A stretch of 38,402 bases of DNA, taken from a virus. A model generated the notes under the pieces. It was not told where the DNA came from, searched no databases, and saw only the letters and a program-made list of their open reading frames with translations. The stretch lies in IMG/VR virus record IMGVR_UViG_3300037316_000192, positions 1 through 38,402 of that record. The stretch is one strand, 5' to 3'. Position numbers and translations under genes: made by a program. This document shows positions 1 through 38,402 of this stretch, in pieces (positions within the stretch are counted from its first letter, which is position 1; the number at the start of each line of letters is the position of its first letter).

Positions 1-127
1 GAAGGCCGGCTGCGTCAGCTGCGGTATGCCCGACGAATTGATCGAGCTCACCCACTGGTGAGAAACGCCGGCCAGCGTCGCAACCGCGAGATTGCCGGCA
101 ATCACCTGCAGCGAGGTGTTGATGCCG
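1..127. repeat. Direct repeat copy (second module of fibre gene)
   Basis: Bases 1-127 are identical to 391-517, offset 390 bp. The offset is a multiple of three, so both copies encode the same peptide inside the fibre gene. The copy touches the window edge, so its full length is unknown. Confidence 0.95.
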
Positions 128-993
128 CCGTACGAAAGGACGCCGGCCGCGCTGATCCCCGTGACGAACTGGCCAGACGTACCAGAGCTTGGGACCACCG
201 TATTCGAAACGGTCCCCGCGTCGTTGATGGCCGACAGCACCTTCTGCGTCGAGTCGACATAGATCGACGTCTTGCCGGACGCCGGCGTTCCGGGCGCGAC
301 GATGTTCGTCGCGAGAATGCTGCCGGCGAGCGTGACGCCGGTTGGAAGCGCCGGCACCTGAGCCGAGGACGCTGTGCCGGAAAGGTCGCTGAAGGCCGGC
401 TGCGTCAGCTGCGGTATGCCCGACGAATTGATCGAGCTCACCCACTGGTGAGAAACGCCGGCCAGCGTCGCAACCGCGAGATTGCCGGCAATCACCTGCA
501 GCGAGGTGTTGATGCCGAGCGATATAGACGGGTTTGTACTAAGCGAGCCGCCGCCTGCAAGCGGAGCGACCGTACTGATGGTGGTCGGGCCGCCGATACG
601 GATAAAGTTGAGACTTGAGGTCCCGAGCACGATCGGGTTTGCAGTCGTCAGCTGGAAGGTCGTATACGCCAGAGTTACGCCCTGGCTCACGAGGATCTGG
701 GTGCCCTGGGTCCACTTGTCGCTGGAGTTGGCGTCGGTCGTGCGGGTCCAGTTACCGGTCGAAGCGTTATAGAGCCCGTTGGTGGTCGCGTCGGTCTGAT
801 CTTTGACCAGCACGCGCTCACCGTTATTGCCGACCGTCACTCCATCAATCGTCTGCACGCCGGACAGCGGGATATTAGTGCCCGTGGTCGCGCACACCGC
901 CGGCGCCTTGATGGCAAGACCCGGATTAGGATCGCCTGTGACGGGCGCATCCGTGGCGCTCACGGACACGCCGCGGCGATCGGTGGTTGCCAT
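1..993 (-). CDS. Tail fibre / tail appendage protein, 3' end beyond window
   Basis: This frame stays open from the ATG at 993 to the window edge (331 codons, no stop), so the C-terminus is missing. Residues 1-150 are rich in Gly, Thr and Asn and include a VLVKDQTDATTNGLY segment of the type found near the N-terminus of phage tail fibre and appendage proteins. After about residue 160 a module beginning INTSLQVIAGNLAVATLAG is followed by about 90 Ser/Thr/Gly-rich residues and then starts again. The repeat period is exactly 130 codons. This gene lies last in the ejection-protein operon, 12 bp after the 907-aa gene, as expected for a fibre or receptor-binding protein. The role is inferred from composition, position and repeats; no receptor can be predicted. 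Confidence 0.75.
   Translation of the reverse strand, partial: MATTDRRGVSVSATDAPVTGDPNPGLAIKAPAVCATTGTNIPLSGVQTIDGVTVGNNGERVLVKDQTDATTNGLYNASTGNWTRTTDANSSDKWTQGTQILVSQGVTLAYTTFQLTTANPIVLGTSSLNFIRIGGPTTISTVAPLAGGGSLSTNPSISLGINTSLQVIAGNLAVATLAGVSHQWVSSINSSGIPQLTQPAFSDLSGTASSAQVPALPTGVTLAGSILATNIVAPGTPASGKTSIYVDSTQKVLSAINDAGTVSNTVVPSSGTSGQFVTGISAAGVLSYGGINTSLQVIAGNLAVATLAGVSHQWVSSINSSGIPQLTQPAF
391..517. repeat. Direct repeat copy (first module of fibre gene)
   Basis: This is the partner of 1-127, identical over all 127 bases. Identity breaks at 518, where the codons upstream in the gene differ. Perfect nucleotide identity suggests recent duplication or ongoing gene conversion. Confidence 0.95.
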
Positions 994-1005
994 GCTGCTG
1001 AATTC

Positions 1006-3729
1006 CTAGAAGGGACTGGCGGCTTTGCCGGTCACGAAACGGTCGACTTTCGACGGCGCGATCATGAATTGCGTGCCGGATAGTTCCTTCTGCCGCTGCT
1101 CGCTGCGCTGCAGGTAGCCCGGATTGATCGCCTCCTGCAGACGGTGCCAGATCAGCGCGTCGGTGACGTGGTGGGTCATCCACAGGTTCATGAACGGTGT
1201 GTTGTTCTTGACCATCTTGAGCGCGGTCGCCGCGCGCTCGCGCATCGCCGAGCCGCTCCACATGCCGTCCTTGGTGCGGCCGCCGGCGTGCAGGAGCTCG
1301 GCGAGATCATCGATCTGGCCGAAGGTCGGCCCCAACATGTTGGCGGCAGCCGACAGCCCGTGGCGATCGAACTGGCCGAGCAGGAAGTCGCCGACGATCG
1401 AGCCGAAGCCGGAGCGCTGTGCACCGGCGGCGATCGCCTCGAACGGGTGCTGCTGCAGCTTCGCCAGCGGGTTCTGCCCCTTGACCAGATCGCGGACGCT
1501 CTCGGCAAACACGCCGAACACGATCGCGGCGGCCGCAGTCTCGGCGATGCCGGCGAAGCGGTCGAGCTTGCCGTCGCCGATAGTGCCGTACATCTCGCGC
1601 CCCCAGGCGCGGGTGATCATGTCGGCAGGCCAGATTTTGAACTGGTAAAACAGCTTCAGCGCCATGTTGAGCGTCGAGCCTGGCTCGAAGTTCTTGCCAA
1701 ACAGGATGGCGCGGATCCGGGCCGACGGCATCGGTATCGCGAAGCCGGCGCGGTCGGTGTAGGTCGACGCGAGCTGCAGCGCGAGATCCTCGCGCACTTT
1801 CGCGATATCGGCCTCGCTGTGCGTCATGCCGGTTCCCGGCGGGTGAGCCTCATTGATATAGGTGCGCACCTGGTCGTCGCTCAGTTTCAGCGCGTCGGAA
1901 GGAAACAGGAAGGTGCGGTCGCCGACCTTTGTCCATTCGACGCCGTGCAGCGCCTTCCACTCCGCCTCGCCGATCCCGAAACCGCGCAGCACGCGCTGCT
2001 CCTTGCGGCCGACATCGGCCCAGGCCTGGCCGCGCTTGGGGCCAAGGTGCTGCGCAAACATCGCTTCCGCGCCGCCGCGCTGGTTGTCGATCACTGCGTT
2101 GACGCCGGTGAGATTGAAGAAGGTCGACTCCGCCTTGCCGATCCAGCCCGCCGGTGCGTCGGCGACGTCGTAGGCGCTCATGAGGTGGCCGATATCGTGT
2201 TCGGCCGCGACCAGCGTCAGATCGAGCGCGCCGCGCTTTTCCGAGCCCTCGGCGCCGCGTGTAAATCCCTCGAACAGCGAAGCATAGCGCCGCGCCAGCG
2301 GAATGCCCCAGTAACGCGCTTCCGCCGTCTTGCTCGGCAGCGAGGCAAAGTGGGTGGCGAAAAGATTACCGAGCTTCGATAGCCGCTGGAACGCCATGAT
2401 GTTGGCGATCGTATTGGATGCGACGCGGTTGACCGGCTTCAGCGAGGTGCCGTCGATCTGCGCGAAGCGGTTGTCGAGCCACAATTGCCCGCGCTCGAAG
2501 TCCTCGAGCTGGCCGGACGAGGCGGCCGCCTTGCCGCGCAGAGCCGCCATATCGCCCTCGATCTTGGCCTTGGCCGCAGCATCGGCCGCCGGCGAGTTGA
2601 AGGCCTGCTCGAGCGCCGAGAGTTTTGACGACAACCCCTTGCTCTCGCCCTGCAGCGTCGCCAGCAGGAACGCCTTGTCGCGCTCATAGGCCTCGCGCGG
2701 CTTGGTGCCGAATTCCTTCATCAGCGCGGCGCGGCGGCTCGCGGTCTCGAGCGCCTTGACCACGGTGAAGGTCGCGTTGTTGCCGCCGTAGTCGCGGTTA
2801 TAATCGCGCCAATCCTTGCCGGTCTTGAAATGCAGCTCGCGCGTGGCGGAGGCCTTCTTTGCCGTGTTCGGGAAGATCGGCTCGTCGATCGGGCGGCCGT
2901 AATCGTAATGCACGCCCGACATCATCGGTGTCCACATCTCGAACAGCGCGTCGCGCACGGCCTGCGGCTCCATGGTGCCGAAGGTGCGCTTCAGATCGAG
3001 CCGCGGTAGGGTCTCGTTGATCCACTTCTCGGCGCCGGCGTGGCGGATCTTGTCGGCATCGTGCGACGTGCGGGTGATGTAGCCCGAATATGAGCGGATC
3101 CACGCGCCCTCGCGGTTGAGGGTATCGATCGAGGCCTTCTGCCACTTCTGCACGATCTTCGCGATCTGCAGCGCCTGGACGTCTTTGGTGATGCCGGGGT
3201 TGCCGTCGCGCCCCTTGTTGAGCTCGAACAGCTCGTCGGTCCATTTGTCCTCGAGCGCGCGGGAGGCGAAGATCTTCTGCAGGTTGGAGCGGCGCAGGTC
3301 GTCGGAGAAGCCGCCGACGATCTTGCGCTTCAGCGCCACGTACTGCGCATCCACCGAGAGCCGGCCGCGGGCGAAGGGCAGATTACTGCCGACCAATTTG
3401 GCTTCCACCACCAGGCGCAGCGCCTTCACCGCCATCTTTGGCGACAGCGTCCGGATGGCTTCCGCACTCGCACCATAGAAGCGATGCCGCGAGATCTCCT
3501 TGCGCATGTCCAGGATGGCGCGGCGCCGCTGCAGCGCGTAGTCGTCGGCCGCGGCTTTCAGAAACTCATCGCGGGCCCGGTCATAGGCCGCATCGCGGTC
3601 CATGCCGTCGTGTTCGTAGCCGTCGGCTCGGCCGAGGATCTCCTCGAGCGCGTCCTCGACCTCGGCGCGCTTGCGCCCGGACCGCTTGACGATGTCGTCG
3701 ATGCAGTCCTTGCGCTGACCCCGGGCCAT
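1006..3729 (-). CDS. Large internal virion / ejection-type protein, 907 aa
   Basis: The function is unknown. By size and place, as the last of three ~1000-aa proteins between tail and fibre genes, it fits the internal virion (DNA-ejection) proteins of T7-like podoviruses. I chose the ATG at 3729 because it forms TGATG with the upstream stop; a start eight codons earlier lies inside the previous gene. The first 90 residues are charged and helical (RKDCIDDIVKRSGRKRAEVED). A segment near residues 700-745 mixes aromatic residues (LFYQFKIWPADMITRAW) with an Ala-rich hydrophobic stretch (TAAAAIVFGVFAES) that could touch membrane. No enzyme motif was recognised. The virion role is inference. Confidence 0.8.
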   Translation of the reverse strand: MARGQRKDCIDDIVKRSGRKRAEVEDALEEILGRADGYEHDGMDRDAAYDRARDEFLKAAADDYALQRRRAILDMRKEISRHRFYGASAEAIRTLSPKMAVKALRLVVEAKLVGSNLPFARGRLSVDAQYVALKRKIVGGFSDDLRRSNLQKIFASRALEDKWTDELFELNKGRDGNPGITKDVQALQIAKIVQKWQKASIDTLNREGAWIRSYSGYITRTSHDADKIRHAGAEKWINETLPRLDLKRTFGTMEPQAVRDALFEMWTPMMSGVHYDYGRPIDEPIFPNTAKKASATRELHFKTGKDWRDYNRDYGGNNATFTVVKALETASRRAALMKEFGTKPREAYERDKAFLLATLQGESKGLSSKLSALEQAFNSPAADAAAKAKIEGDMAALRGKAAASSGQLEDFERGQLWLDNRFAQIDGTSLKPVNRVASNTIANIMAFQRLSKLGNLFATHFASLPSKTAEARYWGIPLARRYASLFEGFTRGAEGSEKRGALDLTLVAAEHDIGHLMSAYDVADAPAGWIGKAESTFFNLTGVNAVIDNQRGGAEAMFAQHLGPKRGQAWADVGRKEQRVLRGFGIGEAEWKALHGVEWTKVGDRTFLFPSDALKLSDDQVRTYINEAHPPGTGMTHSEADIAKVREDLALQLASTYTDRAGFAIPMPSARIRAILFGKNFEPGSTLNMALKLFYQFKIWPADMITRAWGREMYGTIGDGKLDRFAGIAETAAAAIVFGVFAESVRDLVKGQNPLAKLQQHPFEAIAAGAQRSGFGSIVGDFLLGQFDRHGLSAAANMLGPTFGQIDDLAELLHAGGRTKDGMWSGSAMRERAATALKMVKNNTPFMNLWMTHHVTDALIWHRLQEAINPGYLQRSEQRQKELSGTQFMIAPSKVDRFVTGKAASPF

Positions 3730-6700
3730 CAGGCCACCGCCGCGGCGAGACACGCCGCGCCGTCGGTGATGATCTTGTCGCGGGCTTCCTTGTCGAGCTT
3801 GAGCTGGTCGAGCACGTCATTGACCAGCGCCCGCTCCTTCTCGGTTAGGGTCGGTTCCATCTTGCGCCAGATCGCTTCGGCGTCGGCGGCCTGCTTCTCG
3901 AGCGCGGTGAGCGAGCTTTCGGGCTTAAGGGAATCGGGCTCGGCCAGATGATCGGCTTCGCGGGATTGTGCGAGGACCTCGGGATCCTCTTCGGCCGGCC
4001 TTACGTCGGCGAGCTCTCGCCAGCGGGGGTCGTTTGCTGCTGCTGCCGCACGCGCGCCATGGCTTGATGGTTGCGAATCATCTGTTGGCCTCGCGCCCTG
4101 GTCGGGCCCCCCGGCTTGCCGATCGAGGCCTGGATTGCCTCCGCCATCGCCAGGTGCTGCTCGGCCGTCATCGAATCCGGGGAGATCGGCGAGCCTTGGG
4201 TCGGATCTTGCTGCGTCGGCAATGGCATTGTAGCGCTCCGCGTCCTCCATGATAGCACGCTCGTAGGCGTCCATCACGTCGGAAACACCCTCGCGGTGCA
4301 CGATTTCCACCGTGCGATTGAGAAGCTTCGGATCGATCGCCGATATCTTCTCGCCGGCCGCCTCGAGCTGCTGCTCGAGGTTGCCCATGATGACGTGCTT
4401 TTCCTGCTCCGGATCGTACTTGGTCGCCTCGACGTGACCGGCCTTGTAGAGCTTCTGGCCCCGGTTCTCGGCGTCGAGCTTGTCCAGCAGGTCGTTCGGC
4501 GTCAGCCCGTGAGAGGTGCGGCCGCCGCTGCCGGCATTGCCGTTCTCGGCGTCGTGCGGATCGGACATGTAGCCGTGCTGCTTCGCCGACGACAGCGCCT
4601 CGTCGAGCGACATGCCTGATTTACGGATCAGCGGACCGAAGCCCGACACAAAGGGCCCGCGCTTGTTGCCATAGATCGACTCGAGCTCGGGATCGGGCTT
4701 GAGACCGCCCTGGCTCGCCAGGTGCTCGTTGAGCGACAGCGTGTCCGGATGCGCCGCGCCGCGGCCGCGCGGTTTCGGCTTTTCGACCAGGTCCGGAATG
4801 TGGGCACCGGTTTCGACGGCCGGCGCGGCTTGCGCCTTCGCCTCCGGAGAGGCCTTGAACTGATCGAGCCCAACCGCTTCGCCGTTCTTGTGGGTGATCT
4901 CGATGTGCTTGTCGTCGAACATGACGAAGTTGCGGGTTTGGCCTTCCTGGTTCTTTTTATCGGCGAACGCAGCGGCCTCTTCGCGCGTCTTGAACGTGCC
5001 GCGAGTGACGTTGGCGGCGTCGATCACATGATAGAGGTTGTCGCCCGGTAACAATTCTGTCTGCGTTCTAAATCCGACCGGCGCCCTTGATCCTTGGTCG
5101 AGATATTTAATCCCGGGAATGCCGGCGTCGCGCAGCTTCGCCGCCACCGACTCATCGTGGAAGGCGATGAAGCCATTCCTGACCGCCGTCGAAGCGTCAG
5201 CGTTCTGGAACTCTTTCCAGCGTTGTTCCCCCATCGCCGTCCTCAGTGCCTGCTGGACGTGAGGTGTCTGCTCGTTTAGCTGCTTGTCCCAATCGAGCAG
5301 GTGCTCGAGGTTGGCGTTGATGCGAACCTTGTAGAGGTTGCCCTCCCGCTGAGACTCGGGAATGGCGTCGCCGCTGTCGCCGGCGGTCAAGGGCACATAA
5401 CTTTCCGCGACCCGCGAGTCCTCCGCAAAATACAGTCCGTGTCCGTAGGCCTGTGCTCCCTCGCCCGTCCCTATTTTCGACGCATCGAACCGATCGAAGT
5501 CATGCGGCGAGCCGTGGAACGCATCGAAACTCTCCGCAATGCGAGGATCGTGGTCGGCGGCGATCTCGAGCATCTCGGCGCCCCGCGACGGCCGATCGGC
5601 GGCGACGTCGGCAACCGTGGCGCGGAAGGCGTCCTCCTGGGCGGCCGGCGGCAGGTCCGCCAGAACCTCGGCCGGGTGAACTGGCGCGCGATCACCGATC
5701 AGCGCTGCGCGAGCTACGTCGTAGGCTTCAAAGGTGCGTTTAGCCTTATCGACCGCGTCGGCCCGCTCGTCCGGGGTCATCTCGCGGATATCGGCCGGGG
5801 AATGTCCGTAGCGTTCAAGCAACACATCATCGCCGGGAAATGGCGCCGGCGTCTGCGGCGGCACAATCCCGGGGACCTCGCCGATCGGCACGCCCTCCTC
5901 GGCCAGCTGGTCGGCATGTACATGCGTGCCGGTCATCAACCCGCGGGCCAGCAGATCCTCGGGACTGCCCGGAAGCGGCGCACCCTTTATCCGCGCGCGA
6001 ACGTCGCCGAACAGCCCGCCGGCGGCGTGAAACCCAGCACCCATGCCGGCTCCCATCACCACGCTCTTGAACGCGTCGGCCATGGTGTAGTCCTGGCCGT
6101 CCTGGGTATGCAGCCACCAGTCGGCCGGCTGCAGCAGCGCGGTACCGGCCGCGCCCTGGAGGCCGCCCTGCAGAGCGCGGGCGCCGGTACGGGCGAGGAT
6201 TGAATCGCCCGCAGAAGCCAGCAGCTTGCCCATGCGGGCCTCGCCCAGCACGGGAATTGAAAAGGCCGCCATGTTGATCGGGTCGATCATCCCGGCACCC
6301 AGCGACGTCACCAGGCCCAGCGCGCCGGGCATGAATCCCGGCGGTCCCTTTGCGATCGCGATCTCCCGGTCGCGGCGTTCGTGAGCCTCGTCGATCATCA
6401 GATCCAGTACCGGGCTCTTGATGCTCGGCTGGTCCGGCAGCTTGAGCAGGCCCTCGAGGCCCTCCTGCTTGACCCTCGCCTTGGCATCCGCGATCGCGGT
6501 GTCCGAAACCACATTCTGGAAAGCATCCGAAGCCGCCTGTCGGTCTTCAAGCGGCTGGCTGGAGAATATGTCGACGTCGGAGCCGGCGCCGGGCACGCCA
6601 ATGTCGCGGCCGCCGGCGCTTTCCTCGCGCATGCGGCGGTAGATGTAGGCGCCGGATAGCGAATCCTGCGGATCGAGTGCGTCAAGTGCCTGGGCGCCGA

Positions 6701-6779
6701 GGCGTCCGCCAAGCGAACCCTGCAGGTCCGATTGCCTGATGTCGCCGAAATCGTCGGGCGTCGAGAAGCTGTCGGTCAA
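3729..6779 (-). CDS. Polyvalent ejection protein with ADP-ribosyltransferase-like domain, 1016 aa
   Basis: Residues ~145-260 are Gly/Ala-rich and hydrophobic (PGALGLVTSLGAGMIDP, VVMGAGMGAGFHAAGGLFG), suggesting membrane insertion during ejection. Residues ~420-560 resemble the ART-PolyVal family described in phage and plasmid polyvalent proteins: FHGSPHDFDRFD with His422, then GAQAYGHGLYFAE with Tyr450-Phe451, then AGIPGIKYLDQGSR. The C-terminal third is charged and low in complexity. The gene shares ATGA with its upstream neighbour and TGATG with its downstream one, in the ejection-protein operon. I infer delivery into the host with the DNA and possible ADP-ribosylation of a host target. The target is unknown, and I cannot confirm the catalytic glutamate from sequence alone. 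Confidence 0.82.
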   Translation of the reverse strand: MTDSFSTPDDFGDIRQSDLQGSLGGRLGAQALDALDPQDSLSGAYIYRRMREESAGGRDIGVPGAGSDVDIFSSQPLEDRQAASDAFQNVVSDTAIADAKARVKQEGLEGLLKLPDQPSIKSPVLDLMIDEAHERRDREIAIAKGPPGFMPGALGLVTSLGAGMIDPINMAAFSIPVLGEARMGKLLASAGDSILARTGARALQGGLQGAAGTALLQPADWWLHTQDGQDYTMADAFKSVVMGAGMGAGFHAAGGLFGDVRARIKGAPLPGSPEDLLARGLMTGTHVHADQLAEEGVPIGEVPGIVPPQTPAPFPGDDVLLERYGHSPADIREMTPDERADAVDKAKRTFEAYDVARAALIGDRAPVHPAEVLADLPPAAQEDAFRATVADVAADRPSRGAEMLEIAADHDPRIAESFDAFHGSPHDFDRFDASKIGTGEGAQAYGHGLYFAEDSRVAESYVPLTAGDSGDAIPESQREGNLYKVRINANLEHLLDWDKQLNEQTPHVQQALRTAMGEQRWKEFQNADASTAVRNGFIAFHDESVAAKLRDAGIPGIKYLDQGSRAPVGFRTQTELLPGDNLYHVIDAANVTRGTFKTREEAAAFADKKNQEGQTRNFVMFDDKHIEITHKNGEAVGLDQFKASPEAKAQAAPAVETGAHIPDLVEKPKPRGRGAAHPDTLSLNEHLASQGGLKPDPELESIYGNKRGPFVSGFGPLIRKSGMSLDEALSSAKQHGYMSDPHDAENGNAGSGGRTSHGLTPNDLLDKLDAENRGQKLYKAGHVEATKYDPEQEKHVIMGNLEQQLEAAGEKISAIDPKLLNRTVEIVHREGVSDVMDAYERAIMEDAERYNAIADAARSDPRLADLPGFDDGRAAPGDGGGNPGLDRQAGGPDQGARPTDDSQPSSHGARAAAAANDPRWRELADVRPAEEDPEVLAQSREADHLAEPDSLKPESSLTALEKQAADAEAIWRKMEPTLTEKERALVNDVLDQLKLDKEARDKIITDGAACLAAAVA

Positions 6780-9721
6780 GGCGTCTGCACCGAGTATTCA
6801 GTCGCGGCCTTCATTGCGGCCCCCCGCGCCTCGGGCGTGCCGCCGAGCTGGGCGAGCTTCGCCCAGGACACGAACAGCGGCGCGCCGCGGCTATCCTTCA
6901 CCGACTTGTCGCCGTACATCAGGTTGAGGCCGCCGTTGTCCGGAGAGGTCACCCACACGCCATCACGCCGGAAGGCGTCGAAACTTGCCCCGCGCGCGTC
7001 CGAGAGGCCGCCGACGTCGTCGATCGCGGGCTTGGCGCCCAGCGCCTCGAGCTGCGTTTTGGCCGCCAGCGCGCCGGCCTGCACATCGTCGGGCGCGATG
7101 TTCGGATCCTTCGGGATCCGGTAGGTATCGCGGAAATCATAGTTCTTGCCGATCAGCGCCGTGAAGGCATCATGCGCGGCTGTCGAGGCATCCTTGCCGT
7201 CGCGCACATAGAGCGCGGAGAGCTTGTCGGCCAGGTTGTAGTAATCGAAGAAATCCCGGTCCTTCTGCCGGCCGACCATGGTCGCAAGCAGCGGCGCCAT
7301 CTCGGTGTTGAGCTGCTTGCGGACGTCGCTCGATTTGGTCTCGCTCTGCTCCTTCAGGACAGTGGCCGGGTTTTCCTTCGGGTCGAGCGACAACAGCCGC
7401 GTCATCGCCGTGGGGTCGGCGTCGGCGGCGATCGCGCGTACCATCGGCTGCATCGAGGGCGCGAGCTGCTGCACCACCTGCGGCCAGTAATCGCCCCACA
7501 TCGCTTTCTGCGACCGGATCTGGGCGATCAGCCCGACGCGGGCCTTCGGATCGTCCGACGTTGCCGCGGTGGACATCATGGTCTTGAAGTGTTCGACATC
7601 GGCCGCGGGCAGGATCTGGCGGCTCGCGAGCGGAATGCCGGCGCCCTGCTGCTCCATCAGCGTGGTCGATGCGAAGCTGCGGGCGGCGACGCCCTTCTCG
7701 ACATCGGTCTTGGTCGGATCGCCGATCACGGTCGAATAGCTCTTGTAGGCATCCTGGGTGCCCGGCAAACGCGAAACCGCAAAGCCACCGGGATCGTCGG
7801 CACGCTCCTTGTTGCTGCGCGCGATCGCCTTGGCGAGCACGTCCTGGCGCTCGGATTGGGCCGTAAAGTCGGGCCCTGGTTTCGGCTGATAACCCTTGAG
7901 CATCGCCGACTGCTCGTCCGGCGACAGTCGCCCGACGTTCTGCACGTCGCCGCCGAGGCGCAGTGAGGCCGAATAATAGGCGTAGGCCTTCGGCCCATCG
8001 ACGGGTCCGAAGTGATACTCGAACTCGTCCGGCGTCAGCGGATTGGAGGCGGTGCCGGTGCGGCCGGCTTCCGCGACCGACTCTTCGATCCGGGATTTGA
8101 ACGCGGGATCGTTGGCGCGCAAACGCGAGGCGTCATTGATCGCTTTTTTCAGCGCGTCCTGGCGCGAGGCCATATCAGCAAACCCTTCGCCGGGTTTCGG
8201 CGAATAGCTCTCGAGCAGCGCCGACTGCTGGTCAGGCGGGAGGCTCGCAACGCTCTGCAGGTCGTGGCCGAGCTGCACATTCGCCCGGTAGCCCTGGTAG
8301 GCCTTGGGCCCGGCTGCGGCGCCCAGATGACCTATGAAATCCGACAGCTGCAGCGGCTGCGTCACATTGCCGGTGCGCATCGCCTCGGCCTGGCTGTCCT
8401 CGATCTGCGCCTTGAAGCCGGTGAGGTCCTGGACGTTCTGCTTCTGCAGCTGCGTCTGGGCGTGCGCCAGGAGCTGCTCGCGGGTGTCCGGCCGCAGCAT
8501 GTCGTAGATCGAGCCGCCACCCGGCGCGGCGCCGCCCATCTTGCCGTCGGCCCAGGCTTTCACGGATCCCGCGAGCCGGCCCTGCAGGATGGTCGGGTTA
8601 GCATCGACCATCGCTTTAGCCTTGTCGGGCCCGACCGCCTTGGCCAGCGCGTCCGCGACCGGCTGGTTCGGATCGGCCTGCAGCACCGCGGTGGCACCGC
8701 CGACGCCAAGGAAATGGCTCAGGTACAAATTGCCTGGCGTCGCCGGGAGGCCGGCGCTTTTGAGCGCGCCGGCGTTCTCGGCCTGGTACTTGCCGACCAT
8801 CTCGCGCGCGAGCTGCTTGTCGTTGCGCAGCAGCAGCAGGTCCTGGTCGCTGCGGCCTGCCGCGAGATCCGGCCGGTTGCGCTTGAGCACATCAAGCCAG
8901 GTCGAATCGATGAACTGTCCGGTGCCATTGGCGCTCGACTTGCCATTCGGGCCCTGGCCCTCGATCGAAATGATGCGGTTGGTGACGGCGTCCGACGATC
9001 CCGGCGCGGCGCGCAGCTCGTTGATCACACCTTGCGGGTCGGTGTCGGCGCGGTGCAGCACGTCGGCGGCGGCATATTGATGCGCCCAATCCTGGCGCAT
9101 CTGCACGGCCTGCACTTCGCTGATGACGTTCTTGTCGAGGAGACTGTCAACCAGCTGGCTGTGCGAATCGATCAGCTGGCGGCGCGTCGCGTCATCGGGT
9201 GCTCGGATCGCGCGATCCATGATCGCGTCGCCTTGGCTCTTGACGTAGGCGAGGCTGGCGTCATTTGCCTGCGTCGTCGCGTGCTGCTGGGCAGTGACGA
9301 AGCCCTGCTCGACCAGCGGGTTGGTGTCGGTGACGAAGCGGTCGCGCATCGGGGCGCTCTGGATTAGCGCCGAGGATTGCTGCTGCAGCTTGCTGACGCT
9401 GTCCTGGTAGCGCTGCGGCAGCGTCTTGCCGTCGGCGTCGGGCCCATAGTTCGAATCGGTGCGCATCGCCTCGTCGAGGTCGATCTTGCGCGTCAGGAAG
9501 TCCGAATGCGCCTTTGCGTAGTCGAAGCGATCCTCGGCCTGCCCGACATCGGCGAGGCCCTCGCCCGCCTTGGCTATGCCGGCGCCGAGCTGACGTCCGC
9601 CCTCGGCCAGCGCAGCACCTGCGCGCGCAACAGCAAAAGCGTCATAGGTTCCGACCGGCCGCGTCATCGCCGCCACCGGCGCATCGCCGAGGTCCTGGAC
9701 GCCGGGAAGCCGGAGGGTCAT
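6776..9721 (-). CDS. Internal virion protein with lytic transglycosylase-like domain, 981 aa
   Basis: Residues ~245-350 look like a lysozyme-fold transglycosylase: ISIEGQGPNGKSSANGTGQF with candidate catalytic Glu254, then NLYLSHFLGVGGATAVL. T7 gp16 carries a comparable domain that opens peptidoglycan during DNA entry. The rest is Gln/Asp/Ala-rich helix, as in ejection proteins. Residues 442-546 and 547-~650 form a tandem repeat of 105 aa, each with GPKAY and a PKPG motif. The start is ATG 9721, which overlaps the upstream stop as TGATG; the stop overlaps the next ATG as ATGA. The transglycosylase call is fairly firm; equivalence to gp15 or gp16 in particular is not resolved. Confidence 0.85.
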   Translation of the reverse strand: MTLRLPGVQDLGDAPVAAMTRPVGTYDAFAVARAGAALAEGGRQLGAGIAKAGEGLADVGQAEDRFDYAKAHSDFLTRKIDLDEAMRTDSNYGPDADGKTLPQRYQDSVSKLQQQSSALIQSAPMRDRFVTDTNPLVEQGFVTAQQHATTQANDASLAYVKSQGDAIMDRAIRAPDDATRRQLIDSHSQLVDSLLDKNVISEVQAVQMRQDWAHQYAAADVLHRADTDPQGVINELRAAPGSSDAVTNRIISIEGQGPNGKSSANGTGQFIDSTWLDVLKRNRPDLAAGRSDQDLLLLRNDKQLAREMVGKYQAENAGALKSAGLPATPGNLYLSHFLGVGGATAVLQADPNQPVADALAKAVGPDKAKAMVDANPTILQGRLAGSVKAWADGKMGGAAPGGGSIYDMLRPDTREQLLAHAQTQLQKQNVQDLTGFKAQIEDSQAEAMRTGNVTQPLQLSDFIGHLGAAAGPKAYQGYRANVQLGHDLQSVASLPPDQQSALLESYSPKPGEGFADMASRQDALKKAINDASRLRANDPAFKSRIEESVAEAGRTGTASNPLTPDEFEYHFGPVDGPKAYAYYSASLRLGGDVQNVGRLSPDEQSAMLKGYQPKPGPDFTAQSERQDVLAKAIARSNKERADDPGGFAVSRLPGTQDAYKSYSTVIGDPTKTDVEKGVAARSFASTTLMEQQGAGIPLASRQILPAADVEHFKTMMSTAATSDDPKARVGLIAQIRSQKAMWGDYWPQVVQQLAPSMQPMVRAIAADADPTAMTRLLSLDPKENPATVLKEQSETKSSDVRKQLNTEMAPLLATMVGRQKDRDFFDYYNLADKLSALYVRDGKDASTAAHDAFTALIGKNYDFRDTYRIPKDPNIAPDDVQAGALAAKTQLEALGAKPAIDDVGGLSDARGASFDAFRRDGVWVTSPDNGGLNLMYGDKSVKDSRGAPLFVSWAKLAQLGGTPEARGAAMKAATEYSVQTP

Positions 9722-10323
9722 CAGGTGCTCTTGAACATGCCGGGATAGGCGTATTTGCCGTAGGTCGAGAACATCGAGCCTGCGCTGCCAGCGAGCGTGC
9801 CGGCGGCCGCAAGGTCGGAGGCACTCTCCTTGGCTTCACCCTCGTATTCAGCGAGGTCACCCTCGTAGCGCGTGCCGGCGGCCTCGTTCTCAAGCCCGGT
9901 CGCGGTCGACTGCCCGTTGAAGAGGTTCATCAGCGCGTGGTAGCTGCCGGTGCTGGCCAGCTCGCCCTGCGCCTCGGCCGGAGATCCGACCCCGATATTG
10001 ACGCCGCTTGCCGCGCCGCGCGCCCGCGCCGTCGAAATCGCGAGCCGCGTCTTCTGCTCTGTGTCGAGCATCTGGCGCTGGCTCGAGGCAATCGCCTGGC
10101 CGGCATTCTGATCGAGCTGGGTGGCTTTGAAGTAGGCGGCATTGCGCTGCATCACACCCGCAGTCGCGGCGGAGCTGCCGCCGGAGAGCGTCGAGGCCGC
10201 GCTCAAGCCGCCGCCGACGGCGGTCATCGCCATCGAGCCGGCCGTTAGGGTCAGCGGGTCGAAGCACGCGCCGCCCGCGGCCATCCCGTAGTCGAGTTGC
10301 GCACGCCAGCCTAGCCGGAGCAT
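9721..10323 (-). CDS. gp14-like internal virion protein, 200 aa
   Basis: This is a small Ala/Gly/Ser-rich protein. It has a hydrophobic N-terminal half (residues ~20-60, LTAGSMAMTAVGGGLSAAS) followed by a Gln-rich helix (QLDQNAGQAIASSQRQMLD). Size, composition and place just ahead of the large ejection proteins match T7 gp14-type internal virion proteins, which insert in the outer membrane during ejection. The ATG at 10323 has GGAGG five bases upstream and overlaps the end of the GNAT-like gene. The assignment rests on synteny and composition, not on a diagnostic motif. Confidence 0.72.
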   Translation of the reverse strand: MLRLGWRAQLDYGMAAGGACFDPLTLTAGSMAMTAVGGGLSAASTLSGGSSAATAGVMQRNAAYFKATQLDQNAGQAIASSQRQMLDTEQKTRLAISTARARGAASGVNIGVGSPAEAQGELASTGSYHALMNLFNGQSTATGLENEAAGTRYEGDLAEYEGEAKESASDLAAAGTLAGSAGSMFSTYGKYAYPGMFKST

Positions 10324-10700
10324 TCACGCCTCCAGACGAAGACCTTGCGGTCGCCTATTTCGGTGGGCTCGAAGCCAAAATATCTCAGCCACCGTTCCGC
10401 GGCCGGATTGCCAGGCTGCGCCTCGGCGATCACGAACGGCACGCCGGAGCGGCGGATCAGATCCATGCCGAGCCGGCCGGCGCGGTGCACCGCGACCGGA
10501 TGTCTGCGCAGCGTCTCGCTGATGTCGGCAAATGCGATCGCAACGCCGTCGGGCCGGTAACCAAGCCCGCCAACACCGATCACGGTGCCGTCGAGCTCGG
10601 CGGTCACCGCGCGGATCCGGTGCGGCAGCTTTTGTCCGCTGCTGACGTGTGCGAGGTCGGCCGCGACCGTTGGACGAAACCGAACCCGACGCTCAGCCAT
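10311..10700 (-). CDS. GNAT-like protein of gp13 type, 129 aa
   Basis: The protein has a GNAT acetyltransferase outline: a central VTAELDGTVIGVGGLGYR strand-turn-strand, then a C-terminal VPFVIAEAQPGNPAAERWLRYFGFEPTE that resembles the usual N-x-x-a-x-x-x-Y-x-k-x-G-F motif. T7 gp13, encoded at the same place between tail and ejection genes, is also GNAT-like in sequence, so this is probably the equivalent virion assembly protein. The ATG is preceded by GGAG four bases away and overlaps the end of the tail nozzle gene by eight bases. Whether it acetylates anything is unknown. Confidence 0.7.
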   Translation of the reverse strand: MAERRVRFRPTVAADLAHVSSGQKLPHRIRAVTAELDGTVIGVGGLGYRPDGVAIAFADISETLRRHPVAVHRAGRLGMDLIRRSGVPFVIAEAQPGNPAAERWLRYFGFEPTEIGDRKVFVWRRECSG

Positions 10701-13668
10701 TGGTCTCCATGCTCACGACGACGCCGCCGACCGTAACCGGAAACGGCGCCTGGCCGAGAAGGCAGAGCCTGGCGTCGGTGTCCCATTCGCCAGGCACTTC
10801 CATCACCGGGACATCGAACTCTGAAAAGACGGTGTTTGCGCCGACGGCGTCGCCGTCCTGGATGCCGGGAAGCGGATCGAGCGCATCGAAGCGCTGTCCG
10901 AACTGAAGCCCTGAGGCGTGGGCGTCGTAAAGGACCAGGCCAAGATGGTCGATCCTCTTCTTCATATTGAGGGCGGAGCCGCCCTGCGCACCATAGGCGA
11001 GCTTGGCGCTCATAAACGGCGCCATGAAGCCGAAGTATGCAACCACCGCGCTGCCGCCGATATTGGGCGGCAGTGACACCGTTCCGCCACTCACCACAGC
11101 GCTGCCAAGGTGCACCATATGGCCAAGCGGTTGCTGGTTGCTGAAAAGCTCGCAGGGCAGGCCCTCGTAGGCTGAGAGGCCGGTTAAACTGAGGATTGGC
11201 GTCGACGTGCTGCTGCTCGCGCTGGCGACGGCCCCGCCGAGGCCCGCCACGATATTGCCGCAGGCCGTTGCTCCGTTTGGAAAGGTCGCCAGGCCGTTGC
11301 TGTCGGTCGTCACGGTACCGACGAAATGTCCATCGCCCCAGATGACGACGGATGTAAGCGGAAGATGAGGCAGCGAGATCGAGGTTGCGGCGCTGCCGCT
11401 GTAAACCAGATGAGAGTCGCAAAGCTGGTTGATGATGCCGCCGACACAGTTGGAGCGGGGCGCTAGCTTCTCAATAAAGCGCCGCGTGTTCCCGTTGATA
11501 ACCCGCTTCACCACGAAATAGACCTCGTCGTCGGGACCGTCCTCTGCGGGCAACACGCGCACGCACTCGATAACGCCGAACGTCTGGATGCGCGTCCACG
11601 CGACGACCTCATCGTCCGGATCGTAGAGCAGCGCGGCGCATTGGCCGTCAGTGCGTGGGAAATAGGCGACGGTGTCCGGCTGCCGGGCTACCGCAGCGTC
11701 GAGCAGCCCAGGCAAGGCGACGTCATGATTGAGGCGGGTCAGATCGTGGGCCGAATAGTCCATGGCCTGGGCATCGAATTCGACGACATAGACACGGTTT
11801 CCGGCCTGCTGCACGAAGACGCCACGCTTATCGACCTTGAGCGCCCGCACCCGCGCAGCGCCCTGCGTCGCACAATCCTTGACCGAGAAGTTCGTCCCCG
11901 TCAGGGGCTCGTCAAACGACGACGATCGGATCGAGGCAATCGATGTCTCGCGGCCGCAGATCAGTCGCGTCAGCGGCAGCGCCCAGTTGATCCGGTCGGA
12001 CGGCCCCTCGCCGAAGTCCTCGAGAATAGCGCCCGAATCTCCCAGCGCGTTGCCGAGCCGGTCTTCGACGCCGTAGTCGTAGAATTGCCCGGACCGCGAG
12101 CCTGCAATCGGAATCCCGCCACCGGAAAACCAGAACAGCCGACCCTCATGAAATGCCACCGAAGTCGGCCAGCCGAAAGCCGGACACCAGTCACTGATCT
12201 GCCAGACGGACGCGGCCGAGATGCCGGTGAACGGATCGAGCACTTCGGCGTCCACCACCGTCGGGGAACCAAACACGCCGATACGGGCTATGCCCCAGCC
12301 GCCGCCACTGTTTGTGCCTGCGGCCATATAGGCCGCGCCGCTGCCATAGTTTCCATCATCGAAGCCGATGCGGTACCAGGCTATGACGTTGTCGTAGAGA
12401 GTGCCCGCCGTGTTCGACTGATCGTCGTTGAAGATGATGCCGTTTGTGTTTGCGTTGAATGACGGCGCGCTCTGCCAGCCGGTGTCGCCGGCTTGGATGG
12501 TGACAAAGCCGCTGTCCGGTCCGTCAATCGAGCGCTGCAGCGACCAGACGCCGGTCCAGGTGCCACCGACGATCACCGCGATGTTGCGGTCACCCTGGAC
12601 GCCGCTGATCCGCGTCGGATAAGTGAAGGTATTAGAAGCGCCAATGAGGATCCCGTTGTTTTGCTGCGGCGTGAAAAGGCGAAGCAGGGCGCCGACATGA
12701 CCCGGCGTGAAGAAGGGCTTGCTGGCTCCAATGGTGATGTTGCCGTCCAGCCCATTCGGCTTCAGCGTAAGAGAAGCATCAGGCGAGACATGAAAGGGCC
12801 CCGTCGCCGAATAATAGGTGACAACCGACCAGCCCCTCGCGCCCGGCCGGATGCCGCGGCGCTGAATCATCCGCTGCTGCTGGCCGTAGCAGGCCACGAA
12901 GATAATGTCGCCGGCCTGCGTGTAGCGGATATTGGCGAGATCGCCCGAGTCCCAGGTCGTCGACACAGTCACGACGCCGGCCGCCTCGAAGGAACAGTCG
13001 GTGAGCGCCTTTGCCCATTGATCGGTAGAGTCGATCTGGAGGTAGAGCGTAGCAGCACCGGGCACGAACGACAGCGAATGAGTGCCAGTATCTAGAGAGG
13101 TCTGCGGCAGGATATCCGCCAACCCGTCGGAGCTCCCGATGCGAACCATTACGGGCCCGTTGGCGACTATAATCCTCAGGCCATGCTCCTGGGCCTGATC
13201 TCCGCCGGCGACGCTGATCGCCTGCTTCGCCCGCGCCAGCGAACCGGCGGGCGACGCTTCCAGAATAAGCTCGCCGCCGCCGATCGTCACGGTGGTGCCC
13301 GCCGTGGAGTCGGCTAACGACCAGGTGCCTCCGCCCTGAAACGTCGGATCCGATACCGCCGTGGCCACGGACGGGCGAGTGAGGAGGACGTCGTCAATCC
13401 ACACCCGCATCTCGCCCGCCGTCAGCTCGAGCAGCGCGGTATCGTCCTTCGCATAGACGAAGTCGATCACTGTAGCTTGATTATCGCTGCGGATCTCGCC
13501 GACCAATTGCATGCCAGGCCGCAGCGTCATCGGGCCGATCACTCGCGGCTCCCAGTTGAGCTGGCAGTCCGCCGCCAGGCGGAGCTTCTCGATATCGACG
13601 CGGCCCAAGGCAAGCTTCGACACCTCGCCGCGATTGAGTGCTACGAGCTGCGCGTTGACCTTCGCCAT
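10693..13668 (-). CDS. Tail nozzle / tail tubular protein B-like, 991 aa
   Basis: The N-terminus (LVALNRGEVSKLALGRVDIE, then WEPRVIGPMTLRPGMQLVG) is the pattern of podovirus tail tubular protein B (T7 gp12 type), which forms the nozzle below the tubular A ring. The body is beta-rich with many Gly, Thr, Val and Trp residues (GGTWTGVWSLQRSIDGPDSG at ~residue 370), and there are no membrane segments. It follows two tubular A genes and precedes the ejection-protein genes, the expected position. The ATG at 13668 forms TGATG with the upstream stop. It is longer than T7 gp12 because of extra beta domains in the middle and C-terminal half. Confidence 0.82.
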   Translation of the reverse strand: MAKVNAQLVALNRGEVSKLALGRVDIEKLRLAADCQLNWEPRVIGPMTLRPGMQLVGEIRSDNQATVIDFVYAKDDTALLELTAGEMRVWIDDVLLTRPSVATAVSDPTFQGGGTWSLADSTAGTTVTIGGGELILEASPAGSLARAKQAISVAGGDQAQEHGLRIIVANGPVMVRIGSSDGLADILPQTSLDTGTHSLSFVPGAATLYLQIDSTDQWAKALTDCSFEAAGVVTVSTTWDSGDLANIRYTQAGDIIFVACYGQQQRMIQRRGIRPGARGWSVVTYYSATGPFHVSPDASLTLKPNGLDGNITIGASKPFFTPGHVGALLRLFTPQQNNGILIGASNTFTYPTRISGVQGDRNIAVIVGGTWTGVWSLQRSIDGPDSGFVTIQAGDTGWQSAPSFNANTNGIIFNDDQSNTAGTLYDNVIAWYRIGFDDGNYGSGAAYMAAGTNSGGGWGIARIGVFGSPTVVDAEVLDPFTGISAASVWQISDWCPAFGWPTSVAFHEGRLFWFSGGGIPIAGSRSGQFYDYGVEDRLGNALGDSGAILEDFGEGPSDRINWALPLTRLICGRETSIASIRSSSFDEPLTGTNFSVKDCATQGAARVRALKVDKRGVFVQQAGNRVYVVEFDAQAMDYSAHDLTRLNHDVALPGLLDAAVARQPDTVAYFPRTDGQCAALLYDPDDEVVAWTRIQTFGVIECVRVLPAEDGPDDEVYFVVKRVINGNTRRFIEKLAPRSNCVGGIINQLCDSHLVYSGSAATSISLPHLPLTSVVIWGDGHFVGTVTTDSNGLATFPNGATACGNIVAGLGGAVASASSSTSTPILSLTGLSAYEGLPCELFSNQQPLGHMVHLGSAVVSGGTVSLPPNIGGSAVVAYFGFMAPFMSAKLAYGAQGGSALNMKKRIDHLGLVLYDAHASGLQFGQRFDALDPLPGIQDGDAVGANTVFSEFDVPVMEVPGEWDTDARLCLLGQAPFPVTVGGVVVSMETNG

Positions 13669-14330
13669 CAGGGAATGAGAGAGCCGCCCGTCGGATCATC
13701 GCCGCCGGGGCCGGGCAGCATCGGGGAAAAGCCGCGACGCGAACGCACCCAGGACGACGCCGGCGCGAAGCCCACAGCCTCGTTCATCGCGCAGTTGGCC
13801 GCCGCGATCTTGTAGGCGCGCTGTTCCTGCTTGACCAATCCCTCCGAACCAGAAAGCAGTTTGTTCGCTCCTGTGATGCGCACACACGACTGGCTGGCGA
13901 GGCGCAGTGCAACGTAGTCAGCAAACGATGAAGGCCATTTGCCGACGTTCATGCCGTAGAGCAGATCGTTCGAATTATACTGCACATAGATCGGCGTCAG
14001 GTTCGCGAACCAGTACCCGGTCTCCTCCTTCACATCCAGAAGCGGAGGGCTGAAGGTAGGGACGGCCGACAACAAGCGGGTGCGAATCCAATCGTCCGGA
14101 ATGGTGAAGGCGTAGAGGAAGCCGAACAGCGGCGTCACCGTGCTCGAGGCATCGATCTCAATCGAGCGATACGTGAAGTTCCAGAACTTACGCTCGAGGC
14201 AATAGGCGGTCACGACCGACCACGCGACATCGAGCGCGTGACGCTCCTCGCGCTGATCGGTGAGAGACGCCAGCGCCCGCTTCCCGAGGAATGCGAGCGC
14301 CTGGTTGTAGAGTGTCAGCTGATCCGCCAT
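13668..14330 (-). CDS. Tail tubular protein A-like (second paralogue), 220 aa
   Basis: I recognise a gp11-type head-to-tail adaptor from LTLYNQALAFLGKRALASL at residues 4-22, DQREERHALDVAW and KFWNFTYR, followed by a beta-rich middle (YVQYNSNDL) and a C-terminal helix. I chose ATG 14330, one base after the preceding TAA; longer readings enter the previous gene. The protein is clearly related to its upstream neighbour, so the phage carries two tandem adaptors. In T7-like phages this protein forms the ring between portal and nozzle. It is coupled to the nozzle gene by TGATG. Confidence 0.8.
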   Translation of the reverse strand: MADQLTLYNQALAFLGKRALASLTDQREERHALDVAWSVVTAYCLERKFWNFTYRSIEIDASSTVTPLFGFLYAFTIPDDWIRTRLLSAVPTFSPPLLDVKEETGYWFANLTPIYVQYNSNDLLYGMNVGKWPSSFADYVALRLASQSCVRITGANKLLSGSEGLVKQEQRAYKIAAANCAMNEAVGFAPASSWVRSRRGFSPMLPGPGGDDPTGGSLIP

Positions 14331-14331
14331 C

Positions 14332-15033
14332 TTAGCGGTTTCCCGGCAGCCGCGGCGCCGGCAGCTGTGGCGCTGGCGCCTGGCGCGCACCTAGCACCAG
14401 CTCCGCGAACGGCAGCAGGGCGTCGGCCCGGGTCGGTGAATTCTGCGCCACTTCATCGCGCGCCGGCGCGTTGAAGGGCAGCATGCCGTTAATTCCGGTA
14501 ACGGCGTCGGTCGCGAGCGCAGTGAGCAAGCGTCGCTCCTCAATCACCATCAGGTTCGGGTCATGGATGCCCTGGATGCGGCGCGAGGCCCAGGCTGCAA
14601 GCGCCGCGGCCACATAAAGCAGGAAGTTCGGCGTCCACAGCGCTACATTCATGCCGCCGGCGCTTGGATCATTCGAGGTATAGTTGACGTAGAGCGTCGA
14701 GCCGTTGGCGTAGAAGGAGCCTCCGAGATCCGCAAAATCATTGACGAGTGGCGGGTCAAAGCTGCTCGACAGCGAGGCGCGCTGCAGCAGGATGAAGTCG
14801 CTCGGCTTGGTAAAGCTGCTGGAGAGGCCGAAGTTGGCGCCCCCGCTCGACGATAGGGCCGCATTCTTCAGACAGAAGTTCCAGATACCGCAGCGCAGGC
14901 AACCGGCGGTCACGAACGGCCAGATCAGATCGAGTACCCTGCGCGGTTCGCGCTGCTCGGTGATGATCGAAAGCTGGCGCTCGCCAAGCAGCGCGAGCGC
15001 TTCGTTGTAGACATCGAGTTGCGCAATGCTCAT
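14332..15033 (-). CDS. Tail tubular protein A-like (first paralogue), 233 aa
   Basis: This protein shares the adaptor signature of the next gene: LDVYNEALALLGERQLSII, EQREPRRVLDLIWPFV, IWNFCLKNA, and later YVNYTSNDPSAGGMNVALW, which matches YVQYNSNDLLYGMNVGKW in the neighbour. The C-terminal 30 residues are Pro/Ala-rich and absent from the paralogue. The ATG at 15033 has GAGGT six bases upstream. Two diverged copies may assemble as a mixed ring or act at successive interfaces; that is inference. Confidence 0.78.
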   Translation of the reverse strand: MSIAQLDVYNEALALLGERQLSIITEQREPRRVLDLIWPFVTAGCLRCGIWNFCLKNAALSSSGGANFGLSSSFTKPSDFILLQRASLSSSFDPPLVNDFADLGGSFYANGSTLYVNYTSNDPSAGGMNVALWTPNFLLYVAAALAAWASRRIQGIHDPNLMVIEERRLLTALATDAVTGINGMLPFNAPARDEVAQNSPTRADALLPFAELVLGARQAPAPQLPAPRLPGNR

Positions 15034-15067
15034 AGGTACACCTCATTCGATCCGGATTTGAGCGGCA

Positions 15068-15322
15068 TCAGCTTGCCGGGCGCACGATCGACGTCGTCGG
15101 CTGCTGCTCGATGCCGCCGATCACGTGGAACAGGATCTGCTGCTTCAGCATGTCGAGCCCGATATTGACGGACGGCATCAGCTCGGCTTCGCCGCCGAAC
15201 ATCGGATCGGGCTGGCCGCCGGGGCCGACGGCGACGATCGCCACCGCCTCGATCCCGCCGGCGCGCGCGTCCGCCATCGCCCGCGCAAGCACGCGCAGGA
15301 CGTTCTCGTTGGCGGTCCGCAT
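15068..15322 (-). CDS. Small conserved-type phage protein, 84 aa
   Basis: The function is not recognised. Residues 1-35 form an Arg/Ala-rich helix (VLRVLARAMADARAGG) followed by a hydrophobic strand (IEAVAIVAVGPGG). A second helix (NIGLDMLKQQILFHVIGGI) lies in the C-terminal half. The start forms TGATG with the stop of the 175-aa gene. It lies directly ahead of the tail tubular genes, so it could be a small structural or assembly factor, but nothing in the sequence proves this. Confidence 0.65.
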   Translation of the reverse strand: MRTANENVLRVLARAMADARAGGIEAVAIVAVGPGGQPDPMFGGEAELMPSVNIGLDMLKQQILFHVIGGIEQQPTTSIVRPAS

Positions 15323-15849
15323 CAGGACGAGAGCTTGCGGACGTACTCGTCCAGAAACTTGCGCGCCTCGGTCTCGCTCGGGAAGCCGGCGCGGATCACG
15401 GCGCCATCATTGAGCCGCGTGATCCGGAACTTGTCGACCGGTCCGTTGAAGGCTACGCCGTAGCGGTTGGCCGCCTGCGGGATCACCGGCTTGTCCAGCT
15501 TGTGGTGCCGCAGCAGCGAAACGCTCGCCCAGTTGCGGCCCGCCGCCAGGCAATAGAACTCGGCGAACTGACTGGAGTCGTCCCAATGCACCTGGAAGGT
15601 CGTGCACGGCCTCATGTGTCGGGCGACGTTGGCCCAGTACGATGGCTCTTGCAGGTGATCAATCGTCACCGCGTGGGGAACACAACTCCAAAAACCGGGA
15701 TTGCGACTTTCAAGCAGACCCCAGCGATCTTCGCTCAGGGGCGCCGGCGCGGGCGCCTCGGCCATCACTGCCTTCACCCTGACCGGCTTCTCGGCCGGCG
15801 CCGCCAATTCTGCCGCGGGGATCTCCGCCGCTGTCGCTTCCTTCGCCAT
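15322..15849 (-). CDS. Hypothetical protein with Ala/Pro/Glu-rich N-terminus, 175 aa
   Basis: Residues 1-40 are an Ala/Glu/Pro/Lys linker-like tail. Residues 45-175 form a compact aromatic domain (GLLESRNPGFWSCVPHAV, PCTTFQVHWDDSSQFAEFY) ending in an alpha-helix (PSETEARKFLDEYVRKL). GGAG lies upstream of ATG 15849 at good spacing. The gene links the glycosyltransferase/methyltransferase cassette to the tail genes. I do not recognise a family. Confidence 0.68.
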   Translation of the reverse strand: MAKEATAAEIPAAELAAPAEKPVRVKAVMAEAPAPAPLSEDRWGLLESRNPGFWSCVPHAVTIDHLQEPSYWANVARHMRPCTTFQVHWDDSSQFAEFYCLAAGRNWASVSLLRHHKLDKPVIPQAANRYGVAFNGPVDKFRITRLNDGAVIRAGFPSETEARKFLDEYVRKLSS

Positions 15850-15864
15850 GGTTGGCTCCTTTGA

Positions 15865-16527
15865 TCAGCGCGGCCCGGTACAGACCGCAAAAAGGTAGTG
15901 GCACATCGGCCCGAAGCCGACGTGCAGCGTCTCGTCGTTCATCCCGAACAGGAAGACGTTGTCGAAATATTGCAGCATGTCGCTGCGGAGCTTGTCGCCG
16001 GTCCGGCAGTTGACATGACCTGCCCGCGAGATCTCGGTGGCGTAGGCCTGGCTCTCCAGCGAGGGGCAGCCGGCGATGAAGATGCCGGCGCGCTTGAGCA
16101 TGACGCGGATGTTGTCCATCGCCAGCGGCTCGTCGCCCGGCAGGATGTGCTCGATCACGTCAAGCATGTAGATCGCGTCGTAGCCGCCGATCACGTCGAC
16201 ATGGCCACCGACGATATCGAGCTGGCGAGCGCGGCCGGCGTGCAGCTTGTTGGCCTCCTCGACCCACACCGGATCGAAGTCGTAGAGGTCGAGCTGACGA
16301 ACGGCGTCGCGCACAACGCAGGACGGAAAGCCATCGGCGCAGCCGATCTCGGCGACGCGCGCGAGATCCTTGAGCATCTGCGCCACGAACTTGTAGCGCG
16401 CCAGGACAAAGCCGAGCCGGCGCGGGTTCCAGCGCCAGGTCGAACCGGTCATCGGGCCCAGCACCACCCGCTTCTCGTCGAAGCAGGCGACATACTGCGG
16501 TTCGATGGTGGCGACCGGCCTGTTCAT
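15865..16527 (-). CDS. Class I SAM-dependent methyltransferase, 220 aa
   Basis: Motif I is VAEIGCADG (residues 58-66). LYDFDPVW follows at the motif II position (Asp83/Asp85), and YDAIYMLDVIEHILPG at ~115-130 is the typical motif IV region of small-molecule and sugar methyltransferases. A Cys-rich C-terminus (VNCRTGD, PMCHYLFAVC) follows. The start at 16527 overlaps the stop of a short upstream ORF as ATGA; longer readings run through that ORF out of frame. Neighbouring glycosyltransferases suggest it methylates a sugar or lipid-carrier product; the substrate is not predictable. Confidence 0.8.
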   Translation of the reverse strand: MNRPVATIEPQYVACFDEKRVVLGPMTGSTWRWNPRRLGFVLARYKFVAQMLKDLARVAEIGCADGFPSCVVRDAVRQLDLYDFDPVWVEEANKLHAGRARQLDIVGGHVDVIGGYDAIYMLDVIEHILPGDEPLAMDNIRVMLKRAGIFIAGCPSLESQAYATEISRAGHVNCRTGDKLRSDMLQYFDNVFLFGMNDETLHVGFGPMCHYLFAVCTGPR

Positions 16528-16703
16528 CGGCCGTCCGCGACGCTCACGCCAGCGCGGAGCTCGGTCCGCATAAGGGAGCGCGGCAGCATGATGTGGCTGG
16601 CAAAGCGCGCCGAGACCGCCTGCACGCCCTCGGCGATCCGGTAGCAGACCGAGGTCTGCTCGGGCTGCCGCACCGGGCGTCGCTTGGGCTTGTGGTGTTT
16701 CAA
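16524..16703 (-). CDS. Probable small ORF with TTG start, 59 aa
   Basis: A TTG at 16703 overlaps the preceding TGA as TTGA. The frame then runs 59 codons and ends in a TGA that overlaps the methyltransferase ATG, so it fills the gap between two coupled genes exactly. The N-terminus is very basic (KHHKPKRRPVRQPEQ) and the rest is mixed. No family is recognised. The exact fit argues for translation, but the rare start and short length leave doubt. Confidence 0.45.
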   Translation of the reverse strand: MKHHKPKRRPVRQPEQTSVCYRIAEGVQAVSARFASHIMLPRSLMRTELRAGVSVADGR

Positions 16704-17572
16704 GCCGCGGCCTGCTCTGGCGCCTGGTCGGCGGCGATCGCACCGAGCTCGGCGCGCAGCATCTCGACCATCCGCGCCTTGACGCGAAGATAGCGCTCGT
16801 CGGGCGCCGGGCCTGGATCATTGCGCATGCGGCAGAGATCGTTGATCATTTTCGAGTGCTGCTCGTGGCACGGGAAATAACCCTCGAGCATTGCCTTCTG
16901 CCAGGGAGGTGCGCTCATCGCCGCCAGGATGCCGCAGGCCTGCCGGCGCCGCATCAGATAGAGCGCGTCGTAGGCGGTGCCCCACCAGCCCGGCTCGCGC
17001 TTCTCCTGGGTGGCGGGCCGGTTGGTTTCGCAGTCGAGTTGCACGTCGGCGAAGGCGTCGCGCCCGATCATGCGGGTGATGTCGAGCAGCCAATGGTCGA
17101 CGAACCAGTAGGGGAAATAGGGCGGGTAGATGTAGCCCATCAGCAGGGCTAGCCGGGCCGTCACCGCCTGGATGCCGGGGAAGGTCAGGTTCTCGAGGTA
17201 GTTTGTCACTACCCCGATGCCATCAGGGAAGATCGCGGCGGCGCGTGCCACCTTCATGTCGAAGCCCGCGGTCACCGCCGGCCCGTCGTCGCACATCGGC
17301 ATGTAGATGTCGGCGTCCGGCACAACCTGCAGGACCCGATTCCACTTCTCGGCGATAGTGTCCTCGCGCGGCAGGACCGATAGCTTCAGGCGGTCGGGCG
17401 AGATCCCGATCGCCTCGAGCGTGCCGAGCATGTCGACGGTCGGCCGGTCGTCCTGGTCGGCCGAGACCATCAGCACGGTCGAGGGGTCGCGGACGTTGTC
17501 GAGCGTGCGCATCACCGTCTGCACCAGCAGATGCGGACGGCCGCGCGTGGCGAGGTTGAGCGCGAGCTTCAA
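16700..17572 (-). CDS. Glycosyltransferase-like protein (GT-A fold), 290 aa
   Basis: The N-terminus LALNLATRGRPHLLVQTVMR is a GT-A nucleotide-sugar entry strand. VLMVSADQDD follows at residues 33-42, and a metal-site candidate MPMCDDGPAV has Asp95-Asp96. Tryptophan-rich acceptor-side loops follow (FPYWFVDHWLLDITRMIG, REPGWWGTAYDALYLMRRR). The length suits a single GT-A domain; no membrane segment is seen. ATG 17572 overlaps the upstream stop as ATGA. A second glycosyltransferase lies two genes upstream and a methyltransferase downstream. The donor and acceptor are unknown; virion, DNA-base or host-surface modification are all possible. Confidence 0.72.
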   Translation of the reverse strand: MKLALNLATRGRPHLLVQTVMRTLDNVRDPSTVLMVSADQDDRPTVDMLGTLEAIGISPDRLKLSVLPREDTIAEKWNRVLQVVPDADIYMPMCDDGPAVTAGFDMKVARAAAIFPDGIGVVTNYLENLTFPGIQAVTARLALLMGYIYPPYFPYWFVDHWLLDITRMIGRDAFADVQLDCETNRPATQEKREPGWWGTAYDALYLMRRRQACGILAAMSAPPWQKAMLEGYFPCHEQHSKMINDLCRMRNDPGPAPDERYLRVKARMVEMLRAELGAIAADQAPEQAAA

Positions 17573-17793
17573 GCGGTGGCCTGCGGCTGGGCTTCGGCTG
17601 CCGCCGGCGCCGGTCCGGGCGCTGGCGGTGCCGGCTCGGGTGGCGTGGGGGCAGCGGCCGCCGGCTTGACCAGGCCAATGCCGAGCGCGTCGAGCATGGT
17701 GACGAGCTCGTGGACTTGGCCGCGCGTCGGCGCATGCGGTTCAGTGAGTCTAGCCATCGCGGCCTCTACCGCGTGTTCGATGCTTTCAAACAT
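17569..17793 (-). CDS. Small protein with Pro/Ala-rich tail, 74 aa
   Basis: Residues 1-40 form two short helices (IEHAVEAAMARLTEPHA, GQVHELVTMLDALGIG). Residues 44-74 are almost only Ala, Pro and Glu, which suggests a flexible linker. Upstream GGAGG precedes ATG 17793. It lies between two glycosyltransferase genes and is coupled to the second. The function is unknown. Confidence 0.62.
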   Translation of the reverse strand: MFESIEHAVEAAMARLTEPHAPTRGQVHELVTMLDALGIGLVKPAAAAPTPPEPAPPAPGPAPAAAEAQPQATA

Positions 17794-17944
17794 GTTTGCC
17801 TCCGTGAACGATGAAGCGGCGACCGACTACGCCGTAAGGACCCCAGTCGGTAAATCTCACGCCATGCTGCGCGACGGCTTCGGACCAGGCCCGCTGCTCG
17901 CCGCCGGAAAGAAATCGCCGCCCTTGCTGTGCTGCATCAGGCAG
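17786..17944 (-). CDS. Possible hidden ORF lacking a standard start, 52 codons
   Basis: Between the two glycosyltransferase genes one frame encodes a protein-like stretch ending GVRFTDWGPYGVVGRRFIV plus a short basic tail, closed by TGA at 17788-17786 just inside the next gene. It has no ATG, GTG or TTG; the best candidate is a CTG at 17944 inside the end of the upstream gene. A competing 26-codon ORF starts at an ATG sharing TGATG with the upstream stop. Either could be real, or the gap could be non-coding. Confidence 0.3.
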   Translation of the reverse strand: MPDAAQQGRRFLSGGEQRAWSEAVAQHGVRFTDWGPYGVVGRRFIVHGGKHV

Positions 17945-18845
17945 CGTCCTCGACCATGGATTTGACCGCGTCGACCAGCGTCAGGCCGCCGACCGGTGCT
18001 GCCGCCGGCGCGGACGGCGCGGTTGTGATCGGGTTGTCCGCATTACCGCCGGCGCGCAGGAAGGCGCCGAAGTTGCCGGTCCAGGACTTGTGTCCGGAGT
18101 GGTGCAGGGTCAGGTCGACGTCGACGAAGACCTTGCCGCCGAGACCGCGAAAGCGCTCGCAGAACATGTAATCCTCGGAATAGAGCAGGTGGTCCTCTTC
18201 GCGGAAGACGAAGTCGAAGAAGTGATAGATCTTCGGCAGCGCCGGCGCGGTGTGGTCGGTGTACCAAGCGTTTGGGTTGGCCTCGATGAGCCGCCGGACC
18301 GCCGCTCGCGTGATGCGCATAAAGCCGGTGCCGATGCCGGAGATCTCGGCAAGCCCGGAGGGGTACTGCACCTCGATCGAGCGCTCGTTGGTGCGCAGGA
18401 TGTAGTTGGGAGGATCGCCGCGCCCGGTATAGGCACCGCCGACGAGCTCGACCGGTTTACCATCCTTGTCGGCCACGTGGCTCATGATCTTGGTGAAGAC
18501 GCCGGGATCCCAGGCGATGTCGCTGTCGACGAACAGCATGTCGGAGCAGTCGGAAAACCAGAAGCTCGAGACCAGGACGTCGCGCGCGCGCACCAGCATC
18601 GAATCGGTGGCGCGCAGCATCAGCACGGTTTCCCAGCCTTGGGCTGCCGCCTCGCGCGAGGCGTTGGCGCAGGACACTGTCGTCTCGTAGCTCGGCGAGC
18701 CGGAGTGGCAGGGGATAGCGATCAGGATCTTGCGCCCGGACGTTCGATGCGATGCCGTATTGGGCGGAATTGGCATGGTCAGCGCGAGCTTTTGCGCCGG
18801 GGCGGCCGGTTTCGGGCCATTGTGACGGTGCCGGTGCTTCTTCAT
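17937..18845 (-). CDS. Glycosyltransferase, GT-A fold with DxD motif, 302 aa
   Basis: After a basic, disordered N-terminus (residues 1-35), KILIAIPCHSGSPSYETT opens a GT-A domain. MLFVDSDIAWDP gives the metal-binding DxD at Asp107-Ser108-Asp109, and GGAYTGRGDPPNYILR and a late EDYMFCERFRGLGG complete the outline. The Ala/Pro tail at ~270-302 resembles that of the adjacent 74-aa protein. GAGGG lies upstream of ATG 18845. A GC-rich hairpin separates it from the capsid genes, so its dose may differ from the structural genes. The substrate is unknown. Confidence 0.8.
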   Translation of the reverse strand: MKKHRHRHNGPKPAAPAQKLALTMPIPPNTASHRTSGRKILIAIPCHSGSPSYETTVSCANASREAAAQGWETVLMLRATDSMLVRARDVLVSSFWFSDCSDMLFVDSDIAWDPGVFTKIMSHVADKDGKPVELVGGAYTGRGDPPNYILRTNERSIEVQYPSGLAEISGIGTGFMRITRAAVRRLIEANPNAWYTDHTAPALPKIYHFFDFVFREEDHLLYSEDYMFCERFRGLGGKVFVDVDLTLHHSGHKSWTGNFGAFLRAGGNADNPITTAPSAPAAAPVGGLTLVDAVKSMVEDAA

Positions 18846-18867
18846 GGGCCCTCATCCTGGAAGTGAG

Positions 18868-18893
18868 CCGCGCGGGCTAAGTGACCCGCGCGG
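18868..18893 (-). terminator. Perfect 9-bp hairpin after the capsid appendage gene
   Basis: CCGCGCGGG (18868-18876) and CCCGCGCGG (18885-18893) form a perfect stem with an 8-base loop. It lies between the stop of the 449-aa gene and the first glycosyltransferase. On the minus strand no T-run follows, so it may only attenuate transcription or protect mRNA ends. Confidence 0.45.
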
Positions 18894-18918
18894 TTAACAT
18901 TTTCGGGTTGAGAGACCC

Positions 18919-20268
18919 TTAAAGGTCGGCCGAGACCTTGATCTTGCCGGTGGCCGCCGAGCTCGAGATGAGCAGGGCCGCCTGGCCGGAGACCGCGGTC
19001 AGCGCACCCGTCACGGACACGTAGTTGACCGTGTGGGTCGAACCCGCTGCCATCGCGGTGAGGGCCACGTAACCGCCGATGACGTTGCCCCCGAAGGAGC
19101 CATTCGTCACCGAGACGGTCGGCGCGGCCCGCATCTGCACGGGCAGCTGCAGAACGAACAGGCCGGTGTTGGTGCCGGCGATCATGCCCGCCGCCACCAC
19201 CGTGCCCGACGTTCCAGGCTCGTTGACCTGGAAGTAGTAGCGCTGGCAGTAGGCAAGCTCCTGCTCGATCTCGCGGTGCTCGTAGGGGGTGAGTCCTCCG
19301 ACCTCGAGCTGCAGGCCGTTCATGATCACGTTCTCGGCGGTCGTCGCGGTGGTGTTGCCCGCCGTATAGGAGAGCAGCACGCCCAGCTGGGTCGCCGTGT
19401 TAGAGACCGTTCCCTGGAACGAGTACCGGGTCATGGTCGTGGTCAGCACCTGCGAGGCACTGATCACGTTTGACTGGCTGGTCCAGGTGCCATTGACGAG
19501 CGCCGAGGCCGACTGGTCGGTCCCGAAGCCCTGCGCCACCGTCACCGCAAGCGGCGACGAGTTGGTGGTGAAGCCGGTATTTGCCCTCGCCCAGAAGGAG
19601 AAGCTGATCGGCTGACCCTGCGCACGGATCGAGTCGAGCGTTTCGACCGCCTGACCGACGGTGATGCTCGACGCGATGCCGGACGACTGGCCGCGGCCCC
19701 AAACGAACGAGTCGGCAAAGCCGGGGATGGTCGTGTCCGCGGTCTGCGTCATCGTCGCCGAGGACGACGAGCCCGCCACCATGAACCAGCGGTCCGCGGT
19801 GTAGGTGTTCGTCGCCACGATCCCGGTGTTCGAGGTGCCACGTTGCCACGGGTTCGTGGTAGCGTCGCCGCCATCGAGCAGGTTGCGCGGGTTGCTGGTC
19901 AGGGCGAACATCGGGAGTTCGACCAGGGCCAACGTCGCCGCGCCCGGCGTGGTGCCGGCAGCACCGACCGCCGACACAGCGCAGCGCATATAGGTCGGCT
20001 GCGAGGTGAAGCGCGAGGTGACGCCAACCGTCGGGGCGAACGAGACAGCTCCGAGCGAGGAGCCGCCGGTGGTCGCCGCGAAATTCGTCAGCGTACCGGT
20101 GAAGACGTCGACGACGTCGCCGAGCTTCAGACGTCGATCCGTGGCATCCGAGATGTAGCCGGAGCCAAGAACGGTCGGGATCGAGTCGCTGGTGTAATAC
20201 AGCCAATAGCTGATGCCACTCTCGAGCTCGTCGTAGACCTTGGAAAGAGAGCCTTTCACGTAAGACAT
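18919..20268 (-). CDS. Capsid-adjacent appendage / minor structural protein, 449 aa
   Basis: The N-terminal ~65 residues (YWLYYTSDSIPTVLGSGYIS) look like an attachment domain. Residues ~125-350 contain NPWQRGTS and NTYTADRWF, followed by a Ser/Thr-rich beta domain with TMTRYSFQG and LQLEVGGLTPYEHREIEQEL. That pattern is frequent in phage head-fibre and tail-appendage proteins with a carbohydrate-binding-like jelly roll. The C-terminus is Thr/Ala/Val-rich beta. GGGAG lies eight bases before ATG 20268. It directly follows the major capsid gene by 14 bases, so a head fibre or decoration role is likely. That role is inference. Confidence 0.7.
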   Translation of the reverse strand: MSYVKGSLSKVYDELESGISYWLYYTSDSIPTVLGSGYISDATDRRLKLGDVVDVFTGTLTNFAATTGGSSLGAVSFAPTVGVTSRFTSQPTYMRCAVSAVGAAGTTPGAATLALVELPMFALTSNPRNLLDGGDATTNPWQRGTSNTGIVATNTYTADRWFMVAGSSSSATMTQTADTTIPGFADSFVWGRGQSSGIASSITVGQAVETLDSIRAQGQPISFSFWARANTGFTTNSSPLAVTVAQGFGTDQSASALVNGTWTSQSNVISASQVLTTTMTRYSFQGTVSNTATQLGVLLSYTAGNTTATTAENVIMNGLQLEVGGLTPYEHREIEQELAYCQRYYFQVNEPGTSGTVVAAGMIAGTNTGLFVLQLPVQMRAAPTVSVTNGSFGGNVIGGYVALTAMAAGSTHTVNYVSVTGALTAVSGQAALLISSSAATGKIKVSADL

Positions 20269-20282
20269 GTGGCTGTGCTCCC

Positions 20283-21128
20283 TTAAGCCGTCGCGACGTA
20301 GGCCGACCCGTCATGCCGAGCAAGGACGACGCCCTTGTTCTGCAGGAGGGTTGAACCCATGAATGCGGTGGTGCGAGCCCAGGAATAGTCCTGCTCTTCG
20401 TGGTAACCGGCGAGGGCTTGCATTTCGCCAGTGTTCATCGCGTGGCCAATGGCATCGCGGTGATAGAAGAACAGGGTCTCGGCCGAGGTGCCGACGCCCG
20501 GAACGAGCGGATGTTCGATCCAGTTGAAGCCGGACCAGCGGCGGAAGCGCCGCGCCGGGCCGTTGAGCGGCTTGATCTCGACGAAAGGCGCGGAGTTAAA
20601 CTCCTTGACCTGCTCGAGGTAGCTCATGGCAGCCGGCGAGATCAGCGCGAACATGTTGTCGAGCTCTTCGATCGGCACCTGGTTTAGCGACAACACGGTC
20701 TTCGCGCGCAACGCCATTGCGAGCGTCATGGTCGAAGCCGAGGTGCCGATGTAGTTGGTGCCGGTCTGCAGCGCGGAGATGACGTCAAGGTCGGTCTTGC
20801 GGTTCATCACCTTGCGGGTGGTGGCCTGCATGATCCGACGACCATCGCCCTGCGATGCGAAGATGTTGAAGCTCGTGCGTCGCACGAGATCGTGCCACTC
20901 GACCAGCGTCGCGGTGAACTGGTTGAGATCGTCGGCGCGCGCGGGGATTAGCCCGTTCACGCCACGGCTGGAAGCCGATGCGCCGCCGGAGTCAGCTACA
21001 AGGAAGATCGCCTGGTTGCCCTTGAAGACTGCTTCGGTGGTGACCGAGGTGCGAAGATCGGATTGGCCGAACTCGAACCCCATGATGGCTTCCTTCCGGT
21101 ATTGTACCTGGAAGGCGGTATCTGCCAC
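20283..21128 (-). CDS. Major capsid protein, 281 aa
   Basis: Place after a scaffold-type protein and portal, together with length, supports a major capsid protein. The sequence shows an N-arm, a long helix-containing region (DDLNQFTATLVEWHDLVRRT), DLDVISALQTGTNYIG, and a C-terminal TTAFMGSTLLQNKGVVLARHDGS. That last region is typical of HK97-fold capsid subunits of this phage type. The start is GTG at 21128 with GGAG eight bases upstream; an internal ATG at residue 16 is an alternative. No cleaved prohead segment is evident. Confidence 0.82.
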   Translation of the reverse strand: MADTAFQVQYRKEAIMGFEFGQSDLRTSVTTEAVFKGNQAIFLVADSGGASASSRGVNGLIPARADDLNQFTATLVEWHDLVRRTSFNIFASQGDGRRIMQATTRKVMNRKTDLDVISALQTGTNYIGTSASTMTLAMALRAKTVLSLNQVPIEELDNMFALISPAAMSYLEQVKEFNSAPFVEIKPLNGPARRFRRWSGFNWIEHPLVPGVGTSAETLFFYHRDAIGHAMNTGEMQALAGYHEEQDYSWARTTAFMGSTLLQNKGVVLARHDGSAYVATA

Positions 21129-21284
21129 GGGATTGCTCCGTTGATGTTGAGCATTGCCGTGCCTCCTGTTCGATTGTCCTCTGCACGCGGCTTAGCGCCG
21201 GTTCTCCGCAAGCGAATGCGGACCGGCAGCGACGTCTCGGGGTCTAGTGGGTTGGCGGGTGAAGCGCGCCGGCGTCCGGACCCG

Positions 21285-21500
21285 TCAGGGTTCTCCGGTC
21301 GAACGGCGCGAAATTGATTGGTCCTCGGCATCTCGCCGATCGCCAAGATCGGCGGTGAACCCGACGGCAAAGGTCTGCCGTCTGCGCTGCAGCCCGGGCG
21401 TCAATGGCTCGTCGAACGGCCGACGCGTAAAGCCGAGCTCCTTGATTCGCCGATCGCGAAACGGCCGGCCGCTCGGGTGACGCGGGCGCTGCATGCTCAT
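21285..21500 (-). CDS. Small basic protein, 71 aa, coupled to scaffold gene
   Basis: The ATG at 21500 shares ATGA with the scaffold stop, which is the main support. The product is Arg-rich (RPRHPSGRPFRDRRIKELGF) with no hydrophobic core and no recognised family. The 156 bases between its stop and the capsid GTG hold no convincing terminator. It could be a small assembly or nucleic-acid-binding protein, or a spurious frame. Confidence 0.42.
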   Translation of the reverse strand: MSMQRPRHPSGRPFRDRRIKELGFTRRPFDEPLTPGLQRRRQTFAVGFTADLGDRRDAEDQSISRRSTGEP

Positions 21501-22582
21501 GCGGCCCTGTTGCCGCGCGTCTTCATCTTCTCTTGGGCGTCGACGAGCTCGCGGTAGCGCGCCTGCTTGCGATCGGCCTCGGGGCCGCGCCAGTAGCCGG
21601 AGCGCTGGTCGGCCATTTCCTTCTCGATGGCGGAGATCTCCGTCTCGATGGTCTTCATCGCGTTGGGATCGCCGACCGGCACCAGCGTGGCGCTCGGGTT
21701 GAGCTCGCGCGCCTGCGCAGCGGCCCAGCGGTTGAACTCGGCCGTGTTACCAACCATGCGGCCATCGGGCATGCGCGCGGTCAGCATATTGTTGCGCAGC
21801 GCTTCCGGCATCGTCGACAACAGCGAGCCGACGGCGTTCATGTTGACCTTGTATTCCTGCTGGCCCCACTCGCCGATCAGCTCGCCCTGGGCGGCGACCA
21901 GCGTCGAATGATCGGCCTCGGCGCGCTGCGCTTCGGAGGCATCCTGCGCCTCGTACCACCACGAGACGGCCTCGTTCATCTGCTGCTGCGACCAGCCCTT
22001 GTCGAACGCCATCTTGGCGAACTGGCCGACCAGCGGCTTCTCGGCCTCGCCGACCACCACGCCATTCGGCAGCTCGAGCTTCTCGACGAAGGCCTCGGGC
22101 TTGTCCGGCAGACCGTTGGCCTGGCGATAGGCCGTGACCTGCTCGGGCGTGGCGTCCTTCGCCAGCGGCGCCGGCGGCGCCTTCAGCTCGCCTTTCGAGA
22201 TCTTGGTCTGCAGCTCGCGCAGCGATTTGTAGACCGCTTTCGGGTCGGTGTACCTCGCAAGGTCCGTCAGAGCGGTCTTGTCGTCGCCGGCGAGATCCTC
22301 GCGCCACTTCTCGCCGAAGGTGGGCTTGGCTGCGGCGGCAGCTGCCGCGGCGGCCGCGGCGTCGGCGCCGCCTCCCGCAAGCGTACCCGCGCCTCCGCCA
22401 GCATCAGATCCAGCCTTGTCTCCGGCAGCACCGCCAGCAGCTGCGGCCGCCGCGGCTGCTGCCGCGCCAGCGTCTCCGCCACCGCTACCTTCGCTCGCGC
22501 CGCCAGCACCACCGCCGGCCCCGTCCTCGGGCGCGAACAGCGGCAGGAAGCTTGCACCACCAAGGAAGCGGTTTCTAAACAT
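21497..22582 (-). CDS. Capsid scaffolding-type protein, 361 aa
   Basis: The gene lies between portal and capsid, the usual place for the scaffold. Residues 18-90 are a low-complexity Gly/Ala stretch. The rest is acidic, Gln-rich helix (FAKMAFDKGWSQQQMNEAVSWW, TEISAIEKEMADQRSGYWRG). Phage scaffolds of this type contain an alpha-helical body with a charged C-terminus that binds capsid subunits. GAGGT precedes ATG 22582. The 137-bp gap upstream contains a 6-bp hairpin at 22676-22690 without a T-run. Confidence 0.75.
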   Translation of the reverse strand: MFRNRFLGGASFLPLFAPEDGAGGGAGGASEGSGGGDAGAAAAAAAAAAGGAAGDKAGSDAGGGAGTLAGGGADAAAAAAAAAAAKPTFGEKWREDLAGDDKTALTDLARYTDPKAVYKSLRELQTKISKGELKAPPAPLAKDATPEQVTAYRQANGLPDKPEAFVEKLELPNGVVVGEAEKPLVGQFAKMAFDKGWSQQQMNEAVSWWYEAQDASEAQRAEADHSTLVAAQGELIGEWGQQEYKVNMNAVGSLLSTMPEALRNNMLTARMPDGRMVGNTAEFNRWAAAQARELNPSATLVPVGDPNAMKTIETEISAIEKEMADQRSGYWRGPEADRKQARYRELVDAQEKMKTRGNRAA

Positions 22583-22719
22583 CGGTCACCTCATGATCGG
22601 AAACATTTTGCCGCGGGACCGGCCGGCCACATGGCCAGCCCTATTGATCGGGCCGTGCGTGTGGCCACCCGTTTGCTCCCGCTGCGGGAGGAGTGAGCTC
22701 CGCAGCGTGGACGCGGACT

Positions 22720-23040
22720 TCAGATTTTCTCTTGCGGCGCGGGCGTCGGCGAATTCGGCAAATCCGGCGGTGCACCGCGCGTGTTCGTGGTCAGCCGCGA
22801 CTCGCGCAGGGCGCGGATGAGATGCGCGACCGATAGGCGGCCGCAGTAGTAGTCGGTGGCGCGGCGCCCATCCTCGCCGCCGTCTCGGTACGGGTTGCGC
22901 CCCACGCCGCAGATCCGCTCGATCAGCTCGAACGTATTCTCTGGAATAGCCCTGAGGGCGGATACCTCATGGGGAGGAAATTCGAAGCCATCGCCGGCAC
23001 GCAGCGGCGGCCCTTGCTTCGGCTGGGAGCCCTTCGCCAC
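22720..23040 (-). CDS. Hypothetical protein, 106 aa
   Basis: The GTG start at 23040 follows the portal TAA directly. Residues 25-60 contain VSALRAIPENTFELIERICGVG, and 70-90 contain ATDYYCGRLSVAHLIRALRES, a helix-turn-helix-like pair of helices. The C-terminus is Pro-rich and probably flexible. It lies between portal and scaffold. No family is recognised; a head-assembly accessory is a reasonable guess only. Confidence 0.6.
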   Translation of the reverse strand: MAKGSQPKQGPPLRAGDGFEFPPHEVSALRAIPENTFELIERICGVGRNPYRDGGEDGRRATDYYCGRLSVAHLIRALRESRLTTNTRGAPPDLPNSPTPAPQEKI

Positions 23041-24723
23041 TTAGCCGACGCCCGCACCCTGCAACGATTGCGCAGCATCGCCAGCGCTCTGCGCGGCGTT
23101 CGCAACCCGCGTCGCGACGTCCGCGCCGGTTGCGACCTGGGCGGCGGCATGTGCCGCGGCGTCGGCCTGCTGCTTCTGCGAAACGAGCTCCTTGAATTTG
23201 TCGTCGGAGTGCAGCCACTTGGCTGGCGCGATGCCGTCGATCGCGTCGCGCGCCGCGGTGGGCATATCCGCAAGCAGTGCCACGGTCGGGTCGACCTGGG
23301 CGCCCGCGACGAGCGTCTGCAGCATGCCCTGGAACGAACCGGAAAGCGCCTTCTCGGCGGCCTGCGCGATCGGCGTGTCGAAATCCCAGGTGATGTCGCG
23401 GCCGCGTAGGATCCGCGGCATGTCCTCGACGGCGCCGAACGCGCCGAGCGCCAGCAGATCCTCGAACGTGCCGTCGCACAGATGGCCGTTGTATTCCTGC
23501 TCCACCGGCTCGAACAGCGGCAGGCTCTCGCGAATGAAGTCGTCCCAAAGCTTGCTGGCCTCGAAGGCCGTCATTTCCTTCTTGATCTCGGGGAAGCGCA
23601 GCTTGTTCAAGTAGAAGCTGTCGTCGAGCGCCGACTCAAGCCGTTCCATCTGCTCGGCGCCGAACCTGATGCCGTCGAAACGAAGATCGAGCGGCCGCAG
23701 CACTTCGCCGGTCCGCTCGTCATAGTCGGCGTCGACCTGCGTGATCCCTGACGCGTAGATGTTGACCGCGCCGTTAATGGCCTCGCCGACCGCAATCAGC
23801 GGCGGCGCGGTCGCCATCTCGGAGGCCGTCAGCATCGACAGCATCATCTGCTGCAGCATGCGCGCGTCGGGTAGGCCGTAGACCACCGGAGGCGAATAGC
23901 CATACTGGTTGCCCCACATCGAGCCACCGAACTCCCAGCGCGGGATCGTCACCGGCCAGGTGCGAAGCGCGACCTCCTCAAGGACGGTCTCGTTCTCGGT
24001 GTCGACATAGACCGATATCCAGGGCCGGCCGCGGGTCTGCTGCACCGGCATGTCGTAGTCGTCGGCCGGGATGATCATGCGCCTGGTCTGGATTTCCTTG
24101 AACTGTTGGTCGTCGTTCTTGTTGGCGAGCTCGACCACCGGGGGCGCGATCGATCCGGTCTTCGACTTTCCGAATTTCTGCATCATCTGACGCGCTTGCA
24201 TCTTCACGTCGAAATGCGTCTGATCGATCACGCCGGAGATGTTCTCCTCCCAGGCGACGTCGCGCAGGTGATGGCAGCGGAACAGCAGGTGCGAATAGTC
24301 GACCACCTCGCGGGTGATGACGGCATTGCCGAAAGCGCAGAAATCGCCGTCGGCCACCTTGGTGGCGCGGACGAAGCCGGCGCGACGGTCATACATCGCA
24401 AGCCGCATCGACTTCGAAGCCCAGTCGAGCCAGATCTTGGCGTCGCGGTCCTCGTTGACACTCTCGACCACCGTCTTGGCGTGGAACCACTGGTCCCGCC
24501 GTAGCATGGTCGAGAACGAATTCATCAGGTCGCGGTGGCAGCGCGCCGGCCGACCGGTCATCAGGTACGAGCCGAACTCCTCGGAGAAGTAGCGCCGGCG
24601 GGTGAAGTCGGCGCGCATGACATGGAAGTTCTCGGCCTGCGTCTGCCACAGCGACATGATTGGATATCGCTTGGAGAAGAGGGCATCGCCCACCTGGACG
24701 ATGTCCTTGACGCGCTGGCGCAT
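23041..24723 (-). CDS. Portal protein (head-tail connector, T7 gp8 type), 560 aa
   Basis: The N-terminus (KRYPIMSLWQTQAENFHVMRADFTRRR) and GRPARCHRDLMNSFSTMLR match podovirus head-tail connectors. GGSMWGNQYGYSPPVVYGLPDARMLQQMML is the conserved core, followed by the long C-terminal helical barrel (EMTAFEASKLWDDFIRESLPLFEP). The Ala/Gln-rich C-terminus (last 45 residues) is typical of portal crown regions. Length fits the family. Twelve copies would form the DNA channel at one capsid vertex and bind terminase during packaging. Confidence 0.88.
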   Translation of the reverse strand: MRQRVKDIVQVGDALFSKRYPIMSLWQTQAENFHVMRADFTRRRYFSEEFGSYLMTGRPARCHRDLMNSFSTMLRRDQWFHAKTVVESVNEDRDAKIWLDWASKSMRLAMYDRRAGFVRATKVADGDFCAFGNAVITREVVDYSHLLFRCHHLRDVAWEENISGVIDQTHFDVKMQARQMMQKFGKSKTGSIAPPVVELANKNDDQQFKEIQTRRMIIPADDYDMPVQQTRGRPWISVYVDTENETVLEEVALRTWPVTIPRWEFGGSMWGNQYGYSPPVVYGLPDARMLQQMMLSMLTASEMATAPPLIAVGEAINGAVNIYASGITQVDADYDERTGEVLRPLDLRFDGIRFGAEQMERLESALDDSFYLNKLRFPEIKKEMTAFEASKLWDDFIRESLPLFEPVEQEYNGHLCDGTFEDLLALGAFGAVEDMPRILRGRDITWDFDTPIAQAAEKALSGSFQGMLQTLVAGAQVDPTVALLADMPTAARDAIDGIAPAKWLHSDDKFKELVSQKQQADAAAHAAAQVATGADVATRVANAAQSAGDAAQSLQGAGVG

Positions 24724-24726
24724 GCG

Positions 24727-25194
24727 TTAAGTCGCCGGCGAGATGTCGAGCGTCAGCCCGCGCACGCCGCGCGAATCGTCGGCCCAGGTGATGGCAGCGA
24801 GATCTCCGCTTTCGCCGCGCTGGTCGAACAGCACGTCGTTGACATGGCCCGGCATGACGCGCTCACCGGTTCCGCGGCGGGCAAAGCCCTCGCGATCGAT
24901 CAGGAAGGCATATTTTGGCTTGGGCGCGACCTCGGGCATTGCTGGCCTCTCGGTTTCAGCGGGTGCGGCATGCGCCGCGCCAGCTGGTCGCAGGAATGCG
25001 GGCAGCTCGAGCACATCACCGGCCTCGAGCTCATAGACGACGTCGAAGGTCAGCCAGAGCAGCTGCAGCCAGGCCGCCCGCTTCTTTGCGGGCCATAGCG
25101 AGCCTGCGGCGGGCAGCTTGGCGATCAGCGCGGCCAGCATTGGGTCCGGCGGCGTCTCGCCCGGCGGTCCGAGGCGACGATCGGCGAGGCTCAT
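24727..25194 (-). CDS. Hypothetical protein, 155 aa
   Basis: ATG 25194 overlaps the preceding stop as ATGA; longer readings extend over the upstream gene. Residues 20-60 are helical with Trp (SLWPAKKRAAWLQLLWLTFDVVYEL). The C-terminal half has KYAFLIDREGFARRGTGERV and VNDVLFDQRGESGDLAAITWA, a beta-rich stretch. It precedes the portal gene by three bases. No family is recognised. Confidence 0.65.
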   Translation of the reverse strand: MSLADRRLGPPGETPPDPMLAALIAKLPAAGSLWPAKKRAAWLQLLWLTFDVVYELEAGDVLELPAFLRPAGAAHAAPAETERPAMPEVAPKPKYAFLIDREGFARRGTGERVMPGHVNDVLFDQRGESGDLAAITWADDSRGVRGLTLDISPAT

Positions 25195-25382
25195 GGCCGA
25201 TGCCTCGCAAAGGTCTCGGCCAACGTGGCGCGCTTGCGCGTGGTCGCGTCCTTGGACTTCTCCAGCGTCTTGATCGCCTTCATCGAAAGCGTCTGGTCGC
25301 CTTTGATCAGGCCCTCGCGTTTGGCGGTCGCGCGCAGCGCACCGGGATGCTTGACGGCACCCTTCATCCAGTCCTTGGCCAT
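25191..25382 (-). CDS. Small basic protein, 63 aa
   Basis: The start at 25382 forms TGATG with the previous gene. The product is Lys/Arg-rich (MAKDWMKGAVKHPGALRATA, MKAIKTLEKSKDATTRKRAT). The AVKHPGALRATA segment resembles a small protein found in many phage head modules, but its role is unknown. A DNA- or RNA-binding function is possible from charge alone. Confidence 0.65.
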   Translation of the reverse strand: MAKDWMKGAVKHPGALRATAKREGLIKGDQTLSMKAIKTLEKSKDATTRKRATLAETFARHRP

Positions 25383-25603
25383 CAGCCGGCGCCCAGCTTG
25401 GAACCGGAATAGGAGCCGGCAAGTGTGCCGGCCGCGGGCGTGGTCAGCATGGTCGAGGCCCGGCCGCCGGCGCCGGCGGCCGCCGTAGCCTTCGCCTGCT
25501 CGGCGATGACGTCCGGCGACAGCGGATCCGGCATGCGCGGCGGCGGTGCGACCACCGGCGCGGCTGCAGGCGGCGGCGCCGGCCTGGAGAACAATCCTGC
25601 CAT
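25382..25603 (-). CDS. Pro/Ala-rich small protein, 73 aa
   Basis: Start 25603 forms TGATG with the upstream stop; 18 extra residues in a longer reading come from the neighbouring gene's frame. The sequence opens MAGLFSRPAPPPAAAP, then has a helix (LSPDVIAEQAKATAAAG) and a Gly/Thr-rich tail. Similar small Pro-rich proteins often lie near the portal in phage genomes. The function is unknown. Confidence 0.6.
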   Translation of the reverse strand: MAGLFSRPAPPPAAAPVVAPPPRMPDPLSPDVIAEQAKATAAAGAGGRASTMLTTPAAGTLAGSYSGSKLGAG

Positions 25604-25824
25604 CAGATCCCCCGTGGTTGTTCGTGCAGCGCACAACGCAGGGCCTCGGCCTCGCACTGCAGTCGCTTGCGTTCTTTCAGATCTTCGGCCGCAGCCGCCT
25701 CGAGCTCGAGCGCCGCGATATCCCGCATCAGGCGCTGGCGCGGATCCTGCTCGCCGCGCTCGGCGACGATCTCACTAAAGGGCCGCGGCGATTCGCTGGC
25801 GGTCAGATACGCCCGCAACCTCAT
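25603..25824 (-). CDS. Small helical protein, 73 aa
   Basis: ATG 25824 overlaps the terminase stop as ATGA. Residues 30-73 form a continuous charged helix (LMRDIAALELEAAAAEDLK) that could be a coiled coil. It is the first of four small genes between terminase and portal that are coupled head to tail. No family is recognised. Confidence 0.62.
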   Translation of the reverse strand: MRLRAYLTASESPRPFSEIVAERGEQDPRQRLMRDIAALELEAAAAEDLKERKRLQCEAEALRCALHEQPRGI

Positions 25825-27389
25825 CGGCGCTTGACGCTGGCGAGCTGCCTGCCGCCGATGTTGGCCTCGATCGCGCGCCCCGCGAGCCGCCCGGTGCGCA
25901 GCGCGCGCTCGACGGCGCGCGTGCCCTCGGACAGGCACATCACCGCGGCGTCACCCTTGTCAGGCGATCGGCCGAGCCGCGCCCTGATCTCTTCCTTGTC
26001 CTCGATCTTGATCCCGCGCGTGGTCAGCTCCCAGCGATAGCTCGCCAGATCAGCCTTCAGCTGCGGATCGCTCGGCAGCGCGACCACCGAGCCGCCCTCC
26101 TGGGTGGGGTCAAGCTCCTCGCGGAAGCGCCAGGTCGCCTCGGCGCGCTTGTTGAAGAACTTCAGCTTGCCGTCGCGCGTGCGCGCGTTCGATGTCACCA
26201 CGCCGTTGAAGGCAACGCAGTCGATGCCGTTGTCCTTGAGCGCGATCAGCGCGTCGCCACCCCAGCCGCCACCGAGGTCGACGATGACGGGGCAGCGGTC
26301 CCGCCGATGCCTGACCACGTCGCCGGCGGTCAGTCGGCCAGTCTTGTCAATCTCTCTCTTCGAGTCGAACGGTGCAAACCAGCCGCCATAGCGGAAGCAG
26401 ATCACCCGCTCGTCGCCGCCACCAGGCGCTACGTCGACCGCCATCGCGGTCATCTGCGTCCGCGGCGGGACCTTGTTTTCCCAGCGCTGCATCGCCGCGT
26501 CGATCCAGGCGGTCGGGATGACCTGCCAGTCGTCGTCCTGGATGCCGGCCCCGAAGTCACCGTCGCGATAGGCGCGCCTGAGCTCGGCCGGGAGCGAATC
26601 CAGCATCGCGGCGTAGTCGGTCGAGGCGAGATCCGGGTTATCGGACAGCGACGACGGAATGAAGGTGCGCGACTTGGCGAGCAGTGGCCGCACCGACCAG
26701 GGCACGGTGTGCGGCCCGCGGCCGTCAACCTCGAGGTCCTCGTCGCCTTCGCCGCGAATGTACCAGCGCAGCTCGCCGGGCTTGGCAGGCTTCGGATGGT
26801 TCGGGTCGAGCCAGGCGCCCCAGTATTGAATGATCCACAGGCCTTCCGGCCTGGTCGGCGGGTTGCCCGCGGCCACCACGCGACAACGCTGACCAGGCTT
26901 GGTCGAGCGGTTCCATGTGGTGATGAACTTGTACTGCGAGAGCGTGAAATCGCCGATCTCGTCGAAGCCGTAGAAGTCGCGCGGGCGGCCCTTGTGGCGT
27001 TCCTTGTCCTGCTCGAACTGGCAGCCACCGAAGCGGATCGAGGATTCGCGAAACGTCAGGACCTTGTCCTGGCCGTTGAACCCGGCCGAAGGGCCGGCCA
27101 CCTCGCGCGCGCGCTTGGCCAGATCCTTGGCATCGTCGTTGAGCCGGCGCAGGATCAGCGAGTTGGAATGCGCCGTCAGCGCCACGCCGATCAGCAGATC
27201 GGTTTTGCCGCCACCGGCCTCGCCGCCGTAGAATAGCTCGTCGGCCTCGCAGTCATAGGCCGCGGTCTGCGGCCCGATGTTCGGCACCCACGGGATCAGC
27301 GCGGTGTGTGCAAGCGTGATCCGCCTTGCGTCCGCAGCGCCGCGATCGCCCGCCTTGAGCCGCTCGAGCAGCTCGTCGAGCAGGCTCAC
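25821..27389 (-). CDS. terL: Terminase large subunit, 522 aa
   Basis: The packaging motor has an N-terminal ATPase: Walker A GGEAGGGKT (residues 55-63) and Walker B DFYGFDEI with Asp143-Glu144. AAGNPP at ~180 serves as the coupling motif. The C-terminal RNase H-like nuclease has VDVAPGGGDE (Asp319), IVDLGGGWGGD, and DKGDAAVM (Asp477/Asp480). It would cut concatemers and drive DNA into the prohead through the portal. Length is normal for the family. ATG 27389 sits six bases from the upstream gene. Confidence 0.93.
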   Translation of the reverse strand: MSLLDELLERLKAGDRGAADARRITLAHTALIPWVPNIGPQTAAYDCEADELFYGGEAGGGKTDLLIGVALTAHSNSLILRRLNDDAKDLAKRAREVAGPSAGFNGQDKVLTFRESSIRFGGCQFEQDKERHKGRPRDFYGFDEIGDFTLSQYKFITTWNRSTKPGQRCRVVAAGNPPTRPEGLWIIQYWGAWLDPNHPKPAKPGELRWYIRGEGDEDLEVDGRGPHTVPWSVRPLLAKSRTFIPSSLSDNPDLASTDYAAMLDSLPAELRRAYRDGDFGAGIQDDDWQVIPTAWIDAAMQRWENKVPPRTQMTAMAVDVAPGGGDERVICFRYGGWFAPFDSKREIDKTGRLTAGDVVRHRRDRCPVIVDLGGGWGGDALIALKDNGIDCVAFNGVVTSNARTRDGKLKFFNKRAEATWRFREELDPTQEGGSVVALPSDPQLKADLASYRWELTTRGIKIEDKEEIRARLGRSPDKGDAAVMCLSEGTRAVERALRTGRLAGRAIEANIGGRQLASVKRR

Positions 27390-27395
27390 GCGGCG

Positions 27396-27764
27396 TTACG
27401 ACCTCGGGAAGATGCACACCAGCATGACGTCGGTGCTGGCGGTCACCTGCTGTATCTGGTTCGCAACCGAGATCGTGGTCTCGAACTTCGCCGACGCATC
27501 GGCTGGCGTCGACAGATCCGTGACGCTCACAACGGAGTCGCCGGGCTGCACGCCGGTCAGCGTCACCGCACCCGCCGGCGAAACGCCGGTCACGGCCTTG
27601 ACGAAATACGGGCCGCCCGCCAGCCGGTTCGAGGCAATGACCTTGCCGTCGAGAATTAGCGCGGAAGGATCGCCACTCTGACCGTCGCCGATGATGCCGA
27701 GGCGTCGGCCGTGTTCCCAGATCAGAGCGTCGTCGGAAGTCGCAGCGCGTCCAAGTGCAGCCAT
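27396..27764 (-). CDS. Small virion-type protein, 122 aa
   Basis: A beta-rich protein without charged helices: LGIIGDGQSGDPSALILDGK, then PAGAVTLTGVQPGDSVVSVT and FETTISVANQIQQVTAS. Composition suggests a small structural or decoration protein. AGGAG precedes ATG 27764. It lies between terminase small and large subunits, an unusual place for a structural gene. The function is inferred from composition only. Confidence 0.62.
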   Translation of the reverse strand: MAALGRAATSDDALIWEHGRRLGIIGDGQSGDPSALILDGKVIASNRLAGGPYFVKAVTGVSPAGAVTLTGVQPGDSVVSVTDLSTPADASAKFETTISVANQIQQVTASTDVMLVCIFPRS

Positions 27765-27810
27765 TTTGGTCTCCTGATGTTAAAACCGCGAGGCCGCGCG
27801 GCGCGGGTCG

Positions 27811-28152
27811 TTACTCTCTGAGGTACCCCTGCGCGCTCGCGAAAACCGCGTTGACGGCCGAATTGACCTGGAAGGTCAGTGCCGTCTTGGCGGGCATGAC
27901 GATCGGCGCGTCGAATACGATGTCGCGGATCCCGCCGCCGTCGGCCTGCGGTGGCAATACGAAAACAGTTGTGGACGGGTCATTGAGCGCGACCGTCTGT
28001 GCACTGGCTCCAGCGTCGGTGCGACCGAGCTGCAGGCTCGCAATGCAGATCGCACCCTCGCTGGGTGCTGCGATCAGCGTCGTCGCTGTGCCAGCGCTCG
28101 TGCTGGCGGCGCCAGCCACGGCCTGTGAGTAGCTCGGCAGATAAGCAGACAT
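27811..28152 (-). CDS. Small virion-type protein, 113 aa
   Basis: An Ala/Thr/Ser/Val-rich beta protein (TATTLIAAPSEGAICIASLQ, MPAKTALTFQVNSAVNAVF). It resembles its downstream neighbour in composition; both may be capsid decoration or tail components. It starts ten bases after the terminase small subunit stop. No family is recognised. Confidence 0.6.
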   Translation of the reverse strand: MSAYLPSYSQAVAGAASTSAGTATTLIAAPSEGAICIASLQLGRTDAGASAQTVALNDPSTTVFVLPPQADGGGIRDIVFDAPIVMPAKTALTFQVNSAVNAVFASAQGYLRE

Positions 28153-28162
28153 TCAATAGCCC

Positions 28163-28807
28163 TCACTTCTTCGATTTTGCCTTCGCCGGCGGCGGCGTGT
28201 TCTTGTCGGCGCGCGACAGCAGGAATGCGACGCGGCGCGCCACCTCGAGGTCGGACACCTCGCTGGCTTCTGCGGCGCCGGTCCCGAGCGCGCGACCGTC
28301 CGGGTCGGCGTGCCTAATCGGCTCGTAGTGACGACGCAGTTCGGCCAGCGGGGCATGCTTGCCGTGCAGTTTCACCTTCACCCGCTTGACGTCCCGGGCG
28401 TCCTCGCCGTGACCTTCGACGTAGGTCTCGACCGTCAGCTCCTGAATTGTCGCCGCATGCTCCGGCGGAAGGCTCGTAAGCGCCTCGACGACGTCCGTGG
28501 TGTCGTCGCCGCCAACAATGATGTTCTGGATGTTGGCGCGGCCGAGCTTCGAGAGCTCCTCGAGCACCTCGGCGAGGCTCATCACGTTGGAGGTCGCGGC
28601 CGATTTTTGCAGCCAGGCGAGACGGTCCGAAAAGTTGACAGTTTTCAACAAACGGGAGAACGCGGATTTCGCAGATCTCTCTGATACTTCCGGGTAAACC
28701 TGCCGGTAGGCTCGCCAGCCGAGACGCTGCGGATCGCTGAAATAGTGTTGCAAAATCGCTTCGTGCTTAACATTTCGCAGCGGATTTGCAGCAATTTCGG
28801 CAGACAT
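28163..28807 (-). CDS. Terminase small subunit-like protein, 214 aa
   Basis: N-terminal residues ~10-60 (LQHYFSDPQRLGWRAYRQVYP, then RSAKSAFSRLLKTVNF) match the helix-turn-helix of Terminase_2-type small subunits, with the A-Y-x-x-x-Y-P motif. The middle contains MSLAEVLEELSKLGRANIQN, and the C-terminal end is basic (PPPAKAKSKK), as for a DNA-recognition subunit. It lies 774 bp upstream of terL, with two small genes between. The start forms TGATG with the upstream gene. The DNA pac or cos site cannot be located from sequence alone. Confidence 0.82.
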   Translation of the reverse strand: MSAEIAANPLRNVKHEAILQHYFSDPQRLGWRAYRQVYPEVSERSAKSAFSRLLKTVNFSDRLAWLQKSAATSNVMSLAEVLEELSKLGRANIQNIIVGGDDTTDVVEALTSLPPEHAATIQELTVETYVEGHGEDARDVKRVKVKLHGKHAPLAELRRHYEPIRHADPDGRALGTGAAEASEVSDLEVARRVAFLLSRADKNTPPPAKAKSKK

Positions 28808-28995
28808 CAGCTGGTGATCAGTAGGTGGACCTCGTCGCGCCAGAGCACGGAGGCCAGGATTCGCGCTGCCAGAGCATCCGGATGCAAGCGCCGACGCTGC
28901 GCCTCGAGCTCGAGCATTCGATATTCCTCGGCCGTGAGCCAGGCATGTGCGACGTGGGGCGCCCGCGGCGCGATCGGATCTGGTGAGCCGGCCAT
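28807..28995 (-). CDS. Small hypothetical protein, 62 aa
   Basis: ATG 28995 has GAGG five bases upstream; a GTG two codons earlier is an alternative. Residues 20-55 are one amphipathic helix (LTAEEYRMLELEAQRRRLHP, DALAARILASVLW). It is the first gene of the packaging operon and is coupled to the terminase small subunit by TGATG. The function is unknown. Confidence 0.62.
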   Translation of the reverse strand: MAGSPDPIAPRAPHVAHAWLTAEEYRMLELEAQRRRLHPDALAARILASVLWRDEVHLLITS

Positions 28996-29011
28996 CGGCA
29001 CCTCGAAACGA

Positions 29012-29038
29012 AAGAGGCCGCCAATTTGGCGGCCTCTT
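29012..29038 (-). terminator. Intrinsic terminator, perfect 11-bp stem
   Basis: AAGAGGCCGCC and GGCGGCCTCTT form a perfect stem with a 5-base loop. On the minus strand it is followed by TTCGTTTCG, a moderate T-rich tail. It ends the transcript of the 41-aa gene just before the packaging operon; its symmetry could also act on the plus strand. Confidence 0.75.
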
Positions 29039-29059
29039 ATTGTGCAGGCCCGCAGGATG

Positions 29060-29185
29060 TCAGCGGCCGCGCGTGCTGCGCTTCGCTGCTGTCGTCCTTC
29101 GCGCCGCTGATGCGCGCGCCGGCTTCTTCGCCATCTTCATCTTGGCCGAAGTCTTGCGCTTGGCCGTGGTGCGTGTCGTCGCCAT
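29060..29185 (-). CDS. Lys/Arg/Ala/Thr-rich basic protein, 41 aa (histone H1-like composition)
   Basis: The ATG at 29185 has GAGGAG five bases upstream, a strong ribosome site. The product begins MATTRTTAKRKTSAK and keeps a pattern of Lys/Arg with Ala and Thr to the end, with no hydrophobic core. Its composition resembles H1-like nucleoid proteins, so DNA or RNA binding is plausible. It has its own terminator downstream and follows the integrase gene. It is short; I rely on the ribosome site and bias. Confidence 0.68.
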   Translation of the reverse strand: MATTRTTAKRKTSAKMKMAKKPARASAARRTTAAKRSTRGR

Positions 29186-29323
29186 GTTGGCTCCTCTGTT
29201 ATCGCGGGCAAATCACCCGCGGCAGAAGAGAATCACGGCCGAGTCGACGGGTCAAATCCTGACGTCCGGGAAGAGCGATTATCGGAGCGTCAGAACCGTC
29301 ACCGTGGTCTTTAGGATGAACAT
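29186..29323. other. Non-coding gap between integrase and the 41-aa gene
   Basis: This 138-bp stretch contains a hairpin (CGCGGG at 29203-29208 and CCCGCG at 29216-29221) just upstream of the ribosome site of the 41-aa gene. The phage attachment site often lies beside the integrase, so attP could be here, but I see no tRNA-like or other core that proves it. Confidence 0.4.
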
Positions 29324-30268
29324 CTACAGAAAATCCTCGCCGGCATGATCATCGAACGCGGCCTCGCGGCGGTCGTAGCCCTTCAGCGTGTCGACCTTCA
29401 CGTGGCGGGTGATGCCCATGATCTTGAGCACGTCGACCTTGTGGTCGAGCGAGCTCGTAACGAAACCGGCGCGCAGCGAATGTCCTGAGAAGACACTCTC
29501 ATCGATGCCGGCGGCGCGCACTGCGCGTTTCACGATGCGGGCGACCGAGCGGTCCGAGAGTCTCTGCGCGCCGAGCCGGCCGTGGCGATCGACCTCACGG
29601 AACAGGGGGCCTTCCGTGATGCCGGACGCCTGCAGCCAGGCCTCGAGCGCGTCCACGGGTTTCAAGCCGCGGCCGCGCGGTACCGGAATTTTGACGCCCT
29701 TGCCGTCCTGGTCGGTCTTGGTCTGGCCGAGCTCGAGCATCATGCCCCTGGGGCGGAATTCGACATCGTTGACTTTTAAGTCAACCAGCTCGGACCGGCG
29801 GAGCGCTGCGGCGAAGCCGACCAGCAGCAGCGCGCGATCGCGAATCCCTGCGAGGCCGGCCGGCAGCGCGTCGATGACCTGGCGCAGCAGCTCGGCGGTC
29901 AGCGGCGCCTTCTTGACCTGGCGCTTGCCGATCGAGCGCCGGATCCCGCGCATCACGGCCTTAACGCCTTCGGAATTGGTCGGCGGTTCGTGCCCGGCCG
30001 CCTTGTGTACAGATCTGATCGCGGCTACCCGCCGCTCGATGGTTGAGGGCTTCAACCCGCCGTCGGCGAGCTGCGCCAGGTAGCGGGCTACATCGATGGG
30101 CGTCGCCGGCAGGGGGGCAACGCCGGCGACGCCGCACCAGGTGGTAAAGTCCCCCCAATCGGCGGCGTACGCGCGCCTGGTGTTTTGCGATTTCTCGGCC
30201 GCCAGATAGCTTCGGACCGAGGCCATCGGATCGACGAGCTCGGTTGATGTCACTTTTTGCTCCCTCAT
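29324..30268 (-). CDS. int: Tyrosine recombinase / phage integrase, 314 aa
   Basis: Residues 15-105 are the SAM-like core-binding domain (YLAAEKSQNTRRAYAADWGDF). The catalytic domain holds Arg157 (ALRRSEL), the TKTDQDGKG lysine strand, HSLRAG with His263 and Arg266, His289 (ITRHVKVD) and the nucleophile Tyr298 (KGYDRRE). All expected residues are present, so it should be active in integration and excision. The numbering uses ATG 30268; a GTG five codons later has GAGGGAG six bases upstream and may be the true start. A palindrome, CCCTCATTTGAGGG (30262-30275), covers the start region and could be an operator. Confidence 0.92.
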   Translation of the reverse strand: MREQKVTSTELVDPMASVRSYLAAEKSQNTRRAYAADWGDFTTWCGVAGVAPLPATPIDVARYLAQLADGGLKPSTIERRVAAIRSVHKAAGHEPPTNSEGVKAVMRGIRRSIGKRQVKKAPLTAELLRQVIDALPAGLAGIRDRALLLVGFAAALRRSELVDLKVNDVEFRPRGMMLELGQTKTDQDGKGVKIPVPRGRGLKPVDALEAWLQASGITEGPLFREVDRHGRLGAQRLSDRSVARIVKRAVRAAGIDESVFSGHSLRAGFVTSSLDHKVDVLKIMGITRHVKVDTLKGYDRREAAFDDHAGEDFL

Positions 30269-30326
30269 TTGAGGGCGAGAAAATCGACATCGGCCGTTAA
30301 GCGCGGTTATCGGACGCCAGCCGGCC

Positions 30327-30617
30327 TCAACAGAGCGGATGCTCCGCCACCTGGCGTCGGGTCAGCACCAGCACGGTGCGCCCTTCGATATGGCGAGTCG
30401 TGTGGCTGATGGCCTGGCGGCCGATCGGCGCCGGCGCAGCGACGAGCTGCTCGAGCACCTTCCCGGTCCTGCAGCGCTGCGCGATCGCCCGCGCCTTGCC
30501 GGCCAGCTCGGAGCGATCCTCGTGAAACGCGTGCGGGTTACGGTTCGACGGCGGCTTCATGCGCGCGATCGCTTCGGCCAGTGCATCGAGCTCGGCCGCG
30601 AGTTCGAGGTCGATCAC
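30327..30617 (-). CDS. Hypothetical protein, 96 aa
   Basis: A GTG start at 30617 overlaps the stop of the 57-aa gene (GTGA). The N-terminal 25 residues form a helix (LELAAELDALAEAIARM), and residues 35-55 are charged (EDRSELAGKARAIAQRCR). The C-terminal strand is TVLVLTRRQVAEH. It lies upstream of the integrase. No family is recognised. Confidence 0.58.
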   Translation of the reverse strand: MIDLELAAELDALAEAIARMKPPSNRNPHAFHEDRSELAGKARAIAQRCRTGKVLEQLVAAPAPIGRQAISHTTRHIEGRTVLVLTRRQVAEHPLC

Positions 30618-30787
30618 TCCGCCTCCTCCAGCTCGGCGCGGAGATCCGCGACGCTGAGCTCACCAGGCAATTCGCCAAGGAAACGCCGGACGATGCGGCG
30701 GGCCTTCGCTATCTCTCGGTCGGACGCCGTCGGCCGCTCCGGATTGGGGCGCTCGGCTGCCGCGTAGATCGCGTCGGCGACAAGCAC
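30614..30787 (-). CDS. Small helical protein with GTG start, 57 aa
   Basis: The GTG at 30787 lies one base after the upstream stop, and its own stop overlaps the next gene's start. The product is charged and helical (SDREIAKARRIVRRFLGELP, ADLRAELEEAE). Exact tight packing between neighbours supports translation. The function is unknown. Confidence 0.55.
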   Translation of the reverse strand: MLVADAIYAAAERPNPERPTASDREIAKARRIVRRFLGELPGELSVADLRAELEEAE

Positions 30788-30788
30788 G

Positions 30789-31040
30789 CTAGTCGGGCGC
30801 GAAGTGCGGCCGCACCTTCAGCTCGCCGTTGCTGTACGAATATGATCCCGCGCTGTCGGCGAGATGGCCCGTGGCGCTCACTTCGACCGCGCGCAGCTCT
30901 TGGCCGCTCTGCGGTCCGATGTTCTCGATCGCGGTCTTCAGGAAAGCACACACCGGCGCCGGCACGCTGCTCTTGTACTGTTCGACGAGCGCCAGCGCGT
31001 GCGACTTGGACCTAGCGGTAAAAGCGAGACTGAATGACAT
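30789..31040 (-). CDS. Hypothetical protein, 83 aa
   Basis: ATG 31040 has GGGAG six bases upstream, so I prefer it to a longer frame. The sequence begins MSFSLAFTARSKSHALALVE and continues with helix (CAFLKTAIENIG) and beta (ELRAVEVSATGHLA). Its compact alternating pattern suggests a folded small domain. No family is recognised. Confidence 0.62.
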   Translation of the reverse strand: MSFSLAFTARSKSHALALVEQYKSSVPAPVCAFLKTAIENIGPQSGQELRAVEVSATGHLADSAGSYSYSNGELKVRPHFAPD

Positions 31041-31058
31041 CAACGGCTCCCTAAACGC

Positions 31059-31092
31059 AAAAAGCCCGGCGAACCAATCAAGGCTCCCGGGC
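31059..31092 (-). terminator. Intrinsic terminator after the 31101 gene
   Basis: GCCCGG (31064-31069) pairs with CCGGGC (31087-31092) around a 17-base loop with extra pairing. The five A's at 31059-31063 become a T-run on the minus strand. It separates the 206-aa gene from the small genes near the integrase. Confidence 0.7.
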
Positions 31093-31100
31093 ATAGGTCT

Positions 31101-31721
31101 CTATTTTGTATTTCGATACTGCGTCGGCTTGCGGCGCCCCGTCAATCCGAAAAGCGCGCGCAGGCCCTCCAGCCCTGCAACAAGGTAAACGAGTTCCGAA
31201 GGCTCAATCGTGCCGCGTTGCACCGCGACCTGGTTGACGGCGCGCAGCTCGCGCACGCCGAGCCGGCGCAATGTCCCGTAGGCGCGATCGTAGCGGCCCT
31301 TGCGCCTGGCGCATTCGCAGTTTTCCGGCGCCAGCGTGCAGAGCAGATCGAGACAGGGAAAGCCGCGGCCGCTGCCGGCGACGTCGCGCGGCGCCTCGAT
31401 GACGCTGCGATAGGAGCCGACGATCTGCGCATACATCTCGGCCGCGTCGTAGCGATCGCGGGCGGCAGCAACGTCGTGGTCCTTCTTGTCGGCCAGCATG
31501 CCGGTCAGCCAGAGCCGGCCGATCGGCGATTCCGCCTCCTCGCTGCCGGCGGCTTTTTTCACCTCGAGATCGTCGGCACCCTCGGCGCGCATCTCGTGCG
31601 CCAGCGCGCGGCGGTGTGGCTGGCGCGATGTCCTGACGCGATCGTCGGGCTGCTTGTCCTTCTTGAGCTGGCCGCCCGCGTGGCGTGGCCCGTTTTTTCT
31701 CTTACGGCCGGCGCGCGACAT
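31101..31721 (-). CDS. Hypothetical protein with basic N-terminus, 206 aa
   Basis: I prefer ATG 31721 (MSRAGRKRKNGPRHAGG), a typical basic N-terminus. The earlier ATG at 31781 overlaps the upstream stop as TAATG and would add 20 arginine-rich residues of lower quality. The core has LADKKDHDVAAARDRYDAAE, CLDLLCTLAPENCECARRKG with five cysteines, and YDRAYGTLRRLGVRELRAVN. The Cys cluster may bind metal. The function is unknown; nucleic-acid binding is possible. Confidence 0.65.
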   Translation of the reverse strand: MSRAGRKRKNGPRHAGGQLKKDKQPDDRVRTSRQPHRRALAHEMRAEGADDLEVKKAAGSEEAESPIGRLWLTGMLADKKDHDVAAARDRYDAAEMYAQIVGSYRSVIEAPRDVAGSGRGFPCLDLLCTLAPENCECARRKGRYDRAYGTLRRLGVRELRAVNQVAVQRGTIEPSELVYLVAGLEGLRALFGLTGRRKPTQYRNTK

Positions 31722-31780
31722 TCTGAAGACCCCGAATTCCCGGCGCGGCGGAAGCCGCGCCGCCCTGCCCGCAAGCCCCA

Positions 31781-32161
31781 TTAGCGGCGCCTACCGGACG
31801 CGACCTCGAGATCCGGCGGCGGCCGCGCCTGGTCGGGTCCGGGAAGATGCGGATCCAGCGAGGTCGGTGAGAAAGCGACGTCGGCCCCGACGATGATCGA
31901 CCAGGTGTCGCGGCCGGGGGGACGTGTAGGCGTCGACAGTGTGGCGGCGATCGACAGCGGCGGCCGGCCGAGGGCACTCACCCGCAGAAGCCGCGTGGCG
32001 TGCTCGAACACGGCTTCCCGAGAAGGTCCGGAGATCTCGACCAGCATCCGGTCGACGCGCAGCAGGCAGCCGTCCGGCGACGGCTGGTGGATGCCGGAAT
32101 CGACGTGGGTGCCGGCCGGCAGCAGGAAGGAGAGGCGATATGAACCGGGGTGGCAACGCAT
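31781..32161 (-). CDS. Hypothetical protein, 126 aa
   Basis: ATG 32161 has AAGGGG eight bases upstream. The protein has beta-like stretches (YRLSFLLPAGTHVD, CLLRVDRMLVEISG, WSIIVGADVAF) joined by Pro-rich loops, and the last 25 residues are Pro/Asp/Arg-rich. It shares TAATG with the next reading frame. No family is recognised; the call rests on the ribosome site, coupling and codon bias. Confidence 0.55.
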   Translation of the reverse strand: MRCHPGSYRLSFLLPAGTHVDSGIHQPSPDGCLLRVDRMLVEISGPSREAVFEHATRLLRVSALGRPPLSIAATLSTPTRPPGRDTWSIIVGADVAFSPTSLDPHLPGPDQARPPPDLEVASGRRR

Positions 32162-32252
32162 GACTGTAACCCCTTGGCCGGTCGGGATTAGTCCAGAGGG
32201 GTTTGCAAGCCGTTAATGCGCCTGCAACGATGCGCGGCGCCGCTGATCGCGG

Positions 32253-32525
32253 TTAACGCGCCAGCAAGGGGTCCAGCGCCCGTGCCGCCGCTTCGTGACC
32301 GGCCAGCACCGTGAAGACCTCGGCGCCCTGGGTCAGCAGTTCGGCGCGGCGCAGCCAGCTGCCGATCTCGATCGAGCCGGGGTCGCGCGCATTCCCAGTC
32401 CTCACCAGGTGCTCGACCAGATGGATGCGGTGGCGTTCCCACATCGCGATATCGATCAGCGCCAGCGAGATCTCGGCAAAGCTTGCCCTGATGGTTCCGC
32501 GATGCGGCGTGCTCGGCTCGGCCAT
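32253..32525 (-). CDS. Hypothetical helical protein, 90 aa
   Basis: ATG 32525 has GGGAGGGG four bases upstream, so I reject a longer frame. The body is helical (RASFAEISLALIDIAMWERH, RIHLVEHLVRTG, AEVFTVLAGHEAAARALDP). It begins the leftward cluster next to a divergent, AT-rich control region. The function is unknown. Confidence 0.62.
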   Translation of the reverse strand: MAEPSTPHRGTIRASFAEISLALIDIAMWERHRIHLVEHLVRTGNARDPGSIEIGSWLRRAELLTQGAEVFTVLAGHEAAARALDPLLAR

Positions 32526-32711
32526 GGGTCCCCTCCCGGCGCGCCGCAGCGTTACCATATGTATGGTGTAAATGGAAGCGATTACAGCTGCTTAGTGTAT
32601 TTCCCTCACGTAGATTATTAAATTTGCGGTTAGAGAGCAGTTTTGACCAGCCATGCTCCCGGCAATACGGCATGATGACGAATCAGGCCGCCTGATCCCC
32701 GGGGGTGAAAC
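32526..32711. promoter_or_regulatory. Divergent AT-rich control region
   Basis: This 186-bp gap separates a leftward and a rightward gene and is unusually AT-rich. It contains the palindrome ACCATA-TG-TATGGT at 32554-32567. A possible rightward promoter is TTGACC (32643-32648), 17 bases, TACGGC (32666-32671), ending about 40 bp before the 88-aa gene. The -10 is weak, so this is a candidate only. Confidence 0.42.
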
Positions 32712-32978
32712 ATGCCGTCTGCTAGCAGGGCTTCCAGGACCGAGACCTGGCTTGAGGCCGCACCGCGCTACACCATGGAAGAGCTCTGGCAGACCCGGCG
32801 CAACCTGCTGCGCTATGCCCGATCGTTTCCACCGGGCCCGGAGCGCAACCAGCGCCGCCAGATCGCCCGCAGCCTGCGCCGGCTGTTTCTGGACCCCGCC
32901 TGGCTCGACCGCAACACCGTGGAGGGCACACCACCACCGCCGGCCTCCGCGCGCGGTCTGCGCAGCGTCGTGGTCTGA
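32712..32978 (+). CDS. Hypothetical basic protein, 88 aa
   Basis: This is the only plus-strand gene inside the leftward block. GGGGGTGA precedes the ATG. Residues 20-70 are aromatic and basic helices (MEELWQTRRNLLRYARSFPP, RRQIARSLRRLFLDPAWLD), followed by a Pro-rich tail. The helix pair could contact nucleic acid. No family is recognised. Confidence 0.62.
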   Translation: MPSASRASRTETWLEAAPRYTMEELWQTRRNLLRYARSFPPGPERNQRRQIARSLRRLFLDPAWLDRNTVEGTPPPPASARGLRSVVV

Positions 32979-33045
32979 GAGCGGATTCGGCAGGCGGTTT
33001 CACGTGAAAGCTTAGAACAGCGCCGCCAGGTCCTCGACACTCGCT

Positions 33046-33372
33046 TCACGGTGCGCGGCAGTCCAGGAGATCCTCAAACCGCCCGACCACGAGCTCCATC
33101 CGCCGCAGCACCTCGGTGTTGCAGGTGTGAATGAAGGCCAGGCCCTCGAGGTGTGAGGTCGGCCTCGTCCCCGATTTGGCGGTCGTCTCCCCTGGCGCGC
33201 TCGGCGTCGAGGCTCGCCCCTCGAAGGCGACCCGCACGCGCTCGAGCCGCACGGAGAGCTTGGCAAAGGCCGAGCAGTCTTCGGTCGCCTCGTCCAGGGC
33301 CGACTGCGCCCCGGCCCTCTTCCTGACCGCCGTGGGATCCGTGGTCGCGACGTCGGCCTCGGCTTCGCTCAT
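33046..33372 (-). CDS. Hypothetical protein, 108 aa, possible shortened C-terminus
   Basis: ATG 33372 has AAGGA six bases upstream. Residues 1-60 are Ala/Glu/Thr-rich, and 75-105 are helical (LAFIHTCNTEVLRRMELVVG). It stops shortly after RFEDLLDCRAP. The +1 frame continues for 12 more protein-like residues (REASVEDLAALF) to 33012. Removing one base would join RFEDLLD to AAHREASVEDLAALF, so a one-base insertion may have shortened the gene. Confidence 0.5.
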   Translation of the reverse strand: MSEAEADVATTDPTAVRKRAGAQSALDEATEDCSAFAKLSVRLERVRVAFEGRASTPSAPGETTAKSGTRPTSHLEGLAFIHTCNTEVLRRMELVVGRFEDLLDCRAP

Positions 33373-33399
33373 GAGTGATCCTTTTCCAAGTTGTACACC

Positions 33400-33427
33400 G
33401 TCACGCCGTGACGCGCGTGACGGTCAG
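33400..33427. repeat. GTCACG palindrome cluster at the end of the replication gene
   Basis: GTCACG-C-CGTGAC lies at 33400-33412 and CGTGAC-G-GTCA at 33416-33426, overlapping the stop of the replication gene. The same motif pair occurs again inside that gene, 423 bp to the right. Confidence 0.75.
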
Positions 33428-34452
33428 CCGCTTTTCCTCACCAGGCCTACCGGCGGCAGTGGCAGCCGCGGGCCCTCCTGCTCCTGCCGGCGCCGACCGA
33501 TCTGGTTTTCGATCACGGTGGCGAACGCCTCGCCGATCGCGCTGGTACCGACGGCGCCCAGGATGATCGGCACAAGGGCTGCGAGGTCGCCGTCGACGCC
33601 GGCGGTCCAGCGTTCGATCAGAAGCCGCGACCTTGTCGCCAAACTCTGCAGCCGTGCCGTGACGAGCTTGAGGCCCTCGGTCTCGAGCCAGAGCTGCGCC
33701 TGGCCGAAGCCCACGATGTTCACACCGTCGTCTGGGAAAAAGTCGGCTCCGACCGCCTGCCCTGCCAAGCCGCTTTCTTCTCTTCCGACCACATCTTGGT
33801 TTATGGTCTGCTCTGCTCTGGTCGTGACGGTCACGGAGTCACGGCGTGACGCATCTGTGGACAAGCCGGCCCACGCCGCCATCAGCAATTTCGGTTCGCG
33901 CGAGTCCTTTAGCGCCAGTTCGCGCTCGAGGCGCTGCTGCTCGGTGATGAAGCCCTGGCGCGCCATCGCGGCGAGCTGCTTCATGCCCTTCTTGCGGTCG
34001 CGGGCGCGCTGCTGCCGATCGGCGGCGGTGTCGTCGACGATGTCGGGGTTGCGGTCCCAGAAACTGACGATCTGGTCCTGGTCGATCCAGCCGATGTCGG
34101 GCGCCTCGAGCTCGGCGAAGATCCGCCCGATCAAATCGGCCTCGACATTCCAGCGCGCCGCCACCCCCTCGGCCGAGAAGTCGCCGACATGGCCGCGCGG
34201 CCGCGAGCGATTCGCATGGTTCTCGAGCCGGATCAGCACGGCCTCGACCAGCGGCAGCGGCGCGTTGGCGCGTTTTGCGACCAGCGACCAGCGGAAGTCG
34301 TCGAGCAGGTCGGTGTGCAGCCGGCTCCAGCTGTAGCGCTTGAGCGTCAGCTTGGCGTTGACGCCCTGCGCGCGCCTGATGCCGGCATCGACAGCCTGCT
34401 CCAGCATGCGCCGGCCCGCGTCGATCGCAGCGTCGGCGTTGCCCCTGCTCAT
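33424..34452 (-). CDS. Replication initiator / replisome organiser-like protein, 342 aa
   Basis: Residues ~35-130 look like a winged-helix replication domain (KLTLKRYSWSRLHTDLLDDF, EAVLIRLENHANRSRPRGHV, GDFSAEGVAARWNVEADLIG, IGWIDQDQIVSFW). A charged linker and a second domain follow. Like lambda O, the gene carries clustered palindromes inside its coding sequence, which suggests the origin lies here. It follows the MT-A70 gene with an ATGA overlap. No helicase motifs are seen, so it more likely recruits host helicase. The initiator role is inference from fold, repeats and place. Confidence 0.65.
   Translation of the reverse strand: MSRGNADAAIDAGRRMLEQAVDAGIRRAQGVNAKLTLKRYSWSRLHTDLLDDFRWSLVAKRANAPLPLVEAVLIRLENHANRSRPRGHVGDFSAEGVAARWNVEADLIGRIFAELEAPDIGWIDQDQIVSFWDRNPDIVDDTAADRQQRARDRKKGMKQLAAMARQGFITEQQRLERELALKDSREPKLLMAAWAGLSTDASRRDSVTVTTRAEQTINQDVVGREESGLAGQAVGADFFPDDGVNIVGFGQAQLWLETEGLKLVTARLQSLATRSRLLIERWTAGVDGDLAALVPIILGAVGTSAIGEAFATVIENQIGRRRQEQEGPRLPLPPVGLVRKSG
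33823..33850. repeat. GTCACG palindrome cluster inside the replication gene, candidate origin
   Basis: CGTGAC-G-GTCACG (33823-33835) and GTCACG-G-CGTGAC (33838-33850) are two perfect 13-bp palindromes in tandem, encoding the linker of the replication protein. TGTGGACAA at 33856-33864 is one base from a DnaA box. The adjacent 33780-33820 stretch is less GC-rich than its surroundings. Confidence 0.6.
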
Positions 34453-35153
34453 GCGCCGGCCCCGATCGTCACCGTGGCGTCGAACTTGCCGGCCTCATAG
34501 CCCCAGCTGTCCCAGCCCGGGCGCGAGGTACGCGAGAACAGCTCGAGGCGCCGCGCGCCTGGCATGTAGCGCTCGCACCACAGATAGGCCTCCTCCGGCT
34601 TGACCGAATGCGCGCGGGCAACACCCTCGATCAGGTTGCGCTCGGACCGCGAGTTCTTCGGCGAGCCGCTGACGCCGATCAGGAACGGCTCGCAGGCGCT
34701 GCGCGCGCGGTAGCCGGGCCCGAACGAGGTTTTGCCCGTGACGGTCTTCTTGTGCCAGGCGCCCCCGGTGACATAGCGGAAGCCCCATCTCTTCAGGCAG
34801 GCGCCGACCGGCGAGCGCGCCGCATCGGCGTTGGTGTAGTGCCGCTCAGGATCGCCGCCGTAGAGCAGCAGCGGCCAGGTGCACCACAGGAACAGGATGG
34901 AATGCGGCGCGGCGAGCTGGCCGACCGGCAGCGCCTCGATATCCGCGAACGGCATCGACCCATAGTAGCGCGCGTGGCTCTTCCCCTCACCCTTCGGCGA
35001 GCGCATTTTCGTCGGCCAGGGCGGGTCGATCATGATCAGCTCGTAGCTGAACTGTTTCAAGGGCCCGAACGGCCAGCTCCTCGAGTCGCCGCAAAAGCGC
35101 CCCTGCACGGTCTCGCCGCGGACGTCGAAGGGGTGGGCGGCGCCCTCGCTCAT
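34449..35153 (-). CDS. MT-A70 family DNA adenine N6-methyltransferase, 234 aa
   Basis: The catalytic DPPW lies at residues 43-46 after YELIMIDPPW. HARYYGSMPFADIEALPV, FLWCTWPLLLYGG and WHKKTVTGKTSFGPGYRAR follow in the order of MT-A70 enzymes, ending with MPGARRLELFSRTSRPGWDS. The start is ATG 35153, overlapping the small membrane gene stop as ATGA. Phage members usually methylate adenines in their own DNA, protecting it from restriction or marking origins. The sequence specificity cannot be read here. It is coupled to the replication gene. Confidence 0.85.
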   Translation of the reverse strand: MSEGAAHPFDVRGETVQGRFCGDSRSWPFGPLKQFSYELIMIDPPWPTKMRSPKGEGKSHARYYGSMPFADIEALPVGQLAAPHSILFLWCTWPLLLYGGDPERHYTNADAARSPVGACLKRWGFRYVTGGAWHKKTVTGKTSFGPGYRARSACEPFLIGVSGSPKNSRSERNLIEGVARAHSVKPEEAYLWCERYMPGARRLELFSRTSRPGWDSWGYEAGKFDATVTIGAGA

Positions 35154-35296
35154 GACAGCACGATCTGCGAGAAGCTGACGCCGACGGCGAGCGCGAGCGC
35201 CGCCGCGATCCAGAACGTGGCGCGGTCGGTCGGGTCGAGGCCTTCGAAATATTGATGGAAGGCGGTGCGGCGCCAGCGATCGCGCAGGAAGTTCAT
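35150..35296 (-). CDS. Small membrane protein, 48 aa
   Basis: ATG 35296 has GAGG about five bases upstream. Basic residues 5-12 (RDRWRRTA) precede a single membrane segment ATFWIAAALALAVGVSFSQI (residues ~26-45), suggesting a cytoplasmic N-terminus. Its stop overlaps the methyltransferase start. The function is unknown; holin-like action is not supported by a single short segment. Confidence 0.62.
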   Translation of the reverse strand: MNFLRDRWRRTAFHQYFEGLDPTDRATFWIAAALALAVGVSFSQIVLS

Positions 35297-35342
35297 TGCG
35301 GCCTCGGCCTTCGAGGGGTGGCACACGGTACGCAACGAACAC

Positions 35343-35351
35343 TTATCCACA
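35343..35351. promoter_or_regulatory. Perfect DnaA box
   Basis: TTATCCACA matches the E. coli DnaA box consensus exactly. It lies in the 141-bp gap between the XRE gene and the small membrane gene. One copy alone may bind host DnaA in regulation rather than mark an origin. Confidence 0.5.
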
Positions 35352-35437
35352 GGCCGACCGGGCCCATCGATTCGACTCCCGCGACGGGCTGCCGCAAGAT
35401 CGGAGTCCTTCCAATGGCTTAGGAGGGCCTCAGAAAA

Positions 35438-35731
35438 TCAGGCGGCACGCGACTTCGCGCGCGCCGGCGCGTTCGGCCTGCCAGGGCCGCGACGCGCACG
35501 AGGCGTTGCGAAGAGTTTAGCAAGATCGGGGCGCAACACTCTGGCCGGGATGCCAGTCTCGGCGACGAGTTTTGGAAGCAGCGCTTCGCTCACGGTCTGT
35601 TTGCCTGTCTCGATGCGCGACAGGTTCGCTTTGGTCGTCCCTATACGGTCAGCCAGGACCTCCTGCTTGAGGGGCGGGGTCTGGTTAAGCCGATAGGCGC
35701 GAACGGGATTTTGATTCTCCTGCGTCATCAT
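35438..35731 (-). CDS. XRE-family transcriptional regulator (leftward), 97 aa
   Basis: Residues 21-48 hold the helix-turn-helix (LKQEVLADRIGTTKANLSRI), whose recognition helix is TTKANLSRIE. The C-terminus is basic (RARRGPGRPNAPARAKSRAA). It has no dimerisation or peptidase domain of CI size, so it looks like a short repressor or Cro-type protein. Its promoter contains an operator, and the ATG lies about where transcription should begin, so the message may be leaderless. The divergent gene has almost the same recognition helix. Confidence 0.8.
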   Translation of the reverse strand: MMTQENQNPVRAYRLNQTPPLKQEVLADRIGTTKANLSRIETGKQTVSEALLPKLVAETGIPARVLRPDLAKLFATPRARRGPGRPNAPARAKSRAA

Positions 35732-35737
35732 CCCGGC

Positions 35738-35767
35738 AAGTTACGTTGAACGTAACAATCCTGTCAA
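35738..35767 (-). promoter_or_regulatory. Promoter for leftward XRE gene, with embedded operator
   Basis: TTGACA (35767-35762 on the minus strand) and TAACTT (35743-35738) are separated by 18 bases, and the palindrome at 35740-35756 fills the spacer. The ATG starts six bases past the -10, so transcription from this promoter would give a leaderless message. Binding at the palindrome should block it. Confidence 0.65.
35740..35756. promoter_or_regulatory. Operator O1, perfect 17-bp palindrome
   Basis: GTTACGTTGAACGTAAC: both 8-base halves are perfect complements around a central G. This is the best match of the set and overlaps the leftward promoter. Confidence 0.8.
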
Positions 35768-35773
35768 GGGAGG

Positions 35774-35791
35774 GTTACCTTGGACGCTAAC
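35774..35791. promoter_or_regulatory. Operator O2, imperfect 18-bp palindrome
   Basis: GTTACCTTGGACGCTAAC: six of eight half-site positions agree, with a two-base centre. Its centre lies about 34 bp from O1, close to three helical turns. Confidence 0.55.
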
Positions 35792-35799
35792 GACGGGCA

Positions 35800-35816
35800 G
35801 TTACGTCAGGAGTAAC
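35800..35816. promoter_or_regulatory. Operator O3 by the rightward XRE start
   Basis: GTTACGTCAGGAGTAAC is 17 bp with two mismatched pairs. TAACTT at 35813-35818 could be the -10 of the rightward gene, whose ATG lies five bases later; no good -35 is seen. The overlap suggests repression of that gene. Confidence 0.6.
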
Positions 35817-35823
35817 TTGAGAA

Positions 35824-36102
35824 ATGCCCGCCCGAATCGGAAATCCCTCGCGCCGCCGCCGCCATTTTATAAAGGAATGGCGCGAATTTCGCCGGCTCAC
35901 CCAGCAAGAGCTGGCGGATATCCTGAAGACGACCAAAACCTCGATCTCCCGAATCGAAGACCTGAAGACCGGTTATACGCAGGATTTTCTTGAGGCCTGC
36001 GCCGATGCCCTTGGGACCCATGCGGCAACGCTGTTAAGCAGAGCTCCGACGCAGGCCGACTGCGTTGTCGTCGACCTGCCGAAGCCGAGGCGCCAGCGGT
36101 AA
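35824..36102 (+). CDS. XRE-family transcriptional regulator (rightward), 92 aa
   Basis: Residues 25-50 form the helix-turn-helix (LTQQELADILKTTKTSISRI), and the recognition helix TTKTSISRIE differs from the leftward protein at few positions. The N-terminus is strongly basic (RRRRHF); the C-terminus (~70-92) lacks a known domain. The gene starts just after operator O3. AGGAG lies 11 bases before ATG, rather far for a ribosome site, so it may also be leaderless. Together the two proteins look like a CI/Cro-type pair; which is the maintenance repressor cannot be told. Confidence 0.8.
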   Translation: MPARIGNPSRRRRHFIKEWREFRRLTQQELADILKTTKTSISRIEDLKTGYTQDFLEACADALGTHAATLLSRAPTQADCVVVDLPKPRRQR

Positions 36103-36114
36103 GAGAGCGCGAAG

Positions 36115-36510
36115 ATGGACGTCTACTCAAAGAGTGTTCTGACCATAATTGCCGCATTGCTTGCGGTCCTGGTAATCGAGCCTCTTTTCCCAGCCCGGCC
36201 CGTCGCAATAACCGGCGCGGTTCGCGTAACTGCGTTTCCTGCCGACCCTCAAAGGGTTGAACTGACATCGGCCGAACCATTCAAGGTTCGCCTCTGCGAC
36301 GGCGCCCAATGCGCCAATCTATCGCCAATCACCCGCACCATCGGCGGCGTAACGATGACAGACTGGGCTCTCCTAACTGCTTCGCAGAAGGATATTGCCT
36401 TCCCGCCCCAGCCGGAGAAGGTTCAGATCTGCGACGCCATCGGCTCCTGCGCACTGCTGTTGCCCATTGGCCGCGCGTCGGCCCTAGCTGTTACCCCGCT
36501 CACTCGCTAG
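36115..36510 (+). CDS. Membrane-anchored protein, 131 aa
   Basis: Residues 8-24 (VLTIIAALLAVLVIEPL) form a single N-terminal membrane segment or signal anchor, followed by a beta-rich domain with two CDxxxxC patterns (LCDGAQCANL and ICDAIGSCALL) that could form disulfides outside the cytoplasm. It lies right after the rightward regulator and just before operators O4 and O5. Similar small anchored proteins are common in Bradyrhizobium to my knowledge. A lysogenic-conversion or superinfection role is only a guess. Confidence 0.7.
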   Translation: MDVYSKSVLTIIAALLAVLVIEPLFPARPVAITGAVRVTAFPADPQRVELTSAEPFKVRLCDGAQCANLSPITRTIGGVTMTDWALLTASQKDIAFPPQPEKVQICDAIGSCALLLPIGRASALAVTPLTR

Positions 36511-36514
36511 GCCA

Positions 36515-36531
36515 GTTGCGTTTAACGCAAC
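36515..36531. promoter_or_regulatory. Operator O4, perfect 17-bp palindrome
   Basis: GTTGCGTTTAACGCAAC: perfect halves around T, with G/C replacing A/T at the fourth position of each half compared with O1. It lies five bases past the stop of the membrane-protein gene, 34 bp centre to centre from O5. Confidence 0.75.
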
Positions 36532-36538
36532 TTTTCAC

Positions 36539-36567
36539 TTGACCTCTTGTTACGTCTAACGTAACTT
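36539..36567 (+). promoter_or_regulatory. Rightward early promoter with operator O5 in its spacer
   Basis: TTGACC (36539-36544), 17 bases, TAACTT (36562-36567). The palindrome GTTACGTCTAACGTAAC (O5, 36549-36565, one mismatched pair) fills the spacer, as at the leftward promoter. Transcription should start near 36574 and read into the early genes unless the repressor is bound. Confidence 0.7.
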
Positions 36568-36653
36568 TTCCGGGCACGATCAGATTCGTGCGGCCGGGCG
36601 TCATTCCGGTCAGTTCCGAGAGTGACGTCGGCCTTGAGTATCGGTCGGCGGAG

Positions 36654-36713
36654 TGCGCGGGCCGGTCAGAGCCACTCCAGGGTTCGATCCGGACAAACCG
36701 GCCCGCGCATTTT
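36654..36713 (+). terminator. Strong intrinsic terminator in early leader
   Basis: TGCGCGGGCCGGT (36654-36666) and ACCGGCCCGCGCA (36697-36709) form a perfect 13-bp stem, followed by TTTTCTC. The 30-base loop contains GGTTCGATCC, a tRNA T-arm-like element. It lies between the early promoter and the HNH gene, so early expression would need read-through or antitermination, or the leader is itself a small RNA of about 140 bases. Confidence 0.72.
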
Positions 36714-36736
36714 CTCCAGCGCTCATGAGGGAAGCC

Positions 36737-37204
36737 ATGGCGTACAAAGCTCAATTCGGCACCAAGGCGCGCGACTATCTCTATTCGCGCGAGAAGACCG
36801 CGGCTCACCTGGCGGCCCGCGGCAATTTTCCGATCTGCCCGCATTGCGACCAGCCGGTCACCCCCGGCCAGGCATGGGACCGCGCCCACGTCACCGTGCC
36901 GCGCGCCTTCGGCGGCAAGTCCGTCGGCGTCGGGCATCGCACCTGCAACCAGCTCGACAACAACCAGGTGGTAACGCCGGCGGTGGCCAAGGCGGACGCC
37001 GTGCGCAAGAAGCACCTCGGCATCAAGGGCCCCGGCCTCGGCAAATCGCCGATGCGCTGCGGCCGCCGCTCGCGCCAGCGCAAGACCATGGGCCACGGCG
37101 TGCAGCCGCGGCTGACGCATGCCGAGAAGCACGCGGCGTTCCTCAAGGCGCGGTACTTCGTCGAGGTTGACGACGTCGACGGCGCGATCGAGGTGTTCAC
37201 ATGA
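36737..37204 (+). CDS. HNH-type endonuclease, 155 aa
   Basis: ATG 36737 has GAGGGA six bases upstream; ATG 36725 and a GTG at 36653 are less likely. CPHCDQP gives Cys34/Cys37, WDRAHV gives Asp48/His51, and GHRTCNQL gives His67, Cys70 and Asn71, the HNH zinc-and-metal core. The C-terminal ~70 residues are basic (RCGRRSRQRKTMGHG). Phage HNH enzymes may nick DNA for packaging or act as homing nucleases; its place among early genes, not by terminase, leaves this open. Confidence 0.8.
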   Translation: MAYKAQFGTKARDYLYSREKTAAHLAARGNFPICPHCDQPVTPGQAWDRAHVTVPRAFGGKSVGVGHRTCNQLDNNQVVTPAVAKADAVRKKHLGIKGPGLGKSPMRCGRRSRQRKTMGHGVQPRLTHAEKHAAFLKARYFVEVDDVDGAIEVFT

Positions 37205-37545
37205 TGGATTTTGCATCCTTCAAGGCCTGCGATCCGGCGCGGGACATGTTTCGCAAGATGGGCCTCACGCCGTATCTCGATGAGGCCCAAAGCTGGCTTC
37301 ACCTGCGCGCTTTGATCGTCCAGTTCAACGATCCCGACATCGGCCGCTTCGTGGCGCTGGCGCGCAAATGCGATGGCGTCTGCTCCTCCGGTGAGCGCGT
37401 GCTGCTGCATGCCATTCTCTGCGTCACCGATTTTGCGTGGCTGGCCGACAAGCTTTCGAAGGGCAAGGTCTGGCAGCGGATGGATTCCGTCGGCGGCGAA
37501 CATCGCCGCGCCGTGGTCGCCTGCATCGGCGCGGAGGTCTACTAA
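37201..37545 (+). CDS. Hypothetical protein, 114 aa
   Basis: ATG 37201 overlaps the HNH stop as ATGA; a second ATG follows directly. The body is alpha-helical (WLHLRALIVQFNDPDIGRFV, VLLHAILCVTDFAWLADKL) with scattered Cys residues. It ends 12 bases before the tRNA. No family is recognised. Confidence 0.68.
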   Translation: MMDFASFKACDPARDMFRKMGLTPYLDEAQSWLHLRALIVQFNDPDIGRFVALARKCDGVCSSGERVLLHAILCVTDFAWLADKLSKGKVWQRMDSVGGEHRRAVVACIGAEVY

Positions 37546-37557
37546 ATGAACAAGTTC

Positions 37558-37636
37558 GCGGGGGTAGCTCAGCCCAGTAGAGCGCCGGATGCTTCCCATC
37601 CGGAGGTCGCGAGTTCAAGTCTCGCTCCCCGCTCCA
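37558..37636 (+). tRNA. tRNA-Gly(CCC)-like with 9-base anticodon loop, CCA encoded
   Basis: The acceptor stem (GCGGGGG with UCCCCGC), D-stem (GCTC/GAGC), T-stem (GCGAG/CTCGC) and T-loop TTCAAGT are intact. Anticodon stem CCGGA/TCCGG closes a loop of nine bases, TGCTTCCCA, instead of seven. CCC preceded by T and followed by A is the best anticodon. G1:C72, C2:G71, G3:C70 and U73 agree with bacterial glycine identity. The D-loop AGCCCAGTA lacks the usual G18. The CCA is present in the DNA. Confidence 0.85.
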
Positions 37637-37658
37637 CCAAACCAGCGAGGTAGATGCG

Positions 37659-37943
37659 ATGCAGCTGCCCCCAAACCTCACCGGCAATACCGAGCGGCGG
37701 CTGCGCTCATTGCCGTCCGAACGGATCAACATGCAGCGCCCGCGCAGCATCGTCCAGGCGATCGCCGCCGGCCTGCAGCTCGATCCCGCGGCAGAGCAAG
37801 CCGGCTTTGCCGATGGAACCGCCGGCGTTTGGCGTCTGACCGCCGACGACATCCTCGAGGATCGCATCGACGTTTTGGCCTACGTGCGCGGGTGGCTCGA
37901 GGGCAAGGACGCCCGCAAAACCGCCGGACCAAGAGGAGGCTGA
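37659..37943 (+). CDS. Hypothetical protein, 94 aa
   Basis: It begins 22 bases after the tRNA, with GAGGT seven bases before the ATG. The sequence contains ITERRLRSLPSER-like basic residues, a helix (SIVQAIAAGLQLDPAAEQAG) and an acidic stretch (LTADDILEDRIDVLAYVRGW). No family is recognised. Confidence 0.6.
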   Translation: MQLPPNLTGNTERRLRSLPSERINMQRPRSIVQAIAAGLQLDPAAEQAGFADGTAGVWRLTADDILEDRIDVLAYVRGWLEGKDARKTAGPRGG

Positions 37944-37944
37944 C

Positions 37945-38196
37945 ATGCGTTGCATCGCTTGCGGCTGCACTGAAGAGCGCGCCTGTCCCGGCGGCTGCAG
38001 CTGGGTGCAGGTCCAGCCGCCGAAATGCTCGGCGTGCTTCGACGAGGATGGCGAGGCGCTCGAGGCGTCGGAGGAGAACGGCCTCTACGGCGCTGAGCGC
38101 TGTCCGGCCTCGCCGATCGGCGCCCCGCATACGCCGATCTGGATCAGCGACGCCATGGGCTATTGCGCGCGCTGCAGATGCGGGTTTGCCGCATGA
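37945..38196 (+). CDS. Cys-rich zinc-ribbon-like protein, 83 aa
   Basis: AGGAGG lies five bases before the ATG. Cysteines come in metal-binding spacing: RCIACGCTEERAC at the N-terminus, CSACFD in the middle and YCARCRCG near the end. It is likely to bind one or two zinc ions. Small zinc-ribbon proteins are common among phage early genes, sometimes binding nucleic acid or RNA polymerase. The function is unknown. Confidence 0.68.
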   Translation: MRCIACGCTEERACPGGCSWVQVQPPKCSACFDEDGEALEASEENGLYGAERCPASPIGAPHTPIWISDAMGYCARCRCGFAA

Positions 38197-38402
38197 AGCC
38201 GCTGCCGCTGGTGCACCTGCCCGGCAAGGTGGCGGCGATCGTGCCGATCATCACCAATTCCGTGGTCAAGGCGGCACACGGCGAGCCGCCGATGCGCATG
38301 CAACGGCTCGAGCGGGCCATCGTCCACGCGCAGCTGCTGCTCGACGAGCTGAAGTCCGCCAAGCTGGTGCTCGACAAGCTCGAGCGGGAGAACGCCGCAT
38401 GA
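38193..38402 (+). CDS. Hypothetical protein, 69 aa
   Basis: ATG 38193 overlaps the previous stop as ATGA; ten residues upstream in a longer frame are not supported. The N-terminal half is hydrophobic (VHLPGKVAAIVPIITNSVV), while residues 35-69 form a charged helix (RLERAIVHAQLLLDELKSAK). Its stop codon is the last codon of the window, so it is complete. The function is unknown. Confidence 0.6.
   Translation: MKPLPLVHLPGKVAAIVPIITNSVVKAAHGEPPMRMQRLERAIVHAQLLLDELKSAKLVLDKLERENAA

Follow-up and report, generated by a model that had tools for sequence, protein, structure and literature searches.

Two small, divergently transcribed XRE genes, with a set of palindromes about them, raise the question of whether a virus may build a lysis/lysogeny switch of the lambda type from two short proteins that read the same operators. 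The window examined here is the 38,402-base IMG/VR virus record IMGVR_UViG_3300037316_000192, and the operator pattern was scanned over its full length. An earlier note on this DNA had described five GTTAC...GTAAC palindromes that lie only around the XRE pair and the early promoter. The sites are as follows.

35740-35756: O1, GTTACGTTGAACGTAAC, an exact GTTACN7GTAAC site between the -35 and the -10 of the XRE1 promoter, in the spacer
35774-35791: O2, GTTACCTTGGACGCTAAC, an 18-mer whose core is 8 nt long and whose right half is imperfect, lying upstream of the XRE1 -35
35800-35816: O3, GTTACGTCAGGAGTAAC, an exact GTTACN7GTAAC site covering the XRE2 start region and a putative Shine-Dalgarno sequence
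36515-36531: O4, GTTGCGTTTAACGCAAC, of the form GTTGCN7GCAAC, upstream of the early -35
36549-36565: O5, GTTACGTCTAACGTAAC, an exact GTTACN7GTAAC site within the early promoter spacer

The confinement of the sites is borne out. Exact GTTACN7GTAAC is found in the record at O1, O3 and O5 only, and the wider pattern GTTRCN7GYAAC occurs four times, always at the XRE switch region. With a first-order Markov model the wider pattern has a mean of 0.057 occurrences (300 runs, maximum 1), and the exact site appears in 0/300. The uniformity of the five sites is not borne out, O4 being a GTTGC variant and O2 an imperfect 18-mer. The starts of O1 and O2, and likewise of O4 and O5, are 34 bp apart as had been proposed, but with 10.5 bp to the turn this corresponds to 3.24 turns rather than to nearly three. 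O2 and O3 are separated by 25.5 bp, centre to centre. Both have lower symmetry than O1, O4 and O5, perhaps because they overlap the putative -10 and ribosome-binding site of XRE2.

The promoter elements found or proposed around the sites are listed below.

35762-35767, minus strand: XRE1 promoter -35, TTGACA, read from the DNA
35738-35743, minus strand: putative XRE1 promoter -10, TAACTT, with no call by the consensus scan
35763-35768, plus strand: possible, weak XRE2 promoter -35, GTCAAG, 17 bp ahead of GCTAAC
35786-35791, plus strand: putative XRE2 promoter -10, GCTAAC, which forms the right half of O2
35809-35812, plus strand: putative XRE2 Shine-Dalgarno sequence, GGAG, inside O3; CAGGAGTAA is kept in the relative L010
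36539-36544, plus strand: early rightward promoter -35, TTGACC, between O4 and O5
36562-36567, plus strand: putative early rightward promoter -10, TAACTT

The XRE1 promoter has an 18-bp spacer occupied by O1, and the XRE1 ATG is at 35731, some 8–11 nt past O1. O1 and O5 had been placed in the spacers of otherwise good promoters. Their placement stands and the -35 hexamers TTGACA and TTGACC are good, but both TAACTT -10 sequences are poor and a sigma-70 consensus scan called no promoter. The XRE1 mRNA is predicted to be leaderless, because the ATG at 35731 falls approximately at the expected transcription start. Across the 25 related loci listed, TTGAC or TTGTC is found at the XRE1 -35 place, and in all 25 the XRE1 ATG lies ∼7–12 nt beyond O1. 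At the place of the XRE2 -10, most relatives show a GCTAACGAC-like string; in 10/25 loci a half-site is followed by G(C/A)TAA with an offset of 32–34. O2-O1 and O4-O5 are one and the same module, an operator, a -35 and an operator, with operator starts 34 bp apart.

Four genes frame the switch region.

35438-35731, minus strand: XRE1, 97 aa, HTH_3 (E 1.1e-6), in the Cro position and first gene of the leftward operon
35824-36102, plus strand: XRE2, 92 aa, HTH_31 (E 3.2e-8) and HTH_3, in the CI position
36115-36510, plus strand: an open reading frame of 131 aa, function unassigned, between XRE2 and O4 in a rex-like position
36725-37204, plus strand: a zinc-finger/HNH-like gene with CPHC...H..CN residues and an L010 homologue, the first gene past O5, which begins the rightward early operon

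The HTH_3 scores of XRE1 (29 bits) and XRE2 (31.3 bits) are above the Pfam gathering cut-off of 23, and the record has no other HTH_3 match. AlphaFold2 models predict an HTH core with a low-confidence tail for XRE1 (mean pLDDT 84.6), and for XRE2 a fold of moderate confidence (mean pLDDT 73) in which the short post-HTH region has low confidence. In profile comparisons the P22 c2 and 434 repressors are among the best solved matches of XRE2, together with small XRE proteins; XRE1 matches SinR, C proteins and Cro-type proteins. The folds are too alike to separate CI from Cro. No YdaS model appears among the Pfam matches of XRE1 at E 1, which are to HTH_3/HTH_31, and the 131-aa open reading frame has no convincing match in Pfam or PHROG. 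An S24-type repressor was sought with PF00717 and gave no match in the record, which appears cut at its right end within the early operon, with rightward genes reaching the contig end.

XRE1 is followed on its strand by an MT-A70 methyltransferase and a replication-initiation-like gene, and further down by integrase, terminase and structural genes; the large-terminase, integrase and head-tail adaptor genes are all on the minus strand. The PHROG integrase match (E 1e-29) points to a temperate type of gene content. The methyltransferase, of the MT-A70 adenine type (34449-35342, E 4e-29), lies shortly past XRE1, and DNA methyltransferases are also found on the equivalent side of the HTH pair in phages PBC5, RHph_N2 and PPF1. 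On the other side, the leader past O5 (36566-36740) has strong structure (z -4.0); a perfect GC stem of 13 bp precedes TTTT ahead of the first gene, and there is a GGTTCGATCC string that resembles a tRNA T-arm. Early leaders of L023 (z -4.4) and L026 (z -3.2) are also unusually structured; those of most other loci are not. The leader may be an attenuator. A tRNA-Glu(TTC) gene at 37558-37636, inside the rightward early region, is a phage tRNA or an attachment-site remnant; the Rfam search returned tRNA only.

The recognition helices of XRE1 and XRE2, TTKANLSRIE and TTKTSISRIE, are nearly identical, as the earlier note stated, and differ at positions 29-30. That both proteins read the same operators was assessed by alignment of the HTH cores from 23 loci, with residues numbered as in the 434 repressor. 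The residue at position 28 is identical in XRE1 and XRE2 in 17/23 loci against 9.2 expected on shuffling of partners, and 0/10,000 shuffles reach 17, by a statistic that ignores kinship. The residue also appears to follow the operator: with R in both proteins (L052, L053, L058, L070) position 6 of the operator is C in every half-site, and with K in both it is mostly G or A. Residue 28 is mismatched in L045 and L047 (K/Y) and in L034 (P/K). These exceptions, together with the differences at positions 29-30, would fit a circuit of one repressor in which a single protein occupies O1–O5 and the other binds elsewhere, its gene being a bystander. The excess of matched residues and the continued pairing of the two genes across changes of half-site argue against such an arrangement, which is improbable. 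Binding of common operators by both proteins is supported by these sequence comparisons, short of proof.

The relatives used in the comparison were found in two ways, by protein and by DNA layout. A close relative is L010, a 42,278-base virus record in which XRE1 is 76% and XRE2 66% identical over aligned columns. It has degenerate operators at all five positions and keeps both TTGAC elements. In the L010 alignment the O4 counterpart is present, and the TTGAC between O4 and O5 is kept though it was not required for retrieval. The full L010 record has only three matches to GTTACN7GTAAC at two or fewer mismatches, and they correspond to O1, O3 and O5. A search with the XRE2 alignment recovered 11 loci. 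Sites of the GTTAC/GTTGC type are present in L023, L024 and L026, whose full 37–58 kb records have zero-mismatch sites at the places of O1, O3, O4 or O5 only. Frequent occurrence of the motif elsewhere in the genome, which the earlier note had held would refute its proposal, is therefore seen neither in the window nor, at zero mismatches, in the full records of these three relatives. The O1 position is retained in L010, L023, L024, L026, L048 and others, and O3 is at +59/60 from O1 in L010, L024, L026 and L048; it is lost in L023. In the three pairs L027/L028, L029/L030 and L031/L032 the O4-TTGAC-O5 geometry is retained with the half-sites changed to CTTGC, TGTGC and TGTAC. The geometry is thus constant among relatives while the sequence that the proteins would read changes. 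A scan of genome contigs with XRE1 gave weak, partial HTH matches only.

Named pairs retrieved by XRE2 similarity (PBC5, RHph_I1_23, RHph_N2, ppBjS10J-1) were considered as members and set aside, as the operator unit is absent from the stretches read. In Sinorhizobium phage PBC5 and the Rhizobium RHph phages XRE2 is 42–45% identical over 79% of its length, and these phages resemble the window in their divergent small HTH genes but differ in having no O-TTGAC-O unit in those stretches. Phage PBC5 (L006, 3330-3520) shows three direct TTCAGTCA repeats near the HTH gene starts, a different operator type with a related regulator pair.

The second search of IMG/VR was for operator-TTGAC-operator at the DNA level, with no protein information and an allowed spacing of 31 to 40. 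Eight matches are coding repeats of the GNVTGDV type and not switches. With coding repeats and duplicates removed there are 43 distinct pairs in 40 contigs, the window included. Start-to-start spacing is 34 in 22 of the pairs, 35 in 11 and 33 in 8, with one pair each at 32 and 36. Three of the 40 contigs are too short upstream to judge. Among the 37 left, 33 have XRE1/XRE2 profile matches within 2.6 kb upstream, and 29 have both profiles, one per strand; the profiles were built from family members and were not used in the layout search itself. In two further contigs, L042 and L033, HTH proteins of other kinds lie upstream of the layout match, which brings those with HTH genes to 35/37, and a further matching palindrome is found upstream in these 35. 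L061 and L068 have neither an HTH gene nor a further palindrome nearby, and their matches are unexplained or due to chance. As a negative control, the GTTGC-first layout is absent from 754 whole bacterial genomes of two classes (385 and 369); the layout therefore does not readily arise by chance. In L045, L047 and L052 the intergenic and downstream regions are both full operator-TTGAC-operator units, which makes the two promoters almost mirror images of each other. By eye, paired repeats are seen round divergent HTH genes in Pseudanabaena phage Pam5 (L085) and the Devosia plasmid NZ_CP063402.1 (L087), where the strict script did not detect them; these suggest an equivalent layout with other half-sites.

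Such comparisons also bear on whether the palindromes might be RNA hairpins acting as terminators, or sites for a host regulator, in place of phage operators. O4 is followed by TTTC and scores as terminator-like. The O4 sites of several relatives have no T run, yet the spacing round TTGAC is kept, and O4 as a terminator was rejected. Half-sites vary from phage to phage, and the HTH proteins of each phage vary with them, which counts against both origins. A host site is further disfavoured by the absence of the GTTGC-first pattern from the 385 and 369 genomes, and no SOS-type (LexA-type) box GTTCN7GTTC is present in the window. Either origin is very improbable.

In L042 the XRE2 position is occupied by a 247-aa protein with HTH_3 and Peptidase_S24 domains (E 1e-12), ∼0.8 kb upstream of 6286. 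This suggests that a repressor was swapped on a fixed promoter scaffold. It also bears on the assignment of roles, which may be CI for XRE2 and Cro for XRE1 as judged from gene position, from L042 and from a weak similarity of profiles. The roles could be reversed, with XRE1, whose leaderless promoter is the stronger, as the lysogenic repressor and XRE2 as the Cro-like protein. The genes that are leaderless in their switches are lambda cI and CP-933P paaR2 (PMC8630535), and here the predicted leaderless gene is XRE1. In PY54, however, both repressor genes are leaderless (PMC4488713). Moreover, XRE1 stands at the head of the strand on which the replication-like, terminase and structural genes lie, the S24-type CI of L042 is in the place of XRE2, and the operator pair next after XRE2 has the position that OL/PL has after cI. 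A reversal is accordingly considered unlikely.

The preferred reading, for which we judge the probability to be high, is a lambda-like lysis/lysogeny switch with XRE2 in the CI position and XRE1 in the Cro position, in which both early promoters have the order operator, -35, operator. XRE2 would be the lysogenic repressor and XRE1 the lytic one. The two early promoters would be a leftward P_XRE1 for the XRE1 operon and a rightward P_early for the HNH-like gene and onward. In a lysogen, XRE2 dimers on the O2-O1 and O4-O5 pairs would shut both, and may bind cooperatively. XRE1 would compete for the sites of XRE2 and, from O3 and O2, on the ribosome-binding site and -10 of XRE2, would turn XRE2 off; a preferred order of site filling may be presumed. 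The sequence of XRE2, one open reading frame and the O4-O5 promoter is parallel to that of cI-rex and OL/PL. Points against the model are the weak -10 sequences, the lack of a promoter call, the loss of O3 in L023, the imperfect O2, and the short, low-confidence post-HTH region of XRE2. The proposal of a compact CI/Cro-like switch of two short proteins is supported by the layout in ∼35 contigs, the covariation of residues and the lack of an S24 repressor match in the record.

Among known systems, lambda is similar in its divergent HTH pair, three sites between the genes, a second set of operators and promoter downstream of the repressor gene, and operators over early promoters. It differs in that the repressor here is short, an HTH protein lacking S24, there are two OL-type sites rather than OL1–3, the operator pairs 34 bp apart flank the -35, and the predicted leaderless gene is in the Cro position and not that of cI. 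The immB regions of N15 and phiKO2 have three OR and two OL sites, equal in number and placement to those here, and their relative PY54 has leaderless repressor mRNAs (PMC4488713). These are linear-plasmid (telomere) prophages of enterobacteria, likened here by site number and placement. CP-933P has a CI analogue, PaaR2, without CI sequence similarity or an S24 domain, paired with an XRE-type Cro analogue, YdaS, and it also shares overlapping operators, a leaderless transcript and an extra PL-type promoter; it differs in its four 18-bp intergenic repeats, in its CII analogue YdaT, in an operon that includes toxin-antitoxin genes, and in a leaderless gene that is the CI analogue (PMC8630535). 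CI analogues without S24 are thus already known elsewhere, as are layouts with three OR and two OL sites. The earlier note had pointed to two short single-domain proteins in place of a long repressor; the lack of an S24 repressor match in the record agrees with this, but a pair of short regulators is the norm among relatives, and PaaR2/YdaS is a precedent. Rhizobium phage vB_RleM_PPF1 has a divergent HTH pair with a GTTGC-type palindrome between and an O4-TTGAC-O5 unit at 34 bp; it differs in an XRE2 of the L078 subfamily (53% identical to L078), whose C-terminus is longer. The open-access literature yielded no study of the vB_RleM_PPF1 switch.

The locus may be one of a widespread class of phage switch, a reading that we favour slightly. 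Members would share a promoter unit that does not vary (two operators ∼34 bp apart with the -35 between them, and a leaderless gene in the Cro position), half-sites and both short repressors that change together, and a repressor without S24, so that something besides RecA-stimulated self-cleavage would have to trigger induction. This switch, with its fixed operator-(-35)-operator unit, specificity series and spread, was not found described in the open-access literature; an earlier description is possible. The finding raises the question of how prophages are induced when their repressor is without a self-cleavage domain. The ∼35 matched sets of repressor, repressor and operator on one fixed scaffold are a natural series, and they offer a candidate residue-to-base rule open to direct test, in which K or R at helix position 28 would go with G/A or C at operator position 6. 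The signature can be recognized from DNA alone and finds immunity regions in unannotated phage contigs.
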